DNA from: Ruegeria sp. PrR005
Lineage (GTDB): Bacteria > Pseudomonadota > Alphaproteobacteria > Rhodobacterales > Rhodobacteraceae
DNA length: 64,000 bases
Direction: 5' to 3'
Assembly (NCBI RefSeq): GCF_010500245.1
Contig: NZ_JAAGOX010000055.1
Location: forward strand, 62,001 to 126,000
The notes beneath the pieces were generated by a model. It was not told where the DNA came from. It was given only the letters and a program-made list of their open reading frames with translations, and searched no databases. Each line of letters opens with the position of its first letter. Position 1 is the first letter of the stretch. Of this stretch, positions 1 to 64,000 are shown in pieces. The position numbers and the translations under genes were made by a program.

Positions 1-1573
1 GGTCGTCGATCACTACACCTATGTGATCGCCGGTGACGGTTGCTTGATGGAGGGCGTCAGCCAGGAAGCCATCGGCCTTGCAGGGCGGCTGGAGCTGAGC
101 AAGCTGGTCGTAATGTGGGACAACAACAACATCACCATCGACGGCACCGTCGATATCGCCGACCGCACCGACCAGGTGCGCCGCTTTGCTGCCTCGGGCT
201 GGCATGTGATCGAGATTGACGGTCACGACCCGGCCGCCATCGACGCCGCCCTCACTCAGGCGAAGGGTTCGAAAAAGCCGACGATGATCGCCTGCAAGAC
301 CCATATCGCACTCGGCCACGCGGCACAGGACACTTCCAAGGGACATGGCGCGCTGACCGATCAGGGCCAGCTCTTGGCGGCGAAAGAGGCCTATGGCTGG
401 GCACATGGACCCTTCGAGGTGCCCTTTGATGTGAAATCCGCCTGGGAGGCCATCGGCAGCCGTGGTGCGGCCGAGCGTACCGCCTGGGAGGTCCGCTTTG
501 CCGAGTTGAGCGAGCGCAAGCAGGCCGAATTCACCCGGGCCTATGCGTTCGAAGCGCCCAAGAAGCTGTCGGGCGCCATCCGTGCCCTGAAAAAGCAGGT
601 GTCCGAAGAGCAGCCCAAGTGGGCCACCCGCAAAAGCTCGGAAGAGGTTCTGAAGGTCGTGAACCCGATCATGACCGAGACCGTGGGCGGCTCGGCCGAC
701 CTGACCGGCTCGAACAACACCAAGACCGCCGATCTGGGCATCTTCCTGCCGGAAAACCGCAAGGGCCGTTATATCCACTGGGGTATCCGCGAACACGGTA
801 TGGCAGCAGCGATGAACGGCATGGCGCTGCATGGCGGCGTCCGCCCCTATGGCGGCACCTTCATGTGCTTCACCGACTATGCCCGCCCGTCGATGCGCCT
901 GGCCGCGCTGATGAAGATCCCCTCGGTCTTTGTGATGACGCATGACTCGATCGGGTTGGGCGAGGATGGTCCGACCCACCAGCCGGTCGAACACCTGGCG
1001 ATCAGCCGGGCCACTCCCAACACCTATGTGTTCCGCCCCGCCGACACGGTGGAAACCGCCGAGGCCTGGGAACTGGCGCTGACCTTCCAGAACAGCCCCT
1101 CGGTGCTGTCGCTGACGCGCCAGAACCTGCCCACCCTGCGCACCGAGCACAAGACCCGGAACCTGACCGCTCAGGGCGGCTATGTGCTGGCCGAGGCCAC
1201 CGGCAAGCGTCAGGTGATCCTGATCGCCACCGGATCGGAGGTCGAGATCGCCATGGAGGCCCGCGCCACGCTGGAGGCCGAAGGCATCGGCACCCGCGTG
1301 GTGTCGATGCCCTGCATGGAGCTGTTTGCCGAGCAGGACGAAGCCTATCGCAAACGTGTCCTGCCCGCCGGCCCCGTGCGCGTGGGTGTCGAGGCCGCTG
1401 TGCGTGCTGGCGGCTGGGACCGCTGGCTGCTGGGAGAACGCGGACGCGAGGCAAAAGCGGGCTTCATCGGCATGACCGGCTTCGGCGCCTCGGCCCCGGC
1501 CGAAGAGCTGTACGAGAAATTCGGTATTACCGCCGCAGCGACCGCGGCCATGGCCAAGAAACTGCTGGGCTGA
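1..1573 (+). CDS. tkt: transketolase (5' truncated by window edge)
   Basis: Transketolase moves two-carbon ketol units between sugar phosphates in the pentose phosphate pathway, using thiamine diphosphate (TPP) and Mg2+. The reading frame is already open at base 2, so the N-terminal part lies outside the window. The visible part begins in the TPP-binding region ([13 protein letters not shown], then [10 protein letters not shown]), continues through the pyrimidine-binding domain ([49 protein letters not shown]) and ends with the C-terminal domain and [18 protein letters not shown]. About 523 of the usual ~660 residues are present. A hairpin terminator follows 24 bases after the stop. Family identity is secure. 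Confidence 0.97.
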
Positions 1574-1596
1574 GTTCTACGGTCAATCTGATCGGG

Positions 1597-1623
1597 AAAG
1601 GGCGGCTACATGCCGCCCTTTTC
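1597..1623. terminator. bidirectional hairpin terminator between tkt and the DUF808 gene
   Basis: A 10-bp inverted repeat (AAAGGGCGGC at 1597-1606, GCCGCCCTTT at 1612-1621) with a 5-base loop lies between two convergent genes. It has T residues after the stem on the plus strand and A residues before it, so it can serve both directions. Confidence 0.8.
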
Positions 1624-1627
1624 GGTG

Positions 1628-2599
1628 TTAATGGGAGTTCTTTTTGCCAGTGACCGCAGCCAGCACCGGTGCGATGACCTTCGTCGCCAATGGGATCAAC
1701 AGAAAGCCGAGCGCCAGCCCGAACACCCCGTCCATGGCGGCCTTGGCGATCCACTCCACCGCTCCCGTCCACGCCGCAGGAACCAAATGACCCACGGCAT
1801 ACGCCCAGTCGTGGATGTGGTGACCCAGCCAGCCAAAGCCCAACTCTTCCATTCCGTGAATAACGATTGACCCGCCAACCCACAGCATCGCCGCTGTACC
1901 GACCACGGTCAGCAGGTGCATGAAACGCGGCATTCCCCGCACCAGCCCCCTGCCAAAGGCACGTGTTGCCCCCAGTCTTCCGTTTTCCGCCAGAAACAGG
2001 CCAAAGTCGTCGGCCTTCACGATCAGCGCCACGGATCCATAGACCGCGATCGTGATCCCCACGCCAGCTACCGCCAACGTCGCCGCCTCCATCCAGAAGC
2101 CGCTATCGGGAATGGCGGCGAGAATGATGGTCATGATCTCGGCCGACAGAATGAAATCGGTCTTGATGGCACCGGCGGCCTTCTGCTCTTCCAGATGCAG
2201 CGGGTCGCCCGGTTCGTCCTCCTTGAACACATGGCTGGTGTCATGCGGCACAAGCGCGTGATAGACCTTCTCCGCGCCCTCAAAGCACAAATAGCCCCCA
2301 CCCAGCATCAAGAGCGGCGCAATCAGCCAGGGCGCGAAATTCGCCAACAGCAGCGCGGCAGGCAACAGGATCAGCAGCTTGTTACGGATCGAGCCACGGG
2401 CAATCTTCCAGATGATCGGCAATTCGCGCGCGGGCGCGAAACCATGCACATATTTCGGGGTCACCGCCGCATCGTCGATCACCGCGCCCGCCGCCTTGGC
2501 GCCCGCCTTGGCCGCCTGTGCCGCTACATCGTCGACCGAAGCCGCAGCGACCTTGGCAATTCCCGCAACATCATCGAGAAGGGCCAGCAATCCACTCAT
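1628..2599 (-). CDS. DUF808 family inner-membrane protein (YedI-like)
   Basis: A 323-residue integral membrane protein of the DUF808/YedI family, which has no established biochemical function. The N-terminal stretch LLALLDDVAGIAKVAAASVDDVAAQAAKAGAKA is Ala/Asp-rich and typical of the family, followed by VTPKYVHGFAPARELPIIWKIA and several hydrophobic segments (about residues 78-100, 150-175, 180-200, 230-255, 295-315). It is transcribed divergently from gap and convergently to tkt. Nothing in the sequence links it functionally to either neighbour. Confidence 0.85.
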   Translation of the reverse strand: MSGLLALLDDVAGIAKVAAASVDDVAAQAAKAGAKAAGAVIDDAAVTPKYVHGFAPARELPIIWKIARGSIRNKLLILLPAALLLANFAPWLIAPLLMLGGGYLCFEGAEKVYHALVPHDTSHVFKEDEPGDPLHLEEQKAAGAIKTDFILSAEIMTIILAAIPDSGFWMEAATLAVAGVGITIAVYGSVALIVKADDFGLFLAENGRLGATRAFGRGLVRGMPRFMHLLTVVGTAAMLWVGGSIVIHGMEELGFGWLGHHIHDWAYAVGHLVPAAWTGAVEWIAKAAMDGVFGLALGFLLIPLATKVIAPVLAAVTGKKNSH

Positions 2600-2664
2600 G
2601 CCCGCTTCCTTTCATCCTGCCCACATCTTTGGTCACCCTAGCGTAACGCCTGCTGGCCGCAAGC

Positions 2665-2695
2665 GTTAGCGCAACCGGGTGAAGTTTGCGCTAAC
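2665..2695. promoter_or_regulatory. paired LacI-type (CceR-like) half palindromes upstream of gap
   Basis: GTTAGCGCAA (2665-2674) and TTGCGCTAAC (2686-2695) form a perfect 10-bp inverted repeat separated by 11 bases. Each arm also resembles the alphaproteobacterial LacI-family operator TGTTAGCGCTAACA described for the carbon regulator CceR; the right arm, AGTTTGCGCTAACA, matches 12 of 14 positions. It lies about 90 bases upstream of the gap start, in the gap/DUF808 divergent region. Assignment to CceR is inference from remembered motif similarity. Confidence 0.5.
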
Positions 2696-2783
2696 ACACT
2701 CAAAATAAATCGGTTTTGCCCTTTCTGAGCCGGACAGCGCCGTCTATATGGCGGAACAAATTCACGTCTGTCGGAGTATCGGA

Positions 2784-3785
2784 ATGACCATCAAGGTTGG
2801 CATCAACGGATTTGGCCGCATCGGTCGGTGCACCCTGTCGCATATCGCAGCCTCGGGCCGCGACGATATCGAGGTGATCAAGGTCAACGCAACCGGTCCG
2901 CTGGAAACAGCCGCCCACCTGATCAAGTACGACAGCGTGCATGGACGTTTTCCGGGCGAGGTCAGCATCGGCGACGGCACCATGAACCTGGGCCGGGGCG
3001 ACATGCAGATGTTCTCTACCTATGATCTGAACGAACTGGACTGGTCGGGCTGCGACGTGGTGCTGGAATGTACCGGCAAGTTCAACGATGGCGCCAAGGC
3101 CAAGGTGCATCTGGAGCGTGGCGCCAAGAAGGTGCTGCTGTCCGCCCCCGGCAAGAACGTGGACAAGACCATCGTGTTCGGCGTCAACGACGACCAGCTA
3201 ACCGCTGCTGACACCATGATCTCGAACGGGTCCTGCACCACCAACTGCCTGGCGCCGCTGGCCAAGGTGCTGGACGAGGCATTCGGGATCGAGCACGGCA
3301 TCATGACCACGATCCACGCCTATACCGGCGACCAGCCGACGCTGGACCGCCGCCACAAGGACCTCTATCGCGCCCGTGCCGCCGCGATGTCGATGATCCC
3401 TACCTCGACCGGGGCCGCCAAGGCACTGGGTGAGGTGCTGCCAAACCTCAAGGGACGGCTGGACGGATCGGCGATCCGGGTGCCGACGCCCAATGTCTCG
3501 GCCGTTGACCTGACTTTCCGCGCCGGGCGCGACGTGACCGCAGAGGAAGTGAACGCTGCCGTGCAGGCCGCCGCCGCTGGTCCGATGAAGGGCGTGCTGG
3601 GCTACGAGCCCGCACCGCTGGTCTCGACCGATTTCAACCACACGCCCGAGAGCTCGATCTTCGCCCCCGACCAGACCCGCGTGGTCGAAGGCCGCATGGT
3701 GCGCGTGCTGGCGTGGTACGACAATGAATGGGGTTTCTCGGTCCGTATGGCAGATGTTGCCGTAGCCATGGGCAAGCTTGGCTGA
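2784..3785 (+). CDS. gap: glyceraldehyde-3-phosphate dehydrogenase, GapB-like
   Basis: A phosphorylating GAPDH of glycolysis/gluconeogenesis, 333 residues, the normal family length. An ATG 36 bases upstream in frame (2748) is less likely: the chosen start has GGAG at 2772 and gives the canonical N-terminus MTIKVGINGFGRIGR. Catalytic Cys151 lies in SNGSCTTNC and His178 in TTIHAYTGDQ. The residue after Asn35, an Asp in NAD-specific GapA enzymes, is Ala36 here (VNATGP), and the Leu-Pro pair of the S-loop is replaced by Arg189-Arg190 (LDRRHKDL). Both changes are of the kind seen in NADP-using GapB enzymes. A terminator follows. Confidence 0.95.
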   Translation: MTIKVGINGFGRIGRCTLSHIAASGRDDIEVIKVNATGPLETAAHLIKYDSVHGRFPGEVSIGDGTMNLGRGDMQMFSTYDLNELDWSGCDVVLECTGKFNDGAKAKVHLERGAKKVLLSAPGKNVDKTIVFGVNDDQLTAADTMISNGSCTTNCLAPLAKVLDEAFGIEHGIMTTIHAYTGDQPTLDRRHKDLYRARAAAMSMIPTSTGAAKALGEVLPNLKGRLDGSAIRVPTPNVSAVDLTFRAGRDVTAEEVNAAVQAAAAGPMKGVLGYEPAPLVSTDFNHTPESSIFAPDQTRVVEGRMVRVLAWYDNEWGFSVRMADVAVAMGKLG

Positions 3786-3810
3786 TTTACGCCGACCCAC
3801 TTGAGGTGAG

Positions 3811-3844
3811 ACGCCCGCTTAGGTTATCTGAGCGGGCGTTTTCG
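3811..3844 (+). terminator. rho-independent terminator after gap
   Basis: ACGCCCGCT (3811-3819) pairs with AGCGGGCGT (3831-3839) around an 11-base loop and is followed by a T run. It separates gap from the small ORF at 3861. Confidence 0.85.
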
Positions 3845-3860
3845 TCGGAGCCGACCTTAC

Positions 3861-4004
3861 ATGACCAACCAGATCTCCCTTTGGCTCGGCATCTTTCTCC
3901 TGGGCGGGATGATGTTGGATTTCGCCATGTTCGGAACCGAACACATCCTGTTTCTCGGAAAGAAGCTGTTCGATCTTCTGGAGTGGATGGCATTCTGGCG
4001 GTGA
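3861..4004 (+). CDS. 47-residue single-span membrane microprotein
   Basis: A short ORF starting MTNQISLWLGIFLLGGMMLD and ending in EWMAFWR, with one strongly hydrophobic segment (about residues 6-24) followed by FGTEHILFLGKKLFDLLEW, which could form an amphipathic helix. GGAG lies 10 bases before the ATG. It sits in the short space between the gap terminator and convergent coaD. I recall similar small ORFs near gap in other roseobacters, but this is memory, not a search. Function unknown; it may be transcribed by read-through from gap or from its own promoter. Confidence 0.7.
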   Translation: MTNQISLWLGIFLLGGMMLDFAMFGTEHILFLGKKLFDLLEWMAFWR

Positions 4005-4021
4005 TAGGCACCGCCTGCGCC

Positions 4022-4519
4022 CTACTTTACGGAAAGCCGTTCTTTCAGGGCTTCGTTGACCAGAGGCGTCACGAATTTCGAAACGTCGCCGCCCAGGCGC
4101 GCGATTTCCTTGACCAGTTTCGACGCAATGGCCTGGCGGCGCGCATCGGCCATCAGGAACACGGTTTCAACCTTGTCGTCCAGAACCCGGTTCATTCCAA
4201 CCATCTGGAATTCATACTCAAAATCGGCAACCGCGCGCAGTCCGCGGACGATGATCTGAGCACCGACATCCCGGGCACAATCAATCAGAAGATTTTCGAA
4301 GGGATGGGCTACGATCTCGGTTCCGGTTTCGGCGCTGAGTTTGGCGCACTCGGCCTCGATCATCACGACCCGCTCCTCGAGCGTGAAAAGCGGTCCTTTG
4401 TCCCGGTTGATGGCAACTCCGATGACCAGTTTGTCAACCAACGCAGAGGCGCGGCGAATGATATCTATGTGCCCCAGAGTAATCGGGTCGAAGGTTCCGG
4501 GATACAAACCCACTCTCAT
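4022..4519 (-). CDS. coaD: phosphopantetheine adenylyltransferase
   Basis: Transfers AMP from ATP to 4'-phosphopantetheine, the penultimate step of coenzyme A synthesis, in the cytosol. The 165-residue protein starts MRVGLYPGTFDPITLGH, which holds the nucleotidyltransferase (T/H)xGH motif (TLGH). Substrate-binding stretches VRGLRAVADFEYEFQM and the late ASKLVKEIARLGGDVSKFV, typical of CoaD, are present. An upstream in-frame start was rejected: the ATG at 4519 has AGGAGG seven bases ahead and matches the family N-terminus. A 24-base palindrome lies just before this ribosome binding site. Confidence 0.96.
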   Translation of the reverse strand: MRVGLYPGTFDPITLGHIDIIRRASALVDKLVIGVAINRDKGPLFTLEERVVMIEAECAKLSAETGTEIVAHPFENLLIDCARDVGAQIIVRGLRAVADFEYEFQMVGMNRVLDDKVETVFLMADARRQAIASKLVKEIARLGGDVSKFVTPLVNEALKERLSVK

Positions 4520-4528
4520 GGCGCCCTC

Positions 4529-4552
4529 CTGCGCAATAATATTGCTGCGCAG
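4529..4552. promoter_or_regulatory. palindrome in the coaD leader
   Basis: CTGCGCA (4529-4535) and TGCGCAG (4546-4552) flank an A/T-rich centre that itself contains GCAAT-AAT-ATTGC. It touches the coaD ribosome binding site, so it could be an operator or a translation-controlling hairpin. No known factor is assigned. Confidence 0.35.
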
Positions 4553-4563
4553 GCAAACATATC

Positions 4564-4599
4564 TTCGCCGCAGGTGCAAGACCGGTAACCTGCGGCGAA
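4564..4599 (-). terminator. 12-bp inverted repeat downstream of the CBS-domain gene
   Basis: TTCGCCGCAGGT (4564-4575) and ACCTGCGGCGAA (4588-4599) are perfect inverted repeats with a 12-base loop, directly after the CBS-domain gene stop and before coaD. On the minus strand the following bases are only weakly T-rich, so a terminator role is likely but not clear. Confidence 0.5.
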
Positions 4600-4612
4600 A
4601 AAACTTGGCGGA

Positions 4613-5047
4613 TCAGTGCCCCATGATCATGCTTTCAAGGGCATCCTTTTCCATCGCCAGTTCCGACAGCTGCGCCTTGACCACATCGCCAAGAGTGACA
4701 ATGCCGATCAGCTTGCCTTCTTCGACAACGGGCATGTGCCGGAAACGCCGCTCGGTCATCTGCGTCAGGACGTTCTGGACAGACGAATCGCGGGTGCAGG
4801 TCACCAGATCCGCCGTCATGTATTCGCTCACGCTTTGCGTCAGGCAACCACTTCCATTGGCAGCCAATTCACGTACGATGTCACGTTCCGACAAGATGCC
4901 AAGGGCGGTGACGCCGTCGTCCGAGACAACGACCGTCCCGATCCGCTTTTCCGCCAATATCGCCGCGGCTTCCGAGACCGTTGCCGATGCCGGGACGGTG
5001 ACCACCGCGTCACTGGCCTTTGACTTCAGAATGGCCTGAACAAGCAT
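4613..5047 (-). CDS. tandem CBS-domain protein
   Basis: A 144-residue protein made of a CBS pair (about residues 7-60 and 72-130), a module that binds adenosyl ligands and usually regulates a partner. Conserved segments include GTVVVSDDGVTALGILSERDIVRELA and FRHMPVVEEGKLIGIVTLGDVVKAQLSEL. The ATG at 5047 was chosen over an upstream TTG because GGAGGAG is correctly spaced. There is no attached catalytic domain. The partner cannot be deduced from neighbours (coaD downstream, a LysR gene upstream). Confidence 0.9.
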   Translation of the reverse strand: MLVQAILKSKASDAVVTVPASATVSEAAAILAEKRIGTVVVSDDGVTALGILSERDIVRELAANGSGCLTQSVSEYMTADLVTCTRDSSVQNVLTQMTERRFRHMPVVEEGKLIGIVTLGDVVKAQLSELAMEKDALESMIMGH

Positions 5048-5107
5048 TCGCAACTCCTCCGAAATATCTTCTCACTTTCCAAAGCGTTGCGTTAAAGGGC
5101 CATCCTG

Positions 5108-6010
5108 TCAAGACGCACCATGGCCTTCAAGCCGTGCCACCTCGTCGCGGATACCGCGCGAGAGTGCCTCGGCGAACCGGTTCAGACGCTCGCTGCGCTG
5201 ATCTCCCTGATGGCGCACCAAGTAAAAAGAACGCGTCAGACTGATCCGGTCGGTCAGAATCTGGCGCAGATTGCCATGAAAAGGCAGCGTGAAATCATGC
5301 GCAACGCACACGCCCGACCCATGCGACGCATGCCGAAGCTGGACAGATACCGAATTCGAAGACAGAGCAACCCGTTCAACGCCGATGTCATTCAGGTAAT
5401 CCAGTTCCCGGTCAAAGATCATGTCGGGAATATAGCCGATCATCCGATGGCCCTTCAGGTCTTCGACCTTTTGGATGGGCGCGTGGCGCCGCAGATACTG
5501 GCGAGCGGCGACCATATGCAGCTTGTAGTCGGTGATTTTCTGAACCAGCAGATGCCCGGCGGTCGGGGCACTGACGGTAATCGCCATGTCCGCTTCCCGG
5601 CGCGACAGGTTGATGACGCGCGGCAAGGCCAGAATCTGAATGTCCAGATCCGGGTTCTCGTCGCTGATCTGCGCACAGACCTGCGGCAGCAGGTAGTTGG
5701 CGCTCCCATCCGGTGCACCTATACGAATCTGGCCGGTCAACCCTTCGGTCGTGCCCGCCAGTGCTTCGGATGCGCTGCGCATCGCGGCCTCGGCCTGTTC
5801 CCCATGCGCCAAAAGCCGTTCTCCTGCTGCCGTCATCGTGTACCCCTGCGGCGACTTGGCAAAAAGCGGCGTGTCGTAAGCTGCCTCCAACCGGGCAATC
5901 CGTCGGCCGACCGTGGCCGGATCAAGTTTCAGCAACCGCCCTGCGCCGGAAAGACTTTCCTCGCGCGCAACGGCCAGAAACACTTTCATATCATCCCAAT
6001 GCGGTTCCAT
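5108..6010 (-). CDS. LysR-family regulator divergent from mmsA
   Basis: A 300-residue LysR-type transcription factor. The N-terminal winged helix-turn-helix is MKVFLAVAREESLSGAGRLLKLDPATVGRRIARLE (about residues 8-42), followed by the periplasmic-binding-like effector domain (about 90-290). A much longer frame exists upstream, but the ATG at 6010 matches the family start (MEPHWDDMKVFLAVA). It faces mmsA across about 100 bases, the usual arrangement for a LysR regulator controlling its divergent neighbour. The inferred role is control of mmsA in response to a valine or propionate metabolite. Confidence 0.9.
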   Translation of the reverse strand: MEPHWDDMKVFLAVAREESLSGAGRLLKLDPATVGRRIARLEAAYDTPLFAKSPQGYTMTAAGERLLAHGEQAEAAMRSASEALAGTTEGLTGQIRIGAPDGSANYLLPQVCAQISDENPDLDIQILALPRVINLSRREADMAITVSAPTAGHLLVQKITDYKLHMVAARQYLRRHAPIQKVEDLKGHRMIGYIPDMIFDRELDYLNDIGVERVALSSNSVSVQLRHASHGSGVCVAHDFTLPFHGNLRQILTDRISLTRSFYLVRHQGDQRSERLNRFAEALSRGIRDEVARLEGHGAS

Positions 6011-6114
6011 AGGCCACCCAATACTGCATTCTTGCAAAACGACTTTGAAATCTTGCCTCTTTTCTCGGGATTTCTGCAAGCCTAAAGTGCCGCCAGCCAA
6101 TCGGAGGAGATCCC

Positions 6115-7614
6115 ATGCAGGAACTGACCCACTATATCAACGGCGAACATGTCAAAGGCACCTCGGGCCGCTTTGCCGATGTCTTCAACCCCGCCACCGG
6201 CGAAGTGCAGGCCAAATGTCCGCTCGCCTCGACCGAGGAAATGGCGCGCGCGGTTGAAATCGCCGCTGCAGCCCAACCCGCCTGGGCCGCCGTCAACCCG
6301 CAGCGCCGCGCGCGGGTGATGATGAAATTCGTCGACCTTCTGAACCGCGACATGGACAAGCTGGCCGAGGCGCTGAGCCGCGAGCACGGCAAGACCCTGC
6401 CCGACGCCGCAGGTGACGTGCAGCGCGGGCTGGAAGTGGTGGAATACTGCATCGGTGCCCCCCACATGCTGAAGGGCGAGTTCACCGACAGCGCCGGCCC
6501 CGGCATCGACATGTATTCGATGCGCCAGCCGCTGGGCGTTACCGCAGGCATCACGCCCTTCAACTTTCCCGCCATGATCCCGATGTGGATGTTCGCGCCC
6601 GCCATCGCCTGCGGCAACGCCTTCATCCTGAAACCGTCCGAGCGTGATCCGTCGGTGCCGCTGATGCTGGCCGAACTGATGGAAGAAGCTGGCCTGCCCA
6701 AGGGCATCCTGCAAGTCGTCAACGGCGACAAGGAAGCGGTGGACGCGATCCTGTACAACCCGGTAATCCAGTCGGTGGGCTTTGTCGGCTCGACCCCGAT
6801 TGCCGAATACATCTATGGCACCGGTTGCTCCCAGGGTAAGCGCGTGCAGTGCTTTGGCGGCGCCAAGAACCACATGATCATCATGCCCGATGCCGATATG
6901 GACCAGGCCGCCGACGCGCTGGTCGGTGCCGGATACGGTGCCGCGGGCGAACGCTGCATGGCGATCTCGGTCGCTGTGCCGGTGGGCGATGACACCGCCG
7001 ACCGCCTGATCGAGAAACTGGTCCCCCGTATCGAGAAACTGAAGGTCGGCCCCTATACCGCCGGCAAGGATGTCGATTACGGCCCCGTCGTGACCGCCGC
7101 CGCCAAGGAAAACATCCTGCGTCTGGTAAACTCGGGCGTGGAACAGGGCGCCAAGCTGGTGGTCGATGGCCGCGATTTCAGCCTGCAGGGCTACGAGGAC
7201 GGCTTCTTTGTCGGCCCGCATCTCTTTGACCATGTCACCCCCGACATGGACATCTACAAGAAAGAGATCTTTGGCCCGGTCCTCAGCACGGTGCGCGCCA
7301 AGACCTATGAAGAGGCGCTTGGCCTTGCCATGGACCACGAGTATGGCAACGGCACCGCGATCTTTACCCGCGACGGCGACGCCGCACGAGATTTCGCCAA
7401 CCGGATCAATATCGGCATGGTCGGCGTGAACGTTCCGATCCCCGTGCCGCTGGCCTATCACACCTTTGGCGGCTGGAAGAAATCCGCCTTTGGCGACCTG
7501 AACCAGCACGGCCCCGACGCGTTCAAGTTCTACACCCGGACCAAGACCGTCACCGCCCGTTGGCCCTCGGGCATCAAGGAAGGCGGCGAATTCTCCATCC
7601 CGGTGATGGAGTAA
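6115..7614 (+). CDS. mmsA: CoA-acylating methylmalonate-semialdehyde dehydrogenase
   Basis: Oxidises (methyl)malonate semialdehyde to propionyl-CoA or acetyl-CoA with NAD+ and CoA, a late step of valine, thymine and inositol catabolism. The 499-residue aldehyde dehydrogenase fold shows TPFNFPAMIPMWMFAPAIA, FVGSTPIAEYIY, GGAKNHMIIMPDAD and the catalytic-cysteine motif GAAGERCMAISVAV. The C-terminal part has EIFGPVLSTVRAKTYEEAL and GGWKKSAFGDLNQHGPDAFKFYT, typical of MmsA. GGAG precedes the ATG. The remaining valine genes lie at 11.8-14.9 kb, so this gene is separated from its pathway partners. Confidence 0.95.
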   Translation: MQELTHYINGEHVKGTSGRFADVFNPATGEVQAKCPLASTEEMARAVEIAAAAQPAWAAVNPQRRARVMMKFVDLLNRDMDKLAEALSREHGKTLPDAAGDVQRGLEVVEYCIGAPHMLKGEFTDSAGPGIDMYSMRQPLGVTAGITPFNFPAMIPMWMFAPAIACGNAFILKPSERDPSVPLMLAELMEEAGLPKGILQVVNGDKEAVDAILYNPVIQSVGFVGSTPIAEYIYGTGCSQGKRVQCFGGAKNHMIIMPDADMDQAADALVGAGYGAAGERCMAISVAVPVGDDTADRLIEKLVPRIEKLKVGPYTAGKDVDYGPVVTAAAKENILRLVNSGVEQGAKLVVDGRDFSLQGYEDGFFVGPHLFDHVTPDMDIYKKEIFGPVLSTVRAKTYEEALGLAMDHEYGNGTAIFTRDGDAARDFANRINIGMVGVNVPIPVPLAYHTFGGWKKSAFGDLNQHGPDAFKFYTRTKTVTARWPSGIKEGGEFSIPVME

Positions 7615-7621
7615 CGCTCAG

Positions 7622-7653
7622 AAAACGCCCCGGCCCCGCCGGGGCGTTTTTCT
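7622..7653 (+). terminator. rho-independent terminator after mmsA
   Basis: AAAACGCCCCGG (7622-7633) and CCGGGGCGTTTT (7639-7650) form a 12-bp stem with a 5-base loop followed by T residues, eight bases after the mmsA stop. Confidence 0.9.
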
Positions 7654-7773
7654 TTCGGCAGTTCCCTGCCGAGTCTCCCCAACAATCACGACTTGTTCAG
7701 GCGATGCCACTGGAAGGGCCAGGGGCGAAGCCCTATGTTGCACGAAAATTTGTTCAGAAAGAGCAGGAGACCC

Positions 7774-8373
7774 ATGACCCAGCCTCGCCTGACCCGCCGT
7801 GCAACCCTTTTGGGTTTTGCAGCAAGTCTTGCCGCGCCCGCGATCGCCCGCGCGCAATCTACGGATGCCTTTCCGACGACCGAGGAAGTGATCCGCGACC
7901 AGGTTGCAGTGCGGCGGAACATCTCGGCCTTTGCCCAGCAGAATTGGCAGGACCATTTCGATGCCATCGGGGTTGGTTGTTTGCTGGCGGATATCTCTAG
8001 TCGGGCGGTGCATTACTGGGCGCCGGACGGAACGTACAAATTGTACCCCTCCTCGGTTCCGATGACCGAGGAACTGACGCGCCGCGGATATACCGAGGTC
8101 GTGCGCAAGACCGAGAACCCAAGCTGGACCCCGACCGCCTCGATGCGTGAGCGCGATCCCACCCTGCCCCAGCGTATCGACGGCGGTGTGCCCGGCAACC
8201 CGTTGGGAACGCGCGCGATGTACCTGTCCTGGCCCGCTTATCTGGTGCATGGCACCCACGACACCCGCAAGATCGGGCGGCAAAGCTCGTCTGGCTGCAT
8301 CGGGCTCTACAACCAGCATGTCGAAGAGCTGTATCCGCTGGTGCAGATCGGAACCAAGGTCCGGTTGCTCTAA
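7774..8373 (+). CDS. L,D-transpeptidase with Tat-type signal
   Basis: A 199-residue YkuD-domain protein that probably forms 3-3 peptidoglycan cross-links or attaches proteins to peptidoglycan in the periplasm. The start at 7774 has AGGAG seven bases upstream and gives MTQPRLTRRATLLGFAASLA, a twin-arginine-like signal peptide ending AIARA. The active site is YLVHGTHDTRKIGRQSSSGCIGLYN, with catalytic Cys in the SxGC motif and the upstream His. Its stop overlaps the convergent gene by four bases. Confidence 0.9.
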   Translation: MTQPRLTRRATLLGFAASLAAPAIARAQSTDAFPTTEEVIRDQVAVRRNISAFAQQNWQDHFDAIGVGCLLADISSRAVHYWAPDGTYKLYPSSVPMTEELTRRGYTEVVRKTENPSWTPTASMRERDPTLPQRIDGGVPGNPLGTRAMYLSWPAYLVHGTHDTRKIGRQSSSGCIGLYNQHVEELYPLVQIGTKVRLL

Positions 8374-8840
8374 TCCAGAGAGAAGGTCAGACCAAAGGTC
8401 AGGGTGGCATCGACTGAGTTGCCACCCGCGGGCAAGGCCTGCATGAAGAGGTTGCGATACCGCATTTGCGCGCCCGCCAATGGCACCATGTCGTCAATGG
8501 CATGGCCGAACTGGTCGCCGTTGCCGGGATACCAGGCAAGACCCGCGAACAGGTCGAACCCCCAAACTTCGGTTCGGTACAGGGGATATGCGCCCGACAC
8601 CGCAAGCGAGCCGTCGCCATAGCTGTTCCGAAAGGCCCCCACGGTCAGGTCGACGCGCTGGCCGATTGCCACCTCGGTCCAGGTCAGGAACAGCCCGGGA
8701 TTGAACTCTTCGAACGACCGGGTCGCGCCGACATGATGCGAGCCCAGCAGGATCGAAACCTGATCCGGCCCGGCCGTCGCGGCACTGGCTGAAACGACGA
8801 AAGCCGTTGAAAAAATGGCGTTTTTGACGACTTTCCGCAT
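8370..8840 (-). CDS. secreted protein of unknown function, paralogue A
   Basis: 156 residues with a Sec signal peptide (about 1-23, ending SAATAG). The rest is rich in alternating hydrophobic and polar segments (VSILLGSHHVG; PGLFLTWTEVAIGQRVDLTVGAF; VSGAYPLY; VDATLTFGLTFSLD) and ends in an aromatic/hydrophobic strand, as small outer-membrane beta-barrels do. It aligns along its length with the next gene upstream (TWTEVAIGQRVDLTVGAF versus WAETALGNRVDLSAGAL; LTFGLTFSLD versus LNFGLTIPLK), so the two are diverged tandem duplicates. No enzyme motif was recognised. Confidence 0.7.
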   Translation of the reverse strand: MRKVVKNAIFSTAFVVSASAATAGPDQVSILLGSHHVGATRSFEEFNPGLFLTWTEVAIGQRVDLTVGAFRNSYGDGSLAVSGAYPLYRTEVWGFDLFAGLAWYPGNGDQFGHAIDDMVPLAGAQMRYRNLFMQALPAGGNSVDATLTFGLTFSLD

Positions 8841-8919
8841 TGTCTGAGTTCTGTCCTTTTGTCGGGTATGACCGCGAATGCGTCCAGGCTATGCGTCAGG
8901 CGCGATGCACCGAAGCGGG

Positions 8920-9360
8920 CTACTTAAGGGGTATGGTCAGGCCAAAGTTCAGTCTGGTTTCCGCATCCAGGGACTCCCCGGGCACGGCCCGCAGATAGGC
9001 GTTTTTATACCGCGCCTCCAACGCCGCAACCGGGGCCACTGCGCCAATCGAATACCGCGATTTCTGCGCCAGATCGGCATCCCAGGCCAGCGCGCCGACG
9101 AAGGAAAACCGTATGTCTCCGGTGTCAGCAAAAGGAACTGCGGCGCTCAGGGCAAATGGCCCTGCCTTGCTGCCGTTCGGCAACGCGCCCGCGCTGAGAT
9201 CGACACGGTTGCCCAAGGCTGTTTCCGCCCAGATCAACGGGTCGAACTGCTCTGTGGTGGAGGTTTTGCCAGGTTTGACAGGCTGGGACTGGTCCGACAG
9301 TGCGGCACCGGAAAACCCTAACCCGGCGGAAACGACAAAGATCAGAACCGTCACGCGCAC
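8920..9360 (-). CDS. secreted protein of unknown function, paralogue B
   Basis: 146 residues with an N-terminal signal (MRVTVLIFVVSAGLGFSGAA). It is the diverged paralogue of the gene at 8370-8840: both share a (T/A)EtAlGnRVDLsaGA core, a middle strand ending Y(K/R)N-(A/L)(Y/F)-(L/M)(R/Q)A(V/L)P, and an FGLT C-terminus. A predicted all-beta, possibly outer-membrane, protein. The histidine-rich segment near the N-terminus of paralogue A (GSHHVG) is absent here. Confidence 0.65.
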   Translation of the reverse strand: MRVTVLIFVVSAGLGFSGAALSDQSQPVKPGKTSTTEQFDPLIWAETALGNRVDLSAGALPNGSKAGPFALSAAVPFADTGDIRFSFVGALAWDADLAQKSRYSIGAVAPVAALEARYKNAYLRAVPGESLDAETRLNFGLTIPLK

Positions 9361-9495
9361 CCTGCCCGTCCCTCTCCAGCTTTACAGGATTGTACCCCAA
9401 ATTGACCGTTTTGCAGTGGGTTTCATCCCGTATTGTTCCGTTTTGTACAGGGTCGCACCGAAATTGGACAAGATTGTGGCAAAACCGGAAACGGT

Positions 9496-10413
9496 TCAGA
9501 GTTTGCGGATCCAGAAGGATTGCGCCCGCCCCTGCCCCAGGAATGGCAGCGCCGCCACCGCATCCGGCCGGGCCCGTTGCAAGTAATAGCCGGGCCAGAG
9601 TATTTCATAACCGCCCGATTGGATCAGCGCGTGCAGGACATACTGTTCCGCCCAGGAGGGGCAGTCATAGAAGAACCGTTTGGGGTATTCATAGGGCAAG
9701 AACACGTCATGCACATGGATCACCACGCCCGGTGCCAGCGCCGGGATGATCCGGCAGAAGAGATGCGCGACATCGTTGCTCATCCGCACCTGGTGGCTTG
9801 AATCGATGAACAGGATGTCGCCTGCACCCAGTGCGGCGAACAGGGCCGGGTCGACCTCTTCCAACCGTTTCTGTTCGAACCGGTCGACCACATGCGCGAT
9901 ATCGGCGCGCGGCCAGGGGTCGATGGCGGTGATCGTGGTGGCCAGCCCGCCGTCAAGAATGGCCTGACGGGTGATCCGGGTCGAGTTGCCGCAACCGACC
10001 TCGATCACCTGGCGCGGCTGATAGCGGCGGACCATCAGATAGAGCGCCTCGGCATCGGGTGTGTCGTAATAGCCGTTGTTGCCGCGATACCCCGTCTGGT
10101 TCCGCTCTGGATCGTGCAGCGCGGCAAGGGCATCGGCGCGGGCCGTGTAATCGGCAACCAGTTGCGAAAGGTCGAACCCGTCCATCCCCGGGCTGAGCGC
10201 ATAGGCGATGCCGTCGAGGCCGCCGCGCGCTTCGAAGTCGCGCAGCCGCTCTTGTTCGGCGCTCCCTTCGCGGGCATCGACAAGCGCCATCCCCCACCGG
10301 GACAGCAACGCGTTGGCCTTTGGAAACTTCCGCTTTTTCACCGCTTTCACCTGTTGTCCGTCCTCTGGTTCAGCCCGTTGCATAACCGGCCCGCGCCCGC
10401 GATCCAATGGCAT
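9496..10413 (-). CDS. class I SAM-dependent methyltransferase
   Basis: A 305-residue protein with the SAM-binding motif [18 protein letters not shown] (about residues 136-152), followed by [11 protein letters not shown] and [18 protein letters not shown], the motif II/III region of a Rossmann-type methyltransferase. The fold is clear but the substrate is not. The N-terminal ~40 residues are basic and poorly conserved-looking, and the start is uncertain: ATG at 10383 is an alternative. It is divergent from the YbdK-type ligase gene. Confidence 0.8.
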
Positions 10414-10476
10414 TCCTGCTTGAGAAACGGGTCCGATGCCTGTTCACTGGTCCAACACGGCCAAACGGGAGGGACC

Positions 10477-11592
10477 ATGCAAACGGAATACACGCTTGGG
10501 ATCGAAGAGGAATACCTGCTGGTTGACCGAGACAGCCTGCAACTGGCCGAGGCCCCCGCCGCTTTGATGGAGGCCTGCCAGGCCGATTTCGAAGGCCAGG
10601 TCAGCCCCGAGTTCCTGCAATGCCAGATCGAGGTCGGCACCCGCCCGCATACCACCATCGCCTCTGCCCGCGATGATCTGAAACGGCTGCGCGCCTGTGT
10701 GTCGCAACGAGCGGGAGAGCATAATCTGGTCCCGATTGCTGTCTCCTGCCACCCGTTCGCCAACTGGAAGGACCAGCATCACACCCGCAAGGAGCGTTAC
10801 GACGCGCTGCAACATGCGCTGGGCGGGGTGGCGCGGCGGATGCTGATCTGCGGCATGCATGTGCATATCGGGGTCGAGGACAAGGCCCTGCGTGCCGATC
10901 TGATGCCACAGTTGAGCTATTTCCTGCCGCATCTTCTGGCGCTGTCGGCCTCCTCGCCCTTCTGGAATGGCGAGGATACCGGCCTGTCCTCCTATCGGCT
11001 GACCATCTTTGACAACCTGCCGCGCACCGGACTGCCGCCCACGTTTACAAGCTGGGCAGAGTATGAGCGCACCACGGGGATCCTGGTGGAGCTGGGGGTG
11101 ATCGAGGACACCACCAAGATCTGGTGGGATCTGCGCCCGTCGCACCGGTTTCCGACGCTGGAAACGCGGATCATGGATGTGCAGCCGCGGCTGGAGCACG
11201 CGCTGTCACTGGCGGCGATGAACCAGGCGCTGATGCGGATGCTCTGCCGGATGAAGGCGCGCAACCTGCGCTGGCGCCATTACGACCGGTTCCTGGTGGG
11301 CGAGAATCGCTGGCGCGCGCAGCGCTATGGTGTGGGCGAAGGGCTGATCGACTTTGGCGACCGCTCGATCAAGCCGATGACGGTGCTGATGGACGAGCTG
11401 ATGGGGATGCTGTCGGAAGATGCCGAGGCGCTGGGCACCCTGCCCGAGATCGCCCGGCTGCGGCAGATCGCCGAACATGGCAACTCGGCCACCCGTCAGC
11501 GCCGGGTCCATGCCGAGGCGCTGGCCCGAGGCGAGGATGCGGGACAGGCCGTGGTGCGCCACCTGATCGAGGAGTTCCACGCCGATCTGTAG
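10477..11592 (+). CDS. ybdK: YbdK-type carboxylate-amine ligase (GCS2 family)
   Basis: A 371-residue member of the glutamate-cysteine ligase type 2 family. Enzymes of this group show weak gamma-glutamylcysteine ligase activity in vitro; the physiological substrate is unsettled. Visible motifs are [12 protein letters not shown] at the N-terminus (metal/ATP-binding Glu residues), [21 protein letters not shown] and [25 protein letters not shown] precedes the ATG at 10477. An upstream extension of the frame is a shadow over the divergent methyltransferase gene and was rejected. Confidence 0.88.
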
Positions 11593-11596
11593 GCTG

Positions 11597-11650
11597 AGGG
11601 GCGCTGCCCCTCTTGGCCTGCGGCCAATTCACCCCGGAGTATTTAGGGCA
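11597..11650. repeat. intergenic repeat element, copy 1 (contains GGGGCGCTGCCCC)
   Basis: AGGGGCGCTGCCCCTCTTGG (11597-11616) is identical to the bases after the stop of the 3-hydroxyisobutyrate dehydrogenase gene (14855-14874). The following bases are also related in both copies, with a conserved CCGG-T-ATTT section. The core can fold (GGGGCGCTGCCCC). It resembles a Rhodobacteraceae extragenic repeat often found after stop codons; that comparison is from memory. Confidence 0.6.
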
Positions 11651-11789
11651 AAGTGAATGGGCCTTTTGGGTGGTGCGCTTTGCATTTCTGCAAGGGGCGT
11701 TTGCGGCATTGGAGCTTGATCGGACAGGGGCGTAGCGGTAAGAAATAAACAACTGTTCATTTCTGCTGTCCGCCGATGGAGGAGACGTC

Positions 11790-12932
11790 ATGGATTTTGC
11801 ACTGACCGAGGAACAGACCGCGATCTTCGACATGGCCCACGCATTCGGCCAGGACAATATCGCGCCTTATGCCCGGCAATGGGAGGCCGAGGGCACCATT
11901 CCCAAGGAGCTTTGGCCGCAGGTGGGCGAGCTGGGTTTTGGCGGGCTCTATGTGTCCGAGGAAGCCGGCGGCGCCGGGCTGACCCGGCTGGATGCCACGC
12001 TGGTGTTCGAGGCGCTCAGCATGGCCTGCCCTTCGGTTGCGGCCTTTCTGTCGATCCACAACATGTGCGCCAAGATGCTGGACAATTTCGCCAGTGATGA
12101 GCTGAAGGCGCGGGTGATGCCAGACGTGCTGTCGCTCAAGACGGTGCTGAGCTATTGCCTGACCGAGCCGGGGTCCGGCTCGGACGCGGCGGCGCTGAAG
12201 ACGCGGGCGGAGAAGACCAACGAGGGCTATACGCTCAACGGCACCAAGGCGTTCATTTCGGGCGGCGGGTATTCCGATGCCTATGTCTGCATGGTGCGCA
12301 CCGGCGAGGACGGGCCCAAGGGCATCTCGACCGTCTATGTCGAGGATGGCACGCCCGGCCTGAGCTTTGGCGCGCTGGAACAGAAAATGGGCTGGAAGAG
12401 CCAGCCCACGGCCCAGGTGCAGTTCGACGATTGCAAGGTGCCCGCGGGCAACCTGGTGGGCGTCGAGGGCGACGGGTTCAAATACGCGATGATGGGGCTG
12501 GATGGCGGGCGGCTCAACATCGCCTCGTGCAGCCTGGGCGCGGCGCAGACGGCGCTGAACATGACCCTGCAATACATGGGCGAGCGCAAGGCGTTCGGCA
12601 AATCCATCGACCAGTTCCAGGCGCTGCAATTCCGGCTGGCGGATATGGAGATCGAGTTGCAGGCGGCGCGCACCTTCCTGCGGCAGGCGGCGTGGAAGCT
12701 GGACAACAAGACCCCCGACGCGACCAAGTTCTGCGCCATGGCCAAGAAATTCGTCACCGAGACCGGCTCGAAAGTGGTGGATCAGTGCCTGCAATTGCAT
12801 GGCGGATACGGCTATCTTGCCGATTACGGGATCGAGAAGCTGGTGCGCGACCTGCGGGTGCACCAGATCCTGGAAGGCACCAACGAGATCATGCGGGTGA
12901 TCGTTGCCCGCCACATGCTGGCCAACCGCTGA
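11790..12932 (+). CDS. acyl-CoA dehydrogenase, probably isobutyryl-CoA dehydrogenase
   Basis: A 380-residue FAD-dependent acyl-CoA dehydrogenase that introduces the alpha-beta double bond into an acyl-CoA. It shows the family signatures YCLTEPGSGSDAAALKT and QLHGGYGYLADYGIEKLVRD, with the catalytic base in QILEGTNEIMR. The substrate is inferred from context: the gene is first in an operon with 3-hydroxyisobutyryl-CoA hydrolase (7-base gap) and 3-hydroxyisobutyrate dehydrogenase, which is the order of valine catabolism. GGAGGAG precedes the ATG. Confidence 0.93.
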   Translation: MDFALTEEQTAIFDMAHAFGQDNIAPYARQWEAEGTIPKELWPQVGELGFGGLYVSEEAGGAGLTRLDATLVFEALSMACPSVAAFLSIHNMCAKMLDNFASDELKARVMPDVLSLKTVLSYCLTEPGSGSDAAALKTRAEKTNEGYTLNGTKAFISGGGYSDAYVCMVRTGEDGPKGISTVYVEDGTPGLSFGALEQKMGWKSQPTAQVQFDDCKVPAGNLVGVEGDGFKYAMMGLDGGRLNIASCSLGAAQTALNMTLQYMGERKAFGKSIDQFQALQFRLADMEIELQAARTFLRQAAWKLDNKTPDATKFCAMAKKFVTETGSKVVDQCLQLHGGYGYLADYGIEKLVRDLRVHQILEGTNEIMRVIVARHMLANR

Positions 12933-12939
12933 GGATCAG

Positions 12940-13980
12940 ATGGCAGATATCGACATCCGGGTCACGGGACGCGCCGGGCGGATCACGCTGACCCGCCCGC
13001 AGGCCCTGAACGCGATGAGTTATGACATGTGCATGGCGATCGACGCGGCGCTGAGGAACTGGCGCGAGGATGACGACGTCGCGCTGGTGATCCTGGATGC
13101 CGAAGGCGACAAGGCGTTTTGCGCCGGGGGCGACATTGCCGAGCTGTATGATACCGGCACCCAGGGCGACTATGGGTACGGGCGCACCTTCTGGCGCGAC
13201 GAATATCGCATGAATGCAATGATCTTCGAATATCCCAAGCCGGTTGTGAGCTTCATGCAGGGGTTCACCATGGGAGGCGGTGTCGGCATCGGCTGTCACG
13301 GCTCGCACCGGGTGGTGGGCGAAAGCAGCAAGATCGCCATGCCCGAATGCGGCATCGGGCTTGTTCCGGACGTGGGCGGCACGCTGATGCTGGCGCTGGC
13401 ACCGGGGCGGCTGGGCGAATATCTGGGCACCACCGCCGGGCGGATGGGGCCTGATGACGCGATTTTTGCGGGGTTTGCCGATCTCTACATCCCGCAAGGT
13501 GACTGGGAGGGGCTGATCGAGATGCTCGAGGCCTCGGGCGATCCGGCGCTGCTGGCGCCGCATGCACAGACCCCGCTCCCGGGCGAGTTGCGCGCGATGC
13601 AGGGTGAGATCGACCGGCATTTCGGTGGTGAGACACTGGGGGATATCCTGACGTCATTGCGGGCCGATGCCGGAGAGTTCTCGGAGAAAACGCGCGCCAG
13701 CCTGGGACGGAATTCGCCCTTGTCGATGGCCTGCACGGTTGAGATGCTGCATCGGCTGCGCGGCGCGGCATTGACCATCCGCAAGGCGCTGGAGCTGGAA
13801 TACCGCTTCACTTATCGTGCGATGGAAAAGGGCGATTTCCTGGAAGGGATCCGCGCCCAGATCATCGACAAGGATCGCAATCCGCGCTGGCAATATGCCG
13901 ATCTGACGGTGCCTGCGATGGCGGTATCGGCCATGTTGCAGCCTTTGGGCGCCGAGGCGCTGACATTCGAGGAGGAATAG
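12940..13980 (+). CDS. 3-hydroxyisobutyryl-CoA hydrolase / enoyl-CoA hydratase family
   Basis: A 346-residue crotonase-fold protein whose length and sequence fit 3-hydroxyisobutyryl-CoA hydrolase, which releases free 3-hydroxyisobutyrate from the CoA ester in valine breakdown. Motifs are FCAGGDIAELYD (oxyanion hole), FMQGFTMGGGVGIGCHGSHRVV and AMPECGIGLVPDVGGT with the catalytic Glu. The start at 12940 (MADIDIRVTGRAGRI) has GAGGA upstream; the longer frame overlaps the preceding gene. Second gene of the valine operon. Confidence 0.92.
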   Translation: MADIDIRVTGRAGRITLTRPQALNAMSYDMCMAIDAALRNWREDDDVALVILDAEGDKAFCAGGDIAELYDTGTQGDYGYGRTFWRDEYRMNAMIFEYPKPVVSFMQGFTMGGGVGIGCHGSHRVVGESSKIAMPECGIGLVPDVGGTLMLALAPGRLGEYLGTTAGRMGPDDAIFAGFADLYIPQGDWEGLIEMLEASGDPALLAPHAQTPLPGELRAMQGEIDRHFGGETLGDILTSLRADAGEFSEKTRASLGRNSPLSMACTVEMLHRLRGAALTIRKALELEYRFTYRAMEKGDFLEGIRAQIIDKDRNPRWQYADLTVPAMAVSAMLQPLGAEALTFEEE

Positions 13981-13982
13981 GC

Positions 13983-14855
13983 ATGAAAATCGGGTTCATC
14001 GGTCTGGGCAATATGGGGGCGCCGATGGCGGCCAACCTCGCCAAGGCGGGTCACGAGGTGACCGGGTTCGACATGGCGCCGGTCGAGGTGGCGGGTGTGA
14101 CCCGCGCGGCCAGCGCGGCAGAGGCCGCACGCGGCGCCGATGTGGTGGTGACCATGCTGCCCAACGGCCAGATCCTGCGCGCCGTTGCGGCCGAGGTGAT
14201 CCCGGCGATGACAGCAGGCGCGGCGCTGGTCGATTGCTCGACCGTCGACGTGGACAGCGCCCGCGCGGTGGCGGCGGAGGCCGAGGCGGCCGGGCTGCTG
14301 GCGGTCGACGCGCCGGTCTCGGGCGGCATCGGTGGCGCGGCGGCGGGTACGCTGACCTTCATGGCGGGCGGCTCGGAAGCGGCGTTCGACAAGGCCAAGC
14401 CTCTGTTTGACATCATGGGACAGAAGGCCGTGCATTGCGGCGATGCAGGCGCCGGACAGGCGGCCAAGATCTGCAACAACATGATCCTGGGCGTGACCAT
14501 GATCGCCACTTGCGAAGCCTTTGCGCTGGCCGACAAGCTGGGGCTGGACCGGCAGAAGATGTTCGACGTGGTCTCGACCTCGTCGGGCTATAGCTGGACC
14601 ATGAACGCCTATTGCCCGGCGCCCGGGGTGGGGCCGCAATCGCCCGCCGATAACGGCTATAAGCCCGGGTTCGCGGCCGAGCTGATGCTCAAGGACCTGC
14701 GGTTGAGCCAGCAGGCCGCCGGCAGCGCCGATGCCGATACGCCGATGGGCCAGCTGGCCGAGGCGCTTTATGCCCAATTCGTCGAGAACGAGGACGGAAA
14801 GGGCATGGATTTCAGCGCCATGCTGCCCCGGTTCGAAAAGCGCGGACGGGAATAA
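13983..14855 (+). CDS. mmsB: 3-hydroxyisobutyrate dehydrogenase
   Basis: Oxidises 3-hydroxyisobutyrate to methylmalonate semialdehyde with NAD+, providing the substrate of MmsA (6.1 kb). The 290-residue protein has the dinucleotide motif GFIGLGNMGAPMAANLAKAGH, the substrate-binding motif DAPVSGGIGGAAAGTLTFMAGG and the catalytic-lysine motif GAGQAAKICNNM. It starts two bases after the hydrolase stop, so the genes are co-transcribed and probably translationally coupled. The repeat element and then a terminator follow. Confidence 0.95.
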   Translation: MKIGFIGLGNMGAPMAANLAKAGHEVTGFDMAPVEVAGVTRAASAAEAARGADVVVTMLPNGQILRAVAAEVIPAMTAGAALVDCSTVDVDSARAVAAEAEAAGLLAVDAPVSGGIGGAAAGTLTFMAGGSEAAFDKAKPLFDIMGQKAVHCGDAGAGQAAKICNNMILGVTMIATCEAFALADKLGLDRQKMFDVVSTSSGYSWTMNAYCPAPGVGPQSPADNGYKPGFAAELMLKDLRLSQQAAGSADADTPMGQLAEALYAQFVENEDGKGMDFSAMLPRFEKRGRE

Positions 14856-14874
14856 GGGGCGCTGCCCCTCTTGG
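14855..14874. repeat. intergenic repeat element, copy 2
   Basis: Identical over 20 bases to 11597-11616 and beginning on the last base of the mmsB stop codon. The flank to about 14915 (TTCAC-CCGGT-ATTT order) is a diverged version of copy 1. Confidence 0.6.
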
Positions 14875-14922
14875 ACCGGGGTCAGTTCACGCCGGTCTGA
14901 TTTCTCGGCAGAAAGAAGCCAG

Positions 14923-14950
14923 CCGCCAGTGTGTTCACTGGCGGTTTTTT
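14923..14950 (+). terminator. rho-independent terminator of the valine operon
   Basis: CCGCCAGTG (14923-14931), loop TGTT, CACTGGCGG (14936-14944), then six T residues. Confidence 0.93.
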
Positions 14951-15034
14951 GCGCAGAGGTTTGCAGTTGCACCGCGCATGCCCCATCTGACGAGAGAGAG
15001 GCCGGAGTCCCGGTCGCAAGATGGAGTTGATGAC

Positions 15035-15445
15035 ATGAAACGGATGATCTCTGCTTCGCTGGTGCTGAGCCTAGCCCTTGCTGCTGCCCCTGCCCTGGCG
15101 GGAAATGGAAATGGCAACGGAAACGGCAAGGGAAATGGCAAGGCCCCCCACAAAGTTGAAAAAACGGTCAAGGTCACCCGCCCGGCCAATACGACCGTGT
15201 CGGTGCATTGCCCGCCCGGACTGGCCAAGAAGGCCGTTCCCTGCGTGCCGCCCGGACAGGTAAAGGCGCGCTATGGCATCGGCGACTATATCCCGCGTGA
15301 CTATTTCCGCATCGACGACCCTTATCGCTATGGCCTGAAGCGGGACGGCTATTACGTGCGGGCGGGCGACTATGTCTACCAGATTGATCGCGACACCCAT
15401 AAGGTGCTGAACCTGATCGGCGCGGTGGCCGATATCCTGAACTAA
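15035..15445 (+). CDS. secreted RcnB-like protein with Gly-Asn repeats
   Basis: 136 residues. The start at 15035 (GGAG nine bases upstream) gives a clear Sec signal peptide (MKRMISASLVLSLALAAAPALAG). The mature N-terminus is a low-complexity Gly-Asn/Gly-Lys stretch (about residues 23-37). The C-terminal part, YGIGDYIPRDYFRIDDPYRYGL and GYYVRAGDYVYQIDRDTHKVLNLI, resembles the periplasmic RcnB domain, named after a nickel/cobalt homeostasis protein. A role in metals here is not supported by neighbours. Confidence 0.75.
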   Translation: MKRMISASLVLSLALAAAPALAGNGNGNGNGKGNGKAPHKVEKTVKVTRPANTTVSVHCPPGLAKKAVPCVPPGQVKARYGIGDYIPRDYFRIDDPYRYGLKRDGYYVRAGDYVYQIDRDTHKVLNLIGAVADILN

Positions 15446-15448
15446 GGC

Positions 15449-16033
15449 TCAGCGCCAGGGGTTCCTGGGCGCGCGATCCTCGGACAAGCTGTCTTGCCGG
15501 GCGGTGACAAGCTCTTCGATCGCATCCGCCAGGTGGATGCGGTCGATATTGTAGTCACCGCGCGCGACCCGAATCCGGTGCGCCCGGAGCAGCACATCGG
15601 CATGGGTGCAGCCCACGGGCGGCTCGAACCGGTAGCTGGCCAGTTCGATCAACAGGCCCAGCGGATCCTTGAAATAGATCGAATCCATGAACCCCCGGTC
15701 GCGCGGGCCGGAATGGTCGATGCCGCGTTCGTCCAGCCGTTCGACCGCCTGCCAAAAGGTCGCCTGTGACACGTTGAAGGCGATGTGATGCACGCAGCCC
15801 GGATCGGTGGGCGTTCGGTCGGGCGTGCCTTTACGTGTCTCGTTGGTAAAGACGGTGATCAAGCGCCCGTCGCCCGGGTCGAAATAGACATGCCCCTCGT
15901 CCGGGTTGTCGAGATTGGGCTGGTCAAACACGAAGGGCATGCCCAGCACCCCCTCCCAGAAGTCGATGGTGCTCTGCCGGTCGGCGCCGGTCAGGGTAAT
16001 GTGATGCACGCCCTGGGTCTGTAGCTTGCGCAT
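15449..16033 (-). CDS. VOC-family (glyoxalase/dioxygenase fold) protein
   Basis: 194 residues with a vicinal-oxygen-chelate domain: GVHHITLTGADRQSTIDFWEGVLGM at the N-terminus supplies the first metal-binding His; CVHHIAFNVSQATFWQAVERL and SIYFKDPLGLLIELASYRFEPP supply the second half with the metal Glu. Such proteins include ring-cleavage dioxygenases and glyoxalases; the substrate is unknown. The start at 16033 has GAGGAGG upstream. A C-terminal extension of about 45 residues follows the VOC domain. Confidence 0.85.
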   Translation of the reverse strand: MRKLQTQGVHHITLTGADRQSTIDFWEGVLGMPFVFDQPNLDNPDEGHVYFDPGDGRLITVFTNETRKGTPDRTPTDPGCVHHIAFNVSQATFWQAVERLDERGIDHSGPRDRGFMDSIYFKDPLGLLIELASYRFEPPVGCTHADVLLRAHRIRVARGDYNIDRIHLADAIEELVTARQDSLSEDRAPRNPWR

Positions 16034-16084
16034 TGTCGTCCTCCTCTGCTCCCCGGACACAGCATAGCGCGATGGCGCGATCTC

Positions 16085-16870
16085 TCAATCACCGGGCGCC
16101 GCATTCCCCCAGATCGCTTCTGTCGCTTGCCGGGTGGCGTCGTCGGCGGGAAAGAACATCTCGATCCTGAGTTCGGACATCGCGATGTCGCCGGTGGCAC
16201 CGAACTGGGTGATCGTGGTGAAGAAGGAGAGCACAGCCTCGCCCAGCCGGTAGCGGGCGGGGATAACGGCGGGCATCGGGGCATCGACGGCGCCCGGCTG
16301 TTGCGCGACCCGTTCTGCCAACCGGGCCACCGCCTGTTCCAGCACCGGGTCGTAGCCAAAATGCGCAAGCTCGGTGCGCAGGCGCGTCAGGCTCAGCCGT
16401 TCGACCTCGGCCCGGTTTTCCAGCGCCGCCGCAAGGGCGGGATTGTCCAGCAGCGCGTCGATCAGGCTGTCGCCATCCCCCAGCCCGGTGGCGGCGAACA
16501 TCGCCTGGGCGGGGCGGTTCATCGCCTTGAGGCACCAGTGCCGGTCCACCGCCATCGCCGGATAGGGCGCGTGGCGGGTCAGCATCCAGTCGACCGCCTG
16601 CGAAAGCGGCGCCATTTCGGGTGCGTCGCCTGCCCGGCTGTGATAGGCGGGCGCCAGCCCCGCCGAGGTGAGCCAGCGGTTGCGGGCGCTGCCCGGCACC
16701 TCCAGTTCGTCACAGAGCCGCAGCACCATGCCCCGGCTTGGCCGGGCACGGCCGCTTTCCAGAAACGAGATATGGCGCGGCGAGACCCCGGCGGAGAGGC
16801 CAAGTGTCAACTGGCTCATCCGGCGCAGCTGGCGCCATTCCCGCAGCACATCTCCGAATGTGTCCATCAT
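16085..16870 (-). CDS. XRE-type regulator with MmyB-like ligand-binding domain
   Basis: A 261-residue transcription factor. Residues about 6-62 are a Cro/CI helix-turn-helix (LREWRQLRRMSQLTLGLSAGVSPRHISFLESGRARPS). The rest matches the MmyB-like domain: APYPAMAVDRHWCLKAMNRPAQAMF, a PAS-like region thought to bind fatty acids. It lies upstream of, and in the same direction as, the VOC gene (about 50-base gap) and may control it. GGAGGG precedes tandem ATGs. Confidence 0.88.
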   Translation of the reverse strand: MMDTFGDVLREWRQLRRMSQLTLGLSAGVSPRHISFLESGRARPSRGMVLRLCDELEVPGSARNRWLTSAGLAPAYHSRAGDAPEMAPLSQAVDWMLTRHAPYPAMAVDRHWCLKAMNRPAQAMFAATGLGDGDSLIDALLDNPALAAALENRAEVERLSLTRLRTELAHFGYDPVLEQAVARLAERVAQQPGAVDAPMPAVIPARYRLGEAVLSFFTTITQFGATGDIAMSELRIEMFFPADDATRQATEAIWGNAAPGD

Positions 16871-16992
16871 CCCTGCCCTCCGCTTGCCTCAGCATAGGGC
16901 ATCGGGCACGGGTTTCACTTACCCCAGAGGTAATTGTTTTGCGGCGGCCCGAGGTGGCAGGCTGGCCCCAGCATCAGAAATGGAGAGTAGAG

Positions 16993-17442
16993 ATGACCCA
17001 TGACCGCGCCACCCGCCTGCTGTCGCTTGCCGCCATCGCCACCGCGCTGTTCGGGTTGGCCATGTTCGCCACCGTCGCGCTGGACCAGCGCGCCGTGTTC
17101 GAGATGTTTCTTGATCTTGCCATCCTGCCCATCGACGGGGCGGACCGTTTGGATACCCCGACCGCGCGGCTGCTGACCGCGATCAGCGGCGGCTTGCTGA
17201 CCGGGCTGGGGGTGATGATCTGGCAAGTGGTGCGCGACGTCTATGCCCGCGACCCCGAAACCGGCGGGCGGATCATCCTGCGCGGGGTTCTGGCCTGGTT
17301 CGTGATCGACAGCGCCGGATCGGTGCTGGCCGGGGCCGCGTTCAACGTGTTGATGAACAGCGGATTTCTGGCCCTGTTTCTGGTGCCGTTGTTCGGGCGG
17401 CGTGCGCAAGGGACGCAGTCCGCATCCGGCGCAAGCAAATAG
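16993..17442 (+). CDS. four-span membrane protein of unknown function
   Basis: 149 residues with hydrophobic segments at about 8-30, 61-82, 95-116 and 118-135 (LLSLAAIATALFGLAMFATVAL; LTAISGGLLTGLGVMIWQVV; GVLAWFVIDSAGSVLAGAAFNVLM; GFLALFLVPLFG). No family could be named with confidence. GGAG is seven bases before the ATG. It is divergent from the XRE regulator gene and may be one of its targets. Confidence 0.75.
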   Translation: MTHDRATRLLSLAAIATALFGLAMFATVALDQRAVFEMFLDLAILPIDGADRLDTPTARLLTAISGGLLTGLGVMIWQVVRDVYARDPETGGRIILRGVLAWFVIDSAGSVLAGAAFNVLMNSGFLALFLVPLFGRRAQGTQSASGASK

Positions 17443-17595
17443 GCCCCCCGTTTGCCACCAAAGCGGCTCAGCCAGTGCGGTTGATCCATGTATCGCGCAC
17501 TGTGGAAAACTTTTCCCTTTTCAGTCAGGGAACCAAAGCGACCAAAGCGGCGTTCATCCTTCACACAACAAAATTTGGTATGGAGTATGGATCCG

Positions 17596-17934
17596 ATGCG
17601 GTATCACGCAACGGCACTGGCATTGCTCGTGCTGACGACAACCACCCCCGCCCAGGCAGCTTGTATTGACCACAACAGCGCCGATGCGTCTTGCAACGCG
17701 CCGTCGCCGGCACGTTTCATGACCGTTGAACCTTCCCCAGGCGGCCTGAGCGAAGGAGCCCGCCTGCCCGACAACGCGATGGTGTTGATCAACACCGCCT
17801 ATTACGGGCTTCCACCGGTCGAGAGCGGCTGGTGGTATTTCAAGGTCGATGGCCAGATCTATCGCGCGAACCCAAGTTCACGCGTCATTCTGGAAAGGGT
17901 CACGCATCTGGCCAATGCCGCGTTCAAGTCCTGA
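17596..17934 (+). CDS. small secreted RcnB-like protein
   Basis: 112 residues beginning with a signal peptide (MRYHATALALLVLTTTTPAQA). The start at 17596 was preferred to ATG 17587 because GGAG at 17582 is too close to the latter. The mature protein has two Cys near its N-terminus (ACIDHNSADASCNA), possibly a disulfide, and ends with GWWYFKVDGQIYRANPSSRVILERV, a strand pattern like the RcnB C-terminus. Function unknown. It is convergent with uvrA, 12 bases apart. Confidence 0.7.
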   Translation: MRYHATALALLVLTTTTPAQAACIDHNSADASCNAPSPARFMTVEPSPGGLSEGARLPDNAMVLINTAYYGLPPVESGWWYFKVDGQIYRANPSSRVILERVTHLANAAFKS

Positions 17935-17946
17935 TCGCGTGGCGTC

Positions 17947-20805
17947 TCACTCTGCCGCCACACGTTCGGGGTTGAGCATCGGTTTCAGGTAGCGCCCGGT
18001 GTGGCTGCGCTCGGTTGCGGCCACATCCTCGGGCGTGCCCTGGGCCACGATCATGCCGCCGCCATCGCCGCCCTCGGGGCCGATGTCGATGATCCAGTCG
18101 GCGGTTTTGACCACGTCCAGATTGTGTTCGATCACCACCACCGTGTTGCCCTGTTCGACCAGCTCATGCAGCACTTCGAGCAGTTTGCGCACATCCTCGA
18201 AATGCAGGCCGGTGGTCGGTTCATCCAGGATATAGAGCGTACGACCGGTCGATCGGCGGCTGAGCTCCTTGCTGAGCTTCACCCGCTGCGCCTCGCCACC
18301 CGAGAGCGTCGTGGCCTGCTGGCCGACCTTGATGTAACCCAGGCCGACGCGGGAAAGCGCGTCCATCTTTTCGCGAATCGAGGGCACGGCCTTGAAGAAA
18401 TCTTGCGCATCTTCCACAGTCATATCAAGGACATCGGCGATGCTCTTGCCCTTGAACTTCACCTCTAGCGTCTCGCGGTTATAGCGCGCGCCCTTGCAGG
18501 TTTCGCAGGTGACATAGACATCGGGCAGGAAGTGCATTTCGATCTTGATGACGCCGTCACCTTGGCATGCCTCACACCGGCCGCCCTTGACGTTGAAGCT
18601 GAACCGCCCCGGTTTGTAGCCGCGCGCCTTGGCCTCGGGCAGGCCCGCGAACCAGTCGCGGATCGGCGTGAAGGCACCGGTATAGGTGGCGGGGTTACTG
18701 CGCGGGGTGCGCCCGATGGGGCGCTGGTCGATGTCGATCACCTTGTCGAGGAATTCTAGCCCCTTGATGGTTTCGCAGGGCGCGGGCGTCTGGCGGGCGC
18801 CATTGAGTCGCATGCTGGCAGTCTTGAACAGGGTCTCGATGGTCAGCGTCGACTTGCCCCCACCCGAGACGCCGGTGACACAGACGAACTTTCCCAGCGG
18901 GAAATCGGCGGTGACCTCGCGCAGGTTGTTGCCGGTGGCCTTGACCACGGTCAGCTTCTTGCCATTGCCGGGGCGGCGTTCGGCAGGGACTGAAATCTCG
19001 CGACTGCCCGACAGGTATTGGCCTGTGACCGAGGCCGGATCTGCGGCGATCTGCGAAGGCGTGCCGTGGCTGACCACGCGGCCGCCATGTACGCCGGCAC
19101 CGGGGCCGATGTCGAACACGTAATCGGCCTCGCGGATCGCTTCCTCGTCATGTTCGACAACGATCACCGTGTTGCCCTGATCACGCAGGTTCTTGAGTGT
19201 GATCAGCAGGCGGTCGTTGTCGCGCTGGTGCAGGCCGATGGAGGGCTCGTCGAGCACATAGAGCACGCCGGTGAGGCCCGAGCCGATCTGGCTGGCCAGG
19301 CGGATGCGCTGGCTTTCGCCGCCCGAGAGCGTGCCACTTGAACGGGACAGTGTAAGGTATTCCAATCCCACGTTATTCAGGAAACCCAGCCGCTCGCGGA
19401 TTTCCTTGAGAATGGCGCGGGCAATCTCGTTTTTCTGGGCGCTCAGCGCGGCGGGCGCGGTGTCGATCCAGGCATAGGCCTCCTTGATCGACATCTGCAC
19501 CACCTGTCCCACATGCAGGCCGGCGATCTTGACCGCCAGTGCCTCGGGCTTCAGCCGGTAACCGCCGCAAGTGCCGCAGGGACGGTTGTTCTGGTATTGC
19601 TCGAACTCTTCACGGATCCAGGCGCTGTCGGTCTCGCGATAGCGGCGTTCCATGTTGGGAATGACGCCTTCGAAACTGCGGGTGACCTGATAGACGCGGC
19701 CGCCCTCGTCATAGCGGAACTGGATCTCCTCCTCGCCCGAGCCATAAAGGAAGACCTGCTGCACCTTTTCGGGCAGATCCTTCCAGGGCGTGTTCTTGTC
19801 GAACTGGTAATGGCGGGCGATGGCCTCGATGGTTTGCAGGAAATAGGGCGACTTGCCCTTGCGCCAGGGCGCCAGCGCGCCGTCATAGACCTTGAGGCTC
19901 TGATCTGGCACCACCAGACGCTCATCAAAGAACAGCTCGACGCCCAGACCGTCGCATTTCGGGCAGGCGCCATAGGGGGCGTTGAACGAGAACAGGCGGG
20001 GTTCGATCTCGGGGATGGTGAAACCCGAGACGGGACAGGCGAAATTCTCGGAAAAGGTGATGCGCTCGGGCTCGCCTTCGCTGGGCGCGGTTTCCAGGAT
20101 GGCGATGCCCGAAGCGAGATCGAGTGCGGTGCGCAGGCTGTCGGCCAGCCGGGTTTCCAGCCCTTCGCGCACGACGATACGGTCCACCACGACGTCGATA
20201 TCGTGGCGGAACTTCTTGTCGAGCGTGGGCGGTTCGTCCAGCTCGTAGAACTGGCCATCCACCTTGACCCGCTGGAAGCCCTGCTTGCGCAGCTCCAGAA
20301 ATTCCTTGCGGTACTCGCCCTTGCGGTCGCGCACGATGGGGGCCAGCAGATAGCCGCGCGTGCCCTCCTCCATCGCCATGATCCGGTCGACCATGTCCTG
20401 CACCTGCTGCGCCTCGATGGGTTGGCCAGTGGCGGGGCTATAGGGCGTGCCCGCACGCGCGAACAACAGGCGCATATAGTCGTAGATCTCGGTCACCGTA
20501 CCGACGGTCGAGCGCGGGTTCTTGCTGGTGGTCTTCTGCTCGATGGAAATCGCCGGGGAAAGACCGCTGATATGGTCCACATCCGGCTTTTCCATCATGT
20601 CGAGGAACTGACGCGCATAGGCGGAAAGCGATTCCACATAGCGCCGCTGGCCTTCGGCATAAATCGTGTCAAAGGCCAGGCTCGACTTGCCCGAGCCGGA
20701 AAGGCCAGTGATCACCACCAGCTGATCGCGCGGTATATCCACGTCGATCCCCTTGAGATTATGCTCGCGCGCGCCGCGTACCTCGATGAACTTCTGCTCA
20801 GCCAT
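17947..20805 (-). CDS. uvrA: excinuclease ABC subunit A
   Basis: The DNA-damage recognition ATPase of nucleotide excision repair, working with UvrB and UvrC. 952 residues, normal length. Two ABC ATPase modules show Walker [13 protein letters not shown] and [15 protein letters not shown] and the signatures [16 protein letters not shown] and [16 protein letters not shown]. Zinc-binding cysteines occur in the CPKCDG, CGTCGG and CEACQG/CETCKG segments. The start at 20805 ([17 protein letters not shown]) matches the family; the longer frame would run into the SOS-box region. Confidence 0.98.
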
Positions 20806-20871
20806 GAACTGCCCTCGGACCCAATGCGCAACAGATAGGCGATCTGCCGCGAGTCTCCAACCCAATTAACA

Positions 20872-20886
20872 GAACGTAAAGGGAAC
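20872..20886. promoter_or_regulatory. SOS (LexA) box upstream of uvrA
   Basis: GAAC-N7-GAAC at 20872-20886 is the direct-repeat LexA operator characteristic of alphaproteobacteria (GTTC-N7-GTTC on the uvrA strand). It lies 67 bases before the uvrA start. The same region is upstream of the divergent rhodanese gene. Confidence 0.85.
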
Positions 20887-20987
20887 AAATCACAAGCGCA
20901 ACATTTACCCATTGCATTCATGTTTTTGAATGTTAAATTCAGGACATCTCTTCCGGGCGGATTTGCCCATATCCTCAGGCAGGCGAC

Positions 20988-21347
20988 ATGTTCTTTTTCA
21001 AGAAACCCTCTCGCGTTGGTTTATCCGTGGCCGATGCCGTGCAACAGGCGGCAAACGGCGGTCTTTTGCTGATCGACGTGCGCGAGCATGGTGAGGTTCA
21101 GTCCACCGGCAAGGCAAAGGGCGCGCTGCATATACCGCTGATGCGCCTGCGCGACATGGCAGACCGGCGGCACCCGGATTTCCACCCGCTGCTGACCGAT
21201 GCCGGACCGATCGCGGTCTATTGCGCGTCGGGAGGCCGGTCTGCGCATGCCGAATCCATCCTGCGCGGGCTGGGGTTTGATCCGGTCCACAATATCGGCG
21301 GGCTGGGCCACTGGGTTCAGGCGGGCGGCGCGCTGGAACGCGGCTGA
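20988..21347 (+). CDS. rhodanese-domain protein
   Basis: 119-residue single rhodanese domain, a sulfurtransferase fold. The active-site loop is YCASGGRSAHA with catalytic Cys; LLLIDVREHGEVQSTGKAKGALHIPL and the final GGLGHWVQAGGALERG are typical. The N-terminal MFFFKKPSRV has no clear signal peptide. It is divergent from uvrA and converges with the methyltransferase downstream. Substrate unknown. Confidence 0.9.
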   Translation: MFFFKKPSRVGLSVADAVQQAANGGLLLIDVREHGEVQSTGKAKGALHIPLMRLRDMADRRHPDFHPLLTDAGPIAVYCASGGRSAHAESILRGLGFDPVHNIGGLGHWVQAGGALERG

Positions 21348-21353
21348 GCCATT

Positions 21354-21914
21354 TCAGGTCTTGCGCGCCAGCGCCCAGGCGCAAATCGGGAAATCCGGGT
21401 CGTTGTCCAGCGGGTCAGTCTCGGGGTGGTATTCCGGCGGCCAGGGCGTTTCGAGATTGCGCAGCGCGGCGTGACGGTTGCCCCATTGCTCGGCCCAGAT
21501 TTCATCCTCGTCGAACCCACATTCGGTGAGAAAGTTTCTGAGCCCGCGTGCCGACCAGCGTGAATTGTCCATGGGGGCTGCGTGAAACGGGATAAAGAAT
21601 GGAACTGCAAGCCAGAAATGCCCGCCGTGCCGCAGCATTTCCAAAACGTTCAACGTCGCCTCGTAAGGGCGGTCGAGGTGCTCCCAGACCTGGTTAGCCA
21701 TGATCAGGTCAAAGGACAGGATCTTTCCCGCCTCATCCCGATAGGGACCGGCACAGATATCGTATTCGGGATAGATGAAGCGGCGATAGCTGCGAAAGGT
21801 GAATTGCTGGCCCCATTTGCCCGAGACCTCGGCAGCATCCAGCCGGTCGGGGCCGAGATCCTTGATCAAGCGGCGGCTCGACCGCGCCATGACAATCCGG
21901 TTCAAACTGGTCAC
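21354..21914 (-). CDS. SAM-dependent methyltransferase-like protein
   Basis: 186 residues. FDLIMANQVWEHLDRPYEATLNVLEMLRHGGHFWLAVPFF matches motifs II and III of Rossmann methyltransferases (Methyltransf_11-like). The usual glycine-rich motif I is replaced by DICAGPYRDEAGKILSFD, so SAM binding may be altered or lost. A GTG at 21914 with GGAGG seven bases upstream was chosen over ATG 21890. The much longer open frame upstream overlaps the divergent vWA gene and was rejected. Confidence 0.7.
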   Translation of the reverse strand: MTSLNRIVMARSSRRLIKDLGPDRLDAAEVSGKWGQQFTFRSYRRFIYPEYDICAGPYRDEAGKILSFDLIMANQVWEHLDRPYEATLNVLEMLRHGGHFWLAVPFFIPFHAAPMDNSRWSARGLRNFLTECGFDEDEIWAEQWGNRHAALRNLETPWPPEYHPETDPLDNDPDFPICAWALARKT

Positions 21915-22102
21915 TGCTGCCTCCGTGCTTTGGGCGGCAGGAAAGCAGCCCGTGCGCGGTGCGTCCAGTCGCGCGGGACGCATTTGCGCGCAAATGTGCC
22001 AGACAGCGACATTTTCCCCCTTTTCGCGTTTTCCCAACCTCGTAATGTCTGACCATGCTGCGGGATTGCGCGGCGGATTTCGCTTTGAATACGGGGTATT
22101 GA

Positions 22103-23797
22103 ATGAAACGGATTGGTTGGGCCGCGCTGGCCTGTTGTCTTCCCTTGAGCCTTGCCGCGCAGGAGCGGCCCTCGGCCATTCTGGTGCTGGACGCGTCGGG
22201 GTCGATGTGGGGCCAGATCGAGGGCGAGGCGAAAATCGAGATTGCCCGCCGGGTGGTGGGCGACCTGCTGGCCACCCTGCCAACAGACCAGCCGCTGGGG
22301 CTGACGGTTTATGGGCACCGGCGCAACGGCGATTGCGGCGATATCGAAACGCTGGCCCTGCCCGCGCCGGGCAATCGCACGGCGATCGCCGAGGCGGTGG
22401 CCGGGCTGAAGCCCAAGGGCAAGACGCCGATGTTGGACGCCGTTCGGCAGGCGGCCGAAACGCTGCGCTATACCGAGGAGAAGGCAACCGTGATCCTGGT
22501 CTCGGACGGGGTCGAGACCTGCGACGCCGATCCCTGCGCCACCGCCGCCGCGCTGGAAACGGCGGGGGTCGATTTCACCGCCCATGTGGTCGGGTTCGAT
22601 ATCGACGACCCGCAGGCGCTGGCGCAGATGCAGTGCTTGGCGGATCAGACCGGCGGCACCTTTCGCAGCGCCGCCAATGCCGAGGAACTGGGGGCGGCGC
22701 TGACTGCCGCCGCCACGGTAAAGCCCGACCCGGTGCCCGGCCCCGCCCGGCTGCTGTTTGCTGCGACCGAAGCCTATGGCAGCACATTCCGCGCGGTCGA
22801 AGTGGTCTGGGAGGTGTTCACCGAAGATGGCGCGCAGGCGATGGATGCGACCCAGGCGATGAGCGGCGAGGCCGAGTTGCCGCCCGGCACCTATCTGGTC
22901 CGTGCCCTGCGCCTGTCGGATGAGACGGTGAAGGAGCGCAGGGTCACCCTGAAACCCGGCGGGCGCGAGGGGGTCGAGATCGCCTTTGCCGCCGTCCTGC
23001 CCGCCGCCACCCTGTCGGCGCCTGCAAGCGGCACCGCGGGCGGTATGGTCGAGGTCACCTGGACCGGCCCGGACGGCGATGGCGATTATCTGGCCGCCGG
23101 TCCGGTGGGCGCCAACGACGCCAGCTACCTGACCTTTGAATATACCGCCAAGGGCAATCCCCTGCCGCTGCGCCTGCCAGTGGAGCCGGGTGAATATGAG
23201 ATCCGCTATGTGCTGGGCGATGGGATCCAGACGCTGGCCCGCCTGCCGATCACCGTAACCGAGCGCGGCTTTGGCCTGACCGCGCCGGACAGCGCCGCGG
23301 CGGGCAGTCTGGTGCAGGTGGAATGGTCTGGCGGCGGCTTTGACGAGGATTTCCTGACCGTGGCGCGTCTGGATGCGGGTGACGGCAATGACTATGTGAC
23401 CTATGCCTATGTGCGTGACGGCAACCCTACAGGGCTGCGGATGCCATTGGAGCCGGGCCAGTACCAGCTGCGCTATGTGGTGGGTCAGGACAGCTCGGTG
23501 GCAGTGAGCCAGCCCGTCACGGTGACCGACCTGAGTGTGACACTGGCGGCGCCCGAGCGGGTGGCGGCGGGCGGCATGGTGGCGGTGACCCATACCGGCC
23601 CGGCCTATGACGGCGACTATGTCACCTTTGTCACCCCGGATGCGGGCGTGCTGGATTATCTCGGCTATGCCTATACCAGCGATGGGGCGACGGTGCAGGT
23701 ACAGGCCCCGGACACGCCGGGGCTTTACGAGCTGCGCTATGTCTCGACCGTCGCGGGCGCCCGTATCCTGGCCCGCCGCCAGGTGGTGGTGGAGTAA
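22103..23797 (+). CDS. secreted von Willebrand factor A protein with three C-terminal repeats
   Basis: 564 residues. A signal peptide (about 1-19, ending SLAA) is followed by a vWA domain (about 24-210) with a complete MIDAS start, DASGSMWG at 30-37, and VILVSDGVETCDADPC. After a linker, three related ~88-residue beta-rich units run from about 300, 388 and 476 to the end, each with an AP-x(5)-AG-x-(M/L)V-x-V opening and ending in (E/L)-x-(I/L)RYV-x(4-10)-VTV-like strands. It is probably exported and mediates metal-dependent protein binding; the partner is unknown. Confidence 0.87.
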   Translation: MKRIGWAALACCLPLSLAAQERPSAILVLDASGSMWGQIEGEAKIEIARRVVGDLLATLPTDQPLGLTVYGHRRNGDCGDIETLALPAPGNRTAIAEAVAGLKPKGKTPMLDAVRQAAETLRYTEEKATVILVSDGVETCDADPCATAAALETAGVDFTAHVVGFDIDDPQALAQMQCLADQTGGTFRSAANAEELGAALTAAATVKPDPVPGPARLLFAATEAYGSTFRAVEVVWEVFTEDGAQAMDATQAMSGEAELPPGTYLVRALRLSDETVKERRVTLKPGGREGVEIAFAAVLPAATLSAPASGTAGGMVEVTWTGPDGDGDYLAAGPVGANDASYLTFEYTAKGNPLPLRLPVEPGEYEIRYVLGDGIQTLARLPITVTERGFGLTAPDSAAAGSLVQVEWSGGGFDEDFLTVARLDAGDGNDYVTYAYVRDGNPTGLRMPLEPGQYQLRYVVGQDSSVAVSQPVTVTDLSVTLAAPERVAAGGMVAVTHTGPAYDGDYVTFVTPDAGVLDYLGYAYTSDGATVQVQAPDTPGLYELRYVSTVAGARILARRQVVVE

Positions 23798-23802
23798 GAA
23801 AA

Positions 23803-23831
23803 ACCCTCGCCCGGCATTGTCGGGCGAGGGT
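23803..23831 (-). terminator. terminator of lpd
   Basis: ACCCTCGCCCG (23803-23813) and CGGGCGAGGGT (23821-23831) form an 11-bp stem with a 7-base loop. On the minus strand it is followed by a T-rich stretch, so it ends lpd transcription; the plus-strand side is not T-rich. Confidence 0.88.
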
Positions 23832-23857
23832 CAACTCTGCCGCATAAGCGGTTGATA

Positions 23858-25252
23858 TTACATGTGAATGACGCGGCCGTAAGCGTCGAGAACGCTTTCG
23901 TGCATCATCTCGCTCAGCGTCGGGTGCGGGAAGACCGTGTGCATCAGGTCTTCCTCGGTGGTCTCCAGCTGGCGGCCCACAACATAGCCCTGGATCATCT
24001 CGGTCACCTCGGCGCCGACCATATGGGCGCCCAGCAGCTCGCCCGTCTTGGCGTCGAAGATGGTCTTGACCATGCCTTCGGCCTCGCCGAGCGCGATCGC
24101 CTTGCCATTGCCGATGAAGGGGAAGCGGCCGACCTTGATGTCGTAACCCAGTTCCTTGGCCTTGGCCTCGGTAAAACCGACCGATGCCACCTGCGGGTGG
24201 CAATAGGTGCAGCCCGCGATGCTTTCGGGCTTGACCGGGTGGGCGTGCTTGCCCGCGATCAGTTCGGCCACCATGACGCCCTCGTGGCTGGCCTTGTGCG
24301 CCAGCCAGGGCGCGCCGGCGATATCGCCGATGGCATAAAGCCCCTCGACCCCGGTGCGGCAATAGGCGTCGGTCACCACATGGGTGCGGTCGATCTTGAC
24401 CCCCAGTGCCTCGAGCCCGAGGTTTTCAACGTTGCCGACGATACCGACGGCGCTGATCACGGTGTCGAATTCCATCTTCTCGACCTTGCCGCCGGTCTCG
24501 ATATGGGCGGTCACCTTGCCCTTGGCGCGGTCCAGCTGCTTGACCATGGATTTCTCCATGATCTTCATGCCTTGCTTGACAAAGCTCTTCTTGGCAAAAG
24601 CGCTGATTTCGGCGTCTTCGACCGGCAGGACGCGATCCATCACCTCGACCACGGTCGTGTCAGAACCCAGCGTGTTGTAGAAGCTGGCGAATTCGATGCC
24701 GATGGCACCCGAGCCGATGACCAGCAGTTTTTTGGGCATCCGCACCGGTTGCAGCGCATGCTTGTAGGTCCAGACCAGATCGCCGTCGGCCTCGAGCCCC
24801 GGCAATTCGCGCGCGCGCGCACCGGTGGCGAGGATGATGTTCTTGGCGGTCAGCTCCTGGGTGCCATTGTCGGTCTTGACCGAAACCTTGCCCTTGGCCG
24901 GGATCGTCGCCGCGCCCATCACCACGTCGATCTTGTTCTTCTTCATCAGGTGGCCGATGCCACCCGAAAGCTGCTTGGCCACCCCGCGCGAGCGTTTCAC
25001 CACCGCGTCGAGGTCATAGCCGATATTGTCGGCCTTCAGCCCGAATTCCTTGGCGCGCTCCATCAGGTGGAACACTTCGGACGAGCGCAGCAGCGCCTTG
25101 GTCGGGATACAACCCCAGTTCAGGCAGATGCCGCCCAGATGCTCGCGCTCGACCACACAGGTCTTGAGCCCCAGCTGCGCCGCGCGGATGGCGGCGACAT
25201 AGCCCCCCGGTCCGGCACCGATTACGATCACGTCATAGGATTGTGCAGCCAT
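23858..25252 (-). CDS. lpd: dihydrolipoyl dehydrogenase (E3)
   Basis: The FAD-dependent E3 subunit that reoxidises lipoyl groups of the 2-oxoacid dehydrogenase complexes, passing electrons to NAD+. 464 residues: FAD-binding VIVIGAGPGGYVAAIRAAQLG, redox disulfide GGICLNWGCIPTKALL, NAD-binding LLVIGSGAIGIEFASFYNTLG, and the dimer-interface HPTLSEMMHESVLDAYGR with the catalytic His-Glu pair. There is no fused lipoyl domain. The promoter region carries a palindrome almost identical to one before pdhA, suggesting common control with pdhABC at 41-45 kb. Confidence 0.97.
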   Translation of the reverse strand: MAAQSYDVIVIGAGPGGYVAAIRAAQLGLKTCVVEREHLGGICLNWGCIPTKALLRSSEVFHLMERAKEFGLKADNIGYDLDAVVKRSRGVAKQLSGGIGHLMKKNKIDVVMGAATIPAKGKVSVKTDNGTQELTAKNIILATGARARELPGLEADGDLVWTYKHALQPVRMPKKLLVIGSGAIGIEFASFYNTLGSDTTVVEVMDRVLPVEDAEISAFAKKSFVKQGMKIMEKSMVKQLDRAKGKVTAHIETGGKVEKMEFDTVISAVGIVGNVENLGLEALGVKIDRTHVVTDAYCRTGVEGLYAIGDIAGAPWLAHKASHEGVMVAELIAGKHAHPVKPESIAGCTYCHPQVASVGFTEAKAKELGYDIKVGRFPFIGNGKAIALGEAEGMVKTIFDAKTGELLGAHMVGAEVTEMIQGYVVGRQLETTEEDLMHTVFPHPTLSEMMHESVLDAYGRVIHM

Positions 25253-25283
25253 GTTCTTCCCTCGGCCAGACCTGTTTCAAAAA

Positions 25284-25303
25284 CTAGTTTACCATTAAAC
25301 TAT
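25284..25303 (-). promoter_or_regulatory. candidate operator upstream of lpd, shared with pdhA
   Basis: TAGTTTA-N4-TAAACTA at 25285-25302, ending 33 bases before the lpd start. Read in the direction of lpd it is ATAGTTTAATGGTAAACTA; the copy before pdhA is ATAGTTTAATGCTAAACTA, differing in one base. An AT-rich perfect palindrome in a GC-rich genome, in the same place before two functionally coupled genes. The binding protein is unknown. Confidence 0.7.
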
Positions 25304-25455
25304 TTTTCAAACGACTTCAACAACAGCGTTCCGCGACAAATTTGACGCAGGGGTACCCAGTGAACCCGTCATGGAGGAGCCTATACGCTTGGGCCCAGTT
25401 TCGCTAGAACTGCGTGGTAAGGAACTCGTTCCATTCCCAAGCCGAGGTTTTGACA

Positions 25456-25863
25456 ATGAAGACGCTGAAAGACCTGGTCCTTGCCCTGATCAATGCAACA
25501 CTGATCCTGGTGGCGCTGTGTCTGTTCCTGGCCTGGCAACTGATGTCCACGGTGGATGGCATCACCGACCGCCTGACCGAGAGCATCCGGATCTTTGCCC
25601 CGGTGCGCGACGAGGTTGCGGGCCTAAGGGCCGAGGTATCGGGTTTGCGCGCCGACATCACCGCCATGGGCACACAAGGCGTGCCGATGACACGGGTCGA
25701 GGCAAGGCTGGATGCGATGGGAACGCGGCTGGATGACATGCAGGCCCGGATGGACGAACTGGCCGCCCTGCCCGACCGGCTGATCGACACGGCCATTGAA
25801 ACGGCCGCGGACAAATTCGCCCGCAGCCTGTCTGCCGTCAGGGGGTGTGAACCCGTTTCCTGA
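25456..25863 (+). CDS. membrane-anchored coiled-coil protein of unknown function
   Basis: 135 residues. An N-terminal anchor (about 7-30, DLVLALINATLILVALCLFLAWQL) is followed by a heptad-like region, about residues 50-105 (RDEVAGLRAEVSGLRADI; RVEARLDAMGTRLDDMQARMDEL), predicted to be a coiled coil. GAGG precedes the ATG at 25456. It converges with the DUF924 gene. No homologous family was recognised. Confidence 0.7.
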   Translation: MKTLKDLVLALINATLILVALCLFLAWQLMSTVDGITDRLTESIRIFAPVRDEVAGLRAEVSGLRADITAMGTQGVPMTRVEARLDAMGTRLDDMQARMDELAALPDRLIDTAIETAADKFARSLSAVRGCEPVS

Positions 25864-25868
25864 CCGGA

Positions 25869-26450
25869 TCAGCCCGCGGCGGCCTGCAACCGGCGCACGG
25901 TCGCTCCATAGCCGCCATTGTCGACATAGGCGTTTTCCTGATCCGTGCTGTGCCGTTTCAGGGCATGATTGCGATAGGGGAAGCGGCCGAACTGGCGGAT
26001 CACCTCGCGATGAGCGCGGGCGTGCAGCAGGTTGGATGGCCCGGACGCCGGCATACGCTCGTACATCAGGCGCACACAACGTTCCTGATCGCACAGGTTC
26101 TCGGAATGCATCAGCGGAAGATAGAAGAACTGCCGAGCCGGTTCGTCGATCTTCATGTCCCAGCCCTTGTCGACCGCGCATTTGGCCGCCATCAGCGCCG
26201 CGCGATCCGTCGCGAATGCCCGGCCAGAGCCGCGGAACATGTTGCGGGGGAACTGGTCGGTGAGGATGATGTAGGCCAGAACACCGCTGGGATAGGTCAG
26301 CCACAGCGAGAAGCGGCCGTCGGCTGCCGCCTCCCAGGTGGACAGGAAGTTCGCCCGGATGCGGGCGTCAAGTTCTTCGTCCTGGTTATACCATCCGTCC
26401 GGACCAACCTCGTCCAGCCAGAACTTCAGAATGTCTTCGGGACCGACCAT
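25869..26450 (-). CDS. DUF924 family protein
   Basis: 193 residues matching DUF924, an all-helical cytosolic family without assigned activity. Family hallmarks are ILKFWLDEVGPDGWYNQD at the start, ILTDQFPRNMFRGSGRAFATD in the middle, FFYLPLMHSENLCDQERCV and FGRFPYRNHALKR toward the end. The start at 26450 has GGAGA upstream; a long upstream extension of the frame has no support. Confidence 0.9.
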   Translation of the reverse strand: MVGPEDILKFWLDEVGPDGWYNQDEELDARIRANFLSTWEAAADGRFSLWLTYPSGVLAYIILTDQFPRNMFRGSGRAFATDRAALMAAKCAVDKGWDMKIDEPARQFFYLPLMHSENLCDQERCVRLMYERMPASGPSNLLHARAHREVIRQFGRFPYRNHALKRHSTDQENAYVDNGGYGATVRRLQAAAG

Positions 26451-26568
26451 GGGTCTATCTCCACCCTCCATTTTTGTCCCCAGGTAACTGGGGATTAAAC
26501 GATGTTTTACAATTCCGTTACAGTAAAGTTTTGCAACATAACGACATGAAACAAGGGGAAAATGCCGG

Positions 26569-27831
26569 TTATTGCGACTCCGGCCCGGTTTGATTGGCCT
26601 CATGCGCGGCTTCTTGCGCGAGTTCCACGGCCACCGGAGAGGCGGTTGGATACATATAGGCGACGCTGCCGGTTTCCTCGATCGGGGTCGATGCGCGCTG
26701 GGTTGCCCGGTAGGCGGCATAGGCAGCGGTCGCGAACATCAGCGCCGCGATGAAGATGAAGAAACCCGGAGGGCCAAACACGCCGTCCGACATCATCCAG
26801 CCGGTGGTGACCGGTCCAGCGATAGCGCCCAGACCGTTGATGAACACCAGCCCGCCCGAAGCCGCCGGCATGTCGTCATAGTCGAGATAGTCGTTGGTAT
26901 AGGCGATCAGCAGCGAATAGAGCGGGTTGGACAGGCCGCCGATGATCAGCGCCGCGAGCAAAAGCAACTCGTACTGCTCGCCCATGATCGCGCCCAGCAT
27001 CGCGCCACCACCACCGATCAGCGCCACGAACAGGATCAGCACCCGCCGGTCCATCCGGTCGGACAGCCAGCCCAAAGGGTATTGGACAAACAGCGCGCCG
27101 ACGTAAAAAGTGGCAATGAAGATCGACAGTTGGGTCAAGCTCAGCCCCACTTTGGCGGCATAGACCGCGCTCATCCCGAATTGGGCCGAGAACACGCCGC
27201 CAAGCAGAAGCATCCCGACGCAACCGAGCGGCGAGGTCTTCATCAACGCCTTGAGGCTCATCGGTTTGGTGCTGTCAAAGGCCGGGGTCGGAGAAATCGA
27301 CAGCAGGATCGGCCCGAAGGAGATCGACACCAGGATCGAGGCGATGATGAACGCCTCGTACCCGCCGGGATCGCCCACCTGGATCAGGCCCTGCGCCACG
27401 ATGATACCGGTCACCTGCACGATCATGTAGAGCGACAGCGCCTTGCCGCGGTTGGAATTGTCGGCGGCGTTGTTCAGCCAGCTTTCGGCGGTGACATAGA
27501 CGCCCGAGAAACAAAAGCCGATGATGACCCGCCCGAGCATCCAGGCATAGGTGTCGGGCAGCGCGGGATACATGATCATGACCGCAGAAATGAACGAGGC
27601 CAGCGCCGCAAAGACACGCACATGCCCGACCCGGCGGATCATCTCGGGCGCCATGCGCGAACCGCCGAGAAAGCCGACGAAATAGGCCGACATGACAAGC
27701 GACATCTCGAAGGTCGAGAACCCCTCGATCTCGCCGCGGACGCCCAGCAACGTGCCTTGCAGGCCGTTGCCGACCATCAAAAGGCCGATCCCCAGAAGCA
27801 GCGCCCATGCGCTGGAAAGAACCTGAAGCAT
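26569..27831 (-). CDS. MFS transporter, YcaD-like
   Basis: A 420-residue, twelve-span major facilitator transporter. The loop GRVIIGFCFSGVYVTAESWLNNAADNSNRGKAL is close to the YcaD group (YVTAESWLN, NRG-x-AL-x-YM). Starting at ATG 27831 gives MLQVLSSAWALLLGIGLLMVGNGLQG, the expected first membrane span. The last 35 residues are a hydrophilic tail. Substrate unknown. It follows queA in the same direction with a gap of about 100 bases. Confidence 0.88.
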   Translation of the reverse strand: MLQVLSSAWALLLGIGLLMVGNGLQGTLLGVRGEIEGFSTFEMSLVMSAYFVGFLGGSRMAPEMIRRVGHVRVFAALASFISAVMIMYPALPDTYAWMLGRVIIGFCFSGVYVTAESWLNNAADNSNRGKALSLYMIVQVTGIIVAQGLIQVGDPGGYEAFIIASILVSISFGPILLSISPTPAFDSTKPMSLKALMKTSPLGCVGMLLLGGVFSAQFGMSAVYAAKVGLSLTQLSIFIATFYVGALFVQYPLGWLSDRMDRRVLILFVALIGGGGAMLGAIMGEQYELLLLAALIIGGLSNPLYSLLIAYTNDYLDYDDMPAASGGLVFINGLGAIAGPVTTGWMMSDGVFGPPGFFIFIAALMFATAAYAAYRATQRASTPIEETGSVAYMYPTASPVAVELAQEAAHEANQTGPESQ

Positions 27832-27935
27832 AAATCGTGACCTTCGATGGAAAGGAGGGAGAGCTGTAAGAGCAAATGGCCGCAGCGGGCCGGGTCTGTC
27901 CACGCCAAAAGCGGCGGGGTTAGACCCGATACCGT

Positions 27936-28985
27936 CTAGCCGGGCAACAACAGGGACGCGTCCCCGTAGGAAAAGAAGCGATACTTGGTTTCGACGGCAT
28001 GAGCGTAGATGCGGCGGATACGCTCTTGCCCCATCAGCGCCGAGACCAGCATCAGAAGCGTCGATTTGGGCAGATGGAAATTGGTCATCAACCCGTCGCT
28101 GACCCGGAACTGGAACCCCGGATAGATGAAAATGTCGGTCTCGCCTTCCCATGGGGCGATGGCGCCGCCGCGCGCGGCGCTTTCGATCAGGCGCAGCGCG
28201 GTGGTGCCGACCGGGATCACCCGGCCGCCTGCGGCCTTGGTCGCGGCGATCTCGGCTGCGGCCTCGGGGCTGACACGACCCCATTCGGCATGCATCCTGT
28301 GGGTGGTCACGTCCTCGACCTTGACCGGCAGAAAGGTGCCCGCGCCCACATGCAGGGTGACATGGGTGAAGGTTACGCCATGAGCGGCCAGAGCCGCCAG
28401 CAAGGGTTCGTCGAAATGCAGCGATGCGGTGGGCGCGGCAACGGCGCCGGAATGGCGGGCCCAGACCGTCTGGTAATCGGTCTTGTCCTGGGCGTCGGCG
28501 GGACGTTTGGCGGCGATATAGGGCGGCAGCGGCATGGCGCCCGCCTCGGCCAGGGCGGCGTCGAAATCCTCGCCCGCGAGGTTGAAGCGCAGATAGGCCT
28601 GACCATCGGCGATGCGGTCCGCAGTGGCGGACAGGTCAGCGGAAAAGGTGATCACCTCGCCCGGGTGCAGTTTCCGCAGCGGTTTGACCAGCGCGGCCCA
28701 GGTGCTGTCGGCCTGAGGCTCCAAAAGCGTGATCTCGATCCGGGCCGAGACCTCGCCCTGCGCGCTTTGCCGGGTGCGGGTGCCGCTGAGGCGCGCGGGA
28801 ATCACTCTGGTATCGTTCAGCACCAGCCGGTCTCCGGGGCGGAGCCAGTCGGTCAGATCGGACACCACGGAATCGGTGATCGTATCGCCCTCGGCCACCA
28901 GCAGCCGTGCGGAGGATCGCGGCCGGGCCGGCCGCGTCGCGATCAGCCCGTCGGGCAGGTCGAAATCGAAATCGCTCAGTTTCAT
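27936..28985 (-). CDS. queA: S-adenosylmethionine:tRNA ribosyltransferase-isomerase
   Basis: Transfers and isomerises the ribosyl moiety of SAM to preQ1 in tRNA, making epoxyqueuosine at the wobble position. 349 residues starting [29 protein letters not shown], with [52 protein letters not shown], and the C-terminal [19 protein letters not shown] and [13 protein letters not shown], all typical of QueA. The neighbours (MFS, YhdP-like) do not relate to queuosine. Confidence 0.97.
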
Positions 28986-29034
28986 GGCCCGCGCCTATAG
29001 AGCGCGCCAGCGGTTTTGGCCACAGGCAATGTGA

Positions 29035-32000
29035 TCAGCGGTCGCCGCCCGGAGCGATTGGGCGCGGTTTCGCCTCTACCGGCGGCGCCGGGGTCTCGCC
29101 CGGGGCGACCGGTACCTGCGGCGCCGGCGCGCGGATCACATCGCGCAGAAAACCCGGCGCCAGGCCCGACAGAGGGTTCACAAAGACCTGCGGGTTATCC
29201 ATCGAGCCGGTGAGGGTGTAGTTGAAGCCGATCAATCCCTCGCCCTTGCGGGTCAGCACGCTGCCGATCCCGTTGACAAGGTAGATCGGGGAGATCGCGC
29301 CGCGCAGGTCCAGCGTGTCGCGTTCGGTATCGACGACCCCGTTCATCGACAGGCCGATCGAAGGTCCAACGGCGCTGCCTTCCAGAACGGTGAGGGTCGT
29401 CGGGCTGAGCCGCATCCGACCCTCGATCTCGCCGAACAGGATGCCCTGCCCCGACATTTCATCCAGGAGCCCGACAAGGCTCATGGCGTTCAGCAGCGCC
29501 GCCATGGCGGGCGCGTCCTTGATCCGGGTACTGCGCACGCGCAGCTGGCCATCGTAGTTGCCCGAGTCGCCGACGGGATCGAGCGACAGTTGAAAGCTGC
29601 CGCCGTGGGCCTGGGTGATGATACCGGCAGCCCGGAACACCTGGCCCGCGTCGGCGGATCTGAGGACCATGCCGCTGCGGGCGCCGCGCGCGATCATCTG
29701 ACCCTCGATATCGGCGGATCCGTTCAGCCTGCCGGTGAAGTTGCCGGACAGCCCGCCCGTTGTCGTGAAGGTGCCGCGCATCCCGGTCAGGGCCAGTGTT
29801 TCACTGACTTGCAGGCGATCCAGCGCAACGTTAAGCGCCGGGCCCGTTACGGCCCCGCCCTGGCCCCCACCGGTCGAGCCGAAGGTCGCGCTGCGCAGGT
29901 CCATGCGTCCGCCCAGAACCGCGATGTCGGGCGCACGCCCTGCCCGCCCGATCAGGTCCACCGGCACGGCAAGCCAGTCGGCCAGTTCAAAAGTGGTGAA
30001 CTGTGCCTTGTCGAAACTGCGGTCTTCGCGAAAGCTGACCGTGCCGCGTGCCCGCAGGCGGGCCGCGTCGATCTCCAGCCTGTCGACCTTGCCCCCCGCT
30101 CCCAGCGTTGCGCCAATGACCAGCTGGCCGGAAGCCGCTTCGGGCTTGACCCAGCCCAGTTCGGGAAGCGCCAGGCGCACGCCCTGAAGATCCGATTGCG
30201 CCTCGAGCCGCAGCGGCTGACCGCCACCGATGCCAAGCGTGAACTGCGCCGATCCGGCCCCGGTCACCATGCCGTCGGGCAGACCCAGTCGCTGTTCACG
30301 CACCAGGGCGGGCGAGAGTTCGATGCTGCCGCTCACCTCGCTTCGCGCAGATTCGCCCTGTGCCAGGGGCTGACGCCAGCGCACATGGGCCGGAACCGTG
30401 CCGAACAGACCCTCGCCCCGCAATGCGATCTGGTGCTGGTTGCCGGTCAGTTCCAGCTGCTTTGCAGAAACCACTGTCCCCGGCACCAGATCGGTGCTGC
30501 GAACCTCGTCAATGATACCGGCAAGGTGGAAGTCCATATCGCCCAGCTTGACCCCGTCGCGCAACGGCAGGGCCAGGGTACCGGCCAGATTGGCCCGTCC
30601 CTCGACGATGGTTACCGGCAGATTGGCCTTGTCCATGATGCTGAGCGGCGCACGGTTCAACAGCGACAGCGCCGCTGTCACCGAGCCTTTGGCGGTGATC
30701 CTGGCAATGCCCGGCGCCGACTTGCGGATACCGATATCGGGAATGATGAACGAGGTGCCGCTAGCGTCGATGGCGCCGCCTTCTTCCGGCAGGATCTGGC
30801 CCGCGTCGGCGGTCACGGCAAAACGGCCGCCCAACAGGCTGGCCTGTCCGCGCGCATTGACCAGCGGCGGCAAAGTCTTGGCAAAGCGGATCTCGGCTTC
30901 GGCGAAATCGAAATCGGCATAGAGGTCGGGCGGCGCGCCGGGCCTGAGCCTGAGGGCCAGATCGAGATCGCTGAGTTCGGCTGTCCGCAGGTTCTCGACC
31001 ACCCATTCACGGGGCTTGGGCGCGGCCCTTTCCGGCCAGTAACCCAACACCTGTGCGGGCGTGATGGCGTCTAGCTGGGCGTCAAGCGCAAGCTGCCAGC
31101 CGTCCGGATCAGCCGCCAGATCGCTGCGCACCAGCAAGGTGCGTCCGTCATCGATCACGTTCATCCGGCCCACCTGCACCCGGAACGGATTGAGCCGCAT
31201 CTGAAAGTCGATCTCGGCCCGATCCAGGTCCAGGGGCGCGTCAAAGACATTTGCCGGATTCACCCGCAGGCCCGACAGGCTGAACTGCGCCACCAGCCGG
31301 TCCAGCCGCCCCTGATCGAGCCCATCGAGATAGGCGTCGCCTTCGGCCCTGGCCGCCCCCCAGGCGCTGTCGACCGAGATCTCGGCAAAGGTCAGTTTCT
31401 GCGCCGCCGGAAGGTAGGTGAAATAGGTGCGCGCGGTGTTGAAGGGGATCGGCTTGGTATTGGGGTTGGGTTGCACCACACCGGCGCCGATATGCAGGGT
31501 CGCCGAGATCGGCGAGAGGCTGCCATCCTCGCCGATGCCGCCGCGCACAGATCCGGAAATCGGCGCATCCAGAACCTGGAGCCAGGCCAGCGCCGGGGCC
31601 TGGGCCGCGATGTCCGATGCGGCCACATCGGTCACCGAAACGCCGAAACTGGCGCTCGGCTTGCCCAGGGTCGAGCTGTAGTTCGCCTCAACCCGGCTGG
31701 CGTAGGCCCGGCCGCTGAGCACCGAGAACTCGGTCGCCATGCGCATCGCGTCACTGTTGCGCGTGACCAGCACCTGGCCGCCATCGAGCGTCCAGGCCCG
31801 GCCCTGTTGCAGATCCTCGTATTCCATGGCCAGCGAGGTCACCTCGATCGAGGTGAGGGCCTGGAGCGCGGGATTGAGGAACACGCCGTCGAGCGTTTCC
31901 AGCACCTGCGCCAGTGTCGGGGCCTGTTCGACCGCCGCTTGGCCTCCGCCCAGCGACAGGGTGAAGCGCCCCTCGGCGTCGCGGCGCAGGTTTGCATAGG

Positions 32001-32406
32001 CGCCGCTGAGCGCGATCCGTTTCGGCTGCACCTGCCCGCGCAGCAGCGGGCGCATGGCGAGGCTCGCCTCGGCATCGCTGAGCCGGGCGATCACGCGGCC
32101 TTCGGTGTCCGACAGTTCGACATCGCGCAGGTGCAGACGCGGGCGCCATCCCTTGTTGATGACAAAGGACACGTCGCCGAACCGGACCCGTTTGTTGCCG
32201 AGCAGCATGTTCAGCCGCGCTTCGACCCGCGCCTTGACCCAGGGCGGCGGCTGCAAGGTCTGGCCCGGGACCATAAGCGCCGAAAACGCGGCCAGAAACA
32301 CCAGCAGAAGCGTGCCGCGCATCGCCCAGACAAGCGTGACCCGCCGCTTGCTGCGGCGCGGTTTCTCCGGGGTTTTCCGGCCTGATTTGGGTTCGGTGTC
32401 TTTCAA
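29035..32406 (-). CDS. YhdP/AsmA-like envelope protein (DUF3971)
   Basis: A 1123-residue protein with a short basic N-terminus, one membrane anchor (about residues 28-48) and a very long periplasmic part made of repeated beta-rich segments, as in AsmA-like/YhdP proteins believed to bridge inner and outer membranes and carry phospholipids. The C-terminal region (about 900-1090) with LSMNGVVDTERDTLDLRGAISPIYLVNGIGSVL and GFNYTLTGSMDNPQVFVNPLSGLAPGFLR is the AsmA C-terminal domain. The start is a TTG with AGGAAAG ahead; ATG at residue 29 is an alternative. A proline-rich tail ends the protein. Confidence 0.88.
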   Translation of the reverse strand: MKDTEPKSGRKTPEKPRRSKRRVTLVWAMRGTLLLVFLAAFSALMVPGQTLQPPPWVKARVEARLNMLLGNKRVRFGDVSFVINKGWRPRLHLRDVELSDTEGRVIARLSDAEASLAMRPLLRGQVQPKRIALSGAYANLRRDAEGRFTLSLGGGQAAVEQAPTLAQVLETLDGVFLNPALQALTSIEVTSLAMEYEDLQQGRAWTLDGGQVLVTRNSDAMRMATEFSVLSGRAYASRVEANYSSTLGKPSASFGVSVTDVAASDIAAQAPALAWLQVLDAPISGSVRGGIGEDGSLSPISATLHIGAGVVQPNPNTKPIPFNTARTYFTYLPAAQKLTFAEISVDSAWGAARAEGDAYLDGLDQGRLDRLVAQFSLSGLRVNPANVFDAPLDLDRAEIDFQMRLNPFRVQVGRMNVIDDGRTLLVRSDLAADPDGWQLALDAQLDAITPAQVLGYWPERAAPKPREWVVENLRTAELSDLDLALRLRPGAPPDLYADFDFAEAEIRFAKTLPPLVNARGQASLLGGRFAVTADAGQILPEEGGAIDASGTSFIIPDIGIRKSAPGIARITAKGSVTAALSLLNRAPLSIMDKANLPVTIVEGRANLAGTLALPLRDGVKLGDMDFHLAGIIDEVRSTDLVPGTVVSAKQLELTGNQHQIALRGEGLFGTVPAHVRWRQPLAQGESARSEVSGSIELSPALVREQRLGLPDGMVTGAGSAQFTLGIGGGQPLRLEAQSDLQGVRLALPELGWVKPEAASGQLVIGATLGAGGKVDRLEIDAARLRARGTVSFREDRSFDKAQFTTFELADWLAVPVDLIGRAGRAPDIAVLGGRMDLRSATFGSTGGGQGGAVTGPALNVALDRLQVSETLALTGMRGTFTTTGGLSGNFTGRLNGSADIEGQMIARGARSGMVLRSADAGQVFRAAGIITQAHGGSFQLSLDPVGDSGNYDGQLRVRSTRIKDAPAMAALLNAMSLVGLLDEMSGQGILFGEIEGRMRLSPTTLTVLEGSAVGPSIGLSMNGVVDTERDTLDLRGAISPIYLVNGIGSVLTRKGEGLIGFNYTLTGSMDNPQVFVNPLSGLAPGFLRDVIRAPAPQVPVAPGETPAPPVEAKPRPIAPGGDR

Positions 32407-32468
32407 CTTTCCTGCCGCGACCTATTATGCGCGCAACATATCCATGAAACCCTTAGCGGAGTTTTCCT

Positions 32469-32930
32469 ATGCCCGACATTTCCGATAACGCCCCCGATTT
32501 CACGCTGCCCCGGGACGGCGGCGGCGAGATCAGCCTGTCCGGCCTGCGCGGCGGCGCTGTTGTTGTGTTTTTCTATCCCCGTGACGATACCCCGGGATGC
32601 ACCAAGGAATCCATCGGCTTTTCCGACCATCTGCAAGCCTTTGCCGAGGCGGGTGCAACGGTGCTGGGCATCTCCAAGGATACCGTCGCCAAGCATGACA
32701 AATTCGTGGCCAAACACGGGCTGACCACCACCATGCTGTCGGATGCCGACAGCGACACTTGCGAACGCTATGGCGTGTGGGTCGAAAAGAGCATGTATGG
32801 CAAGACCTCGATGGGGATCGAGCGGTCCACCTTCCTGATCGACGCGCAGGGGCGCATCGCCCGGATCTGGCGCAAGGTCAAGGTCGACGGTCATGTGGCC
32901 GAGGTTCTGGACGCGGTCAAAGCGCTGTGA
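32469..32930 (+). CDS. bcp: thioredoxin-dependent thiol peroxidase (Bcp/PrxQ)
   Basis: A 153-residue peroxiredoxin that reduces hydroperoxides with thioredoxin. PGCTKESIGFSD holds the peroxidatic Cys; VVVFFYPRDDTPGCTKE and GVWVEKSMYGKTSMGIERSTFLID match Bcp. The resolving Cys found five residues later in many Bcp proteins is not present in PGCTKESIGF, so this looks like a 1-Cys-type variant or uses another Cys (DSDTCERYG). Its stop overlaps the next start (GTGA). Confidence 0.93.
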   Translation: MPDISDNAPDFTLPRDGGGEISLSGLRGGAVVVFFYPRDDTPGCTKESIGFSDHLQAFAEAGATVLGISKDTVAKHDKFVAKHGLTTTMLSDADSDTCERYGVWVEKSMYGKTSMGIERSTFLIDAQGRIARIWRKVKVDGHVAEVLDAVKAL

Positions 32931-33763
32931 GCCTGACGTTGACCGAAATGGCGGTGGAGGTCCTGTCCACCGCCGACGGGCGTGCCAAGACCGCGCTGTC
33001 GCGCCGCCATGCCAGCGCGTGGTTCGCCGCGCGCCGCGGCGAGAGTGAACCGATTGCGGTGGGCACGGCCAACCCACCGCTGCATCCCGCCCGGCCCGAG
33101 CGGCCCGAATTGCTCAGCCCCCGCGACGTGCCGCGCCGTCGGCCGGGATCCGAGGCGGGGCGCATCGCGCTGTTGCATGCGGTGGCGCATATCGAGCTGA
33201 ACGCGGTCGATCTGCACTGGGATATCGTGGCGCGGTTCGGTCACGTGCCGATGCCGATCGGGTTTTATGACGACTGGGTGAAATGCGCGGATGAGGAATC
33301 CAAGCATTTCAACATGGTCTGCGATGTTCTTGAGAGCATCGGCAGCCATTATGGCGCGCTGCCTGCTCATGCCGGCATGTGGCGCGCGGCCGAGGATACG
33401 GCCGAGGATCTGATGGGGCGCCTCGCAGTCGTGCCTATGGTGCTGGAGGCGCGCGGGTTGGATGTGACACCGGGCATGATCGAGATCTTTCGCAAGGCGG
33501 GGCTGTCCCAGGCGGTGGCGGCGCTGGAGGTGATCTATGCCGAGGAAGTGGGGCATGTGGCCTATGGTTCGAAATGGTTCCATTTCCTCTGCGGGCGCGA
33601 GAACGTCGACCCTAAGGACGTGTTTCACGATCTGGTGCGGCGCTATTTCCATGGCGCCCTGAAGCCCCCTTTCAACGAGGAAAAACGCGCCGAAGCGGGC
33701 CTGCCGCCCGATTTCTACTGGCCGCTGGCCGAAGAGACCCCGGCACGGGACCGGCCCGTCTGA
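32927..33763 (+). CDS. DUF455 ferritin-like protein
   Basis: 278 residues of the DUF455 family, which adopts a ferritin-like four-helix bundle with a probable di-metal site. Candidate ligands: HAVAHIELNAVDLHWD, DEESKHFNMV and the later YAEEVGHVAYGSKW give the E-x(n)-ExxH pattern. The start is GTG at 32927, overlapping the bcp stop as GTGA, so translation is coupled to the peroxidase. A role alongside oxidative-stress defence is inferred only from that coupling. Confidence 0.85.
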   Translation: MSLTLTEMAVEVLSTADGRAKTALSRRHASAWFAARRGESEPIAVGTANPPLHPARPERPELLSPRDVPRRRPGSEAGRIALLHAVAHIELNAVDLHWDIVARFGHVPMPIGFYDDWVKCADEESKHFNMVCDVLESIGSHYGALPAHAGMWRAAEDTAEDLMGRLAVVPMVLEARGLDVTPGMIEIFRKAGLSQAVAALEVIYAEEVGHVAYGSKWFHFLCGRENVDPKDVFHDLVRRYFHGALKPPFNEEKRAEAGLPPDFYWPLAEETPARDRPV

Positions 33764-33765
33764 TC

Positions 33766-33795
33766 CCGTCGCCGGGTTCGATCGGCGGATTTTTG
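33766..33795 (+). terminator. weak terminator after the DUF455 gene
   Basis: CCGTCG (33766-33771) can pair with CGGCGG (33783-33788), one pair being G-T, and is followed by ATTTTT. The stem is short, so this is tentative. Confidence 0.4.
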
Positions 33796-33940
33796 CCAAA
33801 AAATCAAGCAGCCCCGTGCCGTTTTCGCCCAACCGGTAAACAAACTTGCCCGATCCGCCCGAACCGCTTATGCACTCGGGCCAAGGCCCGGCTCCACTCA
33901 GCCGGACGGGTCTTGTACGGGGACAACAAGGGATGGGCTG

Positions 33941-35269
33941 GTGCGGACACGTCTGGCGATCAAGATACACGCGTTTCTGGAACAGCGGTTTCCGGAACGC
34001 AGGGTTTTTCTGAAATCCGACAGTGATACGCGGTTCATCCGGCTCAAATCGGAAACTCAGATCGTCGCCTTTGCCGGGGCGACAGTGTTTGTCGCCTGGA
34101 CCATCGTGGCCACCGCAATCCTGCTGATGGACAGCATCGGGTCGGGCAATTTCCGCGAACAGGCGAAACGGGACCAGGCCACCTATCAGGAACGGCTGAA
34201 CGCGATCTCGGCCGAGCGGGACGCCCGCGCCGAAGAGGCGGTGGCGGCACAGCGCCGGTTCAACGCCGCGCTGGCGCAGATTTCGGTAATGCAGTCCGAA
34301 CTGCTGGAATCCGAGACCCGGCGGCGCGAACTGGAAACCGGGATCGAGGTGATCCAGACCACCCTGCGCGCAACGATGAAACAGCGCGAATCCGCGCGCG
34401 AGGCGCTGGCCGCCCTGAAGGAAGAGAGCGGCGAGAACAACGCTGCGCACCTGGCGGCGGCCGAGTTGCCCGCGCAGATGACTTTCATGGCCCAGGCGCT
34501 GGAGCGGACCGCGCAGCAACGCGACAAGATCCATTCCGACGCGCAATCGGCACTTGAGGCCCGGGCGGAGCTGGAGCTGGAAATCAAGCTCATGCAAGAG
34601 CGCAACGACCAGATTTTCCGCCAGCTTGAAGAGGCGATGACAGTTTCGGTCGAGCCGCTTGACAAGATGTTCCGCGCCGCTGGCATGCCGACCGACAGCA
34701 TCCTGGAACAGGTGCGGCGCGGGTATAGCGGCCAGGGCGGGCCGCTGACCCCTTTGTCCTTCTCCACCCGCGGTGAGGAACCCTCGGCCGACGAAATCCG
34801 CGCCAACAACCTGTTGCAGCAGATGGATCAGCTGAACCTGTACCGGATCGCGGCAGAGCGCGCACCCTTTGCCAACCCGGTCCGGGCCGCCGTGCGATTC
34901 ACCAGCGGCTACGGTTATCGGCGCGATCCCAAGACCGGCGGCAAGCGCATGCACAACGGGTCAGACTTTGCTGGCAAACATGGCACCGACATCTATGCCA
35001 CCGCTGATGGCGTGGTCACGCATGCCGGTTGGGAATCGGGCTTTGGCAAGTTGGTCAAGATCCGGCACGACTTTGGCATCGAAACTCTTTATGCCCATAA
35101 TTCGCAGATCAACGTGAAGGTCGGTCAAAGGGTCTCGCGCGGGGATCATATTGCTGATATGGGTAGCACCGGACGGTCCACCGGTACCCACCTTCATTAC
35201 GAGGTGCATGTCAACGGACGACCTGTTAACCCCATGACTTACATCAAGGCTGCACGCAATGTTTTCTAA
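33941..35269 (+). CDS. M23 (LytM-type) peptidoglycan endopeptidase with coiled coil
   Basis: 442 residues: one membrane span (about 44-66), a long coiled-coil region (about 75-250), then an M23 metallopeptidase domain (about 300-440). Zinc ligands are visible in HNGSDFAGKHGTD (HxxxD) and HLHYE (HxH). It probably cleaves peptidoglycan cross-links in the periplasm. The bactofilin gene overlaps its 3' end; bactofilin/M23 pairs are known to work together in cell-shape control. The start is GTG at 33941 with AAGGGA upstream. Confidence 0.92.
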   Translation: MRTRLAIKIHAFLEQRFPERRVFLKSDSDTRFIRLKSETQIVAFAGATVFVAWTIVATAILLMDSIGSGNFREQAKRDQATYQERLNAISAERDARAEEAVAAQRRFNAALAQISVMQSELLESETRRRELETGIEVIQTTLRATMKQRESAREALAALKEESGENNAAHLAAAELPAQMTFMAQALERTAQQRDKIHSDAQSALEARAELELEIKLMQERNDQIFRQLEEAMTVSVEPLDKMFRAAGMPTDSILEQVRRGYSGQGGPLTPLSFSTRGEEPSADEIRANNLLQQMDQLNLYRIAAERAPFANPVRAAVRFTSGYGYRRDPKTGGKRMHNGSDFAGKHGTDIYATADGVVTHAGWESGFGKLVKIRHDFGIETLYAHNSQINVKVGQRVSRGDHIADMGSTGRSTGTHLHYEVHVNGRPVNPMTYIKAARNVF

Positions 35270-35774
35270 GAGCAAAATCAACGAGCCCGCCCCCAAGGCA
35301 CCCGAGGCGGCAAAACCCGCCACTTCCACGGCACCCGCTGCGCCCGCTCCGAGCGATTTCAAGGCAGCCGCGCCCAAGCCGAAGCCGCCGGCATCCGTTT
35401 TGTCCTCGGATCTGCATATTACCGGCAACATCAAGACCAGCGGCGATATCCAGGTCGAAGGCTCGGTCGAAGGGGACATTCGTGCCCACCTGCTGACCAT
35501 CGGCGAAACCGCGACCATCAAGGGCGAAGTCACCGCCGATGACGTGGTGATCAACGGCCGCATCGTGGGCCGCGTCCGGGGTCTCAAGGTCCGCCTGACT
35601 TCGACCGCACGGGTCGAGGGCGACATCATCCACAAGACCATCGCCATCGAGAGCGGTGCCCATTTCGAGGGATCGGTGCAGCGTCAGGACGACCCGCTGA
35701 ACCCGGGCCGCGCGGCCAAGCCTGCTGCCAACCCGGCAGCCGCCGCGCCTGCCACCAAACCCGAAGGCACCTGA
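35259..35774 (+). CDS. bactofilin (polymer-forming cytoskeletal protein)
   Basis: 171 residues. A Pro/Ala/Lys-rich N-terminal tail (about 1-46) and C-terminal tail (about 148-171) flank a central bactofilin beta-helix (about 48-145): SSDLHITGNIKTSGDIQVEGSVEGDI, GETATIKGEVTADDVVINGRIVGRV, RLTSTARVEGDI. Bactofilins polymerise without nucleotide and scaffold cell-wall enzymes. It starts within the last 11 bases of the M23 gene, so the two are translated together. Confidence 0.95.
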   Translation: MFSKSKINEPAPKAPEAAKPATSTAPAAPAPSDFKAAAPKPKPPASVLSSDLHITGNIKTSGDIQVEGSVEGDIRAHLLTIGETATIKGEVTADDVVINGRIVGRVRGLKVRLTSTARVEGDIIHKTIAIESGAHFEGSVQRQDDPLNPGRAAKPAANPAAAAPATKPEGT

Positions 35775-35810
35775 AGCCGAAAACGGCCAGCCGGTCCGAC
35801 AGGGACAGTG

Positions 35811-35844
35811 AAGCGTCGCGGAAGACATTCCGCGGCGCTTTTTT
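35811..35844 (+). terminator. terminator after the bactofilin gene
   Basis: AAGCGTCGCGGAA and TTCCGCGGCGCTT (about 35811-35840) pair with one T-G pair around a four-base loop and run into six T residues. It ends the M23-bactofilin operon. Confidence 0.88.
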
Positions 35845-35860
35845 GTGCCGGGGGCCTGTC

Positions 35861-36823
35861 TTACTGGCCGAGCATCCATGTTCCCTGCGGCCAAAGCGCA
35901 TGAAACGCAAAGGCGAACATTACGTCATGGGGCAGATCCCGGCCTTGGGCGTCCTGTACCCGGACCGACCCGATCTCGCGCCCCTTGTCGATCTCTGCGG
36001 TGTCCAGCGCCGACGCCAATCCCTGTTCCCAGTTTAGCGTGACCTCTGCCTCGGTCAGACGCCCGGCCCTTGCCAACCTGTCCAGCGGCCAGGCCCGGTC
36101 CCCCACCCGCACGACCCGCGCCAGCGGCGCGATACCGTGAGGCGGCGGTTCGCCTGAATACAGGAACGGACGGCTGGCCGTGTCATACCCTCGGTAGGGA
36201 TTGCGCCCGTAAGGCCGGGCGTGGTCCGGTTCGGCCATGACGAGGCCATCGGGATTGCGTCTGTGGAAGGTGTCCAGGCTCTCCATCCAGCCCGGCAGAG
36301 CATCCAGCCGCGTGCCGGTCAGCGCGCCGACGATGGCCCGGCCTTCGGCCTGTTGCCACCAGCTTTCGGTTTCGCGGTCATACATCACCATATCCGAATT
36401 GCGCAGCTTGCCGGTGACGCCAAAGGTGAGGATGCCCTGCGCGGTGCGCCGATCAAAGATCAGGGCCGAGTTGCACAGCGGACAGAAGGTGACCGCATAG
36501 GCAAGGTCGCCGATCTGATCGTTCACGATCTCGTGCCAGATCAGGTAACGGATCGGATAGGCGCGCGGCACCTCCCCTCCGACTTCGAGCGTGATCACCG
36601 GCTCACGCCCGCTGATGTCGGAAACGGCCGTCACCGGAAGGAAATCCGGATTGGACAGCGCCGGGATCCCATCCTTGGGCGGCCCGCCGGACAGGATCTC
36701 GCCCCAGTTCTCGACAGAGGAACGGGAGAAATCCGTTCGCGGCCATTCGTGGCGCCAGAATTCGGGATCGGCCGAGGCCGGTACGGTCAGCAGCCAGGCA
36801 AACAGAAAAACGATCAAGCGCAT
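35861..36823 (-). CDS. DUF3179 protein, exported
   Basis: 320 residues with a Sec signal peptide (about 1-18, MRLIVFLFAWLLTVPASA). DUF3179 features: DGIPALSNPDFLPVTAVSDISGREPVITLEVGGEVPRAYPIRYLIWHEIVND, the Cys pair in FCPLCNSALIFDRR, and LRNSDMVMYDRETESWWQQ. The family is widespread and uncharacterised; the Cys pair suggests metal or redox chemistry. GGAGG precedes the ATG. Confidence 0.88.
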   Translation of the reverse strand: MRLIVFLFAWLLTVPASADPEFWRHEWPRTDFSRSSVENWGEILSGGPPKDGIPALSNPDFLPVTAVSDISGREPVITLEVGGEVPRAYPIRYLIWHEIVNDQIGDLAYAVTFCPLCNSALIFDRRTAQGILTFGVTGKLRNSDMVMYDRETESWWQQAEGRAIVGALTGTRLDALPGWMESLDTFHRRNPDGLVMAEPDHARPYGRNPYRGYDTASRPFLYSGEPPPHGIAPLARVVRVGDRAWPLDRLARAGRLTEAEVTLNWEQGLASALDTAEIDKGREIGSVRVQDAQGRDLPHDVMFAFAFHALWPQGTWMLGQ

Positions 36824-36909
36824 CGGAGCCTCCGGCAGGACAGGACAAGACCATGATCCTCGTCCGGTACCGCTGGCGCCAGTGTCGACACGCGATCGTG
36901 AAGTCGGTG

Positions 36910-36934
36910 CCCGGCGCCGGAAACCGGCGCCGGG
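36910..36934. repeat. GC-rich inverted repeat after the exported cyclophilin gene
   Basis: CCCGGCGCCGG (36910-36920) and CCGGCGCCGGG (36924-36934), loop AAA. It lies seven bases past the stop of the minus-strand gene. No T run follows in that direction, so it may stabilise the mRNA end or be a rho-dependent stop rather than a classical terminator. Confidence 0.5.
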
Positions 36935-36941
36935 TAGATTT

Positions 36942-37487
36942 TCACTTTGTCACCGAGACCGTTTTCATCAGGTCCGGCTGGCCGATGACCGACCCGTTCT
37001 GGCCGGTGCCGCGCTTGATCGCGTCGACCACATCCATGCCACCCGTGACTTTGCCGACAACGGTGTACTGACCATCCAGAAACGAACCGGGGGCGAACAT
37101 GATGAAGAACTGCGAATTGGCGCTGTTGGGGTCCTGCGCCCGCGCCATTCCCACGACACCCCGTTCGTAAGTGATGTTCGAAAACTCGGCCGGCAGATCG
37201 GGGCGGTCCGAGCCGCCGCGCCCGGCGAGCCGCATGTCGCCACCGAGACGTCCGTACTGGACATCGCCGGTCTGGGCCATGAACCCGTCGATCACCCGGT
37301 GAAACACGACGCCGTCGTATTTGCCCTCGGCGGCAAGCGCTGTGATCTGCTCCACATGCTTGGGGGCGACATCTTCGAACAGGTCGATGGTGACCGTGCC
37401 GTTCGCCTCACCCTCGACCTCGATCTTGAGACCGGTGGCTGCGGCCGGGACGGCCATCAGCGCCAGAAGGGCGGCGAGCTTATACAT
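36942..37487 (-). CDS. exported peptidyl-prolyl cis-trans isomerase (cyclophilin)
   Basis: 181-residue cyclophilin-type isomerase with a short signal peptide (MYKLAALLALMAVPAAATG), so the likely location is the periplasm. Active-site stretches are FHRVIDGFMAQTGDV and NSANSQFFIMFAPGSFLDGQYTVVGKV. Its start overlaps the end of the cytosolic cyclophilin gene upstream by eight bases; the two are tandem duplicates that differ by the signal peptide. Confidence 0.93.
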   Translation of the reverse strand: MYKLAALLALMAVPAAATGLKIEVEGEANGTVTIDLFEDVAPKHVEQITALAAEGKYDGVVFHRVIDGFMAQTGDVQYGRLGGDMRLAGRGGSDRPDLPAEFSNITYERGVVGMARAQDPNSANSQFFIMFAPGSFLDGQYTVVGKVTGGMDVVDAIKRGTGQNGSVIGQPDLMKTVSVTK

Positions 37488-37986
37488 CTGCGGCCACCTT
37501 GACGCTGATCATGCGATCCGGGTTAGCAGGCGGTTCGCCCTTGGTGATGGCATCGACATGCTCCATGCCCGAGATCACCCGGCCATAGACGGTGTACTGG
37601 CCGTTCAGGAAATGGTTGTCCTTGAAGTTGATGAAGAACTGGCTGTTGGCTGAGTTCGGGTTGGCCGAACGCGCGGCCCCCAGCGTGCCCCGGTCATGCG
37701 GCAGTTTGGAAAACTCGGCCGGCAGGTTCGGCAGCGAAGATCCGCCGGTCCCCGCCATGCGGATGTTGAACCCGTCTTCCATATCGCCATTGGCCACATC
37801 GCCGGTCTGGGCCATGAAGCCGTCGATCACCCGGTGAAAGCAGACATTGTCATACTCGCCAGCGCGGGCCAGTTCCTTCATCCGTTCGGAATGCTTGGGC
37901 GCCACGTCGGGCAGCAGCTCGATCACCACATTGCCGTCCTTCAGCTCGATGATGATGGTGTTTTCGGGATCCTTGATTTCGGCCAT
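37480..37986 (-). CDS. cytosolic peptidyl-prolyl cis-trans isomerase (cyclophilin)
   Basis: 168 residues with no signal peptide (MAEIKDPENTIIIELKDGNVVIELLPDVAPKH). The cyclophilin core FHRVIDGFMAQTGDVANGDMEDG and NSQFFINFKDNHFLNGQYTVYGRVISGME is complete. First gene of a two-gene unit with the exported paralogue; divergent from pgk. GGAGG is just ahead of the start. Confidence 0.94.
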   Translation of the reverse strand: MAEIKDPENTIIIELKDGNVVIELLPDVAPKHSERMKELARAGEYDNVCFHRVIDGFMAQTGDVANGDMEDGFNIRMAGTGGSSLPNLPAEFSKLPHDRGTLGAARSANPNSANSQFFINFKDNHFLNGQYTVYGRVISGMEHVDAITKGEPPANPDRMISVKVAADV

Positions 37987-38053
37987 CGGGCCCTCCTGTC
38001 ACGTTGATTGCCGGGAACCTAACCATCACGCGCGCAATCGACAAGGCGCGCCA

Positions 38054-38081
38054 TTGACGGGCGCGCGCATTCGGGTAGAGA
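38054..38081 (+). promoter_or_regulatory. candidate sigma-70-type promoter of pgk
   Basis: TTGACG (38054-38059) and TAGAGA (38076-38081) with a 16-base spacer, 35 bases before the pgk start. A pattern match only. Confidence 0.35.
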
Positions 38082-38116
38082 AACGCCCTAGCATTTGATC
38101 AGGGAGATTGCGGGAT

Positions 38117-39313
38117 ATGGGCTGGAAGACACTCGACGACATGGACCTGAACGGCAAGCGCGTGCTGGTGCGGGTCGATATCAACGTGCCGATCGTGGAC
38201 GGCGTGGTGACCGACTCGACCCGGATCCGACGTTTGATGCCCACCGTGCGCGACATCATCGCCGCAGGCGGCCGCCCCATCCTGCTGGCGCATTTCGGCC
38301 GCCCGGGCGGCGAGCGGCGCAAGAACCTGTCGCTGAACCAGCTGGTCCCGACGCTGGAACGCGCCTTTGGCACCAAGGTGCTGTTCGCCGACGATTGCGT
38401 CGGCCCCGCCGCCGAGGAAGCCGCCGAAGCGCTCCACCCGGGCGAGGTTCTGCTGCTGGAAAACACCCGGTTTCATGCCGAAGAAACCAAGAACGACCCG
38501 GCGCTGGCCGCTGGCATGGCACGGCTGGGCGACGTGTACTGCAACGACGCGTTTTCTGCCGCGCACCGTGCCCACAGCTCGACCGAGGCGATCGCACGCC
38601 TTTTGCCCTCCTGCGCCGGGCGGCTGATGCAGGCCGAGCTGGAAGCGCTGGAAAAGGCCCTGGGCAAGCCCCAGCGCCCGGTCACGGCGGTTGTCGGCGG
38701 CGCCAAGGTGTCCACCAAGCTGGAACTCTTGGGCAACCTGATCGAGAAGGTCGATTACCTGGTGATCGGCGGCGGCATGGCGAACACCTTTCTGGTGGCC
38801 AAGGGCCATTCGGTGGGCAAGTCGCTGGCCGAGCGGATCATGAAGGACACCGCAGTCGAGATCATGGACAAGGCCGAGGCGGCGGGCTGTACAATTGTTC
38901 TGCCGAGTGATGTGGTGGTGGCGAAGAAATTCGAAAGCCACTCCCCGCACGAAGTGCTGCCGGCGGACCGCTGCCCTGAAGACGGGGTGATCCTGGACGC
39001 GGGCCCCGAGAGCCTGACCGCCATCAAGGCGATTTTCGAGAAGAGCCGCACGGTGATCTGGAACGGTCCTCTCGGCGCGTTTGAACTGGAGCCGTTTGAC
39101 GCGGCGACAAACGCCGCCGCGCTGAAGGCCGCCGCCCTGACACGGGCGGGCAAACTGGTGTCCGTTGCCGGCGGTGGCGATACGGTTGCCGCGCTCAACG
39201 CCAGTGGCGCGGCGGGGGACTTTACCTATATCTCCACCGCCGGCGGTGCCTTCCTGGAGTGGATGGAAGGCAAGACGCTGCCAGGCGTTGCCGCCTTGTT
39301 GCAAAACGGCTGA
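38117..39313 (+). CDS. pgk: phosphoglycerate kinase
   Basis: Transfers phosphate between 1,3-bisphosphoglycerate and ADP in glycolysis/gluconeogenesis. 398 residues, normal length. Conserved [55 protein letters not shown]-type [30 protein letters not shown] and [10 protein letters not shown] are all present. ATG at 38117 ([16 protein letters not shown]) is the family start; an upstream TTG was rejected. It lies far from gap and tkt (2-4 kb) in this window. Confidence 0.98.
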
Positions 39314-39324
39314 CCGGTGTGCGG

Positions 39325-39489
39325 CTAGCCCGCGCGCACCCTTGACCGGTGAACCCCGGTCGCACCGGGCCGGATCCCGCCGCCATCCGGCCCGTCGTCA
39401 TCCTCGGACAGCAGCGCAGTGCGCATGTCGCGCAGGTCCGGGCTGTGCAACCAGCGCAGGCCGGTCGTCATGAAGATCATTCGAAACAT
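39325..39489 (-). CDS. 54-residue ORF coupled to the YdcH-like gene
   Basis: A short frame starting MFRMIFMTTGLRWLHSPDLR whose ATG overlaps the TGA of the YdcH-like gene (ATGA) and has GGGAGG just upstream, both hints of real translation by coupling. The sequence has no membrane span or known motif, and the C-terminal half is Asp/Gly-rich. No family recognised. It could also be a chance frame in GC-rich DNA. Confidence 0.4.
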   Translation of the reverse strand: MFRMIFMTTGLRWLHSPDLRDMRTALLSEDDDGPDGGGIRPGATGVHRSRVRAG

Positions 39490-39749
39490 CACGCCCTCCC
39501 CAACTGGCCGTCGGGCCGAATGCCGTCCCTGTGGCTCAAGGCGTCCAGCGTGCGCAGAAGCCCTTCGTGGCGGGCCAGTTCGTCCTTCAGCGTCAGTTTC
39601 CGCCGCTTGAGCATGCGCAGCGTCTGCGCGCAGGGGGCCGGGCGCTTGAGTTCTTGCAGGATGCGCTGTTTCAGCTCGGCCCTGCGCTCTCTGAGCACAG
39701 CCATCCGCAGTTTCAGCGAAAAGGCGCGAACTCTGCTTTTTGCGGTCAT
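39489..39749 (-). CDS. YdcH-like (DUF465) small helical protein
   Basis: 86 residues with a helical hairpin: FSLKLRMAVLRERRAELKQRILQELKR, a short turn, then LRMLKRRKLTLKDELARHEGLL. The LK(R/K)RKLxLKDE(L/I) motif is the hallmark of the YdcH/DUF465 family, whose role is unknown. ATG at 39749 with GGAGAC upstream was preferred to a TTG one codon earlier. Confidence 0.75.
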   Translation of the reverse strand: MTAKSRVRAFSLKLRMAVLRERRAELKQRILQELKRPAPCAQTLRMLKRRKLTLKDELARHEGLLRTLDALSHRDGIRPDGQLGRA

Positions 39750-39882
39750 CAATGGTCTCCTCCGGTTGTTGGGTTTGCCGTACCGTAGTGCGGCCTGGTC
39801 CCAAGATGGGGGCGGCCCATCTGGAAAGAAGCCAATGCTGCTATAGATAAAGATAGGTTTTTCCTATTTAAGCGAGTTCCGC

Positions 39883-40815
39883 ATGCCGCCCGACATCACC
39901 CTGCGCCAACTCAGCTATTTCTCGACCCTGGTGGCCGCCGGGCAATACCGCCGCGCCGCGCGCAGCCTGGGCATCAGCCAGCCTTCGCTCAGCCTGCAAA
40001 TCGCGGCGCTGGAAAAGGCGGTGGGCGCGCGGTTGCTGGAACGGCGCCGCAGCGGCCTGATCCTGACGCCCGAGGGTCGCGACGTATCCGAAATGGTGGC
40101 GCGCATCCTGCGCGAGGTCGAGGCGCTGACCCTCTATGCCAGCCCAATGCGAGACAACATGACCGGCACGCTGCGGCTCGGTTCGACCCCGACCATCGGC
40201 CCTTATCTGTTGCCAAGGGTGCTGCGCCGGCTGCATGGCCAGTACCCCAATCTGAAACTGGCGATCCGCGATGGTGCGCCGCGCGAGATGGTCGAGGACC
40301 TTGCCGCGGGTCGCTATGACCTGATCCTGACCCAGCTGCCGGTTGGCCGCGACGATATCCGGGTCGAGCCGTTGTTCCGCGAACCGCTGGAATTGGCGGT
40401 GGATCCGGCGCACCGGCTGGCGTCAGCGACCCAGATCCGGCAGGCCGATCTGGCCGGGGAAACCATGCTGAGCCTCAGCTCCGGCTATGCCTTGCACGGA
40501 CAGGTTCAGGGCCTGTGCGAACGTGCCGGGGCTCGGCTGAGTACCGAGTTCGAAGGCACCAGCCTGGACGCCCTGCGCCAGATGGTGTCGCTGGGCATGG
40601 GGATCACCCTGCTTCCGGCGCTCTATGTCGCCTCCGAAGTGCGCGCGACCGGGGCCGATGTCGTTACCCGGCCGTTGCGTCCGGCGATGCACAGGATCGT
40701 TGGGCTGGCCTGGCGGGCGGCCAGCGGCACCCCGCCCGCGATCGAGAGGTTCACCCGATTGACCCGGGAGGTGATCCGCGACGAGATGAGCGGTATCCTG
40801 CACCCTTCTGCCTGA
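39883..40815 (+). CDS. OxyR-like LysR regulator lacking the peroxidatic cysteine
   Basis: 310 residues with a LysR helix-turn-helix (about 6-65: TLRQLSYFSTLVAAGQYRRAARSLGISQPSLSLQI) and an OxyR-type regulatory domain (about 92-300; TEFEGTSLDALRQMVSLGMGITLLPALYV). In E. coli OxyR, Cys199 (GHCLRDQ) and Cys208 (GFC) form the peroxide-sensing disulfide. Here the equivalent segment is GYALHGQVQGLC: Ala203 replaces Cys199 and Cys212 keeps the Cys208 position. The protein therefore cannot sense peroxide by the known disulfide. No katG or ahpC is adjacent. Its ribosome binding site is weak. Confidence 0.9.
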   Translation: MPPDITLRQLSYFSTLVAAGQYRRAARSLGISQPSLSLQIAALEKAVGARLLERRRSGLILTPEGRDVSEMVARILREVEALTLYASPMRDNMTGTLRLGSTPTIGPYLLPRVLRRLHGQYPNLKLAIRDGAPREMVEDLAAGRYDLILTQLPVGRDDIRVEPLFREPLELAVDPAHRLASATQIRQADLAGETMLSLSSGYALHGQVQGLCERAGARLSTEFEGTSLDALRQMVSLGMGITLLPALYVASEVRATGADVVTRPLRPAMHRIVGLAWRAASGTPPAIERFTRLTREVIRDEMSGILHPSA

Positions 40816-40938
40816 AGCAAAGGCAATCCGGAAAAAGCGCAGAAAGGGGGATTCACAAGGCGATTCGCCTGTGTCATACTTGCAGAACGCACCCGGCAGA
40901 GGCGCGAACAGAGGCAAACAAGACGGCAGGTTCCCAGC

Positions 40939-41238
40939 GTGTCCCGTACGACAAGACCCAGCTTCGGCACCTTGCTGTTCTTCGCGGTTTCCTTCGCCTT
41001 GAGCACCTATTTCACCTTTGCCGCCGTACAGGGCGATTTCGGGTTGTTCCGCCGGGTGGAAATCGCGGCGGAACGGGACATGCTGTCGCGCAAGCTGACG
41101 GAGCTTCAAGGTCAGATTGACCAGATGGAGAACCTCACTCAGCGCCTCTCCGACGATTTCCTCGATCTTGATCTGCTGGACGAACAGGCCCGCTCGGTCT
41201 TGGGACTGCTGCGCTCGGACGAAATCGTCATACGCTGA
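40939..41238 (+). CDS. FtsB/DivIC-family septum formation initiator
   Basis: A 99-residue bitopic membrane protein. One span (about 9-29, GTLLFFAVSFALSTYFTFAAV) is followed by a coiled coil (about 40-80, AAERDMLSRKLTELQGQIDQMENLTQRLSDD) and the family C-terminus LDLDLLDEQARSVLGLLRSDEIVI. It probably acts in the divisome with FtsL- and FtsQ-like partners. The start is GTG. In alphaproteobacteria this gene commonly precedes pdhA, as here. Confidence 0.9.
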   Translation: MSRTTRPSFGTLLFFAVSFALSTYFTFAAVQGDFGLFRRVEIAAERDMLSRKLTELQGQIDQMENLTQRLSDDFLDLDLLDEQARSVLGLLRSDEIVIR

Positions 41239-41248
41239 GGCCGGGCGC

Positions 41249-41294
41249 AGGATTTCACGGAAATCCTGTAGCAAAATCTTCGTTGAAGATTTTG
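41249..41294. repeat. two adjacent hairpin-forming palindromes between divIC and pdhA
   Basis: AGGATTTC-ACG-GAAATCCT (41249-41267) and CAAAATCTTC-GTT-GAAGATTTTG (41272-41294) lie four bases apart. The pair resembles extragenic tandem-hairpin elements I recall from other Rhodobacteraceae. It begins 11 bases after the divIC-like stop and may end that transcript or protect its 3' end. Confidence 0.65.
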
Positions 41295-41362
41295 AGTGCG
41301 CGGTGGCAGATTTCCCCCGCGTCATATTATCTCTCGCCATGAGCACTCAAATGCTTTATTCA

Positions 41363-41382
41363 ATAGTTTAATGCTAAACTAT
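41363..41382 (+). promoter_or_regulatory. candidate operator upstream of pdhA, shared with lpd
   Basis: ATAGTTTA-ATGC-TAAACTAT (41363-41382), a perfect AT-rich palindrome ending 23 bases before the pdhA start. It differs by one base over 19 positions from the site before lpd at 25284-25303. Its closeness to the start suggests control by repression, but the regulator is not in evidence. Confidence 0.7.
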
Positions 41383-41405
41383 CTTGCCGCAAGGGGGAGA
41401 CCGCA

Positions 41406-42398
41406 GTGACGACCGCCAAAAAGACGCCAAGAAAATCAAATATTTCGGCTGACGAGCTGAAACACTATTATCGCGAAATGCTACTGATCCGCCGATTCGA
41501 GGAAAAGGCCGGCCAATTGTACGGCATGGGGCTGATCGGCGGTTTCTGCCACCTCTACATCGGCCAGGAGGCTGTTGTCGTCGGGCTCGAAGCTGCCACC
41601 GAAGAGGGCGACAAGCGTATCACGTCCTACCGCGATCACGGCCACATGCTCGCCTGCGGCATGGATCCGGGCGGCGTGATGGCCGAACTGACCGGCCGCA
41701 TCGGCGGGCTCAGCAAGGGCAAGGGCGGCTCGATGCACATGTTCTCGAAAGAGAAACATTTCTATGGCGGCCACGGCATCGTCGGCGCGCAGGTGCCGCT
41801 GGGCGCGGGCCTGGCCTTTGCCGACAAGTATCTGGACAACGGCCGCGTCACCTTCGCCTATTTCGGCGACGGCGCCGCCAATCAGGGCCAGGTCTATGAG
41901 ACCTTCAACATGGCGGCCCTGTGGAAGCTGCCGGTGATCTTCGTCATCGAAAACAACCAGTATGCCATGGGCACTGCCCAGAAACGCTCGACCTCCTCGC
42001 CCGATATCTATACGCGCGGCGAGGCCTTCGGCATCCCCGGCGAAACCGTCGATGGCATGAACGTGCTGTCGGTGAAAGAGGCCGGGGAAAAGGCCGTGGC
42101 TCACTGCCGCGCTGGCAAGGGCCCCTATATCCTCGAGGTCAAGACCTATCGCTATCGCGGCCACTCGATGTCGGACCCGGCCAAGTACCGGACCCGCGAA
42201 GAGGTGCAGAAAGTGCGCGAACAGAGCGACCCGATCGAGATGGTGCGCGAGATGCTGCTCAGCGGCAAACACGCCACCGAGGATGACCTGAAGGCGATCG
42301 ACAAGGAGATCAAGGAGATCGTCAACCAGGCCGCCGAATTCTCGAAAGAAAGCCCCGAGCCGTCCGTGGACGAGCTCTGGACCGATATCTACGCCTGA
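41406..42398 (+). CDS. pdhA: pyruvate dehydrogenase E1 alpha subunit
   Basis: With PdhB it forms the TPP-dependent E1 that decarboxylates pyruvate and acetylates the lipoyl group of E2. 330 residues; TPP-binding motif [31 protein letters not shown], phosphorylation-loop-like [21 protein letters not shown] and [26 protein letters not shown] match the alphaproteobacterial heterotetrameric type. The start is GTG with GGGGGAGA upstream. First gene of pdhABC, 14 bases before pdhB. Confidence 0.97.
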
Positions 42399-42412
42399 GA
42401 GGACATCACGAC

Positions 42413-42655
42413 ATGGCAACCGAAATTCTGATGCCCGCCCTGTCTCCGACCATGGAGGAAGGCACCCTGGCCAAATGGCTGGTCAAGGAAGGCGACACCG
42501 TATCCTCGGGCGATATCCTGGCCGAGATTGAAACCGACAAGGCGACCATGGAGTTCGAGGCGGTCGACGAAGGGATCGTCGGCAAGATCCTGATCGCCGA
42601 AGGCACCGAAGGCGTCAAGGTCAACACCCCGATCGCCATCCTGGTGGAAGAGGGC
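42413..42655 (+). repeat. lipoyl-domain direct repeat, copy in pdhB
   Basis: The first ~81 codons of pdhB match the first ~81 of pdhC (43808-44050) at all but about six residues, including a shared 34-base identical run near 42472-42505. The copies are 1395 bases apart in direct orientation. Confidence 0.85.
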
Positions 42656-43795
42656 GAAAGCGTCGAGGCGGTGCCAGCAGCCGCACCCGCGGCTGCCGCG
42701 GGCAACGAGGCGGCCTCCGCAGGAGGCTCCGAGGCGCCCGCAACCCCTGCCCCGGCTGCGGTCCCCGCTGCGCCACAGGTGGACCTCTCGCCCGACTGGC
42801 CTGCGGATGCGCCGATGAAAACCCAGACCGTGCGCGAGGCGCTGCGCGATGCGATGGCAGAAGAGATGCGCGCCGACGAGGCCGTCTATCTGATGGGCGA
42901 GGAAGTCGCTGAATACCAGGGCGCCTACAAGATCTCCCAGGGCATGCTGGATGAGTTCGGCTCAAAGCGCGTGATCGACACGCCGATCACCGAGCACGGG
43001 TTTGCCGGGATCGCGGTTGGCTCCGCCTTTGGCGGGCTCAAGCCCATCGTCGAATTCATGACCTTCAACTTCGCCATGCAGGCGATCGACCAGATCATCA
43101 ACTCGGCGGCCAAGACGCTTTACATGTCTGGCGGACAGATGGGCTGTCCCATCGTGTTCCGTGGCCCCAACGGCGCCGCGGCCCGCGTGGGTGCCCAGCA
43201 CAGCCAGGACTATGCCGCCTGGTACATGCAGATCCCCGGCCTGAAAGTGGCGATGCCCTATTCGGCCGCCGATTACAAAGGCCTGATGAAGACCGCGATC
43301 CGCGATCCCAACCCGGTGATCTTCCTGGAAAACGAGATCCTTTACGGCCGCAGCTTCGAGGTGCCTCAGGTCGATGACCTTGTCGTACCTTTCGGCAAGG
43401 CCCGGATCTGGCGCGAGGGCACCGATGTGACCATCGTCAGCTTCGGCATTGGCATGCAATATGCGCTCGAAGCCGCCGAGCGGCTGGCCGCTGACGGTAT
43501 CAGCGCCGAGGTTATCGACCTGCGCACGCTGCGCCCGATGGACCTGCCGACCGTGATCGCCTCGGTGATGAAGACCAATCGTCTGGTCACCGTCGAGGAA
43601 GGCTGGCCGCAGGGCTCCGTCGGCAGTTACATCGCCTCCGAGGTGATGCAACAGGCCTTCGACTATCTCGACGCGCCGATCATCACCTGCACGGGTAAGG
43701 ACGTACCGATGCCCTATGCCGCGAACCTGGAAAAACTGGCGCTGGTCACCACCGATGAAGTGGTCGCAGCCGTCAAACAAGTGACCTATCGGTAA
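42413..43795 (+). CDS. pdhB: pyruvate dehydrogenase E1 beta subunit with N-terminal lipoyl domain
   Basis: 460 residues, longer than ordinary E1 beta (~330) because of an added lipoyl domain (about 1-80, lipoylated Lys in [13 protein letters not shown]) and an Ala/Pro-rich linker (about 81-130). The catalytic part follows ([78 protein letters not shown]). This fusion is known in alphaproteobacteria. The lipoyl domain is nearly identical to that of PdhC, also at DNA level. Confidence 0.97.
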
Positions 43796-43807
43796 GGAGC
43801 GACAGAG

Positions 43808-44050
43808 ATGCCCACCGAAATTCTGATGCCCGCCCTCTCTCCCACCATGGAGGAAGGCACGCTCGCCAAATGGCTGGTCAAGGAAGGCGACACCGTATCT
43901 TCCGGTGATCTTCTGGCCGAGATCGAGACCGATAAGGCGACGATGGAGTTCGAAGCCGTCGACGAAGGCATCGTCGGCAAGATCCTGGTGCCCGAGGGCA
44001 CCGAAGGGGTCAAGGTGAACACCCCCATCGCGGTCCTGCTGGAAGAGGGC
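43808..44050 (+). repeat. lipoyl-domain direct repeat, copy in pdhC
   Basis: Second copy of the near-identical lipoyl-domain coding sequence (see 42413-42655). Confidence 0.85.
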
Positions 44051-45127
44051 GAAAGCGCGGGCGATATCGCCAGCGCGCCCAAGGCGGCCCCGGCCGCCGC
44101 CGCGGGCAACGAGGCCGCCCCTGCGGCGTCGGAGGCGCCCGCAGCGGCGCCCACCCCCGCCCCGGCCGCGCCCAAGGGTGCCGACGGCGGCCGAGTCTTC
44201 GCCTCGCCGCTGGCCCGCCGGATCGCCGCCGACAAGGGGCTCGATCTGTCACAGATCGCAGGTTCCGGCCCGCATGGCCGCATCGTCAAGGCCGATGTGA
44301 TCGGGGCCACCGCGCAACCGGCAGCTGCGGCTGCCGCAGCGCCTGCTGCCGCAGCTCCCGCCACCCCTGCTGCGGCTCCCGCTGCTGCACCGAGCGGACC
44401 CAGCGCCGATATGGTTGCCCGCATGTACGAGGGCCGCGAATACGAAGAGGTCAAGCTCGACGGTATGCGCAAGACCATCGCCGCACGCCTGTCCGAGGCC
44501 AAGCAGACGATCCCGCATTTCTACCTGCGCCGCGATATCAAGCTGGATGCGCTGATGAAGTTCCGCGCCCAGCTGAACAAGCAGCTCGAAGGGCGCGGCG
44601 TCAAGCTGAGCGTCAACGACTTCATCATCAAGGCGGTGGCCAATGCGCTGCAACAGGTGCCCGACTGCAACGCGGTCTGGGCTGGCGACCGGGTGCTGAA
44701 GCTGAAACCCTCGGACGTGGCCGTTGCGGTCGCCATCGAGGGCGGGCTGTTCACACCGGTGCTGAAAGACGCCGACATGAAGTCGCTCTCGGCGCTGTCG
44801 ACCGAGATGAAGGACCTGGCCACCCGCGCCCGCGACCGCAAGCTGGCACCGCAGGAATACCAGGGCGGCAGCTTTGCCATCTCGAACCTGGGCATGTTCG
44901 GCATCGACAATTTCGACGCCATCGTGAACCCGCCGCATGCGGGTATCCTGGCGGTCGGCTCCGGGGTCAAGAAACCGGTGGTCGGCGCCGACGGCGAGTT
45001 GACCGTGGCGACCGTGATGTCGGTGACCATGTCGGTCGATCACCGGGTGATCGACGGCGCGCTCGGCGCGCAGCTGTTGCAGGCGATCGTCGACAACCTG
45101 GAAAACCCGATGGTGATGCTGGCCTGA
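43808..45127 (+). CDS. pdhC: dihydrolipoamide acetyltransferase E2 of pyruvate dehydrogenase
   Basis: The core E2 that passes acetyl groups from the lipoyl arm to CoA. 439 residues in order: lipoyl domain (about 1-80, [11 protein letters not shown]), Ala/Pro linker, E3/E1-binding domain (about 137-172, [34 protein letters not shown]), a second Ala/Pro linker and the catalytic domain (about 215-439) with the [16 protein letters not shown] motif (HxxxDG). Starts 12 bases after pdhB. E3 is supplied by lpd at 24-25 kb. Confidence 0.98.
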
Positions 45128-45150
45128 CGGCCTGACACTTACAAACACCC

Positions 45151-45184
45151 AAAAGCCCCGGTTCACGACCGGGGCTTTTCGTTT
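45151..45184 (+). terminator. terminator of the pdh operon
   Basis: AAAAGCCCCGG (45151-45161) and CCGGGGCTTTT (45169-45179), 7-base loop, followed by a T-rich stretch. Confidence 0.9.
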
Positions 45185-45324
45185 GTTGTGCAGCTGCTGG
45201 TTTCGATTGGCCTCTCCGAGCCCAAAGTGACGGATGCTGCAAATTGCATGAATGGATTGAAACGCGCATTGCCGCCATTGGCACCAGCAGGTGCGGTGAG
45301 GTGGCTACCGTTGGGCAAGCGAGT

Positions 45325-46353
45325 TCATGTAATTGGGGCGGAGCTTGTTTTCATATTTTCATACAGGGATCTCAGGCTTTCCTGTCCGCCCTCGGTGTCC
45401 ATAGCTGACACCCCGAGAAAAACCTCTGCCTCCTTTGAGGCGCGAATCTGCACCCCAAAGCTATTGCTGTACGCAAGCTGTCGTGCTTCCTCTTCTGTGA
45501 GCTTCGCCATCAAGACAACATCCACATTGTTTGGTTCACGTGAGCAACGCCAGGAGATATCAATTCGTTGATCTTCGCCGTTCACAACGATTTCGACGAC
45601 TCCAAAATTACAGAGTTCGTCTTGCCTTCCTTGCGCTTCAATAACAGCGAAAAACATGAACCCAACGTCCTTTGCATGGGTCAAAATAACCTTGTGCCGA
45701 CCGTAAACAGAGTCCCTCGTGCCGCGAACATAGAGCATTTGCGATCGCATCTCCGTGCCCCACACAACTTCCGTCGCACCACCCGTAACCATCCGGTGTT
45801 CCCTGAGTTCATCTTCGCCCAACTCAAGATGTTTATCGCTTGCTGTGCCCGCCGAAAGACTGAGAAATCCAAGCGAGACGCCCATCTGGTCTAGAAATTC
45901 GGCTATCCCAGCCGAAAGCACTTGTGATTTTTCTACGTCCTCTGGCACAGGGTTTTTATAGGCGAAGCGGTGCACCCCAAATCTTGCACCATCTGGAAAA
46001 TGCCTTAGCCGCCCACCGGCAAACATAAGAGTTGCGGCGCTTAAACATTTGCCTGAACTAAGAGTTCTTGCGACGATCAGATCATCATCGTTTATTGGTT
46101 CAAGAGCATATGTGCCTATCGAGGTTTCGAGTCCGTACGTACGAATTACACACCCAAGCTTTATACCCTCCTCGGCATCACCGCCCGGCGAGTTGATATA
46201 GACGGTAGTACGAGGGGGGACGCCCGCAGTTTCAATGAGTTTTAGTAACCTATCGGCATCCCCTCTAACAATTGCACCAAATGCGTTGATGTGGCGAAAA
46301 CCTCCGAACAATTTTTCGAGTTCTGTTTGCTCGTCTGTGTATTCAAATTGCAA
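45325..46353 (-). CDS. ClpP-fold (COG3904-like) protein with an unassigned C-terminal domain
   Basis: About 342 residues. Residues ~50-200 look like a ClpP/crotonase-fold serine protease relative: TVYINSPGGDAEEGIKLGCVIR, then SSGKCLSAATLMFAGGRLRHFPDGARFGVHRF, with candidate catalytic Ser105 in CLSA and His128 in VHRF. Residues ~202-342 (MLYVRGTRDSVYGRHKVILTHAKDVGFMFFAVIEAQG and onward) match nothing I recognise. No signal peptide or membrane span, unlike many COG3904 proteins. Both available starts are TTG; the one at 46353 has AAGGGG six bases ahead, while 46377 has none. Base composition is clearly less GC-rich than its neighbours, suggesting recent acquisition. Confidence 0.75.
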   Translation of the reverse strand: MQFEYTDEQTELEKLFGGFRHINAFGAIVRGDADRLLKLIETAGVPPRTTVYINSPGGDAEEGIKLGCVIRTYGLETSIGTYALEPINDDDLIVARTLSSGKCLSAATLMFAGGRLRHFPDGARFGVHRFAYKNPVPEDVEKSQVLSAGIAEFLDQMGVSLGFLSLSAGTASDKHLELGEDELREHRMVTGGATEVVWGTEMRSQMLYVRGTRDSVYGRHKVILTHAKDVGFMFFAVIEAQGRQDELCNFGVVEIVVNGEDQRIDISWRCSREPNNVDVVLMAKLTEEEARQLAYSNSFGVQIRASKEAEVFLGVSAMDTEGGQESLRSLYENMKTSSAPIT

Positions 46354-46380
46354 ATCTGACCCCTTTTTCCGGGACAAAAT

Positions 46381-46703
46381 CTAACATGCTGGCTGGAAGC
46401 ATTTAGGTACGGGAGTCAGCTTCATCACAATAGGCAAACGTTACTCGGCGCTTGCAACGAAGATCCAATCCGGGATGGGCACTTTTCACTGCGGTCACTA
46501 AGCGCCCGTTATGGGGCATTCAAGGATACACAACCAACGGTAGCTTCGTCCCGCTAGCGGAAGCTGAGACAGGTCGAACCACAGCTCACCCGAAAGCGCT
46601 ATAGGAAGCCAAAAAAGGGAGCGCCCCCGCCCCCACAGTCTTTTCCCAAGTACTCACCTACACCACGACCGCCGCCAGCACCAAACCGGCGGCGGCGCGC
46701 TGA
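46381..46703. other. non-coding stretch between the ClpP-fold gene and cysK
   Basis: About 320 bases without a credible ORF, tRNA or known RNA. It contains an imperfect inverted repeat around 46541-46566 (AGCTTCG...CGGAAGCT) and a GC hairpin at 46669-46695 (CCGCCGCC/GGCGGCGG) just after the cysK stop, which may end cysK transcription. Composition is intermediate between the ClpP-fold gene and core genes. It may be remnant DNA of an insertion; no attachment-site repeat was found. Confidence 0.5.
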
Positions 46704-47768
46704 TCAGTATTGATAACCGGGCGTCGAGGCCGACAGCGCCTGCTCGGCCTCGTCCATCTCGGCTGCGATATCCTCGAACAGCGGTGTCGAGAGGTACCGC
46801 TCGCCGGTATCGGGCAGCATCGCCAGCAGCACCGAGCCCTCGGGCGCGGTTTCGGCGACCTTCATCGCTGCCGCCAGGCTGGCACCGCCGGATATGCCGG
46901 TCAGGATGCCTTCCTCCGCCGCCAGCCGTTTGGACCAGGCGATGCTTTCCGGGCCGCTCACCGGTTCCAGCGCGTCGAAATAGCCCTGATCGAGCGCCTC
47001 TTGCAGCACCAGCGGGATGAAATCCGGGGTCCAGCCCTGGATCGGATGCGGGTTGAAGGCGGGATGGGTCGCGGCGGGTTCACCCTCGGCGTTGCGCTGT
47101 TGCGCCTCGCCCGACTGCACCAGCGCGGCATTGGCGGGCTCGCTCAGGGTGATCTTCAACCCGGGCCGCGCGCCTTTCAGCACACGGCCTAGGCCGGTGA
47201 CGGTGCCGCCGGTGCCATAGCCCAGCACCACGTGATCCAGCCGTTCGCCTTCGAAATCGCCGAGGATCTCTTGTGCGGTGGTAGCCGCGTGAATATCGGC
47301 GTTGTCCTTGGTTTCGAACTGATGCGCCAAGAACCAGCCATTCGCCTCGGCCAGTTCTTTGGCTTTCATCACCATACCGACCGCCTTGTCCTCCTTGCGG
47401 GTCAGCACCACCTTGGCGCCCAGCATCCGCATCAGACGCCGCCGTTCGACCGAGAAGCCGTCATGCATGGTGATGACCAGCGGATAGCCCTTGGCGGCGC
47501 AGACCATGGCAAGTCCGATGCCGGTATTGCCGCTGGTCGCCTCGACCACGGTCTGGCCCGGCTGCAACCGGCCCTCGCGTTCGGCGGCCTCGATGATGTT
47601 CAGCGCCAGCCGGTCCTTGACCGACCCCGCCGGATTGAACGCCTCGAATTTCACATACATGGTGACATGTTCGGGCGCGATGGCGTTCAGCCGGATCACG
47701 GGCGTATTGCCCACCGTTTCCAGGATCGAGCCATAAAGCCGCCCGCGGCCAGTGGTCGTAAAGATCAT
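46704..47768 (-). CDS. cysK: cysteine synthase A (O-acetylserine sulfhydrylase)
   Basis: A PLP enzyme that makes cysteine from O-acetylserine and sulfide. 354 residues, about 40 more than classical CysK because of a C-terminal extension (LFEDIAAEMDEAEQALSASTPGYQY). Lys-PLP motif FEAFNPAGSVKDRLALNIIE, substrate loop EATSGNTGIGLAMVCAAKGY, PLP phosphate loop GYGTGGTVTGLGRVLK and LTGISGGASLAAA are intact. The start at 47768 has GGGGG upstream; a longer frame reaching 47921 is not supported. cysE lies upstream in the same direction. Confidence 0.95.
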   Translation of the reverse strand: MIFTTTGRGRLYGSILETVGNTPVIRLNAIAPEHVTMYVKFEAFNPAGSVKDRLALNIIEAAEREGRLQPGQTVVEATSGNTGIGLAMVCAAKGYPLVITMHDGFSVERRRLMRMLGAKVVLTRKEDKAVGMVMKAKELAEANGWFLAHQFETKDNADIHAATTAQEILGDFEGERLDHVVLGYGTGGTVTGLGRVLKGARPGLKITLSEPANAALVQSGEAQQRNAEGEPAATHPAFNPHPIQGWTPDFIPLVLQEALDQGYFDALEPVSGPESIAWSKRLAAEEGILTGISGGASLAAAMKVAETAPEGSVLLAMLPDTGERYLSTPLFEDIAAEMDEAEQALSASTPGYQY

Positions 47769-47983
47769 CGTTTGCCCCCAAGTCAAACTGCGGAAAGTCT
47801 CGTTGTTGCACGGAATAATGCGTCCCGCGGGGCGGATCCGCAAGGCGGTCCATGTACGATAAGACCAGCCTTTTCCCGTTGCGGTACAAAACTGGAACCT
47901 TGGACTGCCACAGCTCGCCATTTAAGATCAAAAGTCACCAGCAAGCTCTTCTACCATAACAATTTTATTCAATACAACGGAAA

Positions 47984-48011
47984 CAAAAAAGGGCGCAAAG
48001 CACCCCTTTCT
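47984..48011 (-). terminator. terminator of cysE
   Basis: On the minus strand AAAGGGGTGC-TTT-GCGCCC is followed by six T residues (plus-strand 47984-48011). The stem has one bulge. It separates cysE from cysK. Confidence 0.75.
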
Positions 48012-48048
48012 TGTTTGCGTGACAAATGAATGCTGCGGTACGGGCGCC

Positions 48049-48861
48049 TCAGTCCGACCCGTTCGGAAACCGCTGATCCATGTTGACCGAGGGCTGGTCG
48101 CAGCCCGCCTCGCCCACGATCTTGGCCGGAATGCCCGCGACTGTCTTGCAGGGGGGAACCTCGCTCAGCACCACGGAACCGGCGGCGATGCGGCTGCAAT
48201 GGCCGACCTTGATGTTGCCCAGTACCTTGGCCCCTGCCCCGATCAGCACACCATCGCCGATCTTGGGGTGGCGGTCCTCTTCTTCCTTGCCCGTCCCGCC
48301 CAGCGTCACCGAATGCAGCATCGAGACATTGTCGCCCACCACGGCGGTCTCGCCGATCACGATCGAATGGGCGTGGTCGATCATGATGCCCTTGCCGATC
48401 CGGGCCGCCGGGTGAATGTCGACGCCAAAGATTTCGGACACTCGCATCTGGAAGAAATAGGCCAGGTCATAGCGTTTGCGCGTCCACAGCCAATGCGCCA
48501 CGCGATAGGCCTGCATCGCCTGATACCCTTTGAAGTACAGGATCGGCTGCAACAGTCTGTGGCAGGCCGGGTCACGCTCGTACACCGCCATCAGGTCGGC
48601 CCGCGCGGCCTCGATCAGTTCGGGCGCGCTGTCATAAGCATCATCGACGATCTCACGCAGCACAACCATCGACATCTCGTTCGAGCAGAGCTTGGCCGCG
48701 ATGCGATAGGACAGCGCCTTTTCCAGGTTCCTGTGGTGCAGTATACAGGCATGGACCAGCCCGCCCATCAACGGTTCCTTGTCCACGGCCTCCAGTGCTT
48801 CGGCTGTGATCCGGTCCCAGACCGGGTCGACGGGGGCGAGTTTGGTGCGTGTTTCCATCAT
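48049..48861 (-). CDS. cysE: serine O-acetyltransferase
   Basis: Acetylates serine with acetyl-CoA, giving the substrate of CysK. 270 residues: an N-terminal helical domain (about 1-140, WDRITAEALEAVDKEPLMGGLVHACILHH) and a left-handed beta-helix with hexapeptide repeats (about 150-245, FGVDIHPAARIGKGIMIDHAHSIVIGETAVVGDNVSM, KIGDGVLIGAGAKVLGNIKVG). Catalytic His/Asp lie in HPAARIG...IDHAHS. A terminator follows, so it is probably transcribed apart from cysK. Confidence 0.96.
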   Translation of the reverse strand: MMETRTKLAPVDPVWDRITAEALEAVDKEPLMGGLVHACILHHRNLEKALSYRIAAKLCSNEMSMVVLREIVDDAYDSAPELIEAARADLMAVYERDPACHRLLQPILYFKGYQAMQAYRVAHWLWTRKRYDLAYFFQMRVSEIFGVDIHPAARIGKGIMIDHAHSIVIGETAVVGDNVSMLHSVTLGGTGKEEEDRHPKIGDGVLIGAGAKVLGNIKVGHCSRIAAGSVVLSEVPPCKTVAGIPAKIVGEAGCDQPSVNMDQRFPNGSD

Positions 48862-48945
48862 GGCCTGTCATCCTTTGCTGCGCCTAATCTAGCGAGATAG
48901 GATGGATTTGGCCAACCGCAATGCGTGATCGAAGGAACAACAAAA

Positions 48946-49284
48946 ATGAATAGCCAGGATCTGTCTGTCTTTCGCAAGCTCATTGCCCAGCGCATCGCCG
49001 AGCTGGACGAAGGCTCGGATGCAGGCCGAGACGCCCGGTCCGTGGTGGAACTGGACCAGCAGGCCGTGGGCAGGCTCAGCCGGATGGACGCCTTGCAGAA
49101 CCAGGCGATGGCCAAGGCCCAGCAGACCCGCCGCGATATCGAAAAACGCCGCCTGCACCTGGCCTTGCGGCGGATGGACGAGGGCGAATACGGCTATTGC
49201 GATACCTGTGGCGAGGATCTGCCACAGGGGCGTTTGCGCATCGACCCCGCGGCCACATTATGCGTCAGTTGTTCCCGCGGCTAA
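48946..49284 (+). CDS. DksA/TraR-type C4 zinc finger protein
   Basis: 112 residues: a helical N-terminal part (about 1-75) and a C-terminal zinc finger YGYCDTCGEDLPQGRLRIDPAATLCVSCSRG with four Cys (CxxC-x17-CxxC). DksA relatives bind RNA polymerase through the secondary channel. This one is shorter than DksA (~150) and lacks the usual DxxDxA coiled-coil tip, so a canonical DksA role is not certain. AAGGA precedes the ATG. It overlaps the convergent GTA-side gene by 20 bases. Confidence 0.85.
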   Translation: MNSQDLSVFRKLIAQRIAELDEGSDAGRDARSVVELDQQAVGRLSRMDALQNQAMAKAQQTRRDIEKRRLHLALRRMDEGEYGYCDTCGEDLPQGRLRIDPAATLCVSCSRG

Positions 49285-49561
49285 GCGCCCGGGCAATCAG
49301 CGCCCGCAGCACCGTTTCAAAACACAGGCAGTAGTCCGGGTCGTCAAATCCCGGCTCGTCGGCCAGAAGGCGTTTGCGCGCGGCCGACATCAGCGACCCG
49401 TTGCCAAACAGCGGGTGCATCCTCCCGGTTCGCTGAACATGCCGGTCGGCAACCTCCGCTTCGGCGATCATGCGCCGGCACAGCACCTCGCGGTCAAGGG
49501 CGGGCGCGTTCAGCAGAACGCGCGCCGCCGCGCAGACATCGCCATGCAGGACCGGCCGCAT
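49265..49561 (-). CDS. small conserved protein at the 3' end of the GTA cluster
   Basis: 98 residues (MRPVLHGDVCAAARVLLNAP; HVQRTGRMHPLFGNGSLMSAARKRLL; DPDYCLCFETVLRALIARAL). It starts three bases after the stop of GTA g15 in the same direction, so it is probably co-transcribed. I recall similar proteins in this position in other rhodobacterial GTA loci, but no function is known. Helical, no signal peptide. Confidence 0.7.
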   Translation of the reverse strand: MRPVLHGDVCAAARVLLNAPALDREVLCRRMIAEAEVADRHVQRTGRMHPLFGNGSLMSAARKRLLADEPGFDDPDYCLCFETVLRALIARALSRGNN

Positions 49562-49564
49562 GGG

Positions 49565-52500
49565 TTACGTCACCGTGATGGTCCGAAATGCGCCGGGCCC
49601 GAACCGCGCCGAGATCTGCGCCACCGAAACGTCAAAGGGCCGTACCGCGCCATCGGCACCCTGCTGCGCCGCGGGATAGGCCCATTCCGGCAGGGTGATC
49701 GTCTGCTCCCGCAAAACGGTGCCGTCCTTGCTGACACGCACGAGGTAGGATTCGCTTTCCTCACCCAACGGGACCTCTGGCATCGTCCAATCGTCGCCGT
49801 CGATCCGCGTGCGGCGGATCCAGCGCGCAGCCAAATCGCCCCCGGTCTCACTCACCCGCAGATGCGCGGGGGCGTAGGGCCGCAGACCAATCCCGTCAAA
49901 AGCTTCGACCAGGTGCGTGTAAAACGGATCGTCATAGCCCCGCCGCGCCGGTCCGATCCGGTAATGGCGCGCGACCCGGCGTTGCGAACTGCTCAACCCG
50001 ATCTGCACCACCCGAGGGTCGATCAGCACGAACATGGAACCCGCAGGCCAGACATCGGGCATGATCCCATCCGTTCCTGCCTGCCCGCGCAACCGGTTGC
50101 ACAACAGATAGGTATCCGGCGCGATCAGTTCGGCATCGGTGAACTGGAACAACTCCCAGTTGCCTGAGGATCCGTCGCCAATCGCCGCAAGATTCTTGCC
50201 GTTCAGGATCGCCTCAAGCGGGCGCGTTTCCAGGGCTCCGGCGACCAGCTTTACCTGCACCGCCGGTCCCCGGTCCCATAACCCAACGGCCGCCCGTTGC
50301 ATCGGCGATTCCGTCAACCCGATCACTGCGCGCGCGGCAAGGATCTCGTCCAGTTCATAGCCTTCGTCGGAATCCGAGGAATAGAGCGCCACGGTGCCCG
50401 GCCAGGGTTGCGCCGTCACCGCGATATGGGGCGCGTGCGGCACCTCGTCCCCGCTCAACAGCGGCAGGTCCAGAAACACCGGCAAAACCGGCACCGGTGG
50501 CACAAACTCCTGCGATACAGGCCGGTCTTCGGCCATGTCCGACGGCAGATAAACGTTCGGCTCGATCCGAACCGCTTCGACCAGCTGCAACTCGGCCTGT
50601 TCGATTCGGTCCAGCCGGAACAGGCTGCCGGTTTCACCATCGGCGGCGGGCAGGCTCACGATATCACCCGCGCCCAGCGCCATGCGCGATGGCGGCAAAG
50701 CGAAACGAACCGCCTCCCGCGCCACCCGCGCCTCTGCCAGCCAGCGTTCCACCGTCTGCCGCCCCTCGGCCCGGGTCATCGCCAGCGGCATCTCGCTCGA
50801 CGAAACCGCATGCGTCGCCGCATCGGGGAGCACCGCCTCTTCCGAGACCACATCGTGGTTGGCATCTGCCTGCACGAACCGGAGCCGCACCCGGCCGTTC
50901 ATCTCGACCTCGGCATCGCGCCGATAGGCGCGGTCGCCCTCGATCTCGTCATGCACCGCCAGCAATTCGGGATCCAATTCCACCGGCTCCAGCCCGTCGC
51001 GCAGACGGAACACCAGGGTCCCGTCCCGCTCGATGGCATCGAACCCGTAACGCAGCATCAGCGGTTGCAGCGCCGCCCGCGCATCGCTGACCTGATCCAC
51101 CACATAGCCGCGCACGATACCCCACAACCGGCTGACGTCGATCTCTGTCAGCCCGGCGCGACCGCAGATCTCGCTCACCACTGCCGCCAGCGTCCGGTTC
51201 CCGCTGCGCCCGTTCAGCCAATGACCCCGGGCATAGTTCGCCCCATCGGACCAAAGATCACGGTTGTTCGGAAAGGCCGGAAACGGCCGCGCATCCCAAG
51301 CCCAGACATAGGCATTGTCCAGGTCGATCATCGGCCCGCCATACTCTTCGGACACCGGATTGGCCGCCGGATCGTCCCAATACCCCAGAACAGCGCGCAA
51401 GTACTGGATCTGGATCAGATCATCGCGCGCGCCGTTCGAATACTTTGGCAGGCTCGATTCCGAGGATTTGGGATCAAGGAACTTGTTGGGCTGATTGGTC
51501 CCCTTGTCCACCGCCGCGCAGCCCAGTTCGGTGAACCAGACTGGTTTCGACTGCGGCACCCAATCGGTCGGCACCGCCTGCCGGACACCGCCGATCCGCT
51601 CGTGATGACTGTTCAGCCACCAGTTGCGAATGTCCTTGTACCGCCAGACCCAGGGCTCTCCATGCGCTGCATCGGTGATCGGCGTGCGGATCTGCGCCGC
51701 TTCCGCCTCGGGCGAGTGATAGTACCAATCGTAGCCTTCCCCGCCTTCGACATTGCTGCGCAGATAACTCTGCTCATAGATCGCCGCCGCCCCGGCCAAC
51801 GCGTCGGCATGACCCGGCATATCACGCCAGTCGGACAGCGGCATGTAATTGTCGATCCCGACAAAGTCGATACTGGCATCCGCCCACAACGGGTCCAGGT
51901 GGAAATACCGGTCGCCGCTGCCGTCCTGCGGCTGATATCCGAAATACTCGCTCCAGTCAGCAGCATAGCCAATCTTGGTCTCTGGTCCCAGAATAGACCG
52001 CACCTCGGCCGCAAGCGCCCGCAATTCCGCAACCGCCGGAAAGCCCGCCGCGCCGCGGATCTGGGTCAGCCCGCGCATCTCGGAGCCGATGCAAAAGGAC
52101 GCAACCCCGCCCGCCGCCGCACAGAGCGCGGCATAATGCAGAATGAACCGCCGCATTCCCCAGTCCCCCTCCGAGCCGGTATAGGTAACAACCCCTTCGC
52201 CAACGGTGAAATCGGCAGCACTCGCCACGCCGAAAAACGCCGCCACCTCCGCATCGGCCCCGGAACTCTGGTCGGGCGAGCCGGGCTGGCCCGGCGCCAG
52301 GCTCAGAGTAATCCGCCCGCGCCACGGCAGGTGCGCCTGCCCCTCGCCCCCCGTCCAGGGGTCGGGCAAGGCATTGCCCTCCAGCTGATCCATCAGGATG
52401 AACGGATAGAACATCACCCGTTGTCCACTGTTCTTCATATGCCGGATCGCCTCGACTACCGCCGTATCCGCCGGTGTGCCGCCATAGATCGGCCTGTCCG

Positions 52501-53491
52501 CCACCCGCGCGATCTCGTCTGCTGTCGCTCGGGTCAGTCCCGACACCCGCCAGGACATGTTGGCCCCGTCGATCTCCTTACGCTCGACTTTGGGCTTGAT
52601 CTCACAGGAACCGCAGCGCAGGTCGCTACCGAACCAGGACACCACCAGCGACGCCGCTCCGGTCCCCGGCAGTTCGTCCGCCAACGCCTCCATCGAGGTG
52701 ACAAAGTCGGTCTGGCCCGAAGGCGAATTTGAGTTGGCCGCCCAATAGCTGCCCGGCCCGGTGGTGTAATTCACCTGCGTCGTGGCCAGCGAATATTCGC
52801 CCGTTCCCGGGATCACCGCCACCCCCCGAACCAGTTGCGCCAGACTCTCGGAGTATTCCGCGCTTCCCGGCTGGTCGCCGCGCACCACCTCAAAGGAAAA
52901 CTGCGGCACCCGGTTGCCGAACCGGTCCAGCGCCAGGTTTTCGAACACCACATAGGCGGTGCCGCGATAGGCCGGCACCATACCCGCCCCCTCGACAGCC
53001 TCCAGCAGCGGGTCGGGCAACTGGTCCTCGGTGCCGCGATAGACCCGCATGTCCAGCTCGGCGGGCGCGATCTCCTCGCCATCCGCCCAGATCCGCCGCA
53101 CGCCCGCGATCTCGCCCTCGCACAGCGCCACCGCCAGCGAGACGGAATAGCTGTAGGTCGTCGTCTTGGGTTGCGAACGCCCCCCCTTGCCGCCACCGCT
53201 GACCGAGGTGGTCTCGACAAAATCCGAAGCCCAGATCACCTGACCGCCCACCCGCATCCGGCCATGAACCTGGGCAACCGGGTTGCCCTCGCCTGAATTT
53301 GTCAAGCGGAAGCGGTCCACCTTGCCGGTCTCCACCGCCGATGCCCCGGATCCCAGCAGACGCTGGTCGATCACCCGGCCCAGCGTGGCCCCCACGGCCC
53401 GCCCCAGAACGACCGAGGACAGGCCCGCGACGGTCCCGCCAATCGAGCCGCCAATGGCCGCACCCGCAGCCGAAAGAAGTATCGTCGCCAT
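49565..53491 (-). CDS. GTA g15: tail-tip/host-specificity protein (megatron)
   Basis: A 1308-residue baseplate protein, close to the R. capsulatus GTA g15 length. It contains a glycoside-hydrolase/TIM-barrel-like section (about 430-750; FVGIDNYMPLSDWRDMPGH, GEPWVWRYKDIRNWWLNSHHERIGG, KPVWFTELGCAAVDKGTNQPNKFLDPKSS) and a phage-tail domain (about 790-1100). The start at 53491 (MATILLSAAGAAIGGSIGG) overlaps the g14 stop by one base. In the particle it forms the tail tip that contacts the recipient cell. Confidence 0.95.
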   Translation of the reverse strand: MATILLSAAGAAIGGSIGGTVAGLSSVVLGRAVGATLGRVIDQRLLGSGASAVETGKVDRFRLTNSGEGNPVAQVHGRMRVGGQVIWASDFVETTSVSGGGKGGRSQPKTTTYSYSVSLAVALCEGEIAGVRRIWADGEEIAPAELDMRVYRGTEDQLPDPLLEAVEGAGMVPAYRGTAYVVFENLALDRFGNRVPQFSFEVVRGDQPGSAEYSESLAQLVRGVAVIPGTGEYSLATTQVNYTTGPGSYWAANSNSPSGQTDFVTSMEALADELPGTGAASLVVSWFGSDLRCGSCEIKPKVERKEIDGANMSWRVSGLTRATADEIARVADRPIYGGTPADTAVVEAIRHMKNSGQRVMFYPFILMDQLEGNALPDPWTGGEGQAHLPWRGRITLSLAPGQPGSPDQSSGADAEVAAFFGVASAADFTVGEGVVTYTGSEGDWGMRRFILHYAALCAAAGGVASFCIGSEMRGLTQIRGAAGFPAVAELRALAAEVRSILGPETKIGYAADWSEYFGYQPQDGSGDRYFHLDPLWADASIDFVGIDNYMPLSDWRDMPGHADALAGAAAIYEQSYLRSNVEGGEGYDWYYHSPEAEAAQIRTPITDAAHGEPWVWRYKDIRNWWLNSHHERIGGVRQAVPTDWVPQSKPVWFTELGCAAVDKGTNQPNKFLDPKSSESSLPKYSNGARDDLIQIQYLRAVLGYWDDPAANPVSEEYGGPMIDLDNAYVWAWDARPFPAFPNNRDLWSDGANYARGHWLNGRSGNRTLAAVVSEICGRAGLTEIDVSRLWGIVRGYVVDQVSDARAALQPLMLRYGFDAIERDGTLVFRLRDGLEPVELDPELLAVHDEIEGDRAYRRDAEVEMNGRVRLRFVQADANHDVVSEEAVLPDAATHAVSSSEMPLAMTRAEGRQTVERWLAEARVAREAVRFALPPSRMALGAGDIVSLPAADGETGSLFRLDRIEQAELQLVEAVRIEPNVYLPSDMAEDRPVSQEFVPPVPVLPVFLDLPLLSGDEVPHAPHIAVTAQPWPGTVALYSSDSDEGYELDEILAARAVIGLTESPMQRAAVGLWDRGPAVQVKLVAGALETRPLEAILNGKNLAAIGDGSSGNWELFQFTDAELIAPDTYLLCNRLRGQAGTDGIMPDVWPAGSMFVLIDPRVVQIGLSSSQRRVARHYRIGPARRGYDDPFYTHLVEAFDGIGLRPYAPAHLRVSETGGDLAARWIRRTRIDGDDWTMPEVPLGEESESYLVRVSKDGTVLREQTITLPEWAYPAAQQGADGAVRPFDVSVAQISARFGPGAFRTITVT

Positions 53492-53937
53492 CAGCACACC
53501 TCCAAGGGAAATTCGAACCGGGCCACCACGCGCCGCATCCACGGCGCGCTGAGCGGGCTTTCCACCACACCATGCCCGCTATAGGCGTGGATGAACCGGG
53601 GACAGGTCCCCGTCACCGAGACGATGCCCAGATGTTTCGCCACGCTGCCCGCTCGCATCCGGAACAGCAGCACTTCGCCCAGGGCCATGTCGCCGCCTAC
53701 AACCTCGCGCAGATGCCGCTGCGCTGCCGCCCACAGACGCTCTTCACCCTGCGGCTCGGACCAGTCCATGGAATAGGCCGGCACCGCCTCGGGCTCGCCG
53801 CCCTTCAACTCACGCCAGACACCCCGGATCAGGCCCAGACAATCGCTGCCCGCGCCCCGGACTGAGCATTGGTGGCGGTAAGGCGTGCCCAGCCAGTGCC
53901 GGGCCAAGCCCACGATCCTGACGCCTTGGGCACTCAT
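53491..53937 (-). CDS. GTA g14: NlpC/P60 cell-wall peptidase
   Basis: 148 residues of the NlpC/P60 family with catalytic Cys in GAGSDCLGLIRGVW and His in SVAKHLGIVS. In GTA and phage tails this peptidase opens peptidoglycan during DNA delivery. The start at 53937 (MSAQGVRIVGLARHWLGTPYRHQ) overlaps g13 by four bases, and the stop overlaps g15. Confidence 0.94.
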   Translation of the reverse strand: MSAQGVRIVGLARHWLGTPYRHQCSVRGAGSDCLGLIRGVWRELKGGEPEAVPAYSMDWSEPQGEERLWAAAQRHLREVVGGDMALGEVLLFRMRAGSVAKHLGIVSVTGTCPRFIHAYSGHGVVESPLSAPWMRRVVARFEFPLEVC

Positions 53938-54821
53938 CGCAGGCTCCCGCCGGTATTGGCGCCGATCCGTTTCGGCGTCGCGATCACCCAATCCTCGCGC
54001 GGCAGATCGGGAAATCCTTGGAAATTCGACAGATTGTTGAACTTCAACCGGCAGGTCTCCATCCGCTTGTCACAGCCCGCGCTCAGGCGCACCGCGTCGC
54101 CCGCCCGGATGCCGCCCCGCATCGGCTCCCACAGCTCGATCTCACGCTGCCCGTCGACGATCCGGTCGCTCTTGATCAGCGCCCAGAGGCCCTTTGCCGA
54201 CCCGTCCAGAACGTCGACCCGCCCGCGCTGAAACCAACCCGGCTCGAACCCGTCGAGCAAGGGCCAGCGAAACAGGCGCGCCTCTTCCATCTCACCCACC
54301 ACCAGATCGGTGGTGTAACCCGGCGTGGCCAGATCGAACCGACACCGGACATCCCCCAGCACGGCCGTACAAGGCTTCTGATAGACCCGCCCCAATGGCT
54401 GGTTCAGCACATCCGTCAACCCGCGCAGCTCGGCATGAAACGCCCCGCCACCCCTGCCCAGCTCTCCGATCGAGCCACGGAACTGCAACCAGCGCTGCTC
54501 GGGTTCAGCCCAGTTCACCAGCCAGGACAGCACCTCGGCGCCGTCGAACCGGCCCGCCTCGATATCCTCCTCGCGCACCGCCGCATCGCTGAGCGCGCCC
54601 AGCGCCTCGGAATTGTCCACCGACAGGCCGGTGCTCTGCTCCAGTGCCGCCGCCGACAGCCCGCTGTCGGCCTTGAAACAGACACCTTCGAAGTTCAGCG
54701 CCCGATCATGGTCCGTAAACCCGAACGTCTCGCCATCCTTGCGCCGAATGGCCCAGCACCGGCACAAAGTGGTCACCCCGCGCGCCAGATGGGCCTGCAA
54801 GGCCTCGCTTACCCCGCCCAT
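53934..54821 (-). CDS. GTA g13: tail hub protein (DUF2163)
   Basis: 295 residues, typical of the DUF2163/BR0599-like phage family. Family segments include LCRCWAIRRKDGETFGFTDHDRAL, SVDNSEALGALSD, EVLSWLVNWAEPEQRWLQFRGSIGELGRGGGAFHAELRGLTDVLNQPLGRVYQKPC and CRFDLATPGY. It forms the hub of the GTA tail. Its start overlaps the g12 stop by one base. Confidence 0.93.
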   Translation of the reverse strand: MGGVSEALQAHLARGVTTLCRCWAIRRKDGETFGFTDHDRALNFEGVCFKADSGLSAAALEQSTGLSVDNSEALGALSDAAVREEDIEAGRFDGAEVLSWLVNWAEPEQRWLQFRGSIGELGRGGGAFHAELRGLTDVLNQPLGRVYQKPCTAVLGDVRCRFDLATPGYTTDLVVGEMEEARLFRWPLLDGFEPGWFQRGRVDVLDGSAKGLWALIKSDRIVDGQREIELWEPMRGGIRAGDAVRLSAGCDKRMETCRLKFNNLSNFQGFPDLPREDWVIATPKRIGANTGGSLR

Positions 54822-55453
54822 CAGACCCGCACCTCGACCACCGGCACATTGGGCACGTCGCCGGCGCGGAAGCTGGCGACGCTGGTCTGGATCCGGTCGG
54901 TGTCGAACCGCACCGGCACGTCGAACTCGAACCCGGCGCGGATCACCGCCCCTTCGGTCGGCGGCGTCACGAAACTCACCAGCCCGGAGGTCGTATCCAC
55001 CGCGTAATCAACGCCCTCCTTCATCTCGTCCTGGTCGATGCCCACCCGCACGCTGCCCAGCACCGGCTTGGCAATCGGCCGCGCATAAGAAAACTGCCCC
55101 GAGCGATAGGTCTTGATCAGCGGAAACCGGGTCTCGATCCCGTCGCCACTGGCAATCACCTGATCGTCGAACTTGACCTCCACCGAGGCCAGGCTCGACT
55201 TGTAATCGGACCAGTCCTTCCAGCGGAAGCCGTACATCTGCCCCTGCCGCGCCTCGAAAAACGCGATCAGCGTCTCGACATCGTCCAGCGAACGCATACC
55301 CACGCCCGCGTCATAGCGGCGCCGCGAATGCGCCCAGGGCGTGTTGCGCTCCTCGTATCCATTGACCAGCGTCACGATATCGGTGCGCCGCTCCGGCCCG
55401 CCGACCGAGCCAAAGCTCAGGTTGGCGGGGAATCTGACCTCGTGGAAATTCAT
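54821..55453 (-). CDS. GTA g12: distal tail protein (DUF2460)
   Basis: 210 residues of the DUF2460/TIGR02217 family: FHEVRFPANLSFGSVGGPERRTDIVTLVNGYEERN at the start, RRRYDAGVGMRSLDDVETLIAFFEARQGQMYGFRWKDW, and a beta-rich C-terminus. It is the ring between the tail tube and hub. The start at 55453 is 15 bases after g11. Confidence 0.94.
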   Translation of the reverse strand: MNFHEVRFPANLSFGSVGGPERRTDIVTLVNGYEERNTPWAHSRRRYDAGVGMRSLDDVETLIAFFEARQGQMYGFRWKDWSDYKSSLASVEVKFDDQVIASGDGIETRFPLIKTYRSGQFSYARPIAKPVLGSVRVGIDQDEMKEGVDYAVDTTSGLVSFVTPPTEGAVIRAGFEFDVPVRFDTDRIQTSVASFRAGDVPNVPVVEVRV

Positions 55454-55468
55454 TGCGCGCTCCCTTCC

Positions 55469-56131
55469 TCAGCGATTGCGGTTGCCACGCCCCAGGGCGC
55501 GGCCCATCTGGGCCGCGATCTGGCCCTGACTGCGGCGGAACCCCTGCACATCGGGGGTGGTGATGTTCATCACCACGTTCACCGCCCGGCCGCCGCCACT
55601 GTTGCGCACGCCCAGCTTGCCATCGGCGCCGCGTGCCAGCGGCATGATCGCCTCCGGCCCCGCCTCGCCCATCAACCCCATGCCGCCGCGCATCGGAAAG
55701 GCCACCGGCCCGCTGACCACGCCACCGCTGGCAAAGGGCATCACCCGCCCCTGGCTGAACGAGCCGCCCTGGGCAAAGGGCAACAGCCCCTGAACCAGCG
55801 ACCCGACCCCATCCGCGATCAGCCCGCCGAAATGATCGGTCACCGGTTTGATCGCCGCGGAATAGGTGGTCTGGATCATCGACCGCGCGATGGTGTCCAG
55901 CGCATCCGACAGTTTCATGCCGTCCAGCACCACACCGTCGAACGCCCGCCTGAGCCCCTTGGACAGCCCCCGCTCCAGCGTCTGCACATCCTGTCCGGTC
56001 TGGCCCAGCGATGTCCGCACCCGGCGCAGCTCGGCATCGAACCCCGCCGCCATCACGGCGGCATCGCCCAGCGTATCCCCCAGGCTCTCGCCGGTGGCCT
56101 GCAATTCGGAAAACCCGTCAGTCTCCGCCAT
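55469..56131 (-). CDS. GTA g11: tape measure protein
   Basis: 220 residues, short as in other GTAs, where the tail is short. A helical N-terminal half (RTSLGQTGQDVQTLERGLSKGLRRAFDGVVLDGMKLSDALDTIARSMIQ) precedes a Gly-rich stretch (LPFAQGGSFSQGRVMPFASGGVVSGPVAFPMRGGMGLMGEAGPEAIMPLARG) found in phage tape measure proteins. The start at 56131 overlaps the preceding gene by 14 bases. Confidence 0.93.
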   Translation of the reverse strand: MAETDGFSELQATGESLGDTLGDAAVMAAGFDAELRRVRTSLGQTGQDVQTLERGLSKGLRRAFDGVVLDGMKLSDALDTIARSMIQTTYSAAIKPVTDHFGGLIADGVGSLVQGLLPFAQGGSFSQGRVMPFASGGVVSGPVAFPMRGGMGLMGEAGPEAIMPLARGADGKLGVRNSGGGRAVNVVMNITTPDVQGFRRSQGQIAAQMGRALGRGNRNR

Positions 56132-56327
56132 GATCCTCTCCTTCACTCTTGTCCGGCCAGGCCGCCAGCAAGGCGTCCAGCCCGGCCCGGTTCATCGGCG
56201 CGGCGCCCGCGCCCTGCCCCAGCATCAGCCGCAACTCGGCCGGGGTCAGCCGCCAGAACGCCTCGGGCGTCAGCCGCAGCCCCAGCATCCCGGCCCGCAT
56301 CAGCGCGGGCCAGTCGAACCCGCTCAT
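56118..56327 (-). CDS. GTA g10.1: phage tail assembly chaperone-like protein
   Basis: 69 residues (MSGFDWPALMRAGMLGLRLTPEAFWRLTPAELRLML). This matches the small rcc01693/TIGR02216-type proteins found between g10 and g11 in GTAs and phages, probably assembly chaperones for the tail. It overlaps g10 by four bases and g11 by 14, so it is translationally coupled on both sides. Confidence 0.85.
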   Translation of the reverse strand: MSGFDWPALMRAGMLGLRLTPEAFWRLTPAELRLMLGQGAGAAPMNRAGLDALLAAWPDKSEGEDHGGD

Positions 56328-56644
56328 GACTCGCCCGGCAACATGAAGGCACGCGCCAGCAGCTCTGCCGCCGCCCGCGCCGCCGCCATCGGGCCGCCCG
56401 CGATCTCGGCGCGCAGCAGGCTCGCCTGCGTCACCTCGGCCCCGCCACCGCGCAACCCCGCGACCACCAGCGCCAGCACGTCGCGGCTGGAAAACGCCCC
56501 GCCCTCGAACCGCTGCACCAGTTCCACCAGCGAGCCGCTCTCCAGCTCGGCCTCCAGCTCGGCCAACGCACCCAGCGTCAGCTTCAGCACCCGCCGCTGC
56601 CCGTCGATGACCAGGGCCACCTCTCCCGTCCACGGATTGGCCAT
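56324..56644 (-). CDS. GTA g10: tail assembly protein
   Basis: 106 residues of the GTA gp10 family (ANPWTGEVALVIDGQRRVLKLTLGALAELEAELESGSLVELVQRFEGGAFSSRDVLALVVAGLRGGG). The segment LTLGALAELEAELE is conserved among tail chaperone-like proteins. Start ATG at 56644, two bases after g9. Confidence 0.9.
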   Translation of the reverse strand: MANPWTGEVALVIDGQRRVLKLTLGALAELEAELESGSLVELVQRFEGGAFSSRDVLALVVAGLRGGGAEVTQASLLRAEIAGGPMAAARAAAELLARAFMLPGES

Positions 56645-56646
56645 GA

Positions 56647-57060
56647 TCAGATCGCGGTAAAGCTCAGGGCACCGGCGCTGGCCAGGCTCACCTCATAGGT
56701 CGCCTCGCCATTGTGGCTGCCCGCATAGTCGATGCCGGTCACCTGGAACGGACCTTCGACAATGCCGAAATCGGGGATGATCACCTGGAAATCCGGGGTC
56801 TCGCCGTCAAAGAACAACTGCCGCGCCCGCTCGTCCGTGCCCGCATCCTTGAACACGCCCGAGCCCGAGATCGAGGCCGATTTGACCCCCGCGCCCGACA
56901 GCAGCTCGCGCCAGCCACCCTGGCTCTCCAGGCTGGTGACATCCACGCTCTCGGCGTTAAAGCTCACGCGGGTCGCACGCAGCCCCGCGATGGTTTCGAA
57001 CTGGCCCGTGCCGTTCATATCCACTTTGACCAGCAGGTCCTTGCCGTTTTGGGCACCCAT
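56647..57060 (-). CDS. GTA g9: major tail tube protein
   Basis: 137 residues of the phage major tail protein (TP901-1) family: AQNGKDLLVKVDMNGTGQFETIAGLRATRVSFNAESVDVTSLESQGGWRELLSGAGVKSASISGSG and the C-terminal YEVSLASAGAL. It polymerises into the tail tube. It follows g8 after a 24-base gap. Confidence 0.94.
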   Translation of the reverse strand: MGAQNGKDLLVKVDMNGTGQFETIAGLRATRVSFNAESVDVTSLESQGGWRELLSGAGVKSASISGSGVFKDAGTDERARQLFFDGETPDFQVIIPDFGIVEGPFQVTGIDYAGSHNGEATYEVSLASAGALSFTAI

Positions 57061-57084
57061 GATGTTACTCCACGTTCAGGTTGA

Positions 57085-57498
57085 TCAATTGTCTTCGACG
57101 CGGGCGCGAAACCGCAGGTCGATCTGCCGGACCGCGCTCCCCGTTCCGGTCCGCCGGGCCGAGGCCCGCTCGAACCACAGCCCCACCAGCCGCCCGCGCG
57201 CCAACGCCAGCGCCGCATTCTCCAGCGCATCGCTCACCGCCGCCGCCACCGCCTTGGCCCCGGCGAAACCGGCGGCCTCGGACACCACCGAGACGGTGAA
57301 CCGGTGCTCGGCCCCGCCGCTCTCGCGGTCCGAGGCGTCGCGCGCCTCCTCCGGGCCCAGCAGCACATAGGTCTGCGGCACCGTCCCTGCCGGCAGGGCA
57401 TCGTAGATATCCGTCCCCACCAGAGCCGCCACTCCGGGATCGGCCAGCAGGTGCTGATAGACCGCCGCCTGCAACGCCGCCGCCATGCCATAGCTCAT
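57085..57498 (-). CDS. GTA g8: tail terminator protein (DUF3168)
   Basis: 137-residue DUF3168 protein: AALQAAVYQHLLADPGVAALVGTDIYDALPAGTVPQTYVLLGPEEARD at the start and VVSEAAGFAGAKAVAAAVSDALENAALAL in the middle are family features. Caps the tail and joins it to the head. The start overlaps the g7 stop by four bases. Confidence 0.93.
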   Translation of the reverse strand: MSYGMAAALQAAVYQHLLADPGVAALVGTDIYDALPAGTVPQTYVLLGPEEARDASDRESGGAEHRFTVSVVSEAAGFAGAKAVAAAVSDALENAALALARGRLVGLWFERASARRTGTGSAVRQIDLRFRARVEDN

Positions 57499-57833
57499 GC
57501 CGCCACCTCCTCATCCGCAAAACAGGTCAGGAACCGACCCGCCGGGTCGTGTTCAGCCACCGCGCGGATGACAAAGACCCGCGCGCCATCGCTCAGCCGC
57601 TGCTCGGGCGCGGGCCGCATGCTCGACCCCTGCGGCGCTGCGCGCACCGTGATCCGGTAGGCCACGCGCGAGCGGGACGCCCCCGCCTCGAGCCGCACGG
57701 TGCCGCTGCGCGCGTTCACCTCGGCCCAGAGTGTGCCCAGCACCTCCCAGCTCTCGGAGAACCCGCCCGCGCCATCGGCCACCCGCGCGGGCGCCTCCAG
57801 CACCAGGCGCCGGTTCAGATGCGGCGCCTTCAT
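57495..57833 (-). CDS. GTA g7: head-tail stopper/adaptor protein
   Basis: 112 residues of the phage head-closure family (HLNRRLVLEAPARVADGAGGFSESWEVLGTLWAEVNA, SRVAYRITVRA). It binds between portal adaptor and tail. Start ATG at 57833; the longer frame upstream is a shadow over g6. Confidence 0.9.
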   Translation of the reverse strand: MKAPHLNRRLVLEAPARVADGAGGFSESWEVLGTLWAEVNARSGTVRLEAGASRSRVAYRITVRAAPQGSSMRPAPEQRLSDGARVFVIRAVAEHDPAGRFLTCFADEEVAA

Positions 57834-58429
57834 TGCACCACCCCCGAGCCGAACCGCACCGTCCGGTAGCGCTGGATCAGGCTGGTCACGCCAAACGGCA
57901 TGCAGCCATCGCCCAACGCGGTCTCGTGACGGTATTCGTAGTAGTGCGCCGCCAAGAGCAGCACCGCCTGCCCCAGGTCCGCAGGCAACCCGCCCCACTC
58001 GGGCGCCATGCCCGCCAGCAGAACGATCTCCGCCGCGCCCCCCGTGGGTATCGTCGGCAACAGCGCGCCCGCCGGGCGCAGCCGGGGCCGCTGGCTGTCA
58101 CGCTCCAGCCGATAGGCCGCGCCAGCCAGCACCGTCTCGCCACCAGCCGCGTCGCGCAGCGTCACCGAGAGGACCGATTGCACCGGCGCCACCGGCAACA
58201 CCTCGGCAGTCTGGTCGCGCCAGCCATACACCGTCCACGAGAACTGGCGTGAAATCAGAACCTTGCCCGTCCGCGCCTCGATCGCTGCAATCGCCGCCCG
58301 CAGGAACCCGTTCAACACCCCGTCCTGAACATCATCCTCGGCAAACCCGGTACCCAACCGCAAATGCGCCTTGAACTCGGCCACCGGCAGCGCGGCGTCG
58401 GGAACGGCTGTCTCTTCGATCAACATCAT
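57830..58429 (-). CDS. GTA g6: portal adaptor (head-tail connector)
   Basis: 199 residues of the phage connector family (phiE125 gp8-like): PVAEFKAHLRLGTGFAEDDVQDGVLNGFLRAAIAAIEARTGKVLISRQFSWTV near the N-terminus and LGQAVLLLAAHYYEYRHETA near the C-terminus. Tandem ATGs at 58429/58426 with GGAG upstream. A 166-base gap separates it from g5, the only long gap in the cluster. Confidence 0.92.
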   Translation of the reverse strand: MMLIEETAVPDAALPVAEFKAHLRLGTGFAEDDVQDGVLNGFLRAAIAAIEARTGKVLISRQFSWTVYGWRDQTAEVLPVAPVQSVLSVTLRDAAGGETVLAGAAYRLERDSQRPRLRPAGALLPTIPTGGAAEIVLLAGMAPEWGGLPADLGQAVLLLAAHYYEYRHETALGDGCMPFGVTSLIQRYRTVRFGSGVVQ

Positions 58430-58559
58430 CAATTCACTCCGCAAGCTCGGACCCCTCCGGGCCGTTCGTCTCTGGTCATGCGGGCCCGCGCCGCCTCGCG
58501 TTGCTCGGACGGAGGGGGAGCAGCTAGACAACGCCAGGGAAACCGGCGCGCGCCCGCAT

Positions 58560-58583
58560 CCGGGGCCGGTTACCCGGCCCCGG
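58560..58583 (-). other. GC hairpin directly after the GTA major capsid gene
   Basis: CCGGGGCCGG (58560-58569) and CCGGCCCCGG (58574-58583) form a 10-bp perfect stem with a four-base loop, 12 bases beyond the g5 stop on the minus strand. No T run follows, so read-through to g6 is expected. It could attenuate transcription or protect the upstream mRNA, giving more capsid than connector protein. Confidence 0.55.
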
Positions 58584-58595
58584 ACCCGGCTACGC

Positions 58596-59774
58596 TCAGG
58601 CGACGCCGAATTTCAGCAGCTTGATGGCGGCAAAGTCGCTCACATCGCCGCCCACGCGCTTGGTCGCGTAAAACAGCACATGCGGCTTGGCGCTGAACGG
58701 GTCACGCAGCACCCGCAGGTCGGGGCGCTCGGCCACGGTATAGCCCGCGCTGAAATCGCCAAACGCGATGGAGTAGCTGTCGGTCGCCGGATCCGGCATG
58801 TCCTCGGCAATCACCACCGGATAGCCCATCAGGCGCGCGGGCTCTCCCGCCGCCAGACCGTCCGACCACAGAAAGCGGCCGTCGGCGTCCTTCAACTTGC
58901 GGATCACGCCAGCGGTCTTCGAGTTCATCACAAAGGCACCGTTGCCCCGGTACTGCGCGCCCAGCGCATAGACCAGATCGACCACATCGTCGGCATCGAC
59001 CCCCCCGGCCACGCCCGAGGCGACATAGCCCAGATTGCCCCAGGCCCAGCTGTCATTCTCGACCGCCGGATGATTCAGGAAACCGCGCGGCTTGTTCACC
59101 CCGTCGCCATTGATGAAACTGTCAGCCTCGGCGCGTGCGAACTTGTCGGCGATACGGCCCGCCAGCCAGCCCTCGATGTCAAAGGCGCTGTCGTCCAGCA
59201 GGCGCTGGCTCGCCTTGGGCAGCGCGCTAAGTTCGTGCAGCGGGATCGAGATCCGGTCGATCGACGGCGTCCCGGTCTCGGTGGCCGCCGCGGTCTCGTC
59301 CGCCCAGCCCGCGCCGATATCGGTATGGTCGATCAGCACGTCGAACGAATTCGCCTGCACATTGACCACCGAGGCAATCGACCGGATCGAGGCGGTCGAA
59401 TGCAGCACCGCCTTGATGCGCTCGGCGGTCTGCGGATCGACCAGGAAGCCACCGTCGCTGTTGATCGCGGTCGACATCGCCTTGCCTTCCAGAACCAGCC
59501 CGCGCAGCGCGTCATCGTCGCCCGAGCGCAGGTAGGCGTCGAACGCCTTCTGATGCGGCGCTCCCTCGTCATGAGAGGCGGCCAGATGCGGACGCGCCGC
59601 GAGTTGAGATTTACGATCCAGCATGTTCAGTCGCTCTTCCGTCTGTTGCAGTTTGGTTTCAAGTTCGGTCTGAAACCCCTTGAATTCACTCACGAAGCCA
59701 GCCATCGCCCGCTTCACCTCCTGAACCAGGGGCACACCCTCTCCGGCCAAGGCCGGGACATCGGTCTTGCTCAT
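58596..59774 (-). CDS. GTA g5: major capsid protein (HK97 fold)
   Basis: 392 residues of the HK97 capsid family. An N-terminal scaffolding-like region (about 1-90, coiled: FVSEFKGFQTELETKLQQTEERLNMLDRK) is presumably cut by g4. The capsid fold follows (STAINSDGGFLVDPQTAERIKAVLHSTASIRSIASVVNV, GNGAFVMNSKTAGVIRKLKDADGRFLW, IAFGDFSAGYTVAERPDLRVLRDPF). ATG 59774 with AAAGGA upstream was preferred over a GTG two codons earlier. Confidence 0.96.
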   Translation of the reverse strand: MSKTDVPALAGEGVPLVQEVKRAMAGFVSEFKGFQTELETKLQQTEERLNMLDRKSQLAARPHLAASHDEGAPHQKAFDAYLRSGDDDALRGLVLEGKAMSTAINSDGGFLVDPQTAERIKAVLHSTASIRSIASVVNVQANSFDVLIDHTDIGAGWADETAAATETGTPSIDRISIPLHELSALPKASQRLLDDSAFDIEGWLAGRIADKFARAEADSFINGDGVNKPRGFLNHPAVENDSWAWGNLGYVASGVAGGVDADDVVDLVYALGAQYRGNGAFVMNSKTAGVIRKLKDADGRFLWSDGLAAGEPARLMGYPVVIAEDMPDPATDSYSIAFGDFSAGYTVAERPDLRVLRDPFSAKPHVLFYATKRVGGDVSDFAAIKLLKFGVA

Positions 59775-59807
59775 CGGCACGTCCTTTCTGGGTGGGTTGC
59801 GGCGCGC

Positions 59808-60365
59808 TTACCTTCGCGCCAGTTCCTGCCGGGCGCTGTCGAACAGCTCGGCAATGCTGCGCCAGGTCCATTCTGCCTCGGGGGATGTCCCCTTGGCCGC
59901 GACCCGGGCACTGGGCAGCATGGGAAAGGTCACCAGCGACACTTCCCACAGCTCCAGTTCGGTCAAGAGCCGCTGGCCCTTGTCATTCTTAATGGCCCGC
60001 CGGGTGCGATAGCCGATCGACAGACCGTCGAGCGCTCCGGCGCGGATCAGCGCCGCCGCCTCGCGCCCCTTCTGGGTGCTCTCCAGCAACCGGCCCTTGA
60101 CCCACAGCCCGCGCGCGTCCTCGCGCACCTCGTCCCAGACCCCGATGGGTTGCGACGGGTCGTGCTGCCACAGCATCTTGACCCGCTGCCCCCCGGCCTC
60201 CAACGCCTTCAGCGAGGCGGCATAGGCCCCCGCCTGCACATTGTCGCCGCCTTGGTCGGTCTGGCCAAACAGGCTGGCATAGCCTTCGATCACCGCATCC
60301 TCGCTGACCGTCAGCCCCTCGCCAAACCGGGCGAACTTGTGCTCCAGCCCCGTATTCACATCCAT
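59808..60365 (-). CDS. GTA g4: prohead protease (HK97 family)
   Basis: 185 residues of the U35 prohead protease family: IEGYASLFGQTDQGGDNVQAGAYAASL, VKMLWQHDPSQPIGVWDEVREDARGLWVKGRL (catalytic His) and ALDGLSIGYRTRRA with the catalytic Ser, then LWEVSLVTFPMLP. It processes the capsid precursor during head assembly. Lies between g3.5 and g5. Confidence 0.95.
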   Translation of the reverse strand: MDVNTGLEHKFARFGEGLTVSEDAVIEGYASLFGQTDQGGDNVQAGAYAASLKALEAGGQRVKMLWQHDPSQPIGVWDEVREDARGLWVKGRLLESTQKGREAAALIRAGALDGLSIGYRTRRAIKNDKGQRLLTELELWEVSLVTFPMLPSARVAAKGTSPEAEWTWRSIAELFDSARQELARR

Positions 60366-60393
60366 GACCTACTCCTTGTAATCCACTGAAACC

Positions 60394-60618
60394 TCAGGGC
60401 GTAACCACCAGGAACGATTGAAAGACCTGCGCAAGGATCGCCCCCGCGACGCCGTAAACCGTCAGCCACAGCCGCCGCTCCAACCGCTCCAGCACCTCGT
60501 CCAGTTGGTCCAGTCGGCGACACAGATGCTCGTGTTGCAGGGCCGAGACCCGCTCATGCGCCTCCAGCCGCAGCCCCGGCGCGCAGTCAAAGGGCGCATA
60601 GCCCGGCCCATCAGCCAT
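60394..60618 (-). CDS. GTA g3.5-like head formation protein
   Basis: 74 residues: HERVSALQHEHLCRRLDQLDEVLERLERRLW is a coiled coil, then a C-terminal membrane-like segment (LTVYGVAGAILAQVFQSFLVV). This matches the small GTA protein between portal and protease genes (rcc01685-like). ATG at 60618 has GGAGGG upstream; it overlaps the end of the portal gene by eight bases. Confidence 0.85.
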   Translation of the reverse strand: MADGPGYAPFDCAPGLRLEAHERVSALQHEHLCRRLDQLDEVLERLERRLWLTVYGVAGAILAQVFQSFLVVTP

Positions 60619-61783
60619 CGGCACCCTCCGCCAGCGGCGGCAGACCCAGGATCGCCCGCTTCTCCGCCGGTGACAGGAAATCCGCCGCCGTCACCCGCGC
60701 CCATTGCGCATCGCGCTCAGCGGCCAGCGCCGGCACCTGATCCAGGTCGGGTTTCAGCGCCAGCGCCTCGCCCGCAAACCCCGACAGCCACTCCGACAGA
60801 CTTGCCACCACCCGCGTCACCAGCGGCAGCACGGTCAGGCGATAGAACGCCCGGTTGGCCTCCTGGTAGTTCGAATAGGTCGCGTCGCCCTGGATGCCCA
60901 ACAGCATCGGCGGCACGCCAAAGGCCAGCGCGATCTCGCGGGCGGCGGCTTCCTTGGTCTTCTGAAACTCCATGTCCGAGGGCGAGAACCCCATCGGCTT
61001 CCAGTCGAGCCCACCCTCCAGCACCATCGGCCGGCCGGCATTGCGCGCACCCTGGAAATTCGCCTCGATCTCGTCGGACAGGCGTCGAAACTGGTCCTCG
61101 GCCATCACGCCCTGCCCATCCGACCCCTTCCACACCAGCGCGCCCGAGGGCCGCGCGGCATTGTCCAAGAGCGATTTCGACCAGCGCGAGGCCGCGTTAT
61201 GCACATCCACCGCCATCGCCGCCGCCTGCATCGGCGAAAACCCGTAATGGTCGTCCTGTGGATGAAACGCCTTGATATGACAGATGGAATCCGTATCGAA
61301 CCGATGCGTCTTGGCCCCCACGGTATAGGTATAGGCCACCGGCCAGCCATCCGTGCCCGGCACCACGCTCATCCGGTCCGAGCGCAGCACATGCAACTCC
61401 AGCGGCAGCCCGGCTTCGCCTGCGACCGCCTCGACATAGGCATTGCCGGTCAGCAAGAGCTGTCCAAACAGCGCCTCCATCAGCTCGGCCCGGCCCTGCG
61501 CCGCGTTCGGACGGCGCACCAGCGACAGCATCGGATGGATCTCGTAACGCTGGCAATGATCCTGCAACACCAGCGGCAGCGCCGCCGCCGCCTCGGCGAT
61601 CAGCTTGACCGAGCGGAACCCCACCGGATTGCCCGCAAACCCTGTCCGCGTCAGCGAGGCGGTGTCGCGCGGGCTCCAGGCGACGCGTCCGGCATTGTGC
61701 CAGGCCACCACCGGCCCGGCGGCGCTCGCCTTGACCTCGGGCGCCTCCGCTCCGGCTCCGCGACGCAGGAAATCAAAGATCAT
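60611..61783 (-). CDS. GTA g3: portal protein (HK97 family)
   Basis: 390-residue portal protein that forms the dodecameric DNA gate of the head. Family segments: PVGFRSVKLIAEAAAALPLVLQ, RPNAAQGRAELMEALFGQLLLTGNAYVEAV, CHIKAFHPQDDHYGFSPMQAAAMAVDVHNAASRWSKSLLDNAARPSGALVW and FGVPPMLLGIQGDATYSNYQEANRAFYRLTVLPLVTRV. It is the first GTA gene of this block. The terminase genes (g1, g2), which usually precede it, are not adjacent. Confidence 0.96.
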   Translation of the reverse strand: MIFDFLRRGAGAEAPEVKASAAGPVVAWHNAGRVAWSPRDTASLTRTGFAGNPVGFRSVKLIAEAAAALPLVLQDHCQRYEIHPMLSLVRRPNAAQGRAELMEALFGQLLLTGNAYVEAVAGEAGLPLELHVLRSDRMSVVPGTDGWPVAYTYTVGAKTHRFDTDSICHIKAFHPQDDHYGFSPMQAAAMAVDVHNAASRWSKSLLDNAARPSGALVWKGSDGQGVMAEDQFRRLSDEIEANFQGARNAGRPMVLEGGLDWKPMGFSPSDMEFQKTKEAAAREIALAFGVPPMLLGIQGDATYSNYQEANRAFYRLTVLPLVTRVVASLSEWLSGFAGEALALKPDLDQVPALAAERDAQWARVTAADFLSPAEKRAILGLPPLAEGADG

Positions 61784-61916
61784 GACGTTTGCTCCTATCT
61801 CTGTGCCCCGGCGCCGGATGCGCTCTCATGGCCTCGTTGACAGGAGTTATCGTCCAAGACTGTTCAGGATGCGGAAACAGACCGTTCGCAGGTCAGGCAA
61901 CACCTTGAGGGCCGCT

Positions 61917-62666
61917 TTACAGGAACTCGCCACCGTCGATGACAAAGGCCTGCCCGGTCATAAAGGCCGAAGCGTCCGAGGCCAGATAGACAACGCCCTC
62001 GGCAATCTCATCGACCGTGGCCCAGCGCCCCATCGGGATCGTCTCGCGCACATAGGATTCCAGCGCCGCCCGACCGCCCATCTGCTGTTCAAACCCGGCA
62101 TTGAACGGCGTGTCGACAAAGCCGGGGCACAACGCGTTGAACCGGATCGCGTGGCGGGCGTAATCCGCCGCCATCTGGCGCACCATGGCCACCGCCGCGT
62201 GTTTGGTGGTTGCATAGGCGATCATGCCCCGGTCGTATTGCACACCCGAATTCGACGCCGTCACGATCACGCTGCCGCCGCCCTGCGCCTTCATATGCGG
62301 CACCGCGGCGCGCGCGGCCACGAAATGCGACCGCACGTTCAGCGCCCACGAGGCATCCATATCGGCCGGTTCCACCTCTTCCAGCGTCCCCGCGACCTGC
62401 AAGCCCGCATGCGAATGCAGCACATCGAGCCGCCCGAACTGCCGCACCGTATCGGCCACCGCGTTGCCCAGCGCCGCGTCACAGGTCACATCCACCGCGC
62501 ACGCGCGCGCCCCGCCGCCGATCTCCTCGGCCACCGCCCCGGCCAGCGTGCCATCGCGGTCGGTCACCATCACCCGCGCGCCTTCCCGCGCCATCGCCAT
62601 GGCGCTCGCCCTGCCAATCCCCGACCCCGCCCCGGTCAACAGGGCGACCTTGCCTGCAAGCCGCAT
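61917..62666 (-). CDS. short-chain dehydrogenase/reductase (SDR)
   Basis: 249-residue classical SDR with the NAD(P) motif TGAGSGIGRASAMAMAREG, Asp in DVTCD, and the catalytic Ser in TASNSGVQYDRG with Tyr/Lys in YATTKHAAVAM. The terminal TGQAFVIDGGEFL is standard. The usual NAG motif is replaced by HSHAGL. Substrate unknown. It follows a PotC-type permease gene by 29 bases, so it is part of the transporter operon and probably acts on its substrate or product. Confidence 0.9.
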   Translation of the reverse strand: MRLAGKVALLTGAGSGIGRASAMAMAREGARVMVTDRDGTLAGAVAEEIGGGARACAVDVTCDAALGNAVADTVRQFGRLDVLHSHAGLQVAGTLEEVEPADMDASWALNVRSHFVAARAAVPHMKAQGGGSVIVTASNSGVQYDRGMIAYATTKHAAVAMVRQMAADYARHAIRFNALCPGFVDTPFNAGFEQQMGGRAALESYVRETIPMGRWATVDEIAEGVVYLASDASAFMTGQAFVIDGGEFL

Positions 62667-62695
62667 GTTACTGTCTCCTCAGCAGTTTCCAGGTT

Positions 62696-63514
62696 TCAGC
62701 CCGATTTCGACACGCCGCGCCGCAGCAGCATCTGCGCGATCACCAGCAGCATCAGCGAGGCCGCCATCACCATCGTGCCAATGGCGTTGATCTCGGGCGT
62801 CACCCCGCGCCGGATCGACGAAAAGATATAGATCGGCAGCGTCGTCTCGGACCCGGCGACAAAGAACGCGATGATGAAATCGTCAAAGGAAAAGGTGAAG
62901 CTCAGCAGGAACCCCGCCAGGATCGCTGGCGCGATCAGCGGCAGCGTCACCTGCCGGAACGTGCCCCAGGGCGTCGCGAACAGGTCCTGCGAGGCCTCCA
63001 GCAGCGACCGGTCCATCCCCGCGATCCGCGCCCGCACGATGATGATCACCAGCGCCATGGTGAACATCGTATGCGCCGCCACCAGCGTGCCCATGCCCAT
63101 GTTCAACTGCGGCGGTGTCGCCCCCTCGGGCCAGAGCGCCGCCAGCATCGGGTTCACCCAGCCGAACACGGTAACCAGCGCGATCAGCGTGGCGATCCCG
63201 ATCACGATGCCCGGGATCATCACCGCGATATAGATCAGCGCGTCGAACAGCGTCCGCAGCCAGCCGCTCACCCCCTGCAACGCAATCGCCGCCATGGTGC
63301 CCAGGCTCGCCGCCAGACAGGCGGTCAGGAAGGCCGCGATCAGGCTGGTCTCCAGCGCGTCCATGACAAAGGGATTGCTCAGCGCCTTGCCATACCACTT
63401 GGTGGAAAATCCCATGAACTGGCTGGCATGGCGGCCCGAGTTGAAGCTGAAGACCGCGATCACCCCGATCGGGATATAGAGGAACAGGTAGACTGAGATC
63501 GCATAAAGACGCAT
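62696..63514 (-). CDS. ABC transporter permease, PotC-like
   Basis: 272-residue inner-membrane permease with six spans. The EAA loop MDRSLLEASQDLFATPWGTFRQVTLPLIAPAILAGFLLSFTFSFDDFIIAFF is typical of the spermidine/putrescine (PotC) group. The adjacent gene upstream (PotB-like) is its partner; binding and ATPase subunits are presumably beyond the window. Substrate is polyamine-like by similarity only. Confidence 0.92.
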   Translation of the reverse strand: MRLYAISVYLFLYIPIGVIAVFSFNSGRHASQFMGFSTKWYGKALSNPFVMDALETSLIAAFLTACLAASLGTMAAIALQGVSGWLRTLFDALIYIAVMIPGIVIGIATLIALVTVFGWVNPMLAALWPEGATPPQLNMGMGTLVAAHTMFTMALVIIIVRARIAGMDRSLLEASQDLFATPWGTFRQVTLPLIAPAILAGFLLSFTFSFDDFIIAFFVAGSETTLPIYIFSSIRRGVTPEINAIGTMVMAASLMLLVIAQMLLRRGVSKSG

Positions 63515-63521
63515 GCCGCCC

Positions 63522-64000
63522 TCACATCAGCGAGATATCGTCGCGCTGGCCGCCCAGCCGCGAGATGAATTTCATATAGACCGTCACCGTCACCAGCATG
63601 ATGAACACCAGCGTCATCGCCACGGCCGAGCCAAAGGCCCAGTTGCGCGATTGCAGGAACAGATCAACCAGCGCGTTGCCGACAAAGAACACCTTGCCGC
63701 CGCCCAGGATCGCCGGGATCAGGAACTCGCCCATAAGCAGGATGAAGACCAGCATACAGCCCGTCGCCACCCCCGGCACCGACAGCGGCAGCGTCACCTG
63801 CCAGAATGTCCTGAGCGGCGTCGAGCCGAGGTCCGAGGATGCCTCCAGCAACCGCTTGTCCAGCTTGTCGAGGCTGACAAAGATCGGGAACACCATCAGC
63901 GGCAGATAGCCATAGACGATACCCACCAGCACCGCAAAGGGTGTGTTGATCAGGCGCACCTCGTCGATCCCCACCATCTCCAGCAGCGCCGGTATCCCGC
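63522..64000 (-). CDS. ABC transporter permease, PotB-like (5' end beyond the window)
   Basis: At least 158 residues, the C-terminal part of a PotB-type permease. The frame is open to the window edge (GIPALLEMVGIDEVRLINTPFAVL), so the N-terminal half is missing. LGSTPLRTFWQVTLPLSVPGVATGCMLVFILLMGEFLIPAILGG is the EAA loop. Seven bases from the PotC-like gene. Confidence 0.9.
   Translation of the reverse strand, partial: GIPALLEMVGIDEVRLINTPFAVLVGIVYGYLPLMVFPIFVSLDKLDKRLLEASSDLGSTPLRTFWQVTLPLSVPGVATGCMLVFILLMGEFLIPAILGGGKVFFVGNALVDLFLQSRNWAFGSAVAMTLVFIMLVTVTVYMKFISRLGGQRDDISLM

What the first reader, a model, noticed from the sequence alone, without database searches (positions are those of the whole stretch)
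45325..46353. Orphan ClpP-fold protein with unknown C-terminal domain in a compositionally foreign patch
A SPGG segment, a CLSA serine and a later VHRF histidine point to a ClpP/crotonase-fold serine hydrolase, fused to a ~140-residue region I cannot assign. The gene is clearly less GC-rich than its surroundings, uses a TTG start, stands alone between pdhC and cysK and is flanked by non-coding DNA. Such lone cargo genes are typical of recent insertion and sometimes of defence or stress functions.
Basis: partly seen in the sequence, partly recalled or inferred. Interest (0 to 1): 0.6.

Follow-up and report, generated by a model that had tools for sequence, protein, structure and literature searches.

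The report
Phage-carried ClpP-like protein, possible defence gene
This lone foreign gene belongs to a small, unnamed family of ClpP-like proteins that temperate phages carry as a swappable extra gene, in one case right next to a known anti-virus gene, so it is a testable candidate for a new way in which phage-carrying bacteria resist other phages.

Summary
Window 45325-46353 (minus strand) is an intact 342-codon gene, TTG start, GC 49.7% against 63.3% in its flanks, found in none of four genus-mates. Residues 1-192 are a ClpP-like domain whose Ser105 and His128 align with ClpP's catalytic pair. The 'unknown' C-terminal domain is modelled with confidence as a beta-sandwich like IalB, without sequence kinship. 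Close homologs (45-51% identity) are rare: lone chromosomal genes, Rhizobium plasmids, two prophages or prophage edges, and 10 IMG/VR phage contigs. In phages the gene is swappable low-GC cargo (a moron): in two phage types it lies opposite the late genes, and sister phages hold other content in the same slots. One copy is followed 7 nt later by a DUF4238 gene (a published anti-T7 defence domain), one starts 15 nt behind a repressor, and one sister phage holds a PD-T7-4-like gene in the slot. Secreted relatives keep a hydrophobic start and three cysteines that all 12 aligned close members lack, which suggests a cytoplasmic branch. Best reading: a lysogen-expressed ClpP-fold hydrolase acting against superinfecting phages. 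Cargo status is well supported; the defence role rests on association, and no activity was tested.

The parts
45325..46353 (-). the gene: 342-aa ClpP-like / IalB-fold protein, TTG start
   Evidence: ORF; start supported by homologs; GC 0.497
46360..46368 (-). AAAAAGGGG, possible ribosome-binding site 6 nt before the TTG
   Evidence: sequence; role inferred
45778..46353 (-). residues 1-192, ClpP-like hydrolase domain
   Evidence: Foldseek to ClpP E 2.6e-6; hhalign prob 95.1, E 3.4e-8; no Pfam hit for the window protein
46180..46191 (-). SPGG (residues 55-58), ClpP-type SxGG loop
   Evidence: S55, G57 and G58 invariant in 16 of 16; role by analogy
46039..46041 (-). Ser105 codon, predicted nucleophile
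   Evidence: invariant in 16 of 16; aligned to ClpP catalytic Ser
45970..45972 (-). His128 codon, predicted general base
   Evidence: invariant in 16 of 16; aligned to ClpP catalytic His
45835..45837 (-). Asp173 codon, position of ClpP's catalytic Asp
   Evidence: aligned; D in 8 of 12 close members, otherwise N, N, T, K; G, G, G, Q in the 4 secreted ones
45328..45777 (-). residues 193-342, IalB-like beta-sandwich domain
   Evidence: AF2 pLDDT 92.4, pTM 0.86; PDB 3dtd Foldseek E 1.8e-3, prob 1.00; VIA Z 9.5, rmsd 4.2, 130 residues
45183..46690 (.). foreign segment between pdhC and cysK; right edge somewhere in 46650-46690
   Evidence: similarity to genus-mate G003 stops at 45182 and resumes at 46691; G004 and G001 match again from 46651 and 46661
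45151..45179 (.). terminator-like hairpin readable on both strands, downstream of the gene (and of pdhC)
   Evidence: 9 terminator-like sites in the region against 1.9 expected; function inferred
46617..46634 (-). terminator-like hairpin between cysK and the gene, on their strand
   Evidence: function inferred

Best explanation
The gene is of a phage-cargo (moron) family and here stands alone in a chromosome. It encodes a probably cytoplasmic ClpP-fold serine hydrolase (Ser105-His128, with Asp173 in this copy) joined to an IalB-fold beta-sandwich. Most likely it is expressed from the lysogen or host and acts against superinfecting phages: the beta-sandwich binds a phage product or an infection-altered host protein, and the ClpP-like domain cleaves it, or cleaves a host protein to abort the infection. 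Shown: the family, the fold of the C-terminal domain, the Ser/His register, the position inside several phage backgrounds, and other content in the same slots of sister phages. Inferred: cytoplasmic location, catalysis, target recognition by the beta-sandwich, expression in the lysogen, the anti-phage role, and that the window copy itself came from a phage.
For: Phage cargo: 10 IMG/VR contigs carry it. Of these, L042 (same contig as L037) is a transposase phage, L043 is a second type, and seven of the other eight were looked at and share one type (L047 was not looked at). In the L048 type it sits on the strand opposite the late genes, between head-tail adaptor Ad1 and head closure Hc1. In L043 it sits between tail chaperone and tape measure, again opposite; the 18 other loci with a detectable chaperone (of 24) have neither it nor its DUF4238 neighbour. 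In the transposase phage it begins 15 nt after a CI-type repressor, same strand. A Phyllobacterium copy has phage genes on both sides. Defence link: 7 nt downstream in L043 is DUF4238 (E 6.3e-22), and a single DUF4238 protein gave strong T7 resistance (PMC9122126, one passage seen); a sister phage of L048 holds in the slot a DUF4145 protein matching PD-T7-4 (E 7.5e-5). A published moron defence, Tab, has a similar layout (PMC10884400, passages seen). Catalysis: Ser and His invariant in 16 of 16, ClpP register. Cytoplasm: no strongly hydrophobic N-terminus (a hydropathy proxy, not a signal-peptide predictor), and three cysteine columns absent in 12 of 12 but present in 4 of 4 secreted relatives.
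Against: No PADLOC model matches the window protein or the two close and two distant relatives tested. Other cargo in the same slot includes genes with no known defence link (DUF1003; proteins without any Pfam hit), and some of it lies on the same strand as the late genes. No promoter-like site was found upstream on the gene's strand in the window or in L048. The Asp of the triad is not conserved, so activity is not assured. The model of the active-site region is unreliable. L043 is the only copy with a defence-type gene directly beside it, and the PD-T7-4 match is modest. No systematic search for defence genes near the chromosomal and plasmid copies was made.
Confidence: 0.5

Rival explanations
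1. Lysogenic-conversion gene for host fitness (protein quality control or stress), not aimed at phages.
For: Some slot-mates have no known defence link; copies stand outside phages, e.g. between what I read as atpC and lysC in G101 and on Rhizobium plasmids; secreted relatives sit on Pseudomonas megaplasmids near a response regulator.
Against: DUF4238 directly beside the L043 copy and a PD-T7-4-like gene in the L048-type slot; patchy presence: 4 of 390 sampled genomes of the order, own genome included, at E below 1e-60.
Confidence: 0.25
2. Counter-defence: the protein cleaves or blocks host defence proteins to help the phage.
For: Carried by phages; for jumbo phages a ClpP serine protease is named among proteases whose patchy spread would fit use against the host (PMC7824862, one passage seen).
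Against: Opposite strand to the late genes in two phage types and behind a repressor in a third, which points to lysogen rather than lytic expression (inference); present on chromosomes and plasmids.
Confidence: 0.12
3. A non-catalytic ClpP-fold binder (pseudo-enzyme); the beta-sandwich does the work.
For: Position 173 varies (D, N, T, K).
Against: Ser, His and SxGG invariant in 16 of 16; this copy has all three residues.
Confidence: 0.1
4. A phage head-maturation protease or a degenerate ClpP subunit.
For: Weak PHROG and NCBIfam hits to head maturation proteases (12 of 16 family members, best E 0.00028).
Against: 12.8 bits for the window protein against a 120-bit cut-off; L048 has its own head maturation protease as the third gene away (E 3.8e-86); the host genome has an ordinary ClpP.
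Confidence: 0.03

Closest known systems
ClpP (peptidase family S14, PF00574)
   Same: fold of residues 1-192, SxGG loop, Ser and His register
   Different: no Pfam hit for the window protein; C-terminal beta-sandwich; Asp not conserved in the family
IalB (PF06776, PDB 3dtd)
   Same: beta-sandwich fold of residues 193-342 (Z 9.5)
   Different: no sequence kinship found (hhalign E 0.14-0.57; no Pfam hit); no hydrophobic N-terminus
Secreted ClpP-like proteins of Pseudomonas megaplasmids (pQBR103 and others) and of Rhodobacterales genome G216
   Same: both domains, including the C-terminal one (hhalign E 1.1e-13)
   Different: signal-peptide-like start and three extra conserved cysteines; 22-26% identity
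Tab moron of Pseudomonas phage JBD26 (PMC10884400, passages seen)
   Same: single extra gene on the minus strand within the late region, prophage-borne defence
   Different: an 83-residue protein; a different family by size and described mechanism (tail assembly); not compared by sequence here
DUF4238 single-gene defence (PMC9122126, one passage seen)
   Same: neighbour in L043, same strand, 7 nt apart
   Different: different protein; seen beside this family once

Membership tests
ClpP / S14 | ClpP fold | tested here: met
   Foldseek E 2.6e-6, prob 1.00, with low TM-score (about 0.3 by query) because the region is poorly modelled; hhalign prob 95.1 (controls C-domain vs ClpP E 0.39, N-domain vs IalB E 0.71)
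ClpP / S14 | Ser-His-Asp triad | tested here: inconclusive
   all three align in this copy, but Asp varies in the family and the geometry could not be judged
ClpP / S14 | Pfam PF00574 match | tested here: not met
   0 families at E up to 10 for the window protein; 4 of 16 family members match, best E 0.0025
ClpP / S14 | AAA+ partner and 14-mer ring | not testable with these tools
   no complex was modelled
IalB (PF06776) | sequence profile | tested here: not met
   no Pfam hit in 16 members at E up to 0.1; hhalign E 0.14-0.57 against 10 IalB proteins
IalB (PF06776) | fold | tested here: met
   3dtd Z 9.5, next entry 6.0; Foldseek E 1.8e-3, no match at or under 0.001
IalB (PF06776) | secretion signal | tested here: not met
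   no strongly hydrophobic N-terminus (hydropathy proxy)
phage moron | extra gene, replaced or absent in sister phages at the same place | tested here: met
   4 of 17 carry it and 13 carry other cargo (some contigs are near-duplicates); second slot: 18 of 18 other loci lack it
phage moron | foreign composition | tested here: met
   GC 0.469-0.535 against 0.535-0.675 in the flanks, lower in 12 of 12, window included
phage moron | own promoter and terminator | tested here: inconclusive
   no promoter-like site upstream on its strand in the window or L048; terminator-like hairpins bracket the window copy, none follows the L048 copy
phage moron | expression in the lysogen | not testable with these tools
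   no transcript data
known anti-phage system | PADLOC model | tested here: not met
   0 hits for the window protein, L034, L048, L041 and L012 proteins
known anti-phage system | protection from phage | not testable with these tools
   needs plating assays
head maturation protease NF045542 | curated score of 120 bits | tested here: not met
   12.8 bits

The most novel reading that the evidence does not exclude
A new kind of prophage-borne anti-phage effector: a secreted ClpP/IalB-fold enzyme was turned into a cytoplasmic immune hydrolase by losing its signal peptide and disulfide cysteines, spread as a single-gene moron, and was then kept by bacteria after the phage was lost. Its beta-sandwich acts as the infection sensor, in place of the AAA+ partner that feeds ClpP.
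Probability: 0.35. Interest if true: 0.75.

Novelty: new variant of a known kind. Interest (0 to 1): 0.62.

Why it matters
Phage cargo slots are a proven source of new anti-viral systems, and the window protein matches no PADLOC or Pfam model and no NCBIfam model above its cut-off. If it defends, it would be a ClpP-fold immune effector with a beta-sandwich in place of the usual AAA+ partner, and it would suggest how a secreted enzyme can be re-used inside the cell. The predicted residues (Ser105, His128) make the idea directly testable in laboratory strains.

Tried and rejected
Crotonase rather than ClpP: the 50 structure matches shown (of 1469) are all ClpP. Chance ORF: rejected by homologs and by low dN/dS in two homolog pairs. 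Head maturation protease: rejected. Transposon insertion: no transposase ORF noticed beside it (by eye); the flanking 11-bp inverted repeat (45304-45314 / 46534-46544) is near chance (my estimate, about 0.3 per such region). No tRNA within 43000-48500. Upstream non-coding stretch against the phage collection: no match. Named phage genomes: no match with the window protein; five partial matches with the Phyllobacterium copy (E 9e-10 to 2e-3), the best an Agrobacterium phage gene labelled putative periplasmic protein. Host-wise descent: the tree puts the window copy with the Rhizobium plasmid, a MAG and the transposase-phage copy (95/98), but holding the three Rhodobacterales copies together is not rejected (p-AU 0.07). 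Active-site geometry: model unreliable there. Viral structure library: one match under E 0.001, an uncharacterised Vibrio phage protein (5.6e-4), not informative. First genome-collection scan with the window protein alone: none.

Papers: 'COG3904' (a name I recalled for the secreted relatives; no call gave it) with 'periplasmic' gave none. Searches for ClpP-like antiphage, moron or ClpP-fold genes gave listings (5 of 6, 14 of 14, 12 of 28 papers shown) none of whose titles or abstract starts described this family, or nothing, or one paper with a passage on a different, secreted PDZ-ClpP-like protease (PMC12419801). IalB with ClpP: 10 of 15 listed, none relevant by title. The library lacks most subscription journals, so absence from print is not shown.

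Rows left out of the 12-member comparison: L040 (truncated), L044 and L045 (near copies of L046), L047, L050 and L051 (cut by contig ends), L042 (same contig as L037), and the R. rhododendri plasmid (same scores as L033's record). The class-wide and phylum-wide samples gave no further close copy; one search had one partial match (G983, E 1.6e-21).

Full report
What is there. Window 45325-46353 (minus strand) is an intact gene of 342 codons with a TTG start. Conserved sequence begins at this start in all 12 aligned close members, window included; with starts set there, six are TTG, two GTG and four ATG. GC is 0.497 against 0.633 in the flanks. The genome has one match. Terminator-like hairpins lie on both sides of the gene (45151-45179 on both strands; 46617-46634 on the minus strand; 9 such sites in the region against 1.9 expected), but no promoter-like site lies upstream on its strand.

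Is it foreign here? Of four other genomes of the genus, none has this gene (the one hit, 28% identity over residues 106-199 in G001, is a different 553-codon reading frame). cysK was found in three of the four at the threshold used. In G003 the pdhC and cysK flanks are conserved (92% and 82%), but the interval holds other genes; from the ORFs I read an EamA-type transporter, an HxlR-type regulator and an OsmC-like protein (recalled families). In G001 and G004 the similarity ends just after cysK, and pdhC does not follow within the roughly 5.5 kb fetched. The segment (about 45183 to 46650-46690) is therefore specific to this genome among those searched. No tRNA lies near.

What the protein is. 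The window protein has no hit in Pfam or PADLOC, only a sub-cut-off hit in NCBIfam, and weak hits in PHROGs. A profile of residues 1-192 of 16 family members aligns with 7 ClpP proteins of relatives (hhalign probability 95.1, E 3.4e-8), with Ser105, His128 and Asp173 opposite ClpP's catalytic residues; the control pairs (C-domain against ClpP, N-domain against IalB) give E 0.39 and 0.71. A profile search of the PDB gives only weak ClpP hits (best E 0.2), in the same register. The predicted structure of the whole protein matches ClpP best (E 2.6e-6), but residues 77-136 have pLDDT under 50, so the geometry of the site cannot be judged. Ser, His and SxGG are invariant in 16 of 16; Asp173 is D in 8 of 12 close members (three of them near-identical) and not D in the 4 secreted ones.

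No sequence kinship with IalB was found, so this is a shared fold, not membership.

Relatives. Close homologs (45-51% identity to the window copy) were found in 3 of 389 other sampled genomes of the order at E below 1e-60, one of them truncated; in 4 records of the genome collection, one of which is the Rhizobium sp. L51/94 plasmid; on two Rhizobium plasmids, that one included; and on 10 IMG/VR contigs. Samples of 385 genomes of the class and 398 of the phylum gave none but the own genome, apart from one partial match. More distant relatives, many only over the first domain, are on Pseudomonas megaplasmids, in other plasmids and in Rhodobacterales. The four of these that were aligned end to end have a hydrophobic N-terminus and three cysteine positions (107, 226, 334 in window numbering) that none of the 12 close members has; Cys103 is shared by all 16. 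The split between the two groups has full support (100/100). I infer that the close group works in the cytoplasm; which state is ancestral was not tested.

Phage cargo. In L048-type phages the gene lies on the strand opposite the late genes, between Ad1 and Hc1. A scan with the L048 capsid protein was capped at the best 80 of 590 relatives; 25 had both flanks; of the 17 with Ad1 at least 88% identical, 4 carry this gene and 13 carry something else. From the ORFs these are a DUF1003 protein (2 loci), a 283-327-residue protein that looks membrane-bound (4), a DUF4145 protein (1) and small proteins that look secreted (6); one of each kind was searched in Pfam, two of the small ones. The DUF1003 gene and one kind of small protein lie on the same strand as the late genes, so not all cargo there is opposite. 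Some of the 17 are near-duplicates. Three more distant contigs have short slots of 156-283 bp. In L043 the gene lies between tail chaperone and tape measure, again opposite; of 24 loci found with the tape measure, 19 had a detectable chaperone, and the 18 other than L043's own contig have neither this gene nor DUF4238. In a transposase phage (Mu-like by my reading) it starts 15 nt after a CI-type repressor on the same strand, though only about 400 nt from the contig end. In Phyllobacterium phage genes lie on both sides, about 4.5 kb away on one side, with two non-phage-looking genes between; in G365 a tail tape-measure gene lies on one side and the contig ends on the other. L048 has its own head maturation protease, so the gene is not that enzyme. 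The gene's GC is lower than its flanks in 12 of 12.

Why defence is the leading guess. In L043 the next gene, 7 nt downstream on the same strand, is a DUF4238 protein (E 6.3e-22); a single DUF4238 protein gave strong T7 resistance in a P2-like phage hotspot (PMC9122126, one passage seen). A sister phage of L048 has, in the same slot, a DUF4145 protein that matches the PADLOC model PD-T7-4 (E 7.5e-5). The layout resembles Tab, a published moron defence on the minus strand in a late region (PMC10884400, passages seen). Against this: no PADLOC hit for the protein itself, slot-mates of no known defence link, no promoter found, and a triad Asp that varies. I put the defence reading at about one half.

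Verdict. The family is a new variant of a known kind (phage moron, ClpP fold) with an unusual architecture and a testable role.

Noticed in passing
window 45218-45282; L147, L148, L149, L153: A 37-66 bp intergenic element recurs at 77-89% identity in two genus-mates and on two Rhodobacterales plasmids: a short interspersed repeat.
   Followed up: partly
L040 8104-8595: A truncated copy of the gene, with a stop inside the match, lies among what I read as ribosomal-protein genes in G350: a decaying insertion.
   Followed up: no
L184 1283-3947: In the tape-measure slot of an L043 sister phage, a two-gene cargo begins with an ATPase-like protein with a GRNSSGKST Walker motif (family recalled, not searched).
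   Followed up: no
L046 33-1166: A second low-GC cargo gene in the same phage type is a sodium/calcium exchanger (PF01699, E 6.8e-24).
   Followed up: no
L012, L013, L014: Secreted ClpP-like proteins with the same C-terminal domain sit on Pseudomonas-group plasmids near a response regulator, with a Sel1-repeat protein also near on two of the three.
   Followed up: partly
L041 381-1679: One secreted relative carries an extra PAN-type domain (one search names one of 16 members; by the sequence it is this one, in G216).
   Followed up: no
window 41000-41499: Local GC dip to 0.53; it lies at the gap before what I read as pdhA and looks ordinary.
   Followed up: yes
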